A DNA stretch of 64,000 bases, taken from contig NC_133221.1 in the NCBI RefSeq assembly GCF_040436345.1, positions 18,163,165 to 18,227,164 of the forward strand, given 5' to 3'. Of the stretch, positions 1-64,000 are shown one piece after another. This DNA comes from Pagrus major (lineage: Eukaryota > Chordata > Actinopteri > Spariformes > Sparidae). The first letter of the stretch is position 1. Each line of letters opens with the position of its first letter. Below the pieces are notes generated by a model. It was given only the letters and a program-made list of their open reading frames with translations. It was not told where the DNA came from and did not search any database. Position numbers and translations under genes: made by a program.

Positions 1-613
1 CTCCTCAACACTACTCACAATGACTCACAGCTTTATTGAAATGAAAATGTTTTAGCTGAAACCTAGAAAACAGACGCCAAGAACAAGGCTTGAATGATGT
101 CAAACCGGAAGTCCCTGATGAATCGAAGTCTAACCATATGAAGGAGTATAACAAAGATGACAGGAGAAGGGTCAAACCCTGATAGCCAGACCTTGCCTCT
201 AGCCATCCCAGTCTGTCAGACAGCCTCACACACACATTGAACTATGGCTTTGACGTTCAATCACTCCACAAACGAGGAGATTATGGACAGAAACACGTCT
301 TTAGATCGACGTTTTGCTCTGAGTGGTTAAGGATAAAGGAGGCACGAAGAAATGGATGGGAGCCTTCCTCATGCTCTGCTAGCTCGTGTGCCCACATCCT
401 GTATTAGCACAAAATAAGCTAACTGAGGTGCCGGTGCGCTCATTCAATTCATCATAAACGTGAAGTAGAACAGGAGACGGGAAACTACCGGTTTAATCGA
501 TGCTGGTTAGCCCAGACAGCTGAGACACATAGCTAGCTTAAAAATCTGCTATAGCATCCCCCCCCCTACCACCACCACTCCTCCTGCCCGCCAGCCCCCC
601 TCCCCTCCTTTAC
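1..613 (-). other. dip2b intron 1 (5' part)
   Basis: This stretch lies directly downstream, on the minus strand, of the first coding exon of the DIP2-family gene and begins with its GT donor (positions 613-612). The window ends before the next exon. I see no other coding exon in it. Short GCTAGC/GCTAAC-type words occur near 378, 417, 506 and 532, as they do around other promoters in this window. Confidence 0.7.
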
Positions 614-698
614 CTTCAGACAGCTCCAGATCCAACTCCGCCAATTGGTCTCTAACCTCTTTTGGCAGGGCGGACAAATCCACGCCGCGGTCTGCCAT
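614..698 (-). CDS. dip2b: Disco-interacting protein 2 (DIP2B-like), first coding exon only
   Basis: The exon encodes 28 codons plus one base, beginning MADRGVDLSALPKEVRDQLA and continuing AELDLELSEG, then a GT donor (613-612). This is the N-terminal start of the DMAP1-binding domain of DIP2 proteins, whose family signature is an LAELELELSEG-type helix. DIP2 proteins are about 1,500-residue proteins with an N-terminal DMAP1-binding domain and two adenylate-forming (acyl-CoA synthetase-like) domains, linked to lipid handling and neurite/axon development. The rest of the gene lies left of the window. The start is the first ATG after a GC-rich 5' leader. The paralogue is called dip2b because larp4 and atf7, its 12q13 neighbours in mammals, are close by; sequence of this exon alone would not separate dip2a, b and c. 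Confidence 0.8.
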
Positions 699-1010
699 GA
701 CTTCGCCGAGAAACCCGAGGGCAGTCGAGTCGAAAAGACACCGGGCTGTCGCGGAGAAGTGTCAAAAAACAAAAATTAAAACGCCCTCCCTCAAGACACA
801 AAACAAGCATCAGAGTGGGAGAGACAGTCCATCCGCACGGCTGGCCCCTCCGCCATAATGGGGAAAACTCACCAGCGGCAACGAGCGGTCACGTGACGGC
901 ATTTACCTCGCCTGTACGTTGATTCACTGCATCCAGCCGAGCAGACACACCGGAACTGCTGCTCCCTCTGGCGTCCCGATGGATAAAACACACACATGAC
1001 TATCCTCTCG
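699..1010 (-). promoter_or_regulatory. dip2b 5' leader and CpG-rich promoter
   Basis: The sequence upstream of the dip2b ATG is GC- and CpG-rich and holds no ORF that continues the protein. A CACGTGAC E-box/CLEAR-like word lies at 890-897. There is no TATA box at a fitting distance, which suits a housekeeping CpG-island promoter. The transcription start cannot be fixed from sequence alone. Confidence 0.5.
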
Positions 1011-1145
1011 GTGCTACACAACTTTGTCATGACGTTTTCTCAGCTAAACTCACGTTAAACTTCCAGCAACTGGGCTACAACAAGGATTTTTTTGCTAACT
1101 TTGGGCTAGCAGGGGGTGAAAAAAGTGGCAGGATGTTCTACTTAA

Positions 1146-1718
1146 AGGATAAGTTCACCCAAAAAATGAAAATTCAGTCATTATCAGCTCACCCCCATGC
1201 CGATATGAACTCGGGTGACGTTTCATAGTCCACGCAACATTTCTGGAGCTTCACGCCAAAAAAGTATTGCGGTATTCAAATGAAGTAGCTGGGGACTTGT
1301 TTTAAAATCTCAAAAAAACAACTGAATAAAGTATAAAATGGCTCCATTCAGCTTGTCCAGCATAATCTGAGTCTCTAGAAGCCATGAGATCCCAAACTGA
1401 TCAGTAAAGAAATTATTTACACACTTTTTAAAGCCAAAATCTTCACTACAGCTGCTAAGCTAAAAGCAAGTTGAGGGTGTAAATAACATATTTTCAAATC
1501 AATTTGGGATCTTGGGGCTTTCAGGAGACTTGGATTACATTGGACGAGTTGTATGAAGCCATTTTTTGTTTGTTTGTTTTTTACGTCCCCAGGTGTTTCA
1601 GTTGTTTTGCTGCGACACTCCCGAAATGTTTTGTGGACTACAAACTTCACCTGACTATCTATCGACACAGGGGTGCGCAAACAATGACTTCATCTTCATT
1701 TTTGGGTGAACTTGTCCT
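1146..1718. mobile_element. Non-autonomous DNA transposon (Kolobok-like MITE) with TTAA target duplication
   Basis: The element is bounded by TTAA on both sides (1142-1145 and 1719-1722). Its left end begins AGGATAAGTTCACCC and its right end, read in reverse complement, begins AGGACAAGTTCACCC, so the termini are inverted repeats that continue into an A-rich ATGAA tract. A TTAA duplication with ends starting AGG fits the Kolobok superfamily better than piggyBac, whose ends usually start CC. There is no transposase coding region in the 573 bp. The family name is inference. Confidence 0.7.
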
Positions 1719-1825
1719 TTAAACAACATGTTTCGCTTCCCGTAAGCCTTTCTACCGCTCAAACTGTAATTAACGCAGAACTCCACTGATATAGCATTGA
1801 ATTCCTATATCATGAGTACATTTAA

Positions 1826-1859
1826 TGACTGAATGTTCATTTTTGGGTGAACTCATCCT
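1826..1859. repeat. Second, truncated terminus of the same TTAA MITE family
   Basis: A run ending GGGTGAACTCATCCT followed by TTAA (1860-1863) repeats the right end of the element at 1146-1718. No matching left end was found between the two, so this is a truncated copy or the remnant of a nested insertion. Confidence 0.6.
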
Positions 1860-1863
1860 TTAA

Positions 1864-4138
1864 AGCTATGATAGGAACAAAGCAAAGCAGGCAAATGCAC
1901 AGGGCCCCCAAAGGTCCAACACTCACTGTGCGGTTATTTAAATAATGAAATATGAAAGTGTAGGCCTAAATAAATTTGATCTTACAAAAGTGATCACACT
2001 GTACAAACTGACACACATTAAAACTGGGGCAGGATGTTATGCCACAATAGTATCAGGCCTAGTAGTTTCTGGAGCAAATACAACATAATGAGACCAGCAT
2101 GTGCAGACTGAAGTGCTGAGACTAAAGATTATTTTCTCATTTAACTGTTTGCATTATAAAATGTCAGAAAATGGTGAAGAATGCCCATCAAAAGTCCACA
2201 ATGATCAAGGGGATGTCTGATGTAAAAACTTCTTTTGTTTTTACAGAACATAATCCAAAAATAGATGTTTGGGCAAATGTGTAATGTATGAAATTCCCAG
2301 TGAAGTTTACAGTTTCAGTGTACTGAAGTCATTTTGGACGATTACGTTTATTGTTTAACTGTAACTTTTGTATCTTTGTCACTGTTTGATATTCACTTTT
2401 GAGGCATCATTGCAAAAAATGTGTGTCCATGGATATATGTTGTGTAAATAAGAATGCCGGCCGATTATTGATGTCAGAATGTTTTTACTCCCTCATACTG
2501 GTATCAACATCAGCCCCAACAATCCAATATTGGTCGGGCTCTAGTCTAAACCTCCAACATGCCACATTTTAGTTGCACAGAAGAAGTTGGAAGATCAATC
2601 ATTTTTGCCCCAGGACCCCATAGCTGGTTTATCCAGCCCTGATCCTTACGTGTGAATACTTGTGCTGCTCTAGTACAAGTCCTGAACATTACTCTGCTTT
2701 TGTTACTCAACTTACTTGTTGGTCACCTTCAAAAGGCCAATGTGGCATCCTGACTGTAACCATTATAAAAAATAAATATATCCTTCCAACCACCCTCCCT
2801 GCAATTAAAAGCTGCTTACAAAAAGTTACGATCATGTTTTCCTTATGAGAAACATGGACGTTGTCGCACAAGGAGAACGAGCTTCAAAGCAAACTTAACA
2901 TAACAGAATAATTGTAGGCTACTGTCACTTTTTGTCTCTCCAAAGTCACTTGAGTGCTTTACAAAAACATAAACTTAAAAGCAGGGCCACAGCAAAGATT
3001 TTACAAATACTGTTGAGTCTGGCCCCTTTAGAAAAACACACAAGGTAATCAAACATTTTAAAAAAAATAAAATCTATCTAAAGAGTTGTAGTAGTACAGT
3101 TACGTGTTTGATTACATCTTCTTTGAATATTATTTCCAAGCATGAAGGTCAAAATGCTGTTTCAAAGCCTTCCTCCACTCTCAGGACAGAATCATTTATT
3201 AATTTCTGTTTTGGTCCAAAGGAAGTCGAATTTAAGAATAAAAAGTTGTGGATTCAGTCTATAAAATACTTACAAGGTCATGACCCCAGCAGTGTCCTTA
3301 CAAGTAGATTCTTCTCTGCTTCAAAGAAAGTTTTAGAATATACTTTAAAAGTATGTGAAAAAACTGTTTAAGTACGGGAACCAGAGTAATATGATATATA
3401 ATACTATAATTAGTCAATTTTGGTCCTCTATGCAGTCATTATTAACAGAATTGAAGGGTGAAGGAACTATGAACAAAGCAGACGGTGCAATGTCCTTACA
3501 TACTGTATATTCTCTGATATTCAACTACACTGCCCTTAATTCCACATTTTACCAAACTAACTTCAAGTCTCCAGTTGTTATCAGTGTTGTAAAAAGTACT
3601 CCAAAGTCATACTTGAGTAAAAATAAAGATATTGTGTTGAAGTATTACTTTTTGTATAAGTGAAAGTCACCCATACAAACAGTACTATCCCAAAAGTATC
3701 TGTTATTAAAACATACATTTCTGTCAATTAATATACTTAAATATCAAAGTACCAGTGAAAGTAAACTACACATATTGTATCTTTACATGTATACTATACT
3801 GTGTACTATAGGTCGACCAAATCCTGGCCTGGCCAATTATCGTATCAGATTATCAACATTTTTCTAATTATCAGAATCAGTGTTTTTTTTTTTGTTTTTT
3901 TTTAAATAAACAGATTGTCAATAAAATAAATTAATTTAAAACATTGGCTCTGATGCCAAAGTCACTAGAAATCAAAGTTTTCACAAAAAATGTAGTGTAG
4001 TAAAAGTATGAAGAAGAAGAAAATGGAAATATTCAAGTACAGTACAGTCATTTACACATCACTTCTTTTTGTCAGTGTGAATCTGAGCTGAAAACCATCA
4101 GACAAAAACTTCATAAATCTTCATTAAGATGTAGTTTC
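1864..4138. other. Intergenic DNA between dip2b and atf7
   Basis: AT-rich sequence with no recognisable coding exon. About 2110-2550 resembles common fish dispersed repeats: a tract around ATTATAAAATGTCAGAAAATGG near 2153, and a tail near 2510-2545 about AATATTGGTCGGGCTC. A further fragment near 3810-3870 reads like the head of that second family. Short plus-strand open frames at 3108-3371 and 3355-3663 have no protein features I recognise and look like chance. The boundary with the atf7 3' UTR is uncertain. Confidence 0.5.
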
Positions 4139-6898
4139 TTTAATTAAAACTGCAGCACTGTAAGTGTTCATAGTATTTCACTTGGACATGCATGGAAAAG
4201 TAAATATATTCATATAGTACAGATATGTACAGAACAAGGACAATTTTTGAAATCATCAGTCCAACAATGGGAGTGTGAAAAACCATTAATACACTATGTG
4301 CAACTTTCACATTGTCTCATTTTTCTTTAAATTGCTCTTTTCACAACAATTCTCGGTGACATTAATATGCCAAAGACCGTCATGACGATTGTTAGTTGAC
4401 CAATTGAAAAAATAAGTTAGACAAGGGCGGTCAAAAGACAATTACCAAATTCTTCTTCAGAGATATAATAAAAGGGGATAAAAAATCTTTTTGAAAAAAG
4501 GACTAATGACTGTAAAAAAAAAAGAAAAAAAAAAGAAATGTGTGTTAAAGAAGTTTAGTTTCTATATTTATCAGTACAATCAGAAACGTTATGACAAAAG
4601 GTTGTATAGTGCTGAAAATAGCACACAACAAAAGAAAACAAGAAATGACAGAAAAAGGTGCCAATGACATGAATTACATGAAAACATGAAAGCTAAATAT
4701 AGTTTGAATTTCCATTCCATATGAACAATCGTCTATAAGGGACTGCCAGCCAAATATAGCGCCAGCTCCGAAGTACAACAAAATGCCGGGGGTCGCCATT
4801 GGGACTGTAGGACAAGAGGTTCAATCAAAGGTGAAAGGTATTAAAGTTGCCGAGAGGATTCCCATTCATGTATACAGTACAGATAAGAGAAAATACCATT
4901 TTTAAAACAAAGATCTGATATCTGCGAAAACTTTAAATGAACAGAAATACAAAGCAACAATAAACTTGCATTATTTTAGTGCATAAAAGACATGCCCTTG
5001 TGTTAATGGACAGATATCTTGTTTTAAAATATCACATCTTGCAAATATATGATCATATCAGACAAAAGAGGGGAAAAAAATATACAGGAAAACAAGAAAA
5101 GCAAACTGCCTTTTAAGGTGTTTCGGTAAAAATACACTGATATCTTGGTAAAAATATCTTGATGGGATTTCCTTTCAGAAACAGTCAGAAGACATCTTGA
5201 CTTTTAACCAGTGAAGATGTCTTTGCTGTGTCTCTCCACCAGATGACAGAAAAGTGTTATATTATTTTATATCACTGAAAAGAGACTAATGGTTCAATTA
5301 ACTCTTCATTTTAAAGGCTTCGAGGAACCAGAAACCAGCCAGTAAATATTCCTCACTGATTGTTTGTATTTTGATGATAAATATATTTTTCTAAGGCTCT
5401 TTTGTTTTTCATATGAGCAATTCTTTGTGTATTTAGGTGGGGATATCGGAGGCACCAATGTGATCTTAAGGCAAAATCATCAGACATTGTGAGTGAGACT
5501 GTGTAACAAGCAAGTGCAAGTAAAAAGCAGTGATAGATTGTGTCACTGTGACCTCTGAATCACAAAATAACAGTCAGGCTGTTTACCTCCTGTCCCAGAA
5601 CAAGAACCAGGTGGTCTTTGGAGACACAGAGATCTGATTTGTTGTCGTTATGGCTTTGTTTAGGTTTGGTAAAGAGCAAAGAGACTAAGGGGTTCATCGC
5701 ACTTCCGACGAGCAGCAAGGATGTGCAACCATCCTGAGAAGTGTGAAAATAACAGTTACAGTAAGTCCAGAGCCCACACGGAGAAGCACAGTCACAAGAA
5801 TAGGTTCATATAAAATGGAAAAGGCATCCACTTACAAACCAATAAACAGCACAAGTGCCTGTTTTAGAGGAGAGAAGTGAGGAGGAGGGGAGAGGCTGAA
5901 TTCCCTTCAGGTCACAAAAAGCTATTGCTCAACTAATTTTACGGTAACACACTGTCGATCCGACCTGTTTTGGTTCTGTGGACTAATCTGGGAGGACGTG
6001 CCAATTAATAAAAAAAAAATATAGCTGCACATACTGTATCAAGAACATAACACCCTAACAGAAAAAGTCACATGCTAACAATCCAGCTATTAACGTATCA
6101 GATCCGGAGTAGGCAAACTGCTATGTTCTGATGTACATAAATATATACACACAGAGCCAATCACACACACAGTTAATCAATTTTATCATAAAGGGGTGTA
6201 CATGAGGTAAGGTTTTTGGGTCCATGGTGAGAAGGTGGGACCATTTACAAAAGGTATCGGGTGAATATCTGAGTCACTGACGTCTAGACGACTACTGCAT
6301 CTTTGGAGCTAGGTATGTATAGGGACGTTTGCTATGATGGCATGTGTGGGTGTGTGCATGGCTAACAAGTCGAGGAGCACAAGGCACTATTCCCTGCTGA
6401 AAACAGTGTACAGCCTTGTGGGTTGTTTGGTATCTGATTTGATCAAGAACGTTTATGCAACAACTGCGTGTTAGAGACTGTGCACACGTGCGGTGCGTGT
6501 CAACATGGGAAGTTCTTTACGGCAGTACGCTCAGAGCGATGCAGTCCTACAGTCCAGTGAGGAGTCGTTTTGACTGAGGGTGAGGAGAGATGATAGAGGA
6601 AGCACAGAGGAGGAGAAACGAGTATGGGATAGGTTGGAGTCCAGCCCCTGTAGTCTATGGCAAAGTGAACAGGAAGCTCTCTCAAAAGTCTCAGTCCATT
6701 CCCAGAAGGCTGCTGCTGAGCTCCAGGCCACAGCATGATGACTCTACAGGAGGGTCAGAGAGAGCGGAGGAGCACAGTGAAGGGGGGAGATGAGAAATTT
6801 GGACTTCTAGATTGGGGAAGTCGGGGAAGTCCGCTGCTCTTTTATACCCCTGGGTGATGAGTGTAGAGCCAAATTCTGGGCCGTGGTGGCATCGCTCA
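4139..6898 (-). other. atf7 3' UTR (extent uncertain)
   Basis: The sequence downstream of the atf7 stop codon is AT-rich, has few obvious repeats and contains no coding exon, as expected of a long ATF7 3' UTR. A possible ATTAAA poly(A) signal on the minus strand lies at 4139-4144, and an AATAAA lies further away near 3196. Neither can be confirmed without transcripts, so the end given is a guess. Confidence 0.35.
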
Positions 6899-9800
6899 TC
6901 ATCTAGCAGCAGATTGAGACTGTGCAGCCATGATAATGTGAGAGGGTCCACTCTCAGCCCGCTGCTGCTGGCCCATTCCTGCCAGCACAGACATTGCCAT
7001 TGCCTCAGCTGCTGCCCTTGAGCTCAGGCCATTTTGACCCGCAGAGGGGCTGGGCGCCAAAGAGCTGTGCTGGATCACCGGGGCAGGAGAACCTGTGGGC
7101 TCTGTGTCTTTCATGCTCTCTTCTGCAGCTGCACAGAAAAGAAGATGACACAAATACAGAGTTATACCAAACTAGCTTTTCACTTTTAACCTTGAATACA
7201 TTCCATACCAGGTTTACTGAAAAGCTACATAAATGATCCTGTTTTGCAGCCAGGGCTCGAGACTAATGCTGACCCGCGCTCTCGGGGACGATAACAAGCA
7301 TGTTTGGGATGAACAGAAATGAAGCACCTTGAGGATGAAAAGGATTTTATAATGCTTAGTAAATGTCAAAGTGAAATGAGCGCTAACAACAATGGTGCGC
7401 TTCTTCTCTTGCTGTTACTATAGTTACTATCACTGGATGGCGACTTAGCATTAGAACTATAAAAATATGATGTGTTAAAACTCAACACACCTAACTCACT
7501 ATTGATGGGGGATGCACCTTATTTTGGTTTTTTTTTACATGATAATGCTACATTGTGAATCAAAAATCCATGTTTAAATTGGCAGGAGGAGAGCTTGTTA
7601 GTTGTTGGCAGCCTGTGGGCTGCAGAGTTCTGCTGTGAGTTTGGCTAACACTGCTAACTGCTAAAGGAGCTAATAGAGCTAATGTAGCTAAAAGAGCTAA
7701 AGAGATGAGAGTTAACGGAGCTCAACCATACATTTTAATAGAACAAGATGGTGCCGCAAAGCCTTGCTTCCAGTTTTGCCCACTGGCCTCTCATTGTATT
7801 GCCGGTAAAAATTCCCCTGCACCCCAAAAGGCATTTTCCCTATAGTCTGTTGACATGACACCTCAAAAAAGTCAATCATGACTCTTTGTATTATGAATTT
7901 TTGATCCATGGTGGGTACACATTTGTAAAACTTTCCTCAAGCTGAGAGAAGAGATTTTAAAAACCATGACGTCTCTACAATGTTAAGTCTATGGGCTGAG
8001 CGGGAACTCATGGGCGGGGCCAGGGGGAGAAACTACTGCACATACTCAATAGGCCGCATAACCAGGAAGTAAACCCAGAAGCTAGAAAACTTTTTTGGTG
8101 TATGTACTAGACAAGCAGTCCTCTCTAAATTGAAAAGGGGCTAGTTTTGCGTCTACTATCTAGTTCCTTTAAATAAATTCATGAGCTAAACACGCAGCAG
8201 GACTGTGAGTTTCTGTTATGTTCTGTTTGTTTCTGAATATGAAGCGATAAACAGGTAACGTGGTTTAATGTGACAAAACAACAAGTTTACAGTAATTAAA
8301 TGTACTTAAGTACTTCGGCTGAGTACAGTCTGAAGGTGAAAATACTTTGAATGCTAACACTTTTAAATAACAATTGTAAATAATACTAACAAAGTAAAGA
8401 AACAAGATTTTCGACAATTAAAATTGTTTTTCGGCAGGTTCTGGGATGGTGGTAAGAAAATAAACAAGGCAGGCCACCAGGTGAGTATCATGGCAGAATT
8501 ATAAAAGGTTCACCTAAGTAGGCATTCTTCTTCTGTAGGTTGGTCACAGGACAGTCCTTGTGGGCCAGCAGCAGCTGCTTCAAATGAGCCACCTCGTTCC
8601 GCAACAGAGACACTTCATTCTGAAGGACCAGAACAACACTTTTTAATAATTTATAGAGAGTTCACAAGAAAAATAATCATATTACTCAATCCAGGGAGAC
8701 CTTGCAAACTTGTTTTCCGAATTGATTTTTTTTGTTTTCAGGTCAGAAATGCTTTTAATGGTTAAACAGTCTCGTTTCTGTTCCAGTACAGCTGGCAGTG
8801 ATAATGTGATCATGCAGTGCATACACAAATACACCACCAAATAACACAATAAAAATCTGAAACGACTTGTAATGAGTCCTGGAACCTCACCCATTTGTAA
8901 AATTTCCCTGGAAATCTTCTGGAAAACACCTCACAAACTTCCACGACTTCTTAAAGCCTCTCAACTAGGCGCAGTCAGTGAGACTATCCACACATTAACG
9001 CAGACCTCCAACAGGCCACGTTTCATCCCTGCCCACCCACTCACCGACAGCGAGACGTTCAGGTTGCAGAGCTCCTCAGCCTTCTTCTCCAGGGAACTGA
9101 CCCACAGTTTGCGTTTCTGTCTGCAGCGGGATGCTGCGGCCCGATTCCTCTCGAGGAAGCGCTGCCTTCGCTCATCTGGGTCATCGTCTACTGTCCGCCG
9201 CCGACGCCCACCTGTAGGCTGTGCTGGAGATACCTAGAGGGAGAATAAGGCAGAGGGTGAGCAGGAAACAGACAGACAAGGGAGGGAGGCGGAAGAAAGA
9301 CGAGAGAGAAAAGGGAAGTCTGAGTCATAGTTTCATTATTTCAGTCAGGGCACATCATAGTCATCTCACTACAAGAAGTACGGCCCCAGTTTTTTGTAAC
9401 TGAAACAGGTGATAAGTCACATATCAAACATGGTTTCGCTCAGTTGCTTTTGTTTTTTTCTTAAGATTTTCCAAATTTATGTGACAATGTCATTGAATTT
9501 CATGCTACAGAGAGATCCTCAGCACTAGACAACACAATGTACCTGAGGTTGTGCAGGTGATGGAGCATCTGGCTGTTGGACAAGCAGCTGGCTCTGCTCT
9601 GCCCTCTGAGGTACCATGGGGCTGCTGCCCATGGCCATGATCCCCATACTATGCCCTGACGGGCTCTGCTGGGACAGCGCGGCCTTCAGACGCTGCAAAA
9701 GAACAATGATATGACATCAGCCCACAGCAACAGTATAACCAGTGTAATGTACGTATAAAGGAGATGATCTAGGGACCAAAAAGGCAAAAAAAGCAACAAC

Positions 9801-12800
9801 ACAGCAGGACGGATTGAAAAGCAATAGCACTAAATCTTTTGTGTATTTTCTGTTATCATTTAAACATCACTGCAGCATCATAACAATCTCTGTCCATCTA
9901 GACTGTACTACGCTGACTCCATGTCAACTCATCAACTCTTTTATAGTATCAGCACCAAATTGGCCTAAACTTTAGTTTCTAATTGTCAGTAAAACCTGCC
10001 ATAAGTTGCAATGTTTGATGAAAGTGACTATGGCTACAATGTGTTAATAAAATCATATTGTGATTATTTTAACATATACTGCGATTGCGATATGATTCAT
10101 GATAAGTGGGAATGTACATTTTTGCATCATAATTTTCATTTTCTCTAAATCAAAATAAAAAATCATGATGATGTGGAGAACACGATCTGTAAGCTTTACC
10201 TTTATCAAAATGTTTTTAGCTTGTGCTTTTTGGATATTGCACTTAACCATTATGCGATTTTGATCATATTTTGATTAGTTGTGCAGCCGTCAGATGACAA
10301 TTTTTGTACTGTTGCTTCCTGCTTTTCATGCAAATCTGTTTTCTGATACATGTCAGATGTTTTCACAACATAATCAAATAAGCACCAGGTTGTACCGCCC
10401 TTAGCCTCAAGACAAACCTAAACTCTCTGAGGCATGAATTTACAAAAGTTGCTCTAATTCTGCAGAAGTCTTCGCCCATGCGTTCCTGACAATGTCACAC
10501 AGCTCCAGCTTGTTTTCAGCAGTGCATTCATGTGACATCCTGTTCTGTCTCAACCCTTTTGTACTCAAGGCTTTGTAGCTGACGTGAGCCTACTAAAGTT
10601 ATATTCTCCTGGAGCAATTTTCAAATGATGTTGTTAATGTTGTGTGACTCTACATCTGCCAGGGATGACACAAAATGACGGTGATTAGTAAGCATCCTTG
10701 ATTTACTGCTCACTATAGATTAAACTTTTTATAGTACAGAGAGTTAACCCATGCCCATGTGTGAAACTGTGCTTAGAAAATATTTCGCAACAACGAAACA
10801 GCCCTACATTTTCATTTATACCAATGATCTTCCACTTGTGACTGAAGGAGCAAGTAGTTTCTGTAAATAATCTACTAAGGTGGCAACTTTGTGTATGTTG
10901 CAATACTAAAAACAATGACTACACTAATTCAGTTTCATTTTGGATCTTTACATAGAGCTTGTGTACGTTGCAGCATTATGGCTTCAGCATCAATTGTGTT
11001 GTCGTGGTATAAGGGTTAAATTAACAACAGCAGGGAAAAAGTCATATGATGAACAAACTTAGCCAGTGCAGAAGATAGCTGGAGGGTGAAGATGGAGACA
11101 AAAAGAACAGATAAAGAGATAAAAATAGAGAGCTAATCTAATGCTGACCATCTTGGCCTCTATGTGGGTGCTGTAGCCAGAGGGAGAGTTAGAGCCGCTG
11201 CTGCTACCTCCCAGAGGAGGACCGGGGATCCCAGGAATGTTGGGTACCATGCACATGGGTCGGGCCAGCTGGAGACCAGATAAGACACAAAAAAAACACA
11301 CGTGTATTAGCAACTTGAACCAAACATCTTAGTTATAAAATTGAATTTGTTTGTCTGTCTTACATTAATGACAGAGGGCATCTGCACTGGACCAGGGAGC
11401 ACGGGCACTGCCTGACCAGAGGGAAGCATCATCATGGGATAGTGGCTGGTTGGCGAACTAGACAGACAGGCAACAGAGGAACAAAAGAAACAGGAGGTTC
11501 AGTCACGTTTGTATGAACTCCCAAGTTTCCGTAACATAGCAACTATTTCTATTTAGGAAAATTATCCACTTCAAACCCATAAAATCCACACTTACATCCA
11601 TCATTACTAGACCAAGCTGTGCATACAAGCACTCTTCAAACCCACAGAAATTTATATCAGGTTTAAGTCGAAAACACATGTTTTTAAGAGTTACAACATA
11701 TGTCAGTTTAATGCCGGGGAAATTTTCAAAATATGCACTAAACAACAAACATATTTTAATTTGTGCAACCACAGAAAAACATGATGGCATCTTGGCTTTG
11801 AAATGTTCACACAGACACCATATTGGTTCAACATAGCGTCGGAACCAGCAGATATACTGTACATGATATGTGATACGTAATACACGTGATATCATCATGC
11901 TGTAATATTGCAATATCACATGAAAAACGTGTTATTTTTTAGAGCTTTAAAGCTACTTAAAGTGACATTTCACCCCCCATAAATATATATTTTTCCTCTT
12001 CCCCTAGCTATTTATCCATCTACGCTGGCCATCTACATCACAGCACAGAAGGAAGTGTGCATCTACTCATGGAGGAGACGCTAATTAACTAAGCTAGCTG
12101 ATGTTACAGCTCAGTCGAGGAGGATGCCATTATTTATTACATCCCACACTGCCACAAGCATCATCCAAGAGTAGATGCATGCTTCCTTCTGTGCAGTGAT
12201 ACAGACAGAAAATAGTTCCTACATGAAACAGCTCATAACAAGTGCTGTGGATTATATTGAGTAATTGGGTCATGATTTCTGGAAAAGACGCACATTTGCT
12301 GTTGAGTTTTTACATTTTTTTTTTGGTGCTTTGAGCAGGAGTGATTACAGGTAAAAGGAAAAATGTGTATTTTTGATTCTGGCCCGAACTGTCACTGTCC
12401 TGTTTTTAAGTAGCATATCAGGGTTGAGATGCTGAACTTTACTTACCTAAGACTGGTACGATTGGAAGGTGGTGCCTGTGTGATGACAGAGGTGGGTGAC
12501 GGCATGGTGGGCTGAAGGGCATCAAAGCCCAAGTGTAGTGGGAGGGAACCTGGACGCACAATAGTTGGGGTGGGGGCTGAACTCCTGGGTGGTGTGTCCT
12601 AGGAGAACAGCAGAGAGCTAAGTTATGTAAAAGAGTAAAAACAACTCTGAGGAAACGACAATATTATTCACTTCCTCAAGATTCATCCATGTAATACTGC
12701 AAAATCATGGGCCAAACTCTTTCTACATCATTTAAGGCTCCACCCTCTTCTCTTTAAACTTATGCGACCCCCCCCTTGCCCAGTGTCAGTCCTACCTTTC

Positions 12801-15800
12801 CTTTAACCATAAGCTCTGTGCTGCTGTCTGACATCCCAGAGATAGATTCAGGGCTGTCTGGTGGCGAGGAGTCGACCTCTACGGGTGCCTCTTTTTTCAC
12901 CTTCACGTCTGATGTTGTCTGCAGGCTCATGTCCAAAGCTACAGAGTTGGCTGCAGGGAGCTGAGATAGGAGACAGACAGTTCACACTCAAATTATTACA
13001 GATAAGAGAACATAGACTACAGTGCATTAAAAAAGGGAAGTGGGCAGCTATGGTTTCTATCACATAAACCAAATGACCACAGCATTAGTTTAAAAAACAG
13101 CGATTTTTAGGGCGATAAACGCTACAAGTTAAATAATTAAGAAAAAAACTCCTCTTAACAAACTGTTGCAGTAGTGAGATAAATTGACGAAGAGCACATG
13201 GCTGGAGTTTCTGCAAACATTAATTTTTGATTACATCAACACTTGAGGTGAGAAATAAGGAAGTAAAAAGTAATTCATCACTGCAGTGGAGTCTGCAGAA
13301 AATTCCACTGGTTTCTGTACAAAATAATACGTAAAGACATACACAGACACACACACACCCAGAGGAAAACACCGACAAAATTACCACCCTTAGGCTTTTC
13401 TTACAGAGGTCTTTGCTCTCTTGTCATCCTCGTCTTGTTCGAAGGAGCTGGCCAGCTCGTTGAACAGACCAACCTCCTCGCAGTTCTTTAGGAAGCGGGT
13501 GGGAGTAGGTGTCTGGTCTGGCAAAAGGGAATGAACAGAGATAACTATTCAAAGCAACACTTTCACACTTAGTTCACACTTAGCACTCAATATAGAAAAC
13601 CATGTCATTAATGTCTCCTTGGAGCTGCTTTTCTTGAGATTGTGCTAACAGCGTTGGAGCACAGTGACGTTGAGGCATGCTAAACAGTCTTCATTTGAAC
13701 GTTGGTAGAGGATATTTGAAAAAGAGACAGAGTAAAACTGTGTGTTTGTCACGTAGACAAACAGTACCTGCAATAATGACAGAGTCTGTCCTGGCTGGTC
13801 CAAATTTAAGTGTCATCTCATGTTTGTGTTTGTGTACAGCCAAGTGGTCCTCATTGGTAAACCTCTGGAACAAGTCAAGGAGAAGAAAATAGGAAAAGGT
13901 AAGTACATTACATGAGGTAGCCTCAGGGTAATTTTCTATTTGTCCTGGTTACCTACAGTACCTTAACCTAGATATCATATTTCCATAATCACAGACAGAT
14001 AATCTCTTAGAGAAATAGCCCGACACATGCAGCCTATACTGTACACATTATGTGACAAACCATAAAGAAAACTCTATCTTCTATCTGTGGTGTACAATTC
14101 CTCGTGTCTTAAAAGTATTATAGCACCCATTATAGCTGCAGGACACAGGCTCAAATATCTTGACACAAACTAGAATTATCTAGAAATAGAAAGAGGCTTG
14201 TATGGAAGAGAGCTGAAATAACTTTAACAGCCCAGAAATGCAGCGAATGAGCAATGGCTGAAAATGTCAACAAATTGAAGAAGTATAAAAACCACTGGCA
14301 CAAAAAAATACCAAACGCAAACGAGTTGATGCATCAAACCAGACGTAAGTGTAAGAACACATAGGTGTCAAACTTGTCAACATGTGAACCATAGATGCTG
14401 TTAACTGTGTCTCAGTAAAGCTCTATGTTCTGCTATTTCCTATCAGGTATCCACAGGGGAAGCTACAGGAGGTCCTGCACTCAGAGTGCACCAACAGCCA
14501 CCGTCTGAGACACGCCACTTTTTCTTTGGAGAAGTGGCGAGGTGGTGAATCAGTCAGAGGCGGAGGAGGAATAATCTTGGCTCTGGCACCAGCCTATTCA
14601 CCATTCGCTGCAGCCTATTTTGGGGCACTGCGTTGCAGTTGCGAGTTCAGTCGTGAGAGTGAAGTGGAAACACAGTCAAGTGTCAGGGGGCTTATTTTTA
14701 GCCCTACCAGGCAGCATCACCAATACAACTGCATGTCTGATTTGTCTCTTTCCTCTGAAACAGGCGGCAGGGTCTTGCAGAGGAAACTATCTCCCACTAA
14801 TCTCCCTGTATGAGATACTGGCAGCTAGGATTACCCCACCCCACACAGTAAATACTGGGCATTATATAACAGGGGGCTGTTGTTGTTGTTGTTAACGTGG
14901 TAAAAGGAAAACCCTGCGCAAAGCCAGGAGTCAATCATTCTCGTTCTATATTAGGCATGATTCAGACTTTCCTGGTAGACAACTGTTGCTTTTAAAGGGC
15001 AGCAGTAAAAACAACATTTGGACATAAGGTGCTTGTAACATAAAGGATGTTCCCTGTCTAAACATACACAAATAAATATAATTAAAGATGATGAAAAAAT
15101 AAACTATTGAACCAAAATATATCCACAGCACAGTGTATTGAAATCTGTAGGGCAGTACCGAATAGTTTAAAGTTTCATTCATAACGTTGACATTCAAATT
15201 CTGAATCAACATTTAAATGCAATGGAGGTTTTTTGTTTCCGCACAGTTGATCAAGATTAAGCTGCACTAGCATTGTAAGTGATATAGTATTTGTAGAATT
15301 AGATGCCAGTGTTGGATGCGAAGGATTGATTATGACTTGTGTTGACCAAAAATTTTCAATTAGTCCAGAACATTATAAAGCCCATTATCAGAATTTATTG
15401 AGGAACGATAGACGCAAGTTCACAAAAAGTTTGTATATATGAAAGTATTCTACTTCAATCTATATGTGTTGTCGTTTAGCATTTAAAAAAATCTTTCAAG
15501 TACCAAAAGTTTCCAATCAAATGCCTGGTCAATATCGCAGAGTACTTAGCTTTCTCTCTGATCAGATAGTTCCTGATTTAAATACAAAATTTGAATATTT
15601 TAGAAAGTAGAAAACTGTGTAGGTTAAATCTTGTTCGGCTGCTTGTGTTTAACATTAAAGCTACACTAATCCCTAATAACTAATCAATATTTTAACATAA
15701 CCAATGGACTGTGTGTAATGTGAAAGAGGTTGCTTGTAGTGTGAAGCCTACAAAGGACTATCACCAGACTCTGCTGTTTCTCACAGCTGTACAGGAGTTT

Positions 15801-17643
15801 TGGTGGCACATGAACATCATGGAGTAGGGGTGCAATTTTTGATTGAGATCAATCTTGAGGGCGTCCTCTAGGGATGGGATGATTATTGGGTAATATTGTG
15901 AATTGAAATTATTTTGGCCAGGATAATCATGAGAAGAAATGCCGAGCATCCATAATGTACTTCTCAGGCAAATCATAGCAATCATGGTATCTAATGTCCT
16001 CTTACTTCTGTTTCCAAACATCACAAAACCTCACTAAGGAGCAGATCCGCACTACATGAACAAATCAATAGAGTGATGTAGCCAACTACATGCCCATGCT
16101 GATTGGACAACTTATTAGTGGCTCTTCCTTGGGTGACGTATTGTAAACAATGCAACATGAGTTATAGCTAGCAACATGGCTGATGACAAGTTGTGACCAA
16201 AAAAGGAGCATTTATGCAACGTTGTGCTTTAAAGTTGCAAATTAAGAAAAATTCTTATGTTATTTCAAGTCTGGCTTTAGTCTACAGGACTTTCAAAACT
16301 GAGCAGAAATATCAAAATTGAGATTATGCATTTTGGTATCAATTAAGTAGATCATGATATTCGATTTTTGGCCAGATCACCCACCCGTACTCCTTGCTCT
16401 CATAAACCCTGATTACAGCTATAGTAGTACCTGCACTTGCTCATGAATGCAGTGGGACATTTAGCAGCTACGGATCCACACATTTCCCTAAGGCAGACCA
16501 AAAGACCAAAACAGTGCTAAATGAGAGTAAATATTAGACATACAGATAGATATACAGCTGTGGACCCACACAGTCATTAACGTCACTTTGCCTTGAAAAG
16601 CTTCCAGGTGCTACTGTTCCCTTAACTGCCAACTAAATTAATAATGCCATCTACAAATAAAATATGCAGAGTATTTACATCACAGAAACATGTCAAAGGA
16701 AAGTTCAAATGTTCAGGGAAAGAATCCCTGGGTGTCCATAATGTTCTGAGAAGAAAACAGACAAACACATCATCATTTATTCATCCAACACACGCATGTT
16801 TAACTGCTGTACATGCCTGTTGTTCAAACCGCGGCTCGCATGGACAACAGATCCCTCTGATCAGAGAATAAGGCTCATGAATCACAAATGTTTCTTAACC
16901 ACATAAACACTTTCTTCCTCCAGACCCCAGGAGAGAAAATCCAGCACTAGTTCTATCACAACCAGCTGAACACAGCATCAGACGGCTAATTGAGCACAAC
17001 ATCAGACATGATATTTCCTGTGTTGAATAATCACGAGTCCTAGAACACGCTTCTTTTAATTTGCTGTGATATCGGGCCAAGCCCCGACAATACACCACGT
17101 TACTGGCATGTGAGTGCACTATTGGCACTCAGCTGAGTCACTGCCATGGCTCAAACCTGTGTCTGCAGGCGCTAGAAGTCAACAGTGACAGGTTGAAACA
17201 ATAACTGTGCTCTGATTACTCACTGGAGCTTCCAGTGAGTCATTGCTAAAGGAGACAGCATTGTCTCACAAGACAGCATGTTAGCTTGAATGCTATCTGA
17301 GTGATGATCATTAGGAGTGTTGCATAAATCACAGCCAGGATCTTTTTCTGGCAGTGAGACCAAGTGTGAAGACAGACTAGAAAACTTTTCAGGTTTATCA
17401 AGTTCTATCTTGTATGTTTTACTTAAATCTTGTCTTTAATGGTACAATAGCGCTTTCAATTCATTTGCTTTTTAAAAATAAACACATTTAATAATAAGTA
17501 GTTACAGTGAACTCCTGGAGAGTACTTACACAGAGGCAAAAATACGCTACATAAAGACACACCTGAAAACCAGGATAAGGAGTGAGGAGACTTACCTGTC
17601 CACAGCCAGGAGCATTGCACACAAAAGGTCGGTCGTCCCCCAT
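6899..17643 (-). CDS. atf7: Cyclic AMP-dependent transcription factor ATF-7 (ATF2-family bZIP activator)
   Basis: Eleven coding exons (minus strand, first to last): 17596-17643, 13768-13864, 13405-13517, 12796-12960, 12447-12598, 11364-11457, 11149-11268, 9543-9692, 9045-9233, 8514-8619, 6899-7128. All phases join, giving about 487 aa, close to the mammalian length. The N-terminus MGDDRPFVCNAPGCGQ starts a C2H2 finger (C9, C14, H27, H31) split between exons 1 and 2. The TPTPT stretch holds the conserved Thr51/Thr53 activating phosphosites. V107-K-K-E110 matches the sumoylation consensus. Serine/proline-rich activation segments follow. Exon 9 carries the basic region (RFLERNRAAASRCRQKRK) and, with exon 10, the leucine zipper. 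The protein is nuclear and binds CRE/AP-1-like sites as homo- or heterodimers with ATF2/JUN family members, under p38/JNK control. The last exon has two acceptors six bases apart (exon starting 7128 or 7122), which would add or drop two residues. Confidence 0.95.
7632..7724. repeat. Degenerate AGCTAA-type minisatellite in atf7 intron
   Basis: The words GCTAAC, GCTAA and AGCTAAT recur every 8-10 bases between the last two atf7 coding exons. It is a short degenerate tandem array with no coding potential. Confidence 0.6.
10045..10290. repeat. Dispersed fish repeat in atf7 intron 8
   Basis: The segment has the ATTGTGATTATTTTAAC...GCGATTGCGATATGATTC composition and the GATTAGTTGTGCAGCC-like right end common to short hAT-like non-autonomous elements of fish. 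No ORF is present. The assignment is from recognition of the end sequences only. Confidence 0.4.
13865..17595 (-). other. atf7 intron between coding exons 1 and 2
   Basis: A 3.7 kb intron that splits the zinc finger. It holds the hAT-like element at 15869-16389 and otherwise no recognisable exon. Open frames near 14526-14895 show no conserved protein features. The donor is CAG|GTAAGT-like at 17595 and the acceptor CCAG at 13865. Confidence 0.8.
15869..16389. mobile_element. hAT-like non-autonomous element in atf7 intron
   Basis: The left end TAGGGATGGGATGATT and the right end, which reads TACGGGTGGGTGATCTGG in reverse complement, form imperfect terminal inverted repeats. No transposase frame is present. 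I could not see a clean 8-base target duplication, so the superfamily is tentative. Confidence 0.45.
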
Positions 17644-17732
17644 TTTTGCAAAGAGCTTGCAATGTAACTGTGGGAGAGCAGAAGAGGAGAACATTGCTGC
17701 GGCTTGTTCTTGATCCGTAAACTGGCAAAATC
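17596..17732 (-). other. atf7: atf7 exon 2 (start-codon exon) with 5' UTR segment
   Basis: The acceptor at 17734-17733 (TTTTCAG) opens an exon with 89 bases of 5' UTR (17644-17732) before the ATG at 17643-17641. The ATG is followed at once by the conserved ATF7 N-terminus, so this start is preferred. Confidence 0.8.
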
Positions 17733-18287
17733 CTGAAAACAACAAAACAGGGATGCTGTGGCTTGTGAGTCTTTAGTCTGAGCAGGAAGCCGAATGCTAT
17801 TTAAAAATAACCCTGGCAAGGAGGAAAACATGCACAGAGGCAGCGAGACGAAGTTTCCCTGGTGATACTTCCTTCACACAGGGGGGATTCTGGTTGGCCA
17901 ATGAGGAGCCGCTTACCAGAGAGAACGACGGCTACCGTGTACACACAAAGACGTCCCCCTCTCCTTCTGTCTCATTTTCCCCCCTCACTTCCAATCCCTC
18001 CTTCTCTTGTTACCACTCCCTCTACTCACCTCTCAAGCACCTCCCAACCTTTTACCTTCTCGTACCCCTCGTTCAACATCTCCCTCTCTCAGCTGTTTCT
18101 CTCTGAGCACAATCCCCCATCCACCTTAGGAGGGCTCTCATGTGAATCCACACCACAAATATCTTAAAAAGGGCACATTCACACTGACCCTACACTGTAC
18201 CTCACTGTGTTGTCCTGATCCACTCCAACTTGCTTTTTTTTCTGTATGAAGATACAAGTGACTGAAAACTAAACGTTACTGACAATT

Positions 18288-18645
18288 AGGGGTGCAACAA
18301 ACGATTAGTTTATTTTTACATTAATCTGCAGATTATTTTCACAATCAGCCGATTAGTTGTTTAGTCTACAAAATATCAGAAAATTGTGAAAAATGCTCAT
18401 CACAAATTCCCAGAGCCCAAAGTGACGTCTTGAAATTGCTCCTTTTGTTCCGCCAAAACCCAAAGACTCTTGATTTACTGTCATAAATGACAAAGAAAAG
18501 CAGTAAATCCTCACATTTAAGAAGCTGGTACCAGCAAGTTTTTGACATTTTTGTTCAATACATGAATGCCGACAAGGTTATGCAGTCTCTAAGCAAAAAT
18601 GATTAATAGGTAGAGGCATTATTTATTTAATTCAGCTAGAACAGA
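18288..18645 (+). repeat. Dispersed fish repeat (GGGGTGCAACAAACGATTA family), forward copy
   Basis: The copy begins GGGGTGCAACAAACGATTAG, then an ATTAATCTGCAGATTATTTTC-like tract, then an AAAATATCAGAAAATTGTG block, and fades after an ATGATTAATAGG end. The same blocks recur at 18921-19254 (reversed), 32848-33118, 47525-47785 and 58590-58665. No coding capacity. Confidence 0.65.
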
Positions 18646-18920
18646 ACAACTGTACCTCTTTACTGCAGCTTAAGTCCTAGAGAAGACAACCTTTAAACTA
18701 TTATCGTTACATTTTAACTTCAAATAATATTTTGAGTTATATCATTATATAAATATTATATTGATGTATCTGGTTGCCAAGAGAACTTGCATATTTAGTA
18801 TTTATGGAAATAATAGTGCATAATAATGCTGCTGCTATAATAGAGCTTTACAAAATGATCTGAAATCTGTGACACAATAAACTGTCACATTTAACTCTAA
18901 AAAGATCTAATTATGGATCA

Positions 18921-19254
18921 TTATAGAGCTGCTGAAAAATCGATTGATTTGAATATGAATCTGAATAATCGGCAATTATTTTGATTATCAATTAATCCGT
19001 TTGAGTAATTTTTTAAGGAAAAATTCTGATTCCAGCTTCTTAAATTTCATTTTTATTTTGATTATTTTCTGGTTTCTTTCCTCCTCTATGACAGTAAACT
19101 GAATATCTTTGTATCGTGGACAAAACAAGATATTTGAGAGCATTATCTTAGGCTTTGGGAAGACATTTTTCACCACGTTCTGACATTTAATAGACCAAAC
19201 CACTAATCAATTATTTTGAATTACCAATGGAAAAATAACTAACTAATTGCAGTC
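18921..19254 (-). repeat. Dispersed fish repeat (same family), reverse copy
   Basis: Begins TATAGAGCTGCTGAAAAATC and carries, in reverse order, the ATTAATCCGTTTGAGTAATT, CTATGACAGTAAACTGAATA and CTGACATTTAATAGACCAAA blocks of the family. It lies 280 bp from the forward copy, so the pair forms a potential inverted repeat within atf7 intron 1. Confidence 0.6.
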
Positions 19255-22200
19255 AAAGATTATTATTTTCAAATAAATCAGTGTATAATAGTTTCTTTTT
19301 CATGATGGCTCACTTCTGATATGATTGCCCCAAATAATGACAGGAAGACCAATTTCAGATTCTGGACATATGGAGTGGACACTGGACTAACAGGCTGGTT
19401 GAGGCTCTGGTGAGAGATGACTGATTACAGCTATTCTATTTTAAGTTGATAAAATTCATATTATTTATTTATTTAAAACTGCAATGAGAATATAATAGGT
19501 ACGTAAGATATTTATAATGTCTGCAATTCCAGTTATTTTCATTGTACAGCCCTATTCTGTAATATCATAATATGAAGGATTTTACTGGGTTCCTGTTAAC
19601 TCATCATAAATACTTAGTGATTTGTAAAAATAGAGTAACACAAAGATAGCATTGTTGAATGCACTGGAAACAGTAATACTACATACAACCCTCTCTTCCT
19701 TAGTAATGGTATTGTCAAAGAGTTAAATATGCACATGGTTATGTTTGGTTTCTCCGCATGTTGTGCCTGAAGCTGAACTGACATAAACTAAAGCTGTGCG
19801 AGGTTCACTGCTTCTATCAGCTGTCTCCACTGAGGAGAATAACTCCTCACAAACTCCCCCCTCCTTCATCCCCAGCTCCGCCAAACCACCCCACCCAGCT
19901 GAACAACACTCCATGTGAAGACAAACCGGGAAGTTTAGAAAAATAAACTGGTGATTGAATTTAAATCAGGGAATCGGAGGGGGTGGTGATAGATGAGGGA
20001 CATCAATGTTTTAGCGCTCTCAGCTGGCCCCAAGTGACGTCTGGCAGCTATTACACAATGCTGTCCCACTGACAGTACAGCGACTACCAACATGCATCAA
20101 GGAACGTGCTGTGTAAACAAGTACAAACCATTCAATAAACAAAAGCCACTGACTTTTGTGATACTGAATAATGTTTCGCTAAAATGCAGTTATGAGCAGG
20201 GACCTTAATAATTTAAAACTAACCCTTCAAAATACAGGTCTTAGATGTCTTTTGTGATTCACCTCATGAACTTTTACTTTGACGATGATGACATGACAGC
20301 CTCTGTACTTCTGTGTTGTTTTGACTCGTTTGTAAGGCTTGTTTAATCATGTTCATTTAAAAAAAATCTCCCGATGCTTCATCCAACTTTATATGTTCAG
20401 CTATTCCACAAACTTGAAAGCGACATTAGTTATTTTTAGTATTCTAATATTACTGACCACATTCACCTCTGTTGCACCTTCTCCATGGATTGAGCATGTA
20501 GTCTAACATTATTGAGTGGGACAGCTTATTCAGTATGTTGGCGAGGCATAAATGTCTGAAAGTTTTCCCAATGTTGAAGTCAGTATATTTTCCTCCCTCC
20601 TCCCTCCGTCGAGGACAGCTGCCCCTGAGCCAACACATGATTACTGAAGCCTTGCGCTGGAATACAACGCTCTCCCATGACGCCGGGCCTGTAACAGGCC
20701 TTACCGTTGTGTCTCTCCACTCCATGTCTGCATGAAAGAAAAGGGGTCTGCGTCGTGTTTGCAAGCAAAAGCCCTGTCCCTCTCTGTGTGCAGATCAAAG
20801 GGCTGATGAAGCAGACCTCCCATGCGCTGGAGAAAGGCAACAGGTTGGTGCCAGGGCCATTGCAAAGTGCTTCCAATCCACTGAGTCTATTTGGGCAGAG
20901 ATGTGTCTGCAAACGAGATACTCCGTCTAGCTCGTTATACCGAGGGTGTGGACTGTGTGGGGGAAATGGACACATCTGGCGTGAGGAGTGGGAACAGATT
21001 TCAGAGTTTACATCTTACTAAAGACATGTTAGACATTAACTTGGCTGCCTGGCACCAACGTGAAATGTGGGATTTCCACCATAAATTTTACATGACAGGG
21101 GTGGAAAATACCATTTGTTTTCATAGCTGCCCCAACCTGATTAAAACAGATGTGTTAAGGACTTTTCTTCATGCATCTATTGCTTGGCTTTGTGGTAAGA
21201 ATATCTGTATTGAAGGACATCTTAAAAACCTGTATTACCACCTGTAAACAACTGCTAGATTCACATGTAAACAAAAATAATTGTTAATTTACTACTTTGA
21301 CTGTCAGTTGTGTCTCATTGAGAATAAACTAATCAACAAGTTGACAGTGTAAAGTTTTACTGCGCACTGTAAAAGGCTCAACTCTGTGAGAGACAATAAA
21401 TCAGTCTGCTAGTCCTGATGCACCATCACTGATATTCATTACCAGCGTGGATATCAAGTCCACCTATTTTTGCCTCCTTTCGTCCAAGGTGACATGGAAG
21501 CACTCAAAGTGCCCTAATTCCTGTCCCTCTCATTGAGCTGCTGCCAAAGTCCCACTGTTAACTTGGATTTCTCCGACTCAGCAGGTGTAGGGGAACGAGT
21601 CCCAGCTATAATCAGCCGCAGCCATCCAGTGTTTGATGCAGCCTGCTAGGAAACTGACTAAACAAACTGTATTAATAGCTCGCGCCGCAGCCATGACTCT
21701 GGAATCTGAGGCTTGAATTGCCAGAGGGTAGGGGAGACCCCACAAAGAGAAAAAAGTAAAGGACAGGGAGCAAGCGAGCGAAATAACGAAAGAAAGAAAA
21801 ATGTGGTCAGTGATTGGTCAATTGACGGATCATGGATATCTGCAGGATCACAGGTGAGGTCTCGGCTGTAGCTGGTTGTGGGTGTGCAACAGCCAATATG
21901 TACTTATGTAAGCAAAGTGAACCCGAGATTTGGTAAATGGAGCAAATGAAATCCTATATCCATGTCTGCATAACTAACAAGGCCTAAAAGCTAAATCCAT
22001 GTCGAGCTAGCACACAATGCAGGACAATACGGGACAGACCCAGGGCAGTTTTCTAAAATTAAATCAGAAACACTGTGCCGATTTCAATCTCGGTCGGAAA
22101 GATTTTGTAAGTGCTTGCTGTGAGGTTTTGATTATGTAACAATAAATTCAAAAGAAACCGTCTAGGTCACCTGAGGTTTTGGGTCTGCATAGCTTGTGAG

Positions 22201-23410
22201 GCTGATATAATTTTTGGTAAATCAATTATGTTTAATGTTCTGTAGCAGTACATATTGATTAAACAAACCAATAATAAAATGGACAGACTCTGAATCACCA
22301 TATGTGTAATGTATTATGTTTAAGTAGCAAAACATAATATTTAAGTTGTATAACCATTCAAATTCATATATGACTGAGCTGGTCAGGATGTTTGATTGGA
22401 CACAACAGGCTGCAGTTTTTCTCTGGTGTAACTCTATGTGATGGAATGAGGTACAACTCTGCCAAAAACATGACCTACATTCCTAATGAACGTGTTGACA
22501 TGCATGGAGATGCGGATCCTGGGGCGTTCAACAGCTCACATTGCAATACTATGGATATCATTATTACTTCAGACTGTGAGCTCCTCAGAGACTCTCCATG
22601 CAGACCCAGATTATCATTACAGCATAATATACCGCCAAAAAAACAGGCAGGCACATATTTATCGTGTGATTTCAGGCATGCGAAAAAGGTCAGTGGCAAA
22701 CTGAAAATCCAAAGTCGTGCAAACTTTAGTTCCTCATCCAGTCAACGCTAACTGGCTTGAAAAAGTTTGTCTTTTTTAGCCTTCGTTGCCGTCTGGCGAC
22801 GGTCGGGCATAGTTAGCCCTGCCTTTTCCCGTAACAAGACCGCCTATTCTTCTCAGCAATTGGCTTAAAGCACGTCAGTCAACAGCATCTGATACGTACG
22901 ACGCTTTGGACCGTGTCAATAACACTGGTTAGCTGATTCTTATTGGCTAAAACACCCGAAATCAACTTTTTGTATCCACGAAAAAACTAATGGCTAGCTG
23001 GTGCGGCTAGCGTTTACAACAGGCCGAACGCACATTCAAAATGAGTGTAATAACAGCGCTACTACCACTTCCAGCGATGACAACGAACAAACACACGGCA
23101 ACACTTATTTAATTACACCCGAAGTGAAATGGTGTCTTTTAAAGGCTTTACGAACAGTACAAAAATCACAAAAGCAGAAAAAAGCTAGCAGTTAGTTGGT
23201 TAGCGGACTGACACTTGAGTGCAAAGCGAGACAGTGGGTCCCGAATGAAGCGTCTGAGCTGCCACAACAGTTTAGACAATTAAATAGACGCGTAGTTTTA
23301 ACACTAACAAACACTGGAAACTGGCGCGCCGAGCGCTACTTTGTCGTAGTTTAGCGTAGTAGACATATTTATGGTGAAATTAAAGGGTAATAAAGTGTTT
23401 ACAAACTCAC

Positions 23411-23520
23411 CCTTGCGCCCCTCTCTCTGGCTCCCCTCTCCTCTCCTCTCTCTTGGAATTTGACACTCCCCTTGACGTCGAGTCATCGCGAGATGTTACG
23501 TGAATTGCCGTGGCTAGACG
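23411..23520 (-). promoter_or_regulatory. atf7: atf7 non-coding exon 1 and promoter
   Basis: A purine-rich minus-strand leader ends at a consensus donor (AAGG|GTGAGT, donor bases 23410-23409), in the right orientation and place for a 5' UTR exon splicing to 17732. Upstream lie a CRE-like TGACGTCG (23473-23480, plus strand), an overlapping TGACTCG AP-1-like word on the minus strand, and a TCGCGAGA core resembling the TCTCGCGAGA promoter element. The transcription start is not visible. Confidence 0.5.
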
Positions 23521-26500
23521 TTGAGGAGAGAAGCCAGAGGAAGTTGTCTTTGTCTTTTAATATTTTTAATATGTATTTAACATATGTTTGAACCTACAGG
23601 TAAATATTAACCTACAGACTGGATAATAAAAAATAAAGCAGTTGTTTCCTCAAAAAATTACCACTTGTTCTTTCACTATCAAAATTTGAATAGGCTATAA
23701 TGGGCTATATTCCTAATCAGGTCATGGAGTTGAATAGTTCAAATAATTTACTTTAACAGCATTTTACAGCCGGTTCTGCATCTAATTTGTTGTGTAATCA
23801 CAGATGTAATGCAAAAACGTAAGCAGCCTGCCAAGAAACAGAACATAAAGGCACCCAAATAAACACATAAAAAGTAAAAAATTATATTAGAGTTGAGGTG
23901 AAACTAAAGTGACGTATATAGTGAAAGTAAAGTATAAAATATCAACTGCCATGTTATATCCATTAATTAAAGGTTGGTTATTGCACTAAAAGTTGGCAAA
24001 TTGTTGATTTCTGCTGTTCATACAGATACCAAAGACAGCATTATCTTTATTAATTGGATGGGTGGGTGATATTTTAGACTGTTACCCCTCACATATGGCC
24101 TCCTAAAAAACAGTGATTTAGCTATTGTATATTGATGTTGACATTTTTCTTAAGAAGCTCATTAGAAGTTGTCATTTAAAATGTTAAGAAGTGTCTCTAA
24201 TTGGACCCACAGGTAATCTGACATTATCAGTGCAACATCTTTTATCAAGTCATTGATTGTGCATCTGAAATATATTGTTTCCCTTATATGACTGGATATA
24301 ACAAACCATTTAAGGTTTGTTTTGAGGCTTATCATCCTGTAAGTTTAGGTCTCCATCTCCATCTGTTTCTGTAATTCTATGATATCTATAATGTTGTCAT
24401 CCTACATGTCCTCCTCTATTGCTTTTCCTGAAGTTGTTTCTATTTTTTTCCTTTAAAAGTTTTTTTTTTAGTTTCATACCTTTTAAGTTCTTATTTTCTT
24501 CTAAACTTGCTTCTTGAAATTGGGCTATATAAATAACTTTGATTTAACCCATTATTTCTGAGTCACAAACATGTAAATGGCGGCAGGTTGTAGTTACATT
24601 TCTCTCTTTTTCTATTTCAGCTGTGAAAATGTATTTCCTTTTCATAAAATCCCTGTTAGAATTACTGTTGAATGATGTGTCATAATTCCCACAATAAAAA
24701 TAAAATTGTGCAAAACTATTGTATGAGCATATGAACAGTAAAAATAAGGGGGGTCTTTTCCCCTCTTGCTTTGGTTTCCTTCCTGATATTCTCACCCTAT
24801 TCTCTCTGCTTGGAAGTGGACGTCCTGACTGTGGCAGAACAAGGCGCTGTGGCGTACAAGCCTGAAACAATAGGCCAGAATATTAGAAATGGGCTGCGAT
24901 GGTTGAACTTGAGATGGCATGGAGTATTAAAGACGAGGAAGCTGATGTAATCCACTGCAACTGTTACGTAACATCACAATTTTCCTCTAATATACAAATC
25001 GCACTAAACATTTCATTTAGAGGCTGTTTTACGTGCCAGTGAAAGTGAATTCAGAGACAAGCCTAGAGAGCCCCCGAGTGGATAATTTGAGAACTGAACT
25101 GAATGTGTGAAATTTCACTTGTACTTCCTTCAAGAGACAAAAGTAAAAATACAGTCAGCCATAGGTGTCATTTATGCTGGGGACACCACTTTTGTGAATG
25201 GCTGATTTGTCCCTATTAATTTTTAAAGGTGCAATATGTTTGTTTTTTGTAGTTACAGTTTTGGGTACATAGTCCTATGTTATGGAAAGGTAGGACTTCT
25301 AGATGGGTTTCTCTGCTTTTGTTGTTTTTGTGCCAACACTCAAAATACAAGCCTGGTCTGCTCTAATGTTTACAAATACAAATGTAAACATATGGCTTTA
25401 AAGTACAAAATAAACTCATGATAGCTTTTGCAAACTGCTATTCCTTCTATCAAAAGCTCCGTCTGTTTATAAAAAGTTGCATAGTGATTTGTTAAAAATC
25501 GCACCAGGAAATGTTATCTAACAGATGAGAAAAAATTAATTATGATCTGCCATTATGCATTTTTCTTCACTTGCTGTTATTTTTATTATCTACTCTGTCC
25601 TCGTATGATTCCCCACATTACACTGCCTAAAACCGCATCTGTTGAAGACCATTTTGAAAACATTTTTTCATCTGACCCTTTTGTCCCGACCACTATGTTT
25701 TGCCAAAGTTCTCCCCTTGAAGTTGCCCGTTTTTACGAAATAAAAACTTTTTTGGGTGTGAAAACAGATCTAAAATTCCCTTTCCTTAGCTGGTATTTAT
25801 TGTCCTTTTCTTATATTATTTATGTCAGAGTAACATTCCTGACAATACATTTATGATTTAGTTTCTCATATTTGAGCTCCTCAGGCCCTCTCATTGTAAT
25901 GACTGTGATTCAATCTAATGACTGTAGGCAAACTGTAATTACACAGGCACTGAGTGATCACAGCTGTATTCAATGCTAATCACTAACGAGAAGATGCAAT
26001 TTACAAAGTTCAATTGTAATCCAGCCTTTTCTTCGCTAAGCTAATGCTGTTGTATAGTTTAATGACATAGCAGATAGTGTTGTATATTATTCAAAGATCC
26101 CCTCCAGAATGTCTGAAAACCTGACCTGACTTTCTGCAAAAGACGTATATTTTCCACATTAAAACCCTCTAAGCCAAACTTTTTCTCTTGGAGGGTGAAA
26201 ACTGAATCTTAACGGTAGGCCACGGACCAAAAAGCAAACACCTGTTGTCATGATGTGAAATGGTACTATACAGAAGCCCAGAGAGGCAGGTGAGGAACAA
26301 ATACATTCTGGTGATCCATTTTCTAAGTCTGACCTAAACTGTATTCTCTCCTGTGATTATGACTTGAGAACCGGCCGAAAAAAAGTTTTGCCAGGATAAT
26401 CTTTACAAGTTCCTTCATTTTTCTTTTCATTTGCTTCTCAGGGCTTCTGCACATATTGTCAGTCTGCCCGTCGTTCCCAGATTATGAAAGATTTAATTAT

Positions 26501-27560
26501 TAGGGGACCTACATAGGCCTATTTAAAGAGCATTTTACTTAAAACAAAAAATAAAACAGCATAAACAGATGATCATAATTTTCTTTCATTGATTTTTTAT
26601 TTTTTTTCTTGCTAGAAACATCTGGTGAGCCAAATCAAACATTGTGGCGGCCGCCGTGCTTTAAAGGCACCTTCTCCTTTGACAAACAGGTGTTCCTGTC
26701 ATGTCACAGACAATTAAGTTTTAATAAAGAATTGACATCTAGATGTTCTTCACAGGTGTATGTAAACTTCATTTGTCAAAAGCGTTGAGCCTTGATAGCT
26801 GATTTGGTATTCAAAACATTTGCAGTATATTAAACGTTGCAGAGAAGCACAGGTGTAAATAATAAAATAAATGAGGGCTGAATTCCATTAAGCTACTTTG
26901 TTTTCAAGGCTCACTGTAGCTTACTGGGACACTTCCACAGAACAGAGCCATCATGAATGTTATTAGTAACACATGTGCTTTTCCTACTGTGACAAGTCAA
27001 AATGTCTGCTATGAAAAAGACCTATGCAAATAAACCCCTTACTCTGAATCGAGCCAGTAATTTGAATGTGACACAGTGGTTCAGTAGAGTTTCACAGCCT
27101 ACTACGGCTTATTGCTTACACTTCATTATGAACTGCAAGATGTATTAAAGCTGTCCGTTTAAACTCAATGAATGACAGAGAAAAAAAATGAATGGAATAT
27201 AAAGGCATTTACTTTCATTACGTTGACAAAGAAAAAGAAAAGCACTTTTGCAGGTGTACACAAGACATGATCTAAGGGGGTTAATTTTTATACAGCAGCA
27301 GAACAAGCAAACAAAATCAAGCACAGAAACGGTCCGATTTTAGACGGATGCCATAACAAATGTAAATACATTTTGCAAGCTCATTTAGTGAATCTTTCAT
27401 GGACAAAAACTTAGTAATCATGCCACTTCATGGGTCTAATATTTCAACACTTAATTTAAAGTAATTTTTTAAACATACGCTGCAAAATTTGGGATGAGGG
27501 AGCACCCTTGGAAACTTTTTCAAGTTAAGACTGAAAACATCCATTGTAATAAAAAACACA
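23521..27560. other. Intergenic DNA between atf7 and asb8
   Basis: About 4 kb of AT-rich DNA. No exon or RNA gene was recognised. A lone MITE end (TTAA then AGGTGCAATATG) begins at 25227. A common fish element tail (GGGCTATATAAATAACTTTG) is near 24521-24542. The longest open frames (24544-24870, 25542-25856) lack known domains. Confidence 0.5.
25227..25250. repeat. Lone terminus of AGGTGCAATATG-type TTAA MITE
   Basis: TTAA (25223-25226) is followed by AGGTGCAATATG, the terminus of the element family seen complete at 55473-55783. The opposite end was not found. Confidence 0.4.
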
Positions 27561-27564
27561 ATAT

Positions 27565-28849
27565 TTTATTCCTCATTGGCAACTGCAACATTCATTAAAA
27601 TAAAGCCCAAATAAATAATGACAGCAGGCATGTTGACTGAACATTTTCAGAGGAAGGTAAGTGTGTCTGCCAAATTATGTGGACCAGCTTCTACATAACA
27701 AATAAAACTGTTCCCATCTTTCTGGTCAGTGGTTTTTTTTTTTTAATTTCTTTTTTTGTTGTTACCTTAATATGTCATAACTGATTTCATTGTGAATTTG
27801 TAGGGCAGTCATCAATAGAGAGATGGCCACTCCAACTATCTTACGAACTACATAAAATTTGTTCCTGAGCACTACTTCAAGAACTGCATCTTCTGACAAA
27901 CCTACTGGACAGCCTGCATCATTAAGCCCTCATTCACAAACCTATCTTACATTTAAATCCAATCTTACAGTGAGCTTGTTTCCTCGTTTTCTGCGACAAA
28001 TCATAACATTTTTTAATTATATTTAAGAATTGTAAATTGTAAATTGTAAATTTTGCATTCAAAATAATAATAAGCCCAAGTTTAATTTAAAAGAAGCACT
28101 TGCCTCTTTGTGAACAGATGAAACAAGAAGCTTCACGTGGGTCAATTCCTATGATAAGCCCAACAACCCCCTGATGTCTATACTCGCACCAAGGGCTCTT
28201 CTCATTTCTCCATTTTGTGCTTCCTCATCTCCTCTCACCTCCGTCCTCCTGCCTGTGACCCGCAAATCGATCTCATCAGGACATATGAACAGGCATAACA
28301 CACAGCTGGAATATACAAAACATGGTGGGAGTAGGACTCTAAAAATGTTCCTTTTGTATTCATAAGTTATTTAAGATGATCAAATGTGTGATTAAACTAT
28401 CAGCCTTTGCATCTCATGAGTTAGGGACTGAGGAGAGGAGATGAGGAAACGTATCAAGGATGCGCAAACTGAGAAATGAGAAGAGAGGCAAGACTTTCGA
28501 ACAAGCTCGGCCTGAGTTACCAAAACTGCATAATTTTTTAAATGTTCCTATGAAACAATATAAGCACATCATTGGTGGAGACTTCATCCAACAGCTGACA
28601 CTTGTCAAATGTACCCTTCTGCACTGCTCATATAGATGTTGTGCAACCACTAGATAATAAAAAAAAAGACTGGTGTGTATATCTCTCCTGGTGCACAAAT
28701 CGGTATTCAATTGCAAGAAGGTTTGATTGATGAGGGCCACTGTCAGACAATATCCTATAATTCAATGGAGACACTTCCTTGCCAATAAATGCTGCAATAA
28801 ACTGTCTAATCACCAGTGAGGTCTGAGAGTCCCCAATGGCTTCATCACC
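27565..28849 (-). other. asb8 3' UTR with candidate poly(A) signal
   Basis: The segment follows the asb8 stop codon. A minus-strand AATAAA lies at 27565-27570, which would give a 3' UTR of about 1.3 kb. No coding exon is seen inside. Confidence 0.4.
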
Positions 28850-30206
28850 TCAGTCCCTCAGCAGTAGATAGTCTTTGATAGTCTCTGGTAAAGGAAGCTC
28901 TTTTACAGCAGTAGGGAGGAACTGGACTCCGAGACTCTGTCGGACAGCACAGCGTGCCAGAGAGCGAAGCGTGGGAGCCTGAGCCACCATATTGGTCAGC
29001 CTCGCCAGCAGCTGTGGATCTTTACTCAGCTCTCTGGGAAGGGTGCCGTCAGCCCGTCGGATCTCAAAACGCCCTGCTGCCCGGCACAGCAGCTCCAGGC
29101 ACTCCTCCTCCTGTTCAGTGCCCAGGCCCCGCGCCAACAGGGCCACCAGTCGGGATATAGGGGTCTGGCCCTTCAGGTTGGTCACATGGACCTGGGCTCC
29201 GTAGTCTAATAGCACTTTGACACTCTCCAGGTTGCCCTTCATTGCTGCCCAACTCAAAGGCGTGTCATTGTTGTAGTCCCGTGCGTTGGGACAGGCCCCG
29301 CTCTCCAGCAGGGCCCTCACACACTCTGGGTTGTCTTTGAAGGCGGCCCAGTGAAGCGGGGTGTCCTTGTTGCCATCCAGGGCGTTTGGCTGGGCCCCAT
29401 ACTCCAACAGCAGCTCCACGCAGCTCTCATCCTTCTCCGCTGCATAATGCAGTGCTGTGCGGTTATATCCATCCAAAGCATTCACCTGATGAGGAAATGT
29501 AATGTCATGAGCAATCTCATGCTAAAGAGTTAACAATACACTGACCACAGATTTGGGTGTCAAATGGTTACCTTTTACTACAAAAAACAATCGAATTGTC
29601 ATCATCTCTAAATTTCAGTTTGTATGTCTTCCACTTTTGTCTTTTGGCAACCCCAAATTCATTTTTTCTTTTATTGAACACACTAAAAAACTCATCCTGC
29701 CAACACCTGCAGTGTTCCAAAAAGATCTTGACAAAAATAAAACTGATGGATTACCGGAAACAAGCTTCAGAGCCCTGCAGATTGACTTTCTTAAAATAGG
29801 GTGGCTGTCTGGAAGGTAGTTAATTAATGTAAAACCCTGCTATGGTAAATGGTTAAGTAGAAGTTGTCTATGACATACCTCCGCCCCCTTCTCCAGCAGC
29901 AGCTCCACACAGTCAGCATCAGCGACCATACAGGCACAGTGCAGGGGCTTAAGCGTGCCATGCATCCGGTTCACGTCAGCTCCCTTAGGCATACAGGAAA
30001 TAATGATGTCAATATAACGGGATGACAGTACAACATAGTATTTATTTAAAGTTGGACTGGAAGATGAGCAGGCCTACCTTACGAATGAGATCCTCCACAT
30101 TGTCATGTGGGAATGAGCGGATGGCTGCGATGGTGCGGATGAGCCGCTCGGACAAGGAGTATTTACTTTGAATGCTTTGCATGATGTACCACATAGTAGA
30201 GCTCAT
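28850..30206 (-). CDS. asb8: Ankyrin repeat and SOCS box protein 8
   Basis: Three coding exons: 30078-30206, 29879-29983, 28850-29485; all junctions fall in phase 0. The product is 289 aa (human is 288). It starts MSSTMWYIMQSIQSKYSLSE, followed by four to five ankyrin repeats (for example GYNRTALHYAAEKDE, DGNKDTPLHWAAFKDN, DYNNDTPLSWAAMKGN). The C-terminal SOCS box has a BC-box-like stretch (SLARCAVRQSL), the elongin B/C contact, and a LPLP Cul5-box motif near the end. ASB proteins are substrate receptors of Cullin-5 ubiquitin ligases. An earlier in-frame ATG is absent; the chosen ATG lies 48 bases inside an exon whose acceptor is at 30256-30255. The gene sits between atf7 and larp4, whereas in mammals it is beside PFKM. 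Confidence 0.96.
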
Positions 30207-30326
30207 GTGTAACTGAGGACCATGGCACCCTGGTAGGGGTGACACAACGGCGCACTGAAACACATTTTTCAAGAAGTTGAGAGTTAAAAGATGCAACACA
30301 CTATGATAAAGATTTCTGAGCCTTAA

Positions 30327-30554
30327 AGGAGCACTATGTAGTTCTGGCGAAGAAATTCAAATTCAGGATTTTAATATGTATAATATTAATGTGGTAATAA
30401 TACAAACTCAGAAATATTATCTTTTCCATAACTGAATAAACAAGCTGTTCTCAGAGGAAAAGTAGGTCCCCAGTTTGAAGCTAGAAAGGTGGCAGGGTCC
30501 GCCATCTTTCTCTTCTGATTAAAATGTCTTCCCCAAAACTACATAGTACTATAA
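30327..30554. mobile_element. TTAA MITE in asb8 intron 1
   Basis: TTAA (30323-30326) precedes AGGAGCACTATGTAGTTCTGG. The opposite end reads AGTACTATGTAGTTTTGG in reverse complement, so the element has clear terminal inverted repeats. The right-hand TTAA has decayed. No ORF. Confidence 0.55.
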
Positions 30555-31894
30555 TCAAACAAACAAATCACTCAGGTGTTTTTGGTTGTTTTAGATGATT
30601 GGACCTCTTGTTAGGTAGTGGCTACTGTCACTATTTTATTATAGCATACTGTCGGTTGCTTTAACATAGAAATGCACCAATTTCACCACCATTTTACCAG
30701 CATTGTAATTTAGACTTTTGAAGACTTTTTAAGGATGCACGGACACCCTGAAACTGCATAATGTGGTGCTGCAGAGTTAGTGACTTTCCCCATGAAGAAA
30801 CCTGTAGCAAAGTGCGTTATTTCAGTGTGGCAAGAAATATGCACATACATACGCATGCACATAAATGTAGTGGAGAGGAAGTATAAAGTAGCAGAAAATG
30901 GTAATACTCAAGATAAACACCTCATAATTTTACTCAGGTTATTTAGTAAATTGTACTTAGGTTTATTCATCACTGGTTGCTCAAAATCTTGCAATAATAA
31001 GCAATATTGGTCGACACCTTGTAGAAACCTCTTAAAGTTCAAGTTAAATTACAGGAGCAGACATAATCAGGTTATATTGGGTATTTAGGGTCCAGCAATT
31101 TCTCCTTTTTTTGGGAAATTATTATTAATACATCCTATTTCTAAATCACATAATGTGAAATTGCCAAGAACCGTGATTTTGAAAGTAACTTACTTGTTGA
31201 TCTTAGATAGAAAATTCATGTCATCATGCTTTTATAAACAAATGAATACAATTATCATGTAAGTAATAAAAAGATGTTCCCCCGTTCTTTGATCGAAATG
31301 ATTTTTTTTATAATTAATGTTATAAAACCATGCATTCTGGACATAGTATGCGTGTCTTGCTGCAGATCTGACGGCCTTTATCTAACATTATTCAGCCGTA
31401 TGCTATCAAACCTAATGGAAGTCGCTCGAGAGCTGCAGAGTATCAGCAGCGCAAGTATGCTAACAAAACATAAACAAATGACTGACACTGACAGCTAACG
31501 TTAGCTCACCTGGCAATAACATGCTCCACAACAAAAGAAAGCAAAATGCAGTCACTAGCAGTGATTCACGTTACACGCCGAGTGCCAACTTTTACAAATA
31601 ACACATCAATATACAAAACACGAGCACGTTCGCTAGCAAGCGGACGCTCATGGGCTGGTTTAGAGAAAGAAAAAAAAAGATCCTCGGCTACATTTTCACC
31701 CGGCTGCTAGCTAGCTAGCTAGCCAAACTGGTGCTAGCTGACGAGCTAACGTTAGCATCAAGATGCGAGAAAGAATCGAGACTCGCAGACGAAAAAGAAA
31801 CGAGTGACATTTAGTACAAATGCTTGCTAACGCACTCTGAAATCCTATCCGCGTCAACCCTCGATGAATTACCGGTGCTAACGGGAAAACGTAC
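30555..31894 (-). other. Rest of asb8 intron 1
   Basis: Intron sequence upstream of asb8 coding exon 1. From about 31.4 kb towards exon 1 it becomes richer in CpG and in GCTAAC/GTTAGC words, including two copies of the palindrome GCTAACGTTAGC (31494-31505, 31745-31756) and a (CTAG)n-like run at about 31706-31726. No exon was recognised. Confidence 0.55.
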
Positions 31895-32200
31895 CGTTTG
31901 TGGTCCACGGTTTGAAGGTCTGACAGGTTACCGTATTGACTGTTTGCTGCTCGCTTTGACATAAACACAGCACGTCACCGCTCTCGGCCACGCCCTCCGC
32001 CTCGAGCCTCCGGTCCCTGTATTTAAACCCGGCTGAGCAAACAATCGCGTTATTCTGCGATAACTTCAAATAACTCGAGGTTTTCTCTCGAAGCTGTCTT
32101 CTTACGATGTCTGACCGGGGCGGCACGTCTTTTCCAAGCGTGCTTCCCGATATAGACACGTGTGGCACCGCAGGCATGCCATGAATGCCTTCAGCTCATG
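31895..32200 (-). promoter_or_regulatory. asb8: asb8 non-coding exon 1 and promoter
   Basis: A minus-strand donor (CAAACG|GTACGT, donor at 31894-31893) ends a CpG-rich leader that could splice to the acceptor at 30255. The upstream sequence is GC-rich without a TATA box. The exon is inferred from splice signal and position only. Confidence 0.45.
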
Positions 32201-32847
32201 ACCATGTTAAGGTACAGGCGGCCAGCAGAGACACGAACAAGTGTCTCCATGAGTCACTGAAGAGTCAGAGGACAGGCAGCCCCTGGTGGACAGCAGGGCC
32301 ACAGACACACCAGGAACACTGATGGCTTCAGCCCTCACAAGTAGTTGTTGGAGCTGTTTGTTGGTTGGTAGTTTGTAGTTAGTTTAATTATTTCCTTGCT
32401 CAACGTGTTTAGTTTTGTCTAGTTAATATTTTGTTTTTGATTTGTTTGGGAATTTGGGTAACACTGTGGGCACCCAAGGTTTTATAGGTGGAAGGATAGG
32501 TAGGTGTAGGACCATGATGCACCAGCGTGGGCCCATGGTTTCTCACCGGAGCAGGAGAGGCATGCAGGATCCCTTTGTTTGCTTGTTTTTGGATAAGGAA
32601 ACCATGAAAATCAAAGGAACTTGGAACGGACATTGAACCTCGTTGCCTGCGTACAACACAAGCCCATGGTGCAGCAGTGGCTCTTTGATTTGCATTTTTT
32701 TGACAAATGGCAGCTACAGTTATAGTTTGATATTTTGTCTGGGACTATAGACACAAATCCACATCCAGACCTTTATTAGCCATCTGCATTCTGATTTCGG
32801 CAATGAGCCACATGGTATTGATATTCAAGCTAATGAAATCAAACTAT

Positions 32848-33118
32848 TAGTTGGTTAATCCATTTGTCTTATCTCGGTTGGCTCCTATTTTGATAATCGA
32901 TTAAATTCAAGTAATTATCAGGCACTGCTACCAAACTTTTTCTGCCTTCAGCCTCTGATATGTCAGACTTTAATAAAACAAACATTGTATACTTTGGGAC
33001 TGTTGGTTCAACAAAACCAACCAAAACGCAGTTTGATGTGAGCGTCATGGGCTGTAGGACATTGTAATAACGATTTTTCACAATTCTGACATTTTATAGA
33101 TCAAACGAAAATGATTTA
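32848..33118 (-). repeat. Dispersed fish repeat (same family as 18288)
   Basis: Contains TTGATAATCGATTAAATTCA and ACAATTCTGACATTTTATAG blocks in the same order as the copy at 18921-19254. Ends are eroded. Confidence 0.5.
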
Positions 33119-33359
33119 CCAAGTGTAATTATTTGTGATGCCATGGCCCTCTTGCTCATGTAGATGTCCACAAAAGCCTTCTTCTGCCACCCAAAAGCAT
33201 TGTTAATTTTTTTTTTTTTTGGCCATCAGAGAAATTTCCAAGAGCAAGAATGGCGCTCAGTAGAGTGCAGTCCCCTTTTTCTGCATCAAACCGTACTCAC
33301 TCATAGATATCAGCAACCTAAATACAGCAGACTTTGTTCATTGAGGTCCATGTATTATT

Positions 33360-33580
33360 TCTCGAGAAATTAATGAAAAGGTGAGAAAATTTTAAAAAAC
33401 TTCTGGATTCAAACCAAAAGTTAATGGGGTCTATTCTGGACTGACACCAATCCTCCATTCAAGTTTCGTGAAAATCCGTCCTGTAGTTTTTGTGTAATCC
33501 TGCTGACAAACCAACATATGGAGAAGGGGGGGGGGGGGGGGGGGGGGGGGTAACATAACCTGCTTGGCGGAGGTAATGAA
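33360..33580 (+). repeat. Retroelement-like 3' tail with poly-G tract
   Basis: The phrases AAGTTTCGTGAAAATCCGTC, GTAATCCTGCTGACAAACC and CTTGGCGGAGGTAATGA are those of a very common fish LINE-like tail. It is interrupted by 25 consecutive G residues at 33526-33550, likely an expanded or slippage-prone tract. Confidence 0.5.
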
Positions 33581-33844
33581 ACCATTATAATCCAGCCTGA
33601 GCTCTAAGCTTTCCTCAACAAAATGGCTCAAACTCCACCCTAAACCTGATACTGTGCCAGGACCTGTCGGGGGCGGAGACACCTTTGAGTTGTAAGGCGT
33701 GGATCTGTTTATCTACGGCCTTAAAATGCTCAAACAACAGACTTCCCTGCTGATTAGATATGTAGAAAATGCTGCAGCCCACTCATGTGTTGACGTGTGT
33801 CGAGTATGTACAAAACACAAAACAGCAGAAAGAAATGTGACACT

Positions 33845-36013
33845 TGAAAGCCAAATCAAAATAATTTATTTTTGGTGACATTTCATACAGTTCTAGGATT
33901 GTGTCTCAAACACTTGGTTGATCCATTACTATATTTCCTTTTTGCCACCCCAACCCAAATTAACAGAAAAAAACCAAACATATGGAGGGGGAGGGGCATA
34001 TTCCTGTAGGTATTTGCAAGCCTGTCAACATCAACCATATGCTTCTAAAATGATTTCACATTACTCATGAGTAAGATTCTTTTAAAAACAAGTTAGTGCA
34101 TTTATTTTAATTATACTAAACCACTAGCTGCTCATACTCATTAATGAAAAAGAAACAACAGCCCCAGTGATTGGTTACTCTTTTACTGCATTACTAAACC
34201 CAAAGTCAATGCATCAAGTATTTTTCGCTCAGCTGACATCTCGAACAGTATATAAATGTCATATGCGTGATTTTATTTTTGCCAATGCGATTTCACACAA
34301 CTTTGGGGAAACCAGCCTACCAAGATTGGGAGAAAAGCGTTGTGCATCAGAATTAAAATAAATAAATTTTTAAAAAGCAATACATACAGTGAGTCAAACT
34401 TCAAATTCTAAGTCAACCTGTTTGTTTTTGTTTTTTTCAAAAATTAAAAAAAAGGAGAGAAAAGAAAAACAAAGAAAAAAAAAGAAAACAGCAAACTCAC
34501 CCTAAATAGCACAAAACAGTCCGGTGGATACCTGCTGTCAAAAGCCTCCCTCTGTAAATTCAGTACTAGAACAATTACATTCTCCCACACACATTTCTAG
34601 TGAAGGGTTATTACAATATAGCATAGGCAACTACACCTCTACAGCTTCTTCAAAAATCCAGTTTCACTGGGCCAAAAAGTTTCCCCAAGACTACATTATT
34701 TAGCAGACCTCGTCAATAAAAATCAAAACTTTATCCTAGCACTCTATGATCGTAGGCAGCTGGCACATAGCACGTGAAAATGTTCCGATTTCATTTATAC
34801 CCACGACTTGGCTGCCAAATATTATGTAGCTATCATCCTTAGCTAACAGCACTCTTCAGTCTATTTTTGACACTATGCCACTTTTAAGAACAATTCACAG
34901 ATATAAGCTTAACCTGGATATCCTGTGATGATGTAGAAAAGCCAAACCTCACCTAAAACCATCAGGTGCACTGAACAGTCAAATCTTACCATTAACCTAT
35001 TCTTTTTCTTCTCTTGGAAAACATCAACCTACTACCCAAACAAACATGTAAACAGAGAACCTGACTGATTATCAACATGACAATGTTCTGAATCCATCCA
35101 GAAACGGTTCAGATAGAGATTAAAACTTAACATGAAAAACTTTGGACCAGGCTAGCAGGTTCACCGTGGCTAACAGGCCAGTGAGCCCCCCCAAAGTGGA
35201 CTTCGGCTTCAAACAAAACCACACATCTGACTGCGACGTACATCGACAGCTTCTGATATCCGACTGATACGATTTAAGTCAATTAGGAACCAGGATCAAA
35301 ATACCACCATAGAACATATTTCATTAATATACATTAGAAGACCACACTGTCCAGTTTCAGGACAATGATTCTGAATCTCTGATGTAAAAATCAAAAAAAA
35401 AAAAATTCATCCATTTCATTACATCAGTGCAACAGCACACTGTAGCACTTCAATCATTTTGCTTAACAATCAATGCATACATAGACATCAGTCAACCCTT
35501 CAGTCATACTTGCAAACCTAAGCACACAAGAAAATAAAACAAAAAAACTGATGTCTCATTGCGTGTTAGTGATATCTTTGTATATGTACATGACATATAT
35601 GCATGTTCTTTTCTTCTTAGTGCATATTGTTCTTGCAGACATCTATTCGTTAAAAATCAAACAAAAGGTAGAGGGCGGTTACGCGGCCCGTCGTCACACC
35701 TCCCCCTAGCAGAGCATAAATGAGATGTCCTCCAGATAAATCGCACTTAAAATTCTTTTAAGCATAACGCTGGAGGCAAAAACAAGATTTTTGATTCCTT
35801 TTCAAAATCATTCATCAAAGTTCTTCAGGTGTCATTCTGCCCATTAGTCCTGGATGTCCCGGTCGTATTGTCATTTTAAAAGCTTTTCTTTGGACAAGTT
35901 CCAGGGGGGAAGGCGGCTACCATAATGTTGTTGCTTTTATGTTATTCATTTTTATATAATTATATATATCCATGTATATATTCATACATCTTTTTTCTAT
36001 TCATATCAAGTTT
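33845..36013 (-). other. larp4 3' UTR with poly(A) signal
   Basis: About 2.1 kb of AT-rich sequence follows the larp4 stop codon. A minus-strand AATAAA at 33865-33870 is the best poly(A) signal. No competing gene was seen. Confidence 0.6.
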
Positions 36014-39000
36014 TTACTTTGGCGATACTGGTGGGATATTCTGCTCTTTGCCAGTGTGCCTGTAGCCTCCCTGTGGGGAGCTGCGTCGGGCTGGAGGCGG
36101 GCGCCGCTGGTCCCGAAACTTGAGGCCCCCGGCGCCTCTGGGGCCATTGCTGCGGTAGTAGCCTTGAGTGTCACGTTCACGTGGGGGCCGGCTCTCCTTG
36201 CATTCCCATCCCCCCTCTCTGTCGTGGCCTTTCTCTTGCTTGTCTCCAGGACCGCTGCTGGAGCCCGGCTCCTCAGCCTTGTTCACACGCAGCTCGCGTA
36301 ACGGCTGGCCGGATGCGGTGCCCGAAGAAGCAGGGGCAGGGGCTGCAGGAGGGGGGTCCTTGGGTGGCCGTTGGCACACCTCGGCGTAGCTGAGCTTACG
36401 GGGCTCCTGAATCAAGGCAGGGAAAAAGCACAATTTAAATGACATTCAACAAAAACGTCCATTTATACATATATTTTTCCTCTTTTCAAACCCTCAGATC
36501 TCATAATCTTAACGCTCATCGGGGTAGGAGTGTACGTTTTGGACTTTTGGTGGGAAAGGGAAGAGAGATAAAGACAGAAATATTGAAAGAGAGAGACAGA
36601 CAGAGAAGGAGTGAGAACCAAAGCCAGTCAGTCCACTACCTCACTTCCCTCTATGCGCAAAGTGTTTCATCATCAGGAAGACAACGATGTTCAAGTTTCA
36701 AAGAACCAGAGTCTCACCTGTGTCGGGGTGGGAATAGTGGCTGTAGCAGGGGCTGGCGTGCTGGGTGTTGCTGGCGTGGAGGCAGCAGAGGGCTGAGGCC
36801 TGGTGCTAGGCACGGGCTGTGTGGAGGAGGGGGTGTTCGCGGTAGTTTGAGCAGGTGTGCGAGGAGTCACTTTTGGAGCTGGAGGCTCTGCCCGTTCAAC
36901 CCTCTTCTCCTGACGAGTGATACTGTCAGAACGAAGAGTTTCACACATTCAAGTTACCACTTTAAGTCTTTGCAGGTCTTTCAACCCTAACCAAATATTC
37001 TGAATTCAACTGTTACTTTTGAGACTGTCGTACCCAGGGGCTGAGGATCCAAGTGGTTGTGTAGCAGATTTCGCTGCTGCCAGGGCAGGACTCGAGACAG
37101 CCACAGTCTCCTCTGCAGCCGGGGCTTGGCCTGAAGCTGGACTCACAGTGGCTTCTTTATTGGCTTGTTCAGTCTATAAAAAACAAGGAGGCATGTACAT
37201 TACATCTCAACAATACTCTCAGTGCAGTTTTATCCTGGAGATTTTCAAATTTTTAAAATCTTAACTACTTCTTACCTTGTCCCTGTACAAGCCGCGTACA
37301 ACATCGGACATTCGGTTTTCTAGCACTGGCTCTCCCTGTGTGCTGACAACACAGCCAGGAAGAGGTGGGAAATTGGTAGCAGCCAAGTCAAACTTGGGTG
37401 GAGAAACCTTTACCTCTGCTAGCGGTACCGGCCTCTGAGAAAGGAAATCAAAAATGAAGCCGACAAGCAGAAATATCACAAGATGATTAATGGATTTAAT
37501 GGTTTAAATACGACACAAAAGCTTAAAGGAAATATAAAGTTATTTACCGCAATCCGGTCGTCTTCTCGCCTCCTTCTTGTCCCTCTGTAGGTTGTGCCCC
37601 GTCTGAAATGCAAATAAATTATCACTTGAGTGTCACTGATCAAGTCACAGCCAGATTTTTACAGATGGATAAAACCTTACCTTCCACGTCCAGCCATGCC
37701 GCTGTCATCACTGGGGTCCGAAGAGGAGGAGAGGTGTGAGAACGCTGAGCTCAGATCGGAGGCCGTCTGGACTGGGTTAGTGGTGGCAGCAGGAGCAGGG
37801 GGCTGTGGGCTGCGCAGTCCAGTCAGACTCTCCAAGGGGACAGGAGTTATAGACGCCGAGGTCACCTCACTTGTCCTCACCTGGGGCTTCACGTGGTTTC
37901 TGTCGCAGCAGGGGAGAAGGTGAAAATAAGCAGGGTCAATATGAAGCTGAAAACACTCTTAAGACATACTGGTAACCAGTGTTTCCTGTAGAGCCTTTTG
38001 CTTGTAGGGATCATTTTTGAACTGACCATACTGGTGGTTATTACATCCATTTACATGTAGCAAATGATTTAGTAGAGACAAGAAACATTGTTGACATAAT
38101 GAAACCCATCTTGGTGAACATTTATATTTTACCAATGTTATCATTTGGTGATACATTTTCCAGAAATCGGCAGTTATAGCTACAAAAATCAACTTTCACA
38201 TGTTAAACCACCTGTATGGTCCTAAAAGTGGAGTTTGTGTATGGACATGAATGCTATTGCATGCTATTGCATAAAGAAAACTGCATTGTAATCACAGTGC
38301 TTACAGGAAATAAATTAGAACAGACATTAGTCTGTACAATGCTATTTGTTGGGAGGTCCATCAACTATTTTCAGATAATGGAGGCTGAAGCATCAAAGGA
38401 AACAATGGTGGCACCAGTTTGCTGCAGGAACAAGACAGCATGCTGTGTCCTAGGGGTAAATGTGAAGACATGCAGGACTACGTCTGTGCTTGTGATTGGT
38501 TGAAGCAGCTTTGATGTCAACATACTGTATGTTTGGCAATCTGCAACCAACCACAAACTCATTGAGAAGAGCTGACAACGCCCAGACAGGCTGCTAATCT
38601 TAAAGATTTGAGACAGATATTGTTTGTCTAGCAGCGTGATTCACATGGATCGATCTCATCATGAGTCTTTGACCCTCAGGTCTCATAATCTGAACGCTCA
38701 TCGGGATGAGAGCGGAGCACCTGACTTTGGAAAGGAAGGATGGAGAGAGAGAGAAAAAGAGGAGGAGTAAGAGAGAACCAAAGCCAGTTACTCCACTCCC
38801 TGACTTCCCTCTATGCGCATCTTGCTCTCATCACTGGGTCTGACTTGGGAAGAGTCCACTGAGACATTTCTTTGTGAAGCTGCTTTTTCAGTGTACAAAC
38901 CAATTTACGAAGGTGTCATCTCTTTGCTAAAGATTTTAAGCGCACAATTGAATCCTGACAGCTGGCTGACTCAACTCCAAAGTGTCAGCATTTCATTGTT

Positions 39001-42000
39001 ACAGCATATAACAACACATGGGATAAGGTAATGCAATCACTGACGGAGAAAGCAGCAAAAACAAAAAACCATGAATAAATTAAATGGATGGTTAGTTGTG
39101 ATGGAGAGAAATTGTTACATGTAATAATGTCAAAGCAAAAAGCATTTTTTGGAGCCACGGTGGCCATAACTGGAAGAAGCCAGTTGCTCAGAATCAGATA
39201 GCAGCTGCTGCCGCCATGTAGCAGACAAGCCTACATTTATCAAATGACATGACAAATCCAGGATGTCCATTTTCTGGCAACAAACATTTATCACACTGAT
39301 GAGAAGGATTATGGCGGTACAAAATCTGACTGGCAGAATGCATGGGCCCTGTTATGGATTTAGTCATTTGGCTGCTGCGGTATGGTAAGAGATGAGGGTA
39401 GCGATGAAGCTTATTGTACAGTATAACAGTGGTACCTGAAGGCATTTATTACATTCTTTCTTGAATAGAGGGGGACACTATGGGGACAGTAAGAAGACAG
39501 GGAGTGAAAAACAATTCCCTGCTGAGGTCACATCATCTCAACAGCAGATGATCTGATGTTCACAGTTAAGCATCACCAAAACAAAAGTATTTAAACATTG
39601 CAAATTCATTATGTGTATGCAAATACCACATTTAGATTTAAGCCAAAAGTTAACTCAAATTAACAAATGGCATCTAGAAAAAGAAGACCTTACCGGTTTC
39701 TGTTGAAAGGGCGAGTGATATTAAGAGAACTGGAGCCAGTTTTGTAGTGTCCTGCAGAGCCAAAGCCATTCACAAAGCTGCTGTTGGGAAACGGTGCCTG
39801 CACAGAGGGAGAAAATAAAGAGACACTATTTACAAATCTTTTCACACAAAACGGGTTGTTTATTCAGCAGCTACCACAAGGGCCTGAATATAAATGTACT
39901 GAATTATTTGCGGTGTGTGTTTACTCCAACAGTTGAGAAAACTGAATATTGTGACTTTTGATTTTGTTATGCAAAATATTGTACGTTTATGCCAACTGAC
40001 AACTCAGATAGCTAGAAGAGAAAGACAGATTTGATGAGTGCATGTCTTTTCAGAAGTCACAACAAACAAGGTTGCGGTGAGTAACAAACAAACTCACAAT
40101 ATACATTGAATCGTGTGTGTGTATTAAGTTTGTTTAGCAATAAAACATTTTTTTTTTTTAAATGTAAGCATATTCCTAACCTGAAAATTTAATGGTTAAC
40201 ATTTAGCATTTTCCAAACTGTCCAGACTTTGTACCAACCCTGTAACAAGCAATTTTTTGATGCTGGTGCACAACTTCTGGCTTTAAAAGCTTTGTTATAT
40301 ACACCACATTTGACGCATTTAATACCAATGACACATGGTAACAAAATCCACAACAACTGGAAATGTGCAGTGTAGGTGTATCATGTCTCACCAGAGGAGT
40401 TTCAAAATACGGTGTGGGCGAAGGCGTCCAGGTGGGAGGTACGATGCCATAGACCGGGTACTGCTGCTGAGGGTAGACGTGCTGCATGTAGAGTGGAGAG
40501 CTGTACTGGGACTGGCTCTGGGACTGCTGAGCGTACAGGCTGCTGTCCATGCTACGGTAGCCATTCTTCGCAAAGAATGTGTTGATGGCCTTTATCCTGG
40601 CCTGTTAGCATGACGAATCAGGAAAAAGAGCAGTGAGCGAAATGACTCAAAACAATTTCACAGACGGGCCTTTCCAAAATGACAGCAGAGTATAAAGTCA
40701 ACTCACCATGATGGGTTTTCCCTGAAATGTTTTTACTTCCTCTCTCAAGTACTTGTATGCCTGAGGGAGCAGAAGAAAGAGTCGTAAGGCAATTCATGAT
40801 GCAGCATTTGAACACATCGAGACAAGCCTGATGTGACGTCATTACCTGCTGAGCGTCTGTGTCGGATTGGAATGTGATGTACCAGTTGTTGTTGTGCGCA
40901 AACTCGACACTTATCACCTTTGGACAGTTGTCATTTTTGAACAGTGACTCCACTTCCTGTAAAATGAACACAAAGAATCGTCTCACTTTTCAGGCAACCA
41001 CCACCTACAACCTCATTTTCCAGAGACATGCAGCCTTCAGAGCTAAACATATTGGCTTTACCTCAACAGGTGTGGTTTCAGGGACCTCCCTCAGGATGAT
41101 AATGCACCGCTTGTGATTCGGACGCACTTTTTCCCCTTTCTCGTCCACTTGTACCATAGGCGAGGCTGAGGAAAATTTTAAGTATTTGAATCAAGACCAC
41201 GTCACAAATGTATGCAGATCTTTTTAACGCACAACATCTTAAACTTTCAGCTTACATCTCAACACGTCCAGGATGAGCTCCATGTCCGTGGTGAGGACCT
41301 TGATGCCCTCCATGCTGGCTATAGTCCAAATAGGGACAAACTGGTCGCTGTCCATCTGGGACATCAGGTACAAATCCTTCGAGAGGTTTTCTCTGAATCA
41401 CAGAACAACAAATCCATGTAGATTAGCACCCTCTCGAATTGGGAAAACATCAAAAATTTGACATAAGCGACCACAAATAACGCTTTGAGACAGCATGACT
41501 GGCATGGATCGACCTTCTCATGAGTCTTTGACCCTCAGATCTCATAATCTGAACGCTCATCGGGACGAGAGCGAAGCACCTGACTTTGGAAGAGAAGGAT
41601 AGAGAGAGGCGAGAAGATGAAGAGGAGAAAGAGAGAACCAAAGCCAGTTACTCCACTCCCTGGTCTCCCTCTATGCGCATCATGTTCTCATCATCGGGTC
41701 TGACCTGGGAGGAGTCCACTGAGATATTTCTATGTGAAGCCTGAACAAATTAGCAGGTCGTCATCTCTTTGCTGAAGATTTAAAGCATGTGGATTAAAAC
41801 TTGACAGCTGGCTGACGTAAAGGTGGCTCGGGTGCTCGGCTCTTACCGTGAGAAATAAAACTCCAGCTCTTTCTTCAGGGACTCTCGTAGATTCTCGGAG
41901 GAGACCGGCTGCTCTTCAGTTTTGGACTCCACTGAGAATCAAAAACAAAATGTCAGCGACAAGAAAAGTGACAACATGCTTTTATATCAAGTGAGTGTGA

Positions 42001-45000
42001 ACCAGTACAATCAGTGGCCATTTAATCTTTAAAAACCTTTTGAACTTTAATGCAATCTAATACAACCGTTGTGCCATAAAGTCTACTTTAATCACAATGT
42101 TGAGTCTCTGTTGACACCGTCAGAGGTGTTCGTTCAATCATGGTTTATCTGATAAGGTTGTCCTGAAATAAGGATTTTCAGTCAGCACTTGTTGTTGCCT
42201 GTTGTGATTTTTCAGTTAATGCCTTTTCTTATCTGCAGATATTTATCGGCTTTATAAACACTCAACATTATTACCGATCTTGTTTATTTAATACAACCTA
42301 CCTACGAATATGAATAATATATATTTTACTCCCCTGCCCAGTTTGTGTCAGTTCAGTGCCACACCGAAGCTTACACAAGTCTGACGTGTCACCTTCAAGA
42401 CCCACGTTTTAACCTTTGTTAATCATCTGTTATGTGAAAACAGACTTCCACACACACTCAAGGTCACACTGGACAAGCAGTAGAGGAGGTTGTACCAGGT
42501 AGTTTGGAGCGACTTCACTGAGAGCAGCAGTGCAGGCAACACACACGAGTCAAGCTGCCCTGGACTCTGAAGTTTACAGCCTGTCATGCCATTACTCCTA
42601 CACTGCACTGTGTACAATGACACAGCAAAATAAAAAATGTTTCATGGTCACGACCGTGTGCTTTCATGAACATGTGCCATATGTTTAACTGAAAGTCTTA
42701 TTTGTGTGAAAACTTCTTGAGCGGAGGATGCAAGATGAACTTTAGTGTAAACTAACATTAAGTTGTATTGTATCCGTCTTTGACCCTCAGATCTCATAAT
42801 CTGAACGCTCATCGGGACGAGAGCGAAGCGCCTGACTTTGGAAGAGAAGGATGGAGAGAAGAGAAGATGTAGAGGAGAAAGAGAGAACCAAAGCCAGTTA
42901 CTCCACTCCCTGGTCTCCCTCTATGCGCATCTTGATGTCATCACTGGGCCAGACTTTTCAGTGTATGAACAAGTTTGCAAAGTTCAACCCTCTGCTTAAG
43001 ATTTAAAGCGTACGGATTAAAGTTTGACAGCAGGCTGGTCAAGCCGTTGCTCCTACACTGCTCTTTGTACAATGACGCAGTTTAAAAAAAAAAAAAAGGG
43101 CAGGGATTAGACGGTCAAAATGCGGGCGACTCTGGGTTTCCTCAACTGATGCTGCCAATCACTGACTTACATGGGGCAGCTTAAATCATTGACATCACAG
43201 TTAGTGGTGGTGTTGTAGTGGACCATGTTACATATCAGGTGTCTTCTTAAATGGAAAGACATTTGCAACACCTCTCAATATAATAACGCGTAGTTAAACA
43301 CCACTTTGTAATTCACGACCGCAATAATAAACAGAATTGAATTTACAAAAACTGAACATTATGAACTTTAAGGTAACCTCTATGGCAGGGCTGTGGTATT
43401 AGACTGCAGGTGAATATAATAAAAGTGGCCTCGGGGTTAAAGTTTCCACAGTATGTTTACCAAACAACTACAACATTATTATTAGGATTACTTGGCAGTG
43501 ACAACAAGCCATCTTAACCACATTATGTTTTACTCGCTCTGAGCATGACAAGAATGTAGGCGGCTTCATTACTTTAAAACCAGCCGTGCTATGCAAAGTA
43601 TTATTAAATAATGAGTAGTACTGAGCATGTGAAAACAGTTATGTAATATTACTTGTGGCTTTACAGTGGCTGTAGTCGGTGGCTCCAAAGTCTAACAAAA
43701 TAACCTTTATGATGACATCATCAGCGGACAATAAAGTCAAGTAGAGCCATGCGGCCTGGAGAGCCAGGTGACAACATGTTTTCATTCCTTTCGAAGAATC
43801 CACTCTTATCCAAACTTTATCATTTAGATAATAACGAGGAATAAATCCGAAGCTGCAGTCTGTGGAGACGACTGCATGTGATGTGACGCGACTGACCTGA
43901 GGTCCCTGTTGTGGACTCAGCGGGGGAAAATCCCAACTCTGGAGGGTCCATTCCATTTACTGCTATCTCAGCTGTTGCTGTGGAGCTGCTGTCATCCAGG
44001 GCCGTGAATCCCACAGTGTACTGCTTGCACCCAGCAGACAAAGGCTCAGAATAACCTGCAGACAAGGTGAAGAGTCCCATTCAGAACCAGCAGCAGATCG
44101 TTTTTAGGGCTGCGTCACCATCATCTATTCTGAATGTCTGTGTGTCCCGGTGTGCGGCTTAAGTTTAGATGTATACAAACGTCAAGGAAAGGGGTAAAAA
44201 ACAACTTGAGATGAGTACTTAAGGAAATATTTTGTTTTGAGTATTGAGTCAATAGATATACCTGTAAATGACCAGTTTTTATATTATAACAAATCAGTTG
44301 GTGCATCTTACCCTCGCTGATGTCTGAGGGGGGCCAATGAGGGCTGTTGGTAACGGCCTCGCTGGAGGCAACAGGCATCTCCTGCCACACCTTGGCATTT
44401 GGGTTCAAGCCGGCGCCCTTAGAGGTGACCTTCAAAAGCAGAAACAGCAGGATCAGGAGAGTTCAATGTGTAACATTCAAATGAATGACGTGTATTTCAG
44501 CACAAAAACAAAAGTGTCAATTAACCAAAGTAGACTTCTGCAATTTGATGTTCAATTATGTTCAGAGATTTTAAAAGGCAACTGATGTGCTTTAGCTGCA
44601 CTTGAGACCGACACTACGTCCAGCATCATGCATTTAATATTCTCGCTGATTCACCTCAGACTTGCAGTCTCATCTCTGCTTGGCATCACACTCGTCCAAC
44701 AGACTGTCAGAATTTAAGATGTTGAACTCTGAACTATGCCAAACCATTATCGCTCATTTATCTAACAATGTCAACACACTGAGTTACTTTTGATATCCAA
44801 AAATTAAACCCTGAGCAGCAGCACCGAGCACATCTTCAAACCATTAAGTAAACCTAATCGTTGTGAGGTGTCAGAAACAATGACCTTAGGAAATCTATGA
44901 CCATCAAGGTGGAAATCTTTGGGGAACATAACTTTAGGTACTTATGACAAAGGACTTGGAAAATACAAAAGCTAAACAAGAAAAACACTCAAGAAACTAA

Positions 45001-46821
45001 AGACATAATCCTTTAAAAACATCGGCAAACTAAACCTGTAAAGCGGCATGAATCTCCTCCAGTGTTTCTCAGAAATTGGGATAAAACTTTTGTAACCTTT
45101 TGTTGTTCGGGTAAACACATCTGTACTGTGTCTGACAAAAGCATCAACGTACATACAAAACAGCTTACAGTTTTAACAGGGAGTGAAACTATGATCTCAA
45201 ACAGTGTCCCACAGAGGGCTGCGGGCACACGGGTTACAGCCGACCATCCGACCATCACTACACCTGCTGATTCAATGTCACACTGGGGGCACTGACTGAA
45301 ATCACCTGGTGCATTTTTAACAGGGCTGGAACACCTGCACACCATTCAGCCTCCATGGCATCTAATCAGAAACCGGAGAAGTAAAATTCAGTGTGCCACA
45401 CAGCGCCCCGTGATCCCCTGTCGACAAAAGAGGCTTGTACCCTGTTAACCTCAAGGAGGAGAGCGATTACAAAAGCTTTGCATAACCAAAGTGTCCGTGT
45501 AGTGACAACTCTCGATGAAACACACTTATTTACGTTTTAGATGCACATGGTTATTCAGAGATTGGACGCGACTCTCCATATTAAAAAGGGCTCTGAACTG
45601 GCAGCAGAACTCCTGACCCGGCAAAGATCTGCGGCCAAGAATAGATCACATACTGTACATATTAAAAGGCATACAGACACGGATGTGAACTTGATGTGAA
45701 CCAACTGTAGGAGAGGACTGGATGACAGCTGTACACTCACTTTGAAAAACACCAATAACTGTCAGATTTACCAGCCTCTCTTCCTGACATTGCCACTTGC
45801 CACATGCTAATAGATCCCCTCCACCCCCCTGTTTGCAAGAAGCACTCGGCCTGACAAGTACAGCTGCCGGTGGGACGCTTCTCTCCACCAGCCACACAGG
45901 AATGGATGCGCCAGACGTGTAGGCCTCGGTGTCATTAAAAAAAAAAGAAAAGGAAAAAGCCTGGACATTTATGTGCCGTGCAACTTAACACATGGTTACA
46001 ATGCATGCTTCTGTGTTACAGGCCGTAGCAAGCCAAGTAATGTCAGCTGACTGCGCTGCGCAGCACAGGCCAGGTATTTGCAACGCATGTCACTGCGCTA
46101 GCTCAGCTAGCTAGCAGCGCGATTAGCTAACAGATAACGTTACTGAAGAAACGTTTATCCTCCAGCCGATAATCGAAGCATCGATCACCTAGAAATTAAA
46201 AAAAACTCAATCAGCACTTCTCCAGTTCAAACTACACTACCGTCTGTCTAAAGCTTTGTCATAAGTTAACTTAAAGGCTAGTGATTACTCAGCAAACTAC
46301 TTAATGAGCTTGCTTGTTACGGTCGCTAAGCTAGCGTTAGCTAGCTTTCTGGAGGGGGCTGCAGTGGAGATCTGGCTAACGACAAGTGTGTAAAATTACC
46401 TGCCTGTGCTGGCTGCAAGTTAGTAGTCGGGCAAACGCTGCCATATGTGCGGTGTCTGAGACGGTTTTCGCTTAATAAATCAATATAATCTTGCGATTAA
46501 ACACCACCAGTGAGTGATTACGCAAATAGTCACAAAGTCAAGCCAAGCTTAAACTTAGTAGCTTATTACATGTCTTGTTTGGGTTAATTTTAGCTGCTGC
46601 CTAATGAATATCGCCCATCACGCAGAGGGGGGCGTACTGTGCTAACAGGTCTCCAGTGAGCAGCACTCGCAGCTAGCTCGCTAGCTAAAGAAGGCCTCAC
46701 TCACCATGCCGCCTGACCCTCCCTCGCTCCCCAGCAGAGCCTCGTCCTTCCCACCGGTCTTCGGTCCGGGATCAGCCTCCTCCTGCAGCAGCGGCGGCTC
46801 TCCGCTCTGGTCTGAACTCAT
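36014..46821 (-). CDS. larp4: La-related protein 4
   Basis: Sixteen coding exons: 46705-46821, 44312-44429, 43897-44055, 41847-41931, 41256-41392, 41062-41165, 40846-40956, 40707-40760, 40392-40601, 39694-39797, 37681-37899, 37548-37602, 37276-37434, 37034-37173, 36718-36922, 36014-36406. Phases close to give 789 aa (human 724). Residues 43-56 ([14 protein letters not shown]) are the LARP4 variant PAM2 motif, with W in place of the usual F, which binds the MLLE domain of poly(A)-binding protein. The La motif (about 140-205; [20 protein letters not shown]) and RRM-like fold (about 222-315) form the poly(A)-binding La module. The tail has an RG-rich patch ([18 protein letters not shown]), an FPPLPG motif and the C-terminal [16 protein letters not shown]4 is cytoplasmic, lengthens poly(A) tails and promotes mRNA translation. 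LARP4B is the alternative, but the 12q13 neighbours and C-terminus favour LARP4. Four introns carry related C/D-like RNA sequences. Confidence 0.95.
36488..36680 (-). ncRNA. Candidate box C/D RNA, larp4 intron 15 (diverged copy A)
   Basis: On the larp4 sense strand the sequence has an ATGATGA C box (36673-36667), a conserved block GCGCATAGAGGGA, an ACTGGCTTTGGTTCTC block, a pyrimidine-rich middle, a CGATGAGCGTT block and a CTGA D box (36497-36494). Intron 15 is only 311 nt and this RNA fills most of it, with about 87 nt from the D box to the 3' splice site, a usual distance for intronic box C/D snoRNAs. The terminal stem is weaker than in the other copies. Guide target not identified; a repeated element is the alternative. 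Confidence 0.45.
38671..38840 (-). ncRNA. Candidate box C/D RNA, larp4 intron 10 (copy B)
   Basis: Sense-strand order: GACCC (38840-38836), one base, GTGATGA C box (38834-38828), conserved GCGCATAGAGGGA block, pyrimidine-rich centre, CGATGAGCGTT block, CTGA D box (38679-38676), then GGGTC (38675-38671). The two ends are perfectly complementary over five bases, as in the terminal stem that brings boxes C and D together. Similarity to copies C and D continues into the flanks (to about 38970), so this copy arose by intragenic duplication. No known snoRNA was recognised. Confidence 0.5.
41530..41700 (-). ncRNA. Candidate box C/D RNA, larp4 intron 4 (copy C)
   Basis: Sense-strand order: GACCC (41700-41696), one base, ATGATGA C box (41694-41688), shared internal blocks, CTGA D box (41538-41535), GGGTC (41534-41530). 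It lies in a 454 nt intron, with about 137 nt from its end to the 3' splice site. Very similar to copies B and D across the core and flanks. Confidence 0.5.
42782..42950 (-). ncRNA. Candidate box C/D RNA, larp4 intron 3 (copy D)
   Basis: Sense-strand order: GGCCC (42950-42946), one base, GTGATGA C box (42944-42938), shared internal blocks, CTGA D box (42790-42787), GGGTC (42786-42782). The A-to-G change in the 5' arm relative to copies B and C still pairs as G.U, so the stem is kept. Confidence 0.5.
44430..46704 (-). other. larp4 intron 1
   Basis: A 2.3 kb intron with no recognised exon. Its 5' part (about 46.05-46.7 kb) is rich in GCTAGC/GTTAGC words next to the promoter. Short open frames at 45013-45345 and 45646-45897 have no domains. 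Confidence 0.6.
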
Positions 46822-47350
46822 CAGCCGCTCCTGACTCACTTCCACCCCGTCGCGTTCTCCCGGCCCCCGCCTGCCACCACCTCCTCTTTGCGAAAAAGCG
46901 GCTGGTTTCAGCAGTCAGTCTGGTTCTCTCCTGTTTGACTGGATTGGCGAGCGGCACACTGAAACTAGCTTACTAGCTAGCTAGCCGGCTAGCAGGTGTG
47001 CTACAGACCGATGCTAACGACCTAGCGTGCTATGAATCAACGAAGCTGGCTAACGCCAGCTAGCTCAATGAATCAAACTTGCACGCTAAGATACTAATGG
47101 TATAAGCGATGCCAAACCATGACTCTTCTTAGACCACAGTCTCCGCGGGCGTTTCATCGATTATTACAGCACACACCGGGTTCGTGAGGCGCATTCCTAA
47201 CCGGGCGACCGGAGCGGACACTGGGGACACGCACCCTTCCTCAGCGCAGGCACACAGTCCGCCGACGTCCCGGCTGCCACCGCGAGTTCTCGGTGACCTC
47301 TGCAGAAACCATTTCCTCTTCCTTTTCCGGATCCACGCTGTAGTTTTATA
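46822..47350 (-). promoter_or_regulatory. larp4: larp4 5' UTR and CpG-rich promoter
   Basis: The region upstream of the larp4 ATG (46821-46819) is GC- and CpG-rich, lacks a TATA box, and has repeated GCTAGC/GCTAACG words at about 46966-47065. The start site cannot be placed. The chosen ATG is the one from which the frame reads through a clean donor into the PAM2 exon. Confidence 0.45.
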
Positions 47351-47524
47351 CAGTATGTGTTGGTGTATTGAAGTCCTTATTACAGTATTTAAACGTACGA
47401 GGAGTACAAATATACAAACCTCTTGTGTGTTATTGTTGTTAAAATGAGAAAAGGGCAATTTCATCGACTTTTATATGAAGTCGCTCCATTATGTTCATGT
47501 TTTGTTTCACACACACAGTTGTTT

Positions 47525-47785
47525 TATTTCATGATTAATCATTTAGCCTTTAAAATAAAAGAAAACATTCTCATCACAATTTCCCAGAGCCATAAGTGAG
47601 GTCTATAAAAACTCAAAAACTCAAACACTCTTCATTTATCATCATAAAGAACAAAGAAAAGCAGCTGATCATCACATGTAAAAAGCTTATTTATTTATTT
47701 ATGATTTATGGATTACCAAAATAGTTGGCAATTAATGTTCTTTCAGTCTACTTAACAATTAATCTACAAATTGTTGCAGCTTTAA
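47525..47785 (+). repeat. Dispersed fish repeat (same family as 18288)
   Basis: Contains the TCATCACAATTTCCCAGAGC block and ends TCTACAAATTGTTGCAGC, matching the family seen at 18288-18645. Confidence 0.55.
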
Positions 47786-48329
47786 TCAAAATATGCATCT
47801 CCAACCTTGGACCTTTTCACCTTTCAAAGCGGCTGTGATCATGTAGATACTCCTGATCTTGCATTACGGTGTGTAATGTATTCAGAGTATTACATGTTTG
47901 TTTGTGCGCCCTGTAGTAACAATAAAAAAATGTTTTCTCCCCTTATATGCAAATGTAAATGTAACCCTGTACTCCCTTTTATAGGGCTGCAGTGGGTATC
48001 TTTAGCAGTGACTACCTGCAGGTTTAATGAACGGTCTAAGACCTCTTGTGTGGCATCAAAAGACAAAAGGAGAGCTGTGATGTAATCACTTTTTCCAACT
48101 TGAGATGCAATCAGGAACATGTGATAAGCCACTGAAAACACTTGAATTAACCCAAAGAGGTTGTTCAGAGATAGGTCACACAGTATAACACTGACAAATA
48201 GCTGCATTTTATTGGATTATCAGTGGAGTAGATAAACATGGCTCCGCTGCTCATGATCCTGACTGAGAGTCTACATGGAAATATGATACATCTCATGTAA
48301 TTTAGTGACAGTTGTTGTTTTGTTCTGCA

Positions 48330-48580
48330 CAGGCGACATCTATTGCATGTCTGTCCGTCCTGGGAGAGGGATCCCTCCTCTGTGGCTCATCCTGAGGTTT
48401 CCTCCATCTTTTTTTCCCCACCTGTTAAAAGGGTTTGTTTTCAATATCGCAAGTTTTTCCTCACTTGAATCGAGGGTCTGATGACAGAGGATGTCGCTCA
48501 CTGTACAGATTGTAAAACCCACTGAGGCAATGTGATTGTGATTTTGGGCTACATAAATAAAATTGATTTGATTTAATCTA
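48330..48580 (+). repeat. Common teleost interspersed repeat
   Basis: The run GTCTGTCCGTCCTGGGAGAG, then GGATCCCTCCTCTGTGGCTC, a T/C-rich tract, and a final ATTTTGGGCTACATAAATAA followed by an AAATTGATTTG tail is a very widespread fish repeat. A decayed copy is at about 58772-58860. Confidence 0.65.
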
Positions 48581-49299
48581 AAAAATGTGACTCTGGAAGG
48601 AGAAGCTGCAGCCATGGAGTCAACACAAGGGAGACCAATGCCCCCTAGCCTCTTTTCATTTCCTGCTAAAAACTCCCTGCCAAAAAATTTTCATTTTTGA
48701 CAATAATGTCTAATAGTGTTTTGTATTCAGTGTTTCCTCTGTAATTGTTTTGTAGCAGTGGTGACAGGAAGTAATGTTTGGTATTAGTTCCACCTCCATC
48801 CTTGTCTTAGTTTTGGCTCTAGACCTGTAAGTTGTTACAGCACTCACATAGTTTATATTTGGTTATTTGAGCATGATTAAATAATTAAATGCATTATGCT
48901 TTCTGCTTGTTTGTGTTTTTTGTGTTATCTAGATTATAAAGTTTAACTTACCATTTTCTCTAGCGTTGGCGGTAACGTTTTTACTGTGGTAGTCCACCAC
49001 TCCTGAATGAATGCTGAGGAAACACTGGTGTTACGTGTTGATCTGTCTTTTTTTCCACCTTTTCTTACTTCATTCTCTGCAATTGTGGATCTACAGTTTC
49101 TTATTCAATTCAGAGTCATTTTTTATTTTTCTTAAACATACTACAGTGACAGTGTTTCCTTCGTTATGCCCACAGCTGCAGTTGTATCAACGGGTACATA
49201 CAGTAGATAGATAGATACAAAAAGATGAATGAATGGTTTGATATACCCTTAATGCTAAATGCTTTCACCTAAACCACAGCAGCATGTTCAAAACCAGGT

Positions 49300-49638
49300 A
49301 ATACACAACCCCAACCTTTATTTGTGCATCAGCTCAACATGTACTGTGTGTAAATTAAGATTTTTATTATAATTGTTTATCAGAACAATTCATATTCTGC
49401 AATATTTAACAAAAGCACAAACAATTCAGTTTTTTCAAATATAACTTTAATCAGTTTCTTGATATCTGTGATCTTCTGCAAAATGTATTTACTGAGAGTT
49501 TTAAGAGTTATGAGCTGTGTGAGCAGAACATTTCATTGTTATGAGAAAGAACGAGGATAAGACAGCAGCTCCGTTCACCAAGGCATGTTGGACGGGAAGT
49601 TGGATGAGACAAGTGCTTTGTAATGGAACAGACTGAGC
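49300..49638 (-). other. pfkm 3' UTR with poly(A) signals
   Basis: The short stretch after the pfkm stop codon carries two minus-strand AATAAA signals, at 49363-49368 and 49317-49322. Either gives a compact 3' UTR of about 0.3 kb. Confidence 0.6.
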
Positions 49639-57605
<7,967 letters not shown>

Positions 57606-57801
57606 GTTTCCAGAGGAACCCGGCGGCAGACAGGTGAATCACAATGAGGGGAAAAGGAGAAAGAAGTGAGCGCGGCTTCTCCTCCTTCAATCTCAGAGGA
57701 GGCACAAGTGAAGGCACAGGCTTTATAGACAACTGATCCCGAGCCCCCTCCCACTGATACCCTTCCACCCTAAATATACATCAGGCCATGTTTACCACCT
57801 G
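57606..57801 (-). promoter_or_regulatory. pfkm: pfkm muscle-type promoter and 5' UTR
   Basis: On the minus strand a TATA box, CTATAAAG, lies at 57728-57721, about 120 bases before the ATG and placing the start near 57695. Upstream are a near-consensus MEF2 site (CTAAATATAC on the plus strand, 57770-57779; nine of ten positions fit) and a CAGGTG E-box (57801-57796), the combination expected of a skeletal-muscle promoter. Functional use is inference. Confidence 0.5.
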
Positions 57802-59184
57802 CAGTGGACAGTTACAGACAGGGAAACACAATGCACATGACACTCATGTGTCAGGGAACAGTCTGGATTAATTATGTCCAAAATCTAAAGGATTTAGAAA
57901 ATTGTCACTTTTTGGTTTATATTTGTCACTTCTACACAAGACAAACAGCTATAAATCAAAATCTCCTGAGGAAAAGAAAGGACAATGTGTCATTTAAAAG
58001 ATTAATTGATGAACAAAAATAAACAAATTTGATAATCTAGTAATCATATGACATGTAACAATTTGGACGCCTTTCTTCTATTAGCAGTTTAAAATACCTT
58101 TATGTTTGTGAAAGCTTTGTCACATGACACAAACTGCTTGAATTAATCTCTTTGGTCTCAAGGAACTTGGCACGATGTTTGACATTCAGTGAAAACTGCC
58201 TGTCAATGCTGAGCTCACTCTGCAGCGGGGTGTACTTCACATGTACTGTACTGTACTGTACTATCAGTACTGTCTTCCAACAGGATACTGTGTCACATGA
58301 TATAACATGACTCTGCTGATATTTGCATCTTGTAACGTGTTTCCAGAAAAAGGCCTGAACTCCTCATCTGGCTCAGAGACAATCTGTGGAATGCAAGACA
58401 ATATGGCGTATCTTGTTACATGCGATAAAAGTGATCTTTTACACGCCGTCTTACTTCTTCATGTAACTGGTGACAGCAGCAGAAGACTTCAGAAGATATG
58501 AATGAACTGCCTGAAGTTAAGAGACTTCTGATGATAGTTGGTGCCCAAGAGATTTAGTACAAAACACCTGAGGCAGATGTATTCTGACTAGGGATGCAAC
58601 AAATGATTATTTTCATCATTGATTAATCGAAAAGAAAATCTATTACTATTTTTAGATGATTATATTTGCTCAGCTGTCCTCCTGGATCCACATTTTTGAC
58701 ATATTTTATCATCTGCTTGTATGCAACATTTTGTCAATGTATCTGTATATTCAGTGTTTTGTTGGTCTGTTCAGTACACATCTGTCACATGTCTGTCAAA
58801 CCTGGGAAACCTTCATTTGTAGCTCTTCCTGGAGTGTCTTCCAGGGTTTTAGAAAAGTTATTTGAATACTGACTATAAGACATAACAGCAACACATCCTG
58901 CTATTTGAGTGTCCCAAATGAGCAAATATTTGATATTTTTCTTTAATAAACTACTTAAACTATTCCTGGATTATCAGGATTGATGACAATTAATTTTATG
59001 TCAAGCACAAGTATGTGTGAAACAAAACACTGGATTCTACATTACACAAACTGTCATTATCTCTACACCAACACTTGTTTGGTGCTTCTCATTAAAAGTT
59101 AACATTATAGTATGTAAAAAATAATCCATGGCTTGCCCCTTTAAATAATTGCAAGAGCTGAAAGGAAAATCATACATGTCCAGA
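57802..59184. other. Intergenic DNA between pfkm and troap
   Basis: No exon recognised. A short TACTG tandem lies at about 58243-58270, and decayed dispersed repeats at 58590-58665 (GGATGCAACAAATGATTA start) and 58772-58860. Confidence 0.5.
58590..58860 (+). repeat. Decayed dispersed fish repeats
   Basis: 58590-58665 begins with the GATGCAACAAATGATTATTT end of the 18288 family. 58772-58860 is a degraded copy of the element at 48330-48580 (ACATGTCTGTCAAACCTGGG). Confidence 0.45.
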
Positions 59185-59704
59185 CAGTAGCAAATAGAAA
59201 TTTATTATAAACACTGTACATCAAGAAAATTAATCAAGAAGAGTCTGCTGTGTTAAAAATTGCAAATTCAACTCTCTGAGTATCCTAACATATATGTATA
59301 CTACAGCTATAACACTGATCAAGTTCAGTCTTCATTGAAAAAAATATTTCTCCAACATTTATTTCTTGAGTCACATCATAAAGATTGTTTCTAATGGGCT
59401 TGCATCTACATTTGTGGACAAAATCAGTGCCTGCAGTGTAAAAAAAATCAATATTTTACAGAAATGACCTTTTTTTTTTTTTTTTTTTTTAAGAAAGCAT
59501 CTACTGAGAGCAATCATAAACATTGACAAGACAACCGGGGTTGATAGGTTTCCAAAAAACAATACAATTTGGACTATTTGGACTTGTATTGTGGGAGGCA
59601 ACAACAGTGTTGGACCAACATTAGTTCCATTAAAAAAGTCTCAGTACACCAGAGTAAGCTTATCCACTCTGGATATTAACAAAACAAATACTGTATAGTG
59701 CAAG
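59185..59704 (-). other. troap 3' UTR with poly(A) signal and A-run
   Basis: Follows the troap stop codon. A minus-strand AATAAA is at 59201-59206. An A-run of 21 in the transcript (T on the plus strand, 59470-59490) lies inside the UTR and could cause internal oligo-dT priming in cDNA libraries. Confidence 0.6.
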
Positions 59705-62700
59705 TCATCTCTCCTGCAGCGGAGAGCTCTGTGGAGAGGAGGGACCAGACGAGAGATCACAGACAATTGGAACAAATTTCTGGAAAACAAAAGGACAAAG
59801 ATTTAAATTAGCTTGTGAATCTGTATATATAAAGAGAATATGCATGTATGTATGTATGTATGTATGTATGTATGTGTATTTTATGTTTATGTTATAAAGA
59901 AGTATGCGCAGCTGTGTACTCACAGAGGACTCTTCAAAGTGCAGGATGGAGGCCAGCGGGTTTCCACAGCGGGGCCGAGGGGGGACAAACCCGGGGGCAG
60001 TCGGGACAGACATGGAGGTGTAGGTGGCCACCTCCTCATCCATACGCAGCTCCTCCAGAGGAGGAAGACGCTTACGCAGCATCGCCGCTGCAGAACTCAG
60101 AGCACCAGTCTTCGGAACAGAGAGGTCTGTAATGGGAAAAAGTCACACTTTAAAAAACATTTCAGCGTTCTTTCAGCATGTGTGTGACGCTGTAAGACTA
60201 ATTATCAGGGTGAGTGTGATGAGTCAGTGTTACCTCTGTGCAGACTCTGAACAGACGAGTGAGTGTTCTGACAGGTTGGTTCCGACACAGATGATGTCTC
60301 TTCATGTACTGGCAGCACCTTTCTCTGTTCTGATGAAACCAGGCCAGCCTGCTCATGATGGGGTGAGTTTTCCTGCTGCTCAAAACGTGGAGCTCTCAAC
60401 AGCTTTTTGCCCGTTGAGAAAAATATGACAGACTCTCTTTGCAGTGCCTGGATGAACGGATGTCCTCCCCCAATCCTCTGCTCCTCATCCTCGTCCTCAT
60501 TGCTGTTGGCTCCAGTCTCTATCTTTTCTTCACAGTGGGATTTAGTCTAGAGGAGTGAGGGAGTGGACACTTAGTTTACAATATATTCTAAATAAATAAC
60601 ATGATCTAAATTTAGTATGGATCTCTGTAAGGTTTGGACTTCTCACAGTTGTGACTGGGAGCTGCTCTGTTTGTGTCTCAGGATCTTTGTCTGTCACGTT
60701 TGTGCTCTGCTCGTCCTCTTGATCGTCAAATAACCTCTGGACAATCTCCTGCGAACAATCAAGAAAGTCAGATCAGTTGTGATACAGAGAATATGCAGAT
60801 CACCACATATATCTCTCTGGTCTGTGACAGAAAACAAAAACAAATAAAAGCTACAGATTTGTGTAAAAGCTCTGCAGACACGTGATTTCCTGCTCTCACC
60901 TCCTGGCGCGGCTGAAGGTTGGTCTTGCAGCTCTGCAGCCCAGGGGTGCCGCCGTACGGTGACTGTTGTGTCGACAGATGCCATTTCTGAAAACAGCAGC
61001 ATCGCAAGATAAGGGAGTGACTGTGAGAAACACTACACACCTAATTGACATAGTGCGAGTACACAACACACATATACTGACCATAGCAGACATGGGCTGA
61101 TGCCTGGTGTTGCGGACTCTCTGTGGAGTCCAATTCTTCAGTGGACTCTCTTTGAGAGCTGCTGCTGTGAATAAAACAGTCGTGTCACATCAGGGTAAAA
61201 GGACAAAGAGATAAGGATGCACATAAGATAACATGTACATTAATTCTACATCTTACCTGCTGGTCCTCCGGTCGCCTCTGCGCGATTCTTTCTAGCCGGC
61301 ACTCTCTGAGCCTGAGAAAGGAAGCAACACAAAAAACTTAACTGTTCAGAAGCAGTGTAATAAACTAAAAAGCAGGTAGCTTGAAGTAAAACAAGTTAAA
61401 ACAAAAGTGATGTGTACATACTGTGTAGATTGAAGTGCCTCTGCCTGATGGACGGACTGACTTCAGGGGTGTGGCACCCACAGGCCCTACGACCTTCACT
61501 CCCTCGTTCTGCAGGATACTCTGCAGCGCAGTCGGGTCGGGAGAGAACTGCACCGACTTCACTGATCCTGTAAGACAAGAACAAAGAGAGCAGATTTAAC
61601 TGACATGCGAAGACCAATTCATTTACATTTGTAATCTCATTTGAAGGAAGCAATACAGAATACTGTGTAGTTTTACAAGTACTCTAATTAGCTTGATTCT
61701 CTTCTACCACTAACCTATTCCTTTAATCAGAAATATTGTAAGCAGCCTTACAAATACATAACTGTACCAGAATGTCACTTCACAATTCGATAATTAAATA
61801 AGAAGACGAGGCATTTCTAATGTCACCTGGTCACTGTGATTGCATTTAACAACAACAACTTTAACATCTACTGTGATCACAGACTGTTTATTCAGGCACA
61901 TGGTGTGTTTTCAAGTCTGGTGCTTACCTGTGGACGGTCCAGCTTTTTGTCGACTCTTCATGACAGACACTCGCTGGGGCTGCAAACAGGTGAAAACAAA
62001 CAGATGATTATTAAACATGTTCTTAAAATGGTTAAATCCGTATTCAGACAAAAATAAATGCTCAAAACCAACACATCAAAAACAAACCATCAGTAAAAGT
62101 GTGGAGAACAAAAGACATTTTAAAGGAAGGCCGTAAACAATTATAAAACCAACTCACCAGATAGTTATAGGGTTTGGACTGAGGACTTGCAGATCCAAAA
62201 CCTGTGGCACTTACTCCCTCATTCCGGAGGATACTGAGCAAAGCCGAGTGGTCAGGCTGGAAGTTCTCCCCTTTGTCTGAAACACATAAGAAATGCTGCT
62301 GACTGCTATTCACATGTAAAAATTAACTAAGTTACCACTAAAAAAAGAGCAGACAACTATGAAAAATCTATCTAGCTTTCTAATTAAAAATAAGCAGTTG
62401 TACAGATGGTGTTAAGCAGCATTAAAATAGAAGAAACTAATCAACTAAACAAATAACAAAAACTATATTTAAAATTGTTGCTTTTGCCAAGTTATTAGGT
62501 GTACAGAGCTAAAACTAATGCAGTCAACACTCACAGAGTAAATCCTACCTTCGTGAAGACTATAATGTTCAGTTTTTGTAGAAACTATTTGAGGAGTTGA
62601 TTCACCTTTAAGATTGAAGTTTGTGGTGCTGTTGATCTGTACTGCATTATACAAAGAGGTGTTTTTACTCATTTATATAAACAGGGTGGAAAAAAATCGT

Positions 62701-64000
62701 CAGCAAAACACAATTAGAAAATGGCAAGCAGGTCATTTGCATAGTTTTTTTCCATTATGTTTTTAGGTGAACCACTTTCAACACATTTTGATTGTGACTG
62801 AAATGAAGCACAACAGGGCAGCGGTTGAGGTTACGTGGCTGTTGTTTCATATTAAAGTTGTCTTTTTTGTCTAGGTCTTAAATGATTGGTTAACAGGTAG
62901 CACTTTCTTGAAGTTTTCTGTTATTATTCCCTTTAAACAATAATAACACCTTTTTATCTGTTATATCTTCCTATCTTATATGTTTTTGTTGCATAAGATT
63001 TTTTCATGTATGGTGTTAACTTTACTTTTAAGATTTATTTTTTGGCACACTGAGTTTACGCCTGTCGTATGAAATGTGCTGTATAAATAAACTTATCCTG
63101 TTGCTTGTTGTTTTAAATGTTTTTTTGGATGTTATTTGTTTATGCCTTTCCTTTATTTCTGACATCAGGGACCATGATGGAAACAAGTGTTCTCACTTTT
63201 ACATGTTATCTCACTGTCTTCTTTATCTTTTAACAAAAAAAAAAAATCAATCAATACAGCACCAGAAACTACATACTTCAAAATGATCATAAAGTAAAGT
63301 CAACAACTCTGTAATACAGTTTCAAAAAACACTGAACATTATAATCCTCATAAAGGTGGAATGTATCGCAGGGCTGAGTGTAACACAAAAGTATCAACAT
63401 ATCTGGATGCACATGCAAGATGCTAACATTTTCTTTAATACTTGGCACATCACAAATGTGATCTGCTCAAAAGCAATGACTTCACTTACCAGTAGAACGT
63501 TTGGAAACATTTCCCTGTGCAGGCTGCTGCCTGTTCTGGCTAGCATTGGATGTCGTGGTTGAATCTTTGAGACTGAGCAGCTTCATGTTATCCGCACAGG
63601 CCTCTGCATTAAAAGCAGCCGGTGCAGAAGTTGTAATGACGTTCTGATGCATAGTGTTATTAGAAATTGATGATAGAGGATGGGACAAAGTGGCTGAAGT
63701 CTTAAATGTGCTGGAATGCCCAGACAGTCCTGACCGCTGGGGTGTATTTCTGTTAGACTTCCCTGAACCTTTGGTTGGGTTCACATTGCTGTTTAGCGTA
63801 ACTGGATTTTTAGTAGGTTTTGTATTAATGTTTTGGGTTTTTAGATGAGCACCGCGTACACTGTTATTAGGTTGGACAGCGAGAGTGCCAGTCCTTGGTT
63901 GTGAAACAGTTAGGTGCTGCTGATTTTCTGTAGCCGTTCTTGAGCTCTTGGGCTGCGACAGGTTGAAAGGAATGGGCCTGGTGCATGGCTTTTTCTTCTT
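59705..64000 (-). CDS. troap: Trophinin-associated protein (tastin), C-terminal part
   Basis: Twelve exons are visible: 63490-64000 (open at the window edge), 62549-62641, 62158-62276, 61928-61979, 61422-61567, 61257-61311, 61082-61164, 60900-60986, 60647-60748, 60234-60546, 59924-60126, 59705-59779. They join in frame to 612 codons plus stop. Recognition rests on conserved stretches: FSPDPTALQSILQNEGVKV (tastin FVADPAALATILSGEGVK), EIVQRLFDD (VAVRLFDQE), and the C-terminus MDEEVATYTSMSVPTAPG with CGNPLASILHFEES and KFVPIV, which follow the human C-terminal order. Tastin is a cytoplasmic, microtubule-associated proline-rich protein needed for spindle assembly and first described in trophoblast adhesion. 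The part seen is low-complexity with no enzymatic domain. The SILxNEGV exon and the following QRV exon occur twice. The first visible exon has a KPCTRPIPFNLS stretch. Confidence 0.85.
59843..59877. repeat. (ATGT)n microsatellite in last troap intron
   Basis: About eight ATGT units on the plus strand, between the last two troap exons. Confidence 0.95.

What the first reader, a model, noticed from the sequence alone, without database searches (positions are those of the whole stretch)
36488..42950. Four-copy family of C/D-like RNAs in larp4 introns
Four ~170-190 nt sequences in introns 3, 4, 10 and 15 share blocks that are better conserved than surrounding intron. Each, on the host sense strand, begins with an RUGAUGA C box and ends with a CUGA D box. 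In copies B, C and D the flanks pair as GACCC/GGGTC (GGCCC in D, kept by a G.U). They are longer than ordinary box C/D snoRNAs (70-100 nt) and I cannot match them to a known one. Possible roles are an unusual long snoRNA or scaRNA, or an RNA regulating its host.
Basis: partly seen in the sequence, partly recalled or inferred. Interest (0 to 1): 0.72.

Follow-up and report, generated by a model that had tools for sequence, protein, structure and literature searches.

The report
Four fish copies of SCARNA97
Four related sequences in the introns of a fish larp4 gene look like copies of a known guide RNA, SCARNA97, which directs a chemical mark onto the anticodon of the methionine transfer RNA used in elongation; a sister guide found elsewhere in the same genome appears to have lost its targeting sequence.

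Summary
Four sense-strand copies lie in larp4 introns, each with an RUGAUGA C box, a CUGA D box and, directly before it, AGAUUAUGAGAU (C for the last U in B). Rfam SNORD97 matches B, C and D full length but below its cut-off, and does not match A. Against this fish's own tRNA-Met(CAT) genes (20 of 38 matches read), the fifth nucleotide before the D box faces C34 in all four copies; 15 positions pair in B, C and D, 12 in A. The 87-96% pyrimidine stretch resembles the human Cajal-body signal. Copy B is, by exon count, in the human intron; the other three are extra. The one credible SNORD97 found, in eif4g2, keeps its 5' block and terminal stem but not the tRNA guide, and none was found in the eif4g2 paralogue. 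So C34 methylation here, if it occurs, may rest on the larp4 copies. No expression data. New member of a known kind.

The parts
36487..36680 (-). Copy A, SCARNA97-like C/D RNA, larp4 intron between E15 and E16; C box 36667-36673, D box 36494-36497, guide 36498-36509 (12 pairs to the tRNA-Met anticodon arm), pyrimidine-rich stretch 36551-36617 (87% C/U)
   Evidence: 80 nt from the chosen 3' end to the 3' splice site. No Rfam SNORD97 hit
38669..38842 (-). Copy B, SCARNA97-like C/D RNA, larp4 intron between E10 and E11 (by count the intron that holds human SCARNA97); C box 38828-38834, D box 38676-38679, guide 38680-38694, pyrimidine loop 38731-38777 (96% C/U)
   Evidence: Rfam RF01291 28.2 bits, full length, below cut-off; PMC6601510
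41528..41702 (-). Copy C, SCARNA97-like C/D RNA, larp4 intron between E4 and E5; C box 41688-41694, D box 41535-41538, guide 41539-41553, pyrimidine loop 41590-41637 (94% C/U)
   Evidence: Rfam RF01291 31.5 bits, full length, below cut-off
42781..42951 (-). Copy D, SCARNA97-like C/D RNA, larp4 intron upstream of E4; C box 42938-42944, D box 42787-42790, guide 42791-42805, pyrimidine loop 42842-42887 (94% C/U)
   Evidence: Rfam RF01291 34.5 bits, E 0.0047, full length, below cut-off
36014..41931 (-). Host gene larp4, exons E4-E16 (La module in E4-E8)
   Evidence: a spliced open reading frame with GT donors and AG acceptors; bounds were chosen to keep the frame open, and E13-E15 are the least certain; La domain 74.6 bits; PDB 6i9b La-related protein 4, E 3.4e-97

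Best explanation
The four elements are intron-encoded box C/D RNAs, members of the vertebrate SCARNA97 (SNORD133) family. Each is probably released from the spliced larp4 intron and bound by the box C/D proteins. It base-pairs, through the 12-15 nt before its D box, with the anticodon arm of elongator tRNA-Met(CAT), so that fibrillarin methylates the 2'-O of wobble cytidine C34. The pyrimidine-rich loop is the likely Cajal-body localisation signal. Copy B is probably the ancestral gene; A, C and D are duplicates within the host gene. Shown here: sequence, boxes, pairing register to this fish's own tRNA genes, host gene and intron positions, pyrimidine-rich stretches. Inferred: processing, RNP assembly, methylation, localisation, direction of duplication.
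For: Full-length Rfam SNORD97 matches on the right strand for 3 of 4 copies. PMC6601510 (parts 1-3 of 4 read): SCARNA97 lies sense in LARP4 intron 10, is 216 nt, has a 93-nt pyrimidine-rich internal stretch needed for Cajal-body targeting, and guides C34 together with SNORD97. That paper's printed SCARNA97 FISH probe, read as its complement, contains AAGATTATGAGATCTGA, which occurs in copy A; C and D have AGATTATGAGATCTGA, B AGATTATGAGACCTGA. Of 38 tRNA-Met matches in this genome, the 20 fetched as loci were read: 19 share GTCTCATAATCTGAAGG and the twentieth (L031, gene on the other strand) shows its complement. ARAGORN calls tRNA-Met with CAT at 34 for one representative of each of the six distinct sequences. 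Guide position 5 faces C34; positions 1-15 pair in B, C and D and 1-12 in A (register printed for the commonest tRNA sequence; the paired stretch is the shared one). Pyrimidine stretches 87-96%; the best 60-nt windows, 0.85-0.88, lie in the top 0.02-0.13% of all windows on this strand.
Against: All Rfam scores lie below the family cut-off of 45 bits, and copy A has none. No pair with changes on both sides among the four copies; the shuffle control is not exceeded on any measure. Whole-copy folding energy is not significant for D or A. Copy A's terminal stem is short and it lacks the long hairpin of B-D. No RNA data, so any copy could be silent. A pyrimidine-rich loop is also present in this fish's SNORD97 (72 nt, 85%), so it does not by itself mark the Cajal-body form.
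Confidence: 0.94

Rival explanations
1. Only one or two copies (for example B, or C and D) are functional SCARNA97 genes; the others, copy A especially, are decaying duplicates.
For: A is 76-79% identical to the others, lacks the long hairpin, has a weak terminal stem and pairs over 12 instead of 15 positions.
Against: A keeps a C box, a D box, a guide in the right register and an 87% pyrimidine stretch, and its 3' end lies 80 nt from the 3' splice site. A drifting pseudogene would be expected to lose these.
Confidence: 0.35
2. The copies are SNORD97 rather than SCARNA97, that is nucleolar guides that moved or were copied into larp4.
For: The only snoRNA family that Rfam matches to them is SNORD97; B, C and D have TTCAGATTATGAGA where the human SCARNA97 probe implies TAAGATTATGAGA.
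Against: Host gene and, by count, the intron of B are those of human SCARNA97; an eif4g2 intron still holds a separate SNORD97. No separate SCARNA97 family was matched, so SNORD97 may simply be the nearest model in the library.
Confidence: 0.04
3. An orphan or host-regulating intronic RNA unrelated to tRNA methylation, or a transposon family.
For: Multi-copy, and a long internal hairpin in B-D.
Against: All four share a guide that fits C34 in the required register; genome-wide DNA similarity was found in larp4 only.
Confidence: 0.02

Closest known systems
SCARNA97 (SNORD133), human LARP4 intron 10 (PMC6601510)
   Same: Host gene, sense orientation, by count the same intron (copy B), C and D boxes, D-box guide for C34 of elongator tRNA-Met, long pyrimidine-rich internal region
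   Different: Four copies instead of the single human gene described; 171-194 nt instead of 216; pyrimidine stretch of 46-67 nt against 93 nt in human; in B-D it is a loop on two helices of 11-12 and 10 bp
SNORD97, human EIF4G2 intron 13 (PMC6601510; Rfam RF01291)
   Same: Overall architecture, guide sequence, D-proximal AUUAUGAGAU.UGAGGG, a pyrimidine-rich internal region
   Different: Different host gene; this fish's own SNORD97 candidate (L007:1501-1670) has lost the guide

Membership tests
SCARNA97 | C box RUGAUGA near the 5' end, D box CUGA near the 3' end, closed by a terminal stem | tested here: met
   boxes in 4 of 4; stem of 5-6 pairs in B, C and D, only 3 pairs in A
SCARNA97 | D-box guide whose fifth nucleotide faces C34 of elongator tRNA-Met(CAT) | tested here: met
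   on 20 of this genome's 38 tRNA-Met matches
SCARNA97 | Encoded in sense in a LARP4 intron (human intron 10) | tested here: met
   for the host gene; the intron number is contingent on exon 1, which was not located; human intron number from PMC6601510
SCARNA97 | Long pyrimidine-rich internal region | tested here: met
   shorter than in human, and also present in this fish's SNORD97
SCARNA97 | Stable RNA in Cajal bodies, associated with WDR79/coilin and fibrillarin | not testable with these tools
   no RNA or protein data
SCARNA97 | C34 methylation depends on it | not testable with these tools
   shown for human cells in PMC6601510
SNORD97 (Rfam RF01291) | Score at or above the gathering cut-off of 45 bits | tested here: not met
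   B 28.2, C 31.5, D 34.5 bits, A none; nothing at gathering level
SNORD97 (Rfam RF01291) | Located in an EIF4G2 intron | tested here: not met
   the copies lie in larp4; the eif4g2 candidate is L007

The most novel reading that the evidence does not exclude
In this fish the two-guide system of vertebrates (nucleolar SNORD97 plus Cajal-body SCARNA97) has been rewired. SNORD97 has lost its tRNA-Met guide while keeping its 5' conserved block (AUUAUAAA, AAGACGCGUUAUU) and terminal stem, so it presumably serves another target, and all C34 methylation has passed to SCARNA97, amplified to four copies in larp4. PMC6601510 excepts only bird SNORD97 from the rule that the guide is invariant, so this would be a second loss.
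Probability: 0.37. Interest if true: 0.52.

Novelty: new member of a known kind. Interest (0 to 1): 0.36.

Why it matters
It identifies an element that Rfam at gathering level misses, so annotations of fish genomes that rely on that library probably lack it. It gives a natural test of whether the nucleolar and Cajal-body guides for C34 are interchangeable: here the nucleolar one appears to have lost its guide while the other multiplied. A SNORD97 that keeps its conserved 5' block without the guide hints at a second function of that RNA.

Tried and rejected
Unknown C/D family: rejected after the permissive Rfam scan and the tRNA match. Transposon: rejected, four places only by DNA similarity (best candidates only). 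Covariation: none; on all five measures the shuffles reach the observed value in 500 of 500. Folding of whole copies: D z -1.26 (25 of 200 shuffles fold as well), A z +1.36 (185 of 200), not significant; B and C were folded without a control. Longest helix around a pyrimidine-rich loop, dinucleotide shuffles at least as long, then shuffles of the 3' part only, of 300 each: A 9 and 185; B 0 and 6; C 0 and 3; D 0 and 5; L007 1 and 41.

Other genome sites of AGATTATGAGATNTGA, one each on C13, C14 and C16: the reversed control pattern had 0 and 17 matches on the two strands, so three extra sites are within chance. None has a SNORD97 match. R1 gives a 7.6-bit match (E 0.25) at the C16 site (L021), none at the guide sites of the other two. 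The C16 site has an AUGA box after the guide and a TGATGATGA about 35 nt before it; I take it as chance, but a very short guide RNA there is not excluded. RF01291 whole-genome search: 5 hits, none over the cut-off; L007 is kept, L008 and L009 are copies D and C, L010 (partial) and L011 (27.9 and 26.8 bits) were dropped as chance because they lack the guide and the L007 features. That search scored 47 of 188862 candidates, did not report copy B although it scores 28.2 bits, and gave sub-cut-off hits in 8 of 14 prokaryotic control genomes; so a further diverged SNORD97 could have been missed. Not answered and therefore not done: a search for larp4 paralogues and a DNA search with the SNORD97 of L007.
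Full report
What is there. Four related sequences lie on the minus strand, the sense strand of the host gene, at about 36487-36680 (A), 38669-38842 (B), 41528-41702 (C) and 42781-42951 (D). Each has an RUGAUGA C box near its 5' end and a CUGA D box near its 3' end. The terminal stem has 5 pairs in B and C, 6 in D (one G.U) and 3 in A. C and D are 94% identical, B is 90% identical to both, and A is 76-79% identical to the others. The cores are better conserved than most of the flanking intron. The motif AGATTATGAGANCTGA occurs four times, all exact, where shuffles give 0.27 on average and at most 2.

Host gene. Splice sites can be chosen that give a continuous reading frame over 13 exons, E4-E16 (the bounds of E13-E15 are the least certain). 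Its La module matches La-related protein 4 in the PDB (6i9b, E 3.4e-97) and the Pfam La domain. A lies between E15 and E16, B between E10 and E11, C between E4 and E5, and D upstream of E4. Exons 2 and 3 were assigned by eye from translations and recalled similarity to LARP4; exon 1 was not located, so the intron numbers rest on a count.

Identity. At gathering level Rfam finds nothing in the window. With a permissive threshold the best hits are SNORD97 (RF01291), full length and on the right strand, for D (34.5 bits), C (31.5) and B (28.2); the family's cut-off is 45 and A is not hit. The paper that explains this is Vitali and Kiss 2019 (PMC6601510; parts 1-3 of 4 read). Human SNORD97 lies in EIF4G2 intron 13 and SCARNA97, formerly SNORD133, in LARP4 intron 10. 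Both guide 2'-O-methylation of wobble cytidine C34 of elongator tRNA-Met. SCARNA97 is 216 nt long and has a 93-nt pyrimidine-rich stretch needed for Cajal-body location. A 2025 human interaction map also reports hybrids of both RNAs with tRNA-Met-CAT (PMC12645875, one passage read).

Target test. This genome gave 38 matches to elongator tRNA-Met; the 20 that came as loci were read, six distinct sequences, one of them on the other strand. ARAGORN calls tRNA-Met (CAT) with the anticodon at 34 for one representative of each. In register, printed for the commonest of these sequences, the fifth nucleotide before the D box faces C34 in all four copies. Positions 1-15 pair without a break in B, C and D, and positions 1-12 in A; position 1 is a G.U in A, C and D and a G-C in B. 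The tRNA stretch concerned is the same in all 20.

Internal region. Between the arms of an internal hairpin lie 46-48 nt that are 94-96% pyrimidine in B, C and D; the corresponding 67 nt of A are 87%. In B-D helices of 11-12 and 10 bp carry this loop; A does not fold so. The parts of the paper that I read describe the pyrimidine stretch, not such a stem. No covariation can be claimed from four close copies.

The sister guide. A genome search with RF01291 gave one other credible hit, L007 (36.6 bits, full length, below cut-off), on contig C8. Neighbouring open frames read as eif4g2 (assignment by recalled similarity), and the RNA lies in the intron between two of its exons. Its 5' part is nearly identical to the family consensus, including AUUAUAAA, AAGACGCGUUAUU and the closing UGCCC/GGGCA, but the guide is gone: where the consensus reads AAGAUUAUGAGAUAUGAGGGCA this RNA reads AAGUGUAGGAUGAGGGCA. 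In 9.9 kb around it no guide was found within 2 mismatches; two sites with 3 mismatches lie elsewhere, as chance would give. The eif4g2 paralogue on contig C4 has a cognate intron of at most about 125 nt, and no SNORD97 match, guide motif or 5' block within 9.9 kb; R1 gives only a 9.0-bit match there, on the strand opposite to that gene. Genome-wide, AGATTATGAGATNTGA has six exact sites: larp4 A, C and D, and three on C13, C14 and C16 that are within chance; B has C in place of the T and falls outside that pattern. The paper says that apart from bird SNORD97 all candidates keep the guide. So this fish seems to be a second case of loss. The caveats: one assembly was read, the family search scored few of its candidates and missed copy B, and other fish could not be examined.

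Mechanism and probability. Most likely (0.94) the four elements are SCARNA97 genes that guide C34 methylation of elongator tRNA-Met after release from larp4 introns. Processing, RNP assembly, methylation and location are inferred from the human work. Whether all four copies are active is open (0.35 that some are not). That the larp4 copies carry the whole task because SNORD97 lost its guide is the most novel reading (0.37).

Literature. One search found 39 papers with SCARNA97 or SNORD97 (30 listed); others (6 papers; 5; 11, 10 listed; 43, 10 listed; 534, 10 listed) added combinations with LARP4, SNORD133, zebrafish, chicken, EIF4G2 and fish. In these listings (titles and abstract starts) I saw no paper on multiple larp4 copies in fish. 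The supplementary figures of PMC6601510, which by its text show vertebrate homologues, were not available and may include such copies.

Noticed in passing
L007:1501-1670 (G000:C8:21285517-21285686): SNORD97 candidate in an eif4g2 intron with conserved 5' block and terminal stem but without the tRNA-Met guide before the D box.
   Followed up: partly
window 42583-42637 and 43038-43092: Direct repeat of 55 nt, 82% identical, on both sides of copy D; origin unknown, perhaps part of the duplication history.
   Followed up: no
G000 contigs C2 (19.26-19.35 Mb), C24 (20.855-20.861 Mb), C5: 38 matches to elongator tRNA-Met: 27 on C2, 10 on C24 and one on C5.
   Followed up: partly
window 28850-29521 (-): Open frame of 223 aa with ankyrin-like repeats, resembling an ankyrin-repeat and SOCS-box protein by recall; not tested.
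   Followed up: no
window 38669-38842, 41528-41702, 42781-42951: In B, C and D two helices (11-12 bp and 10 bp) present the pyrimidine loop; L007 has a 9-bp stem of different sequence around a similar loop.
   Followed up: partly
L021:1468-1516 (G000:C16, around 15759585): A chance-level copy of the guide followed by AUGA, with TGATGATGA about 35 nt upstream; too short for a usual C/D RNA.
   Followed up: partly
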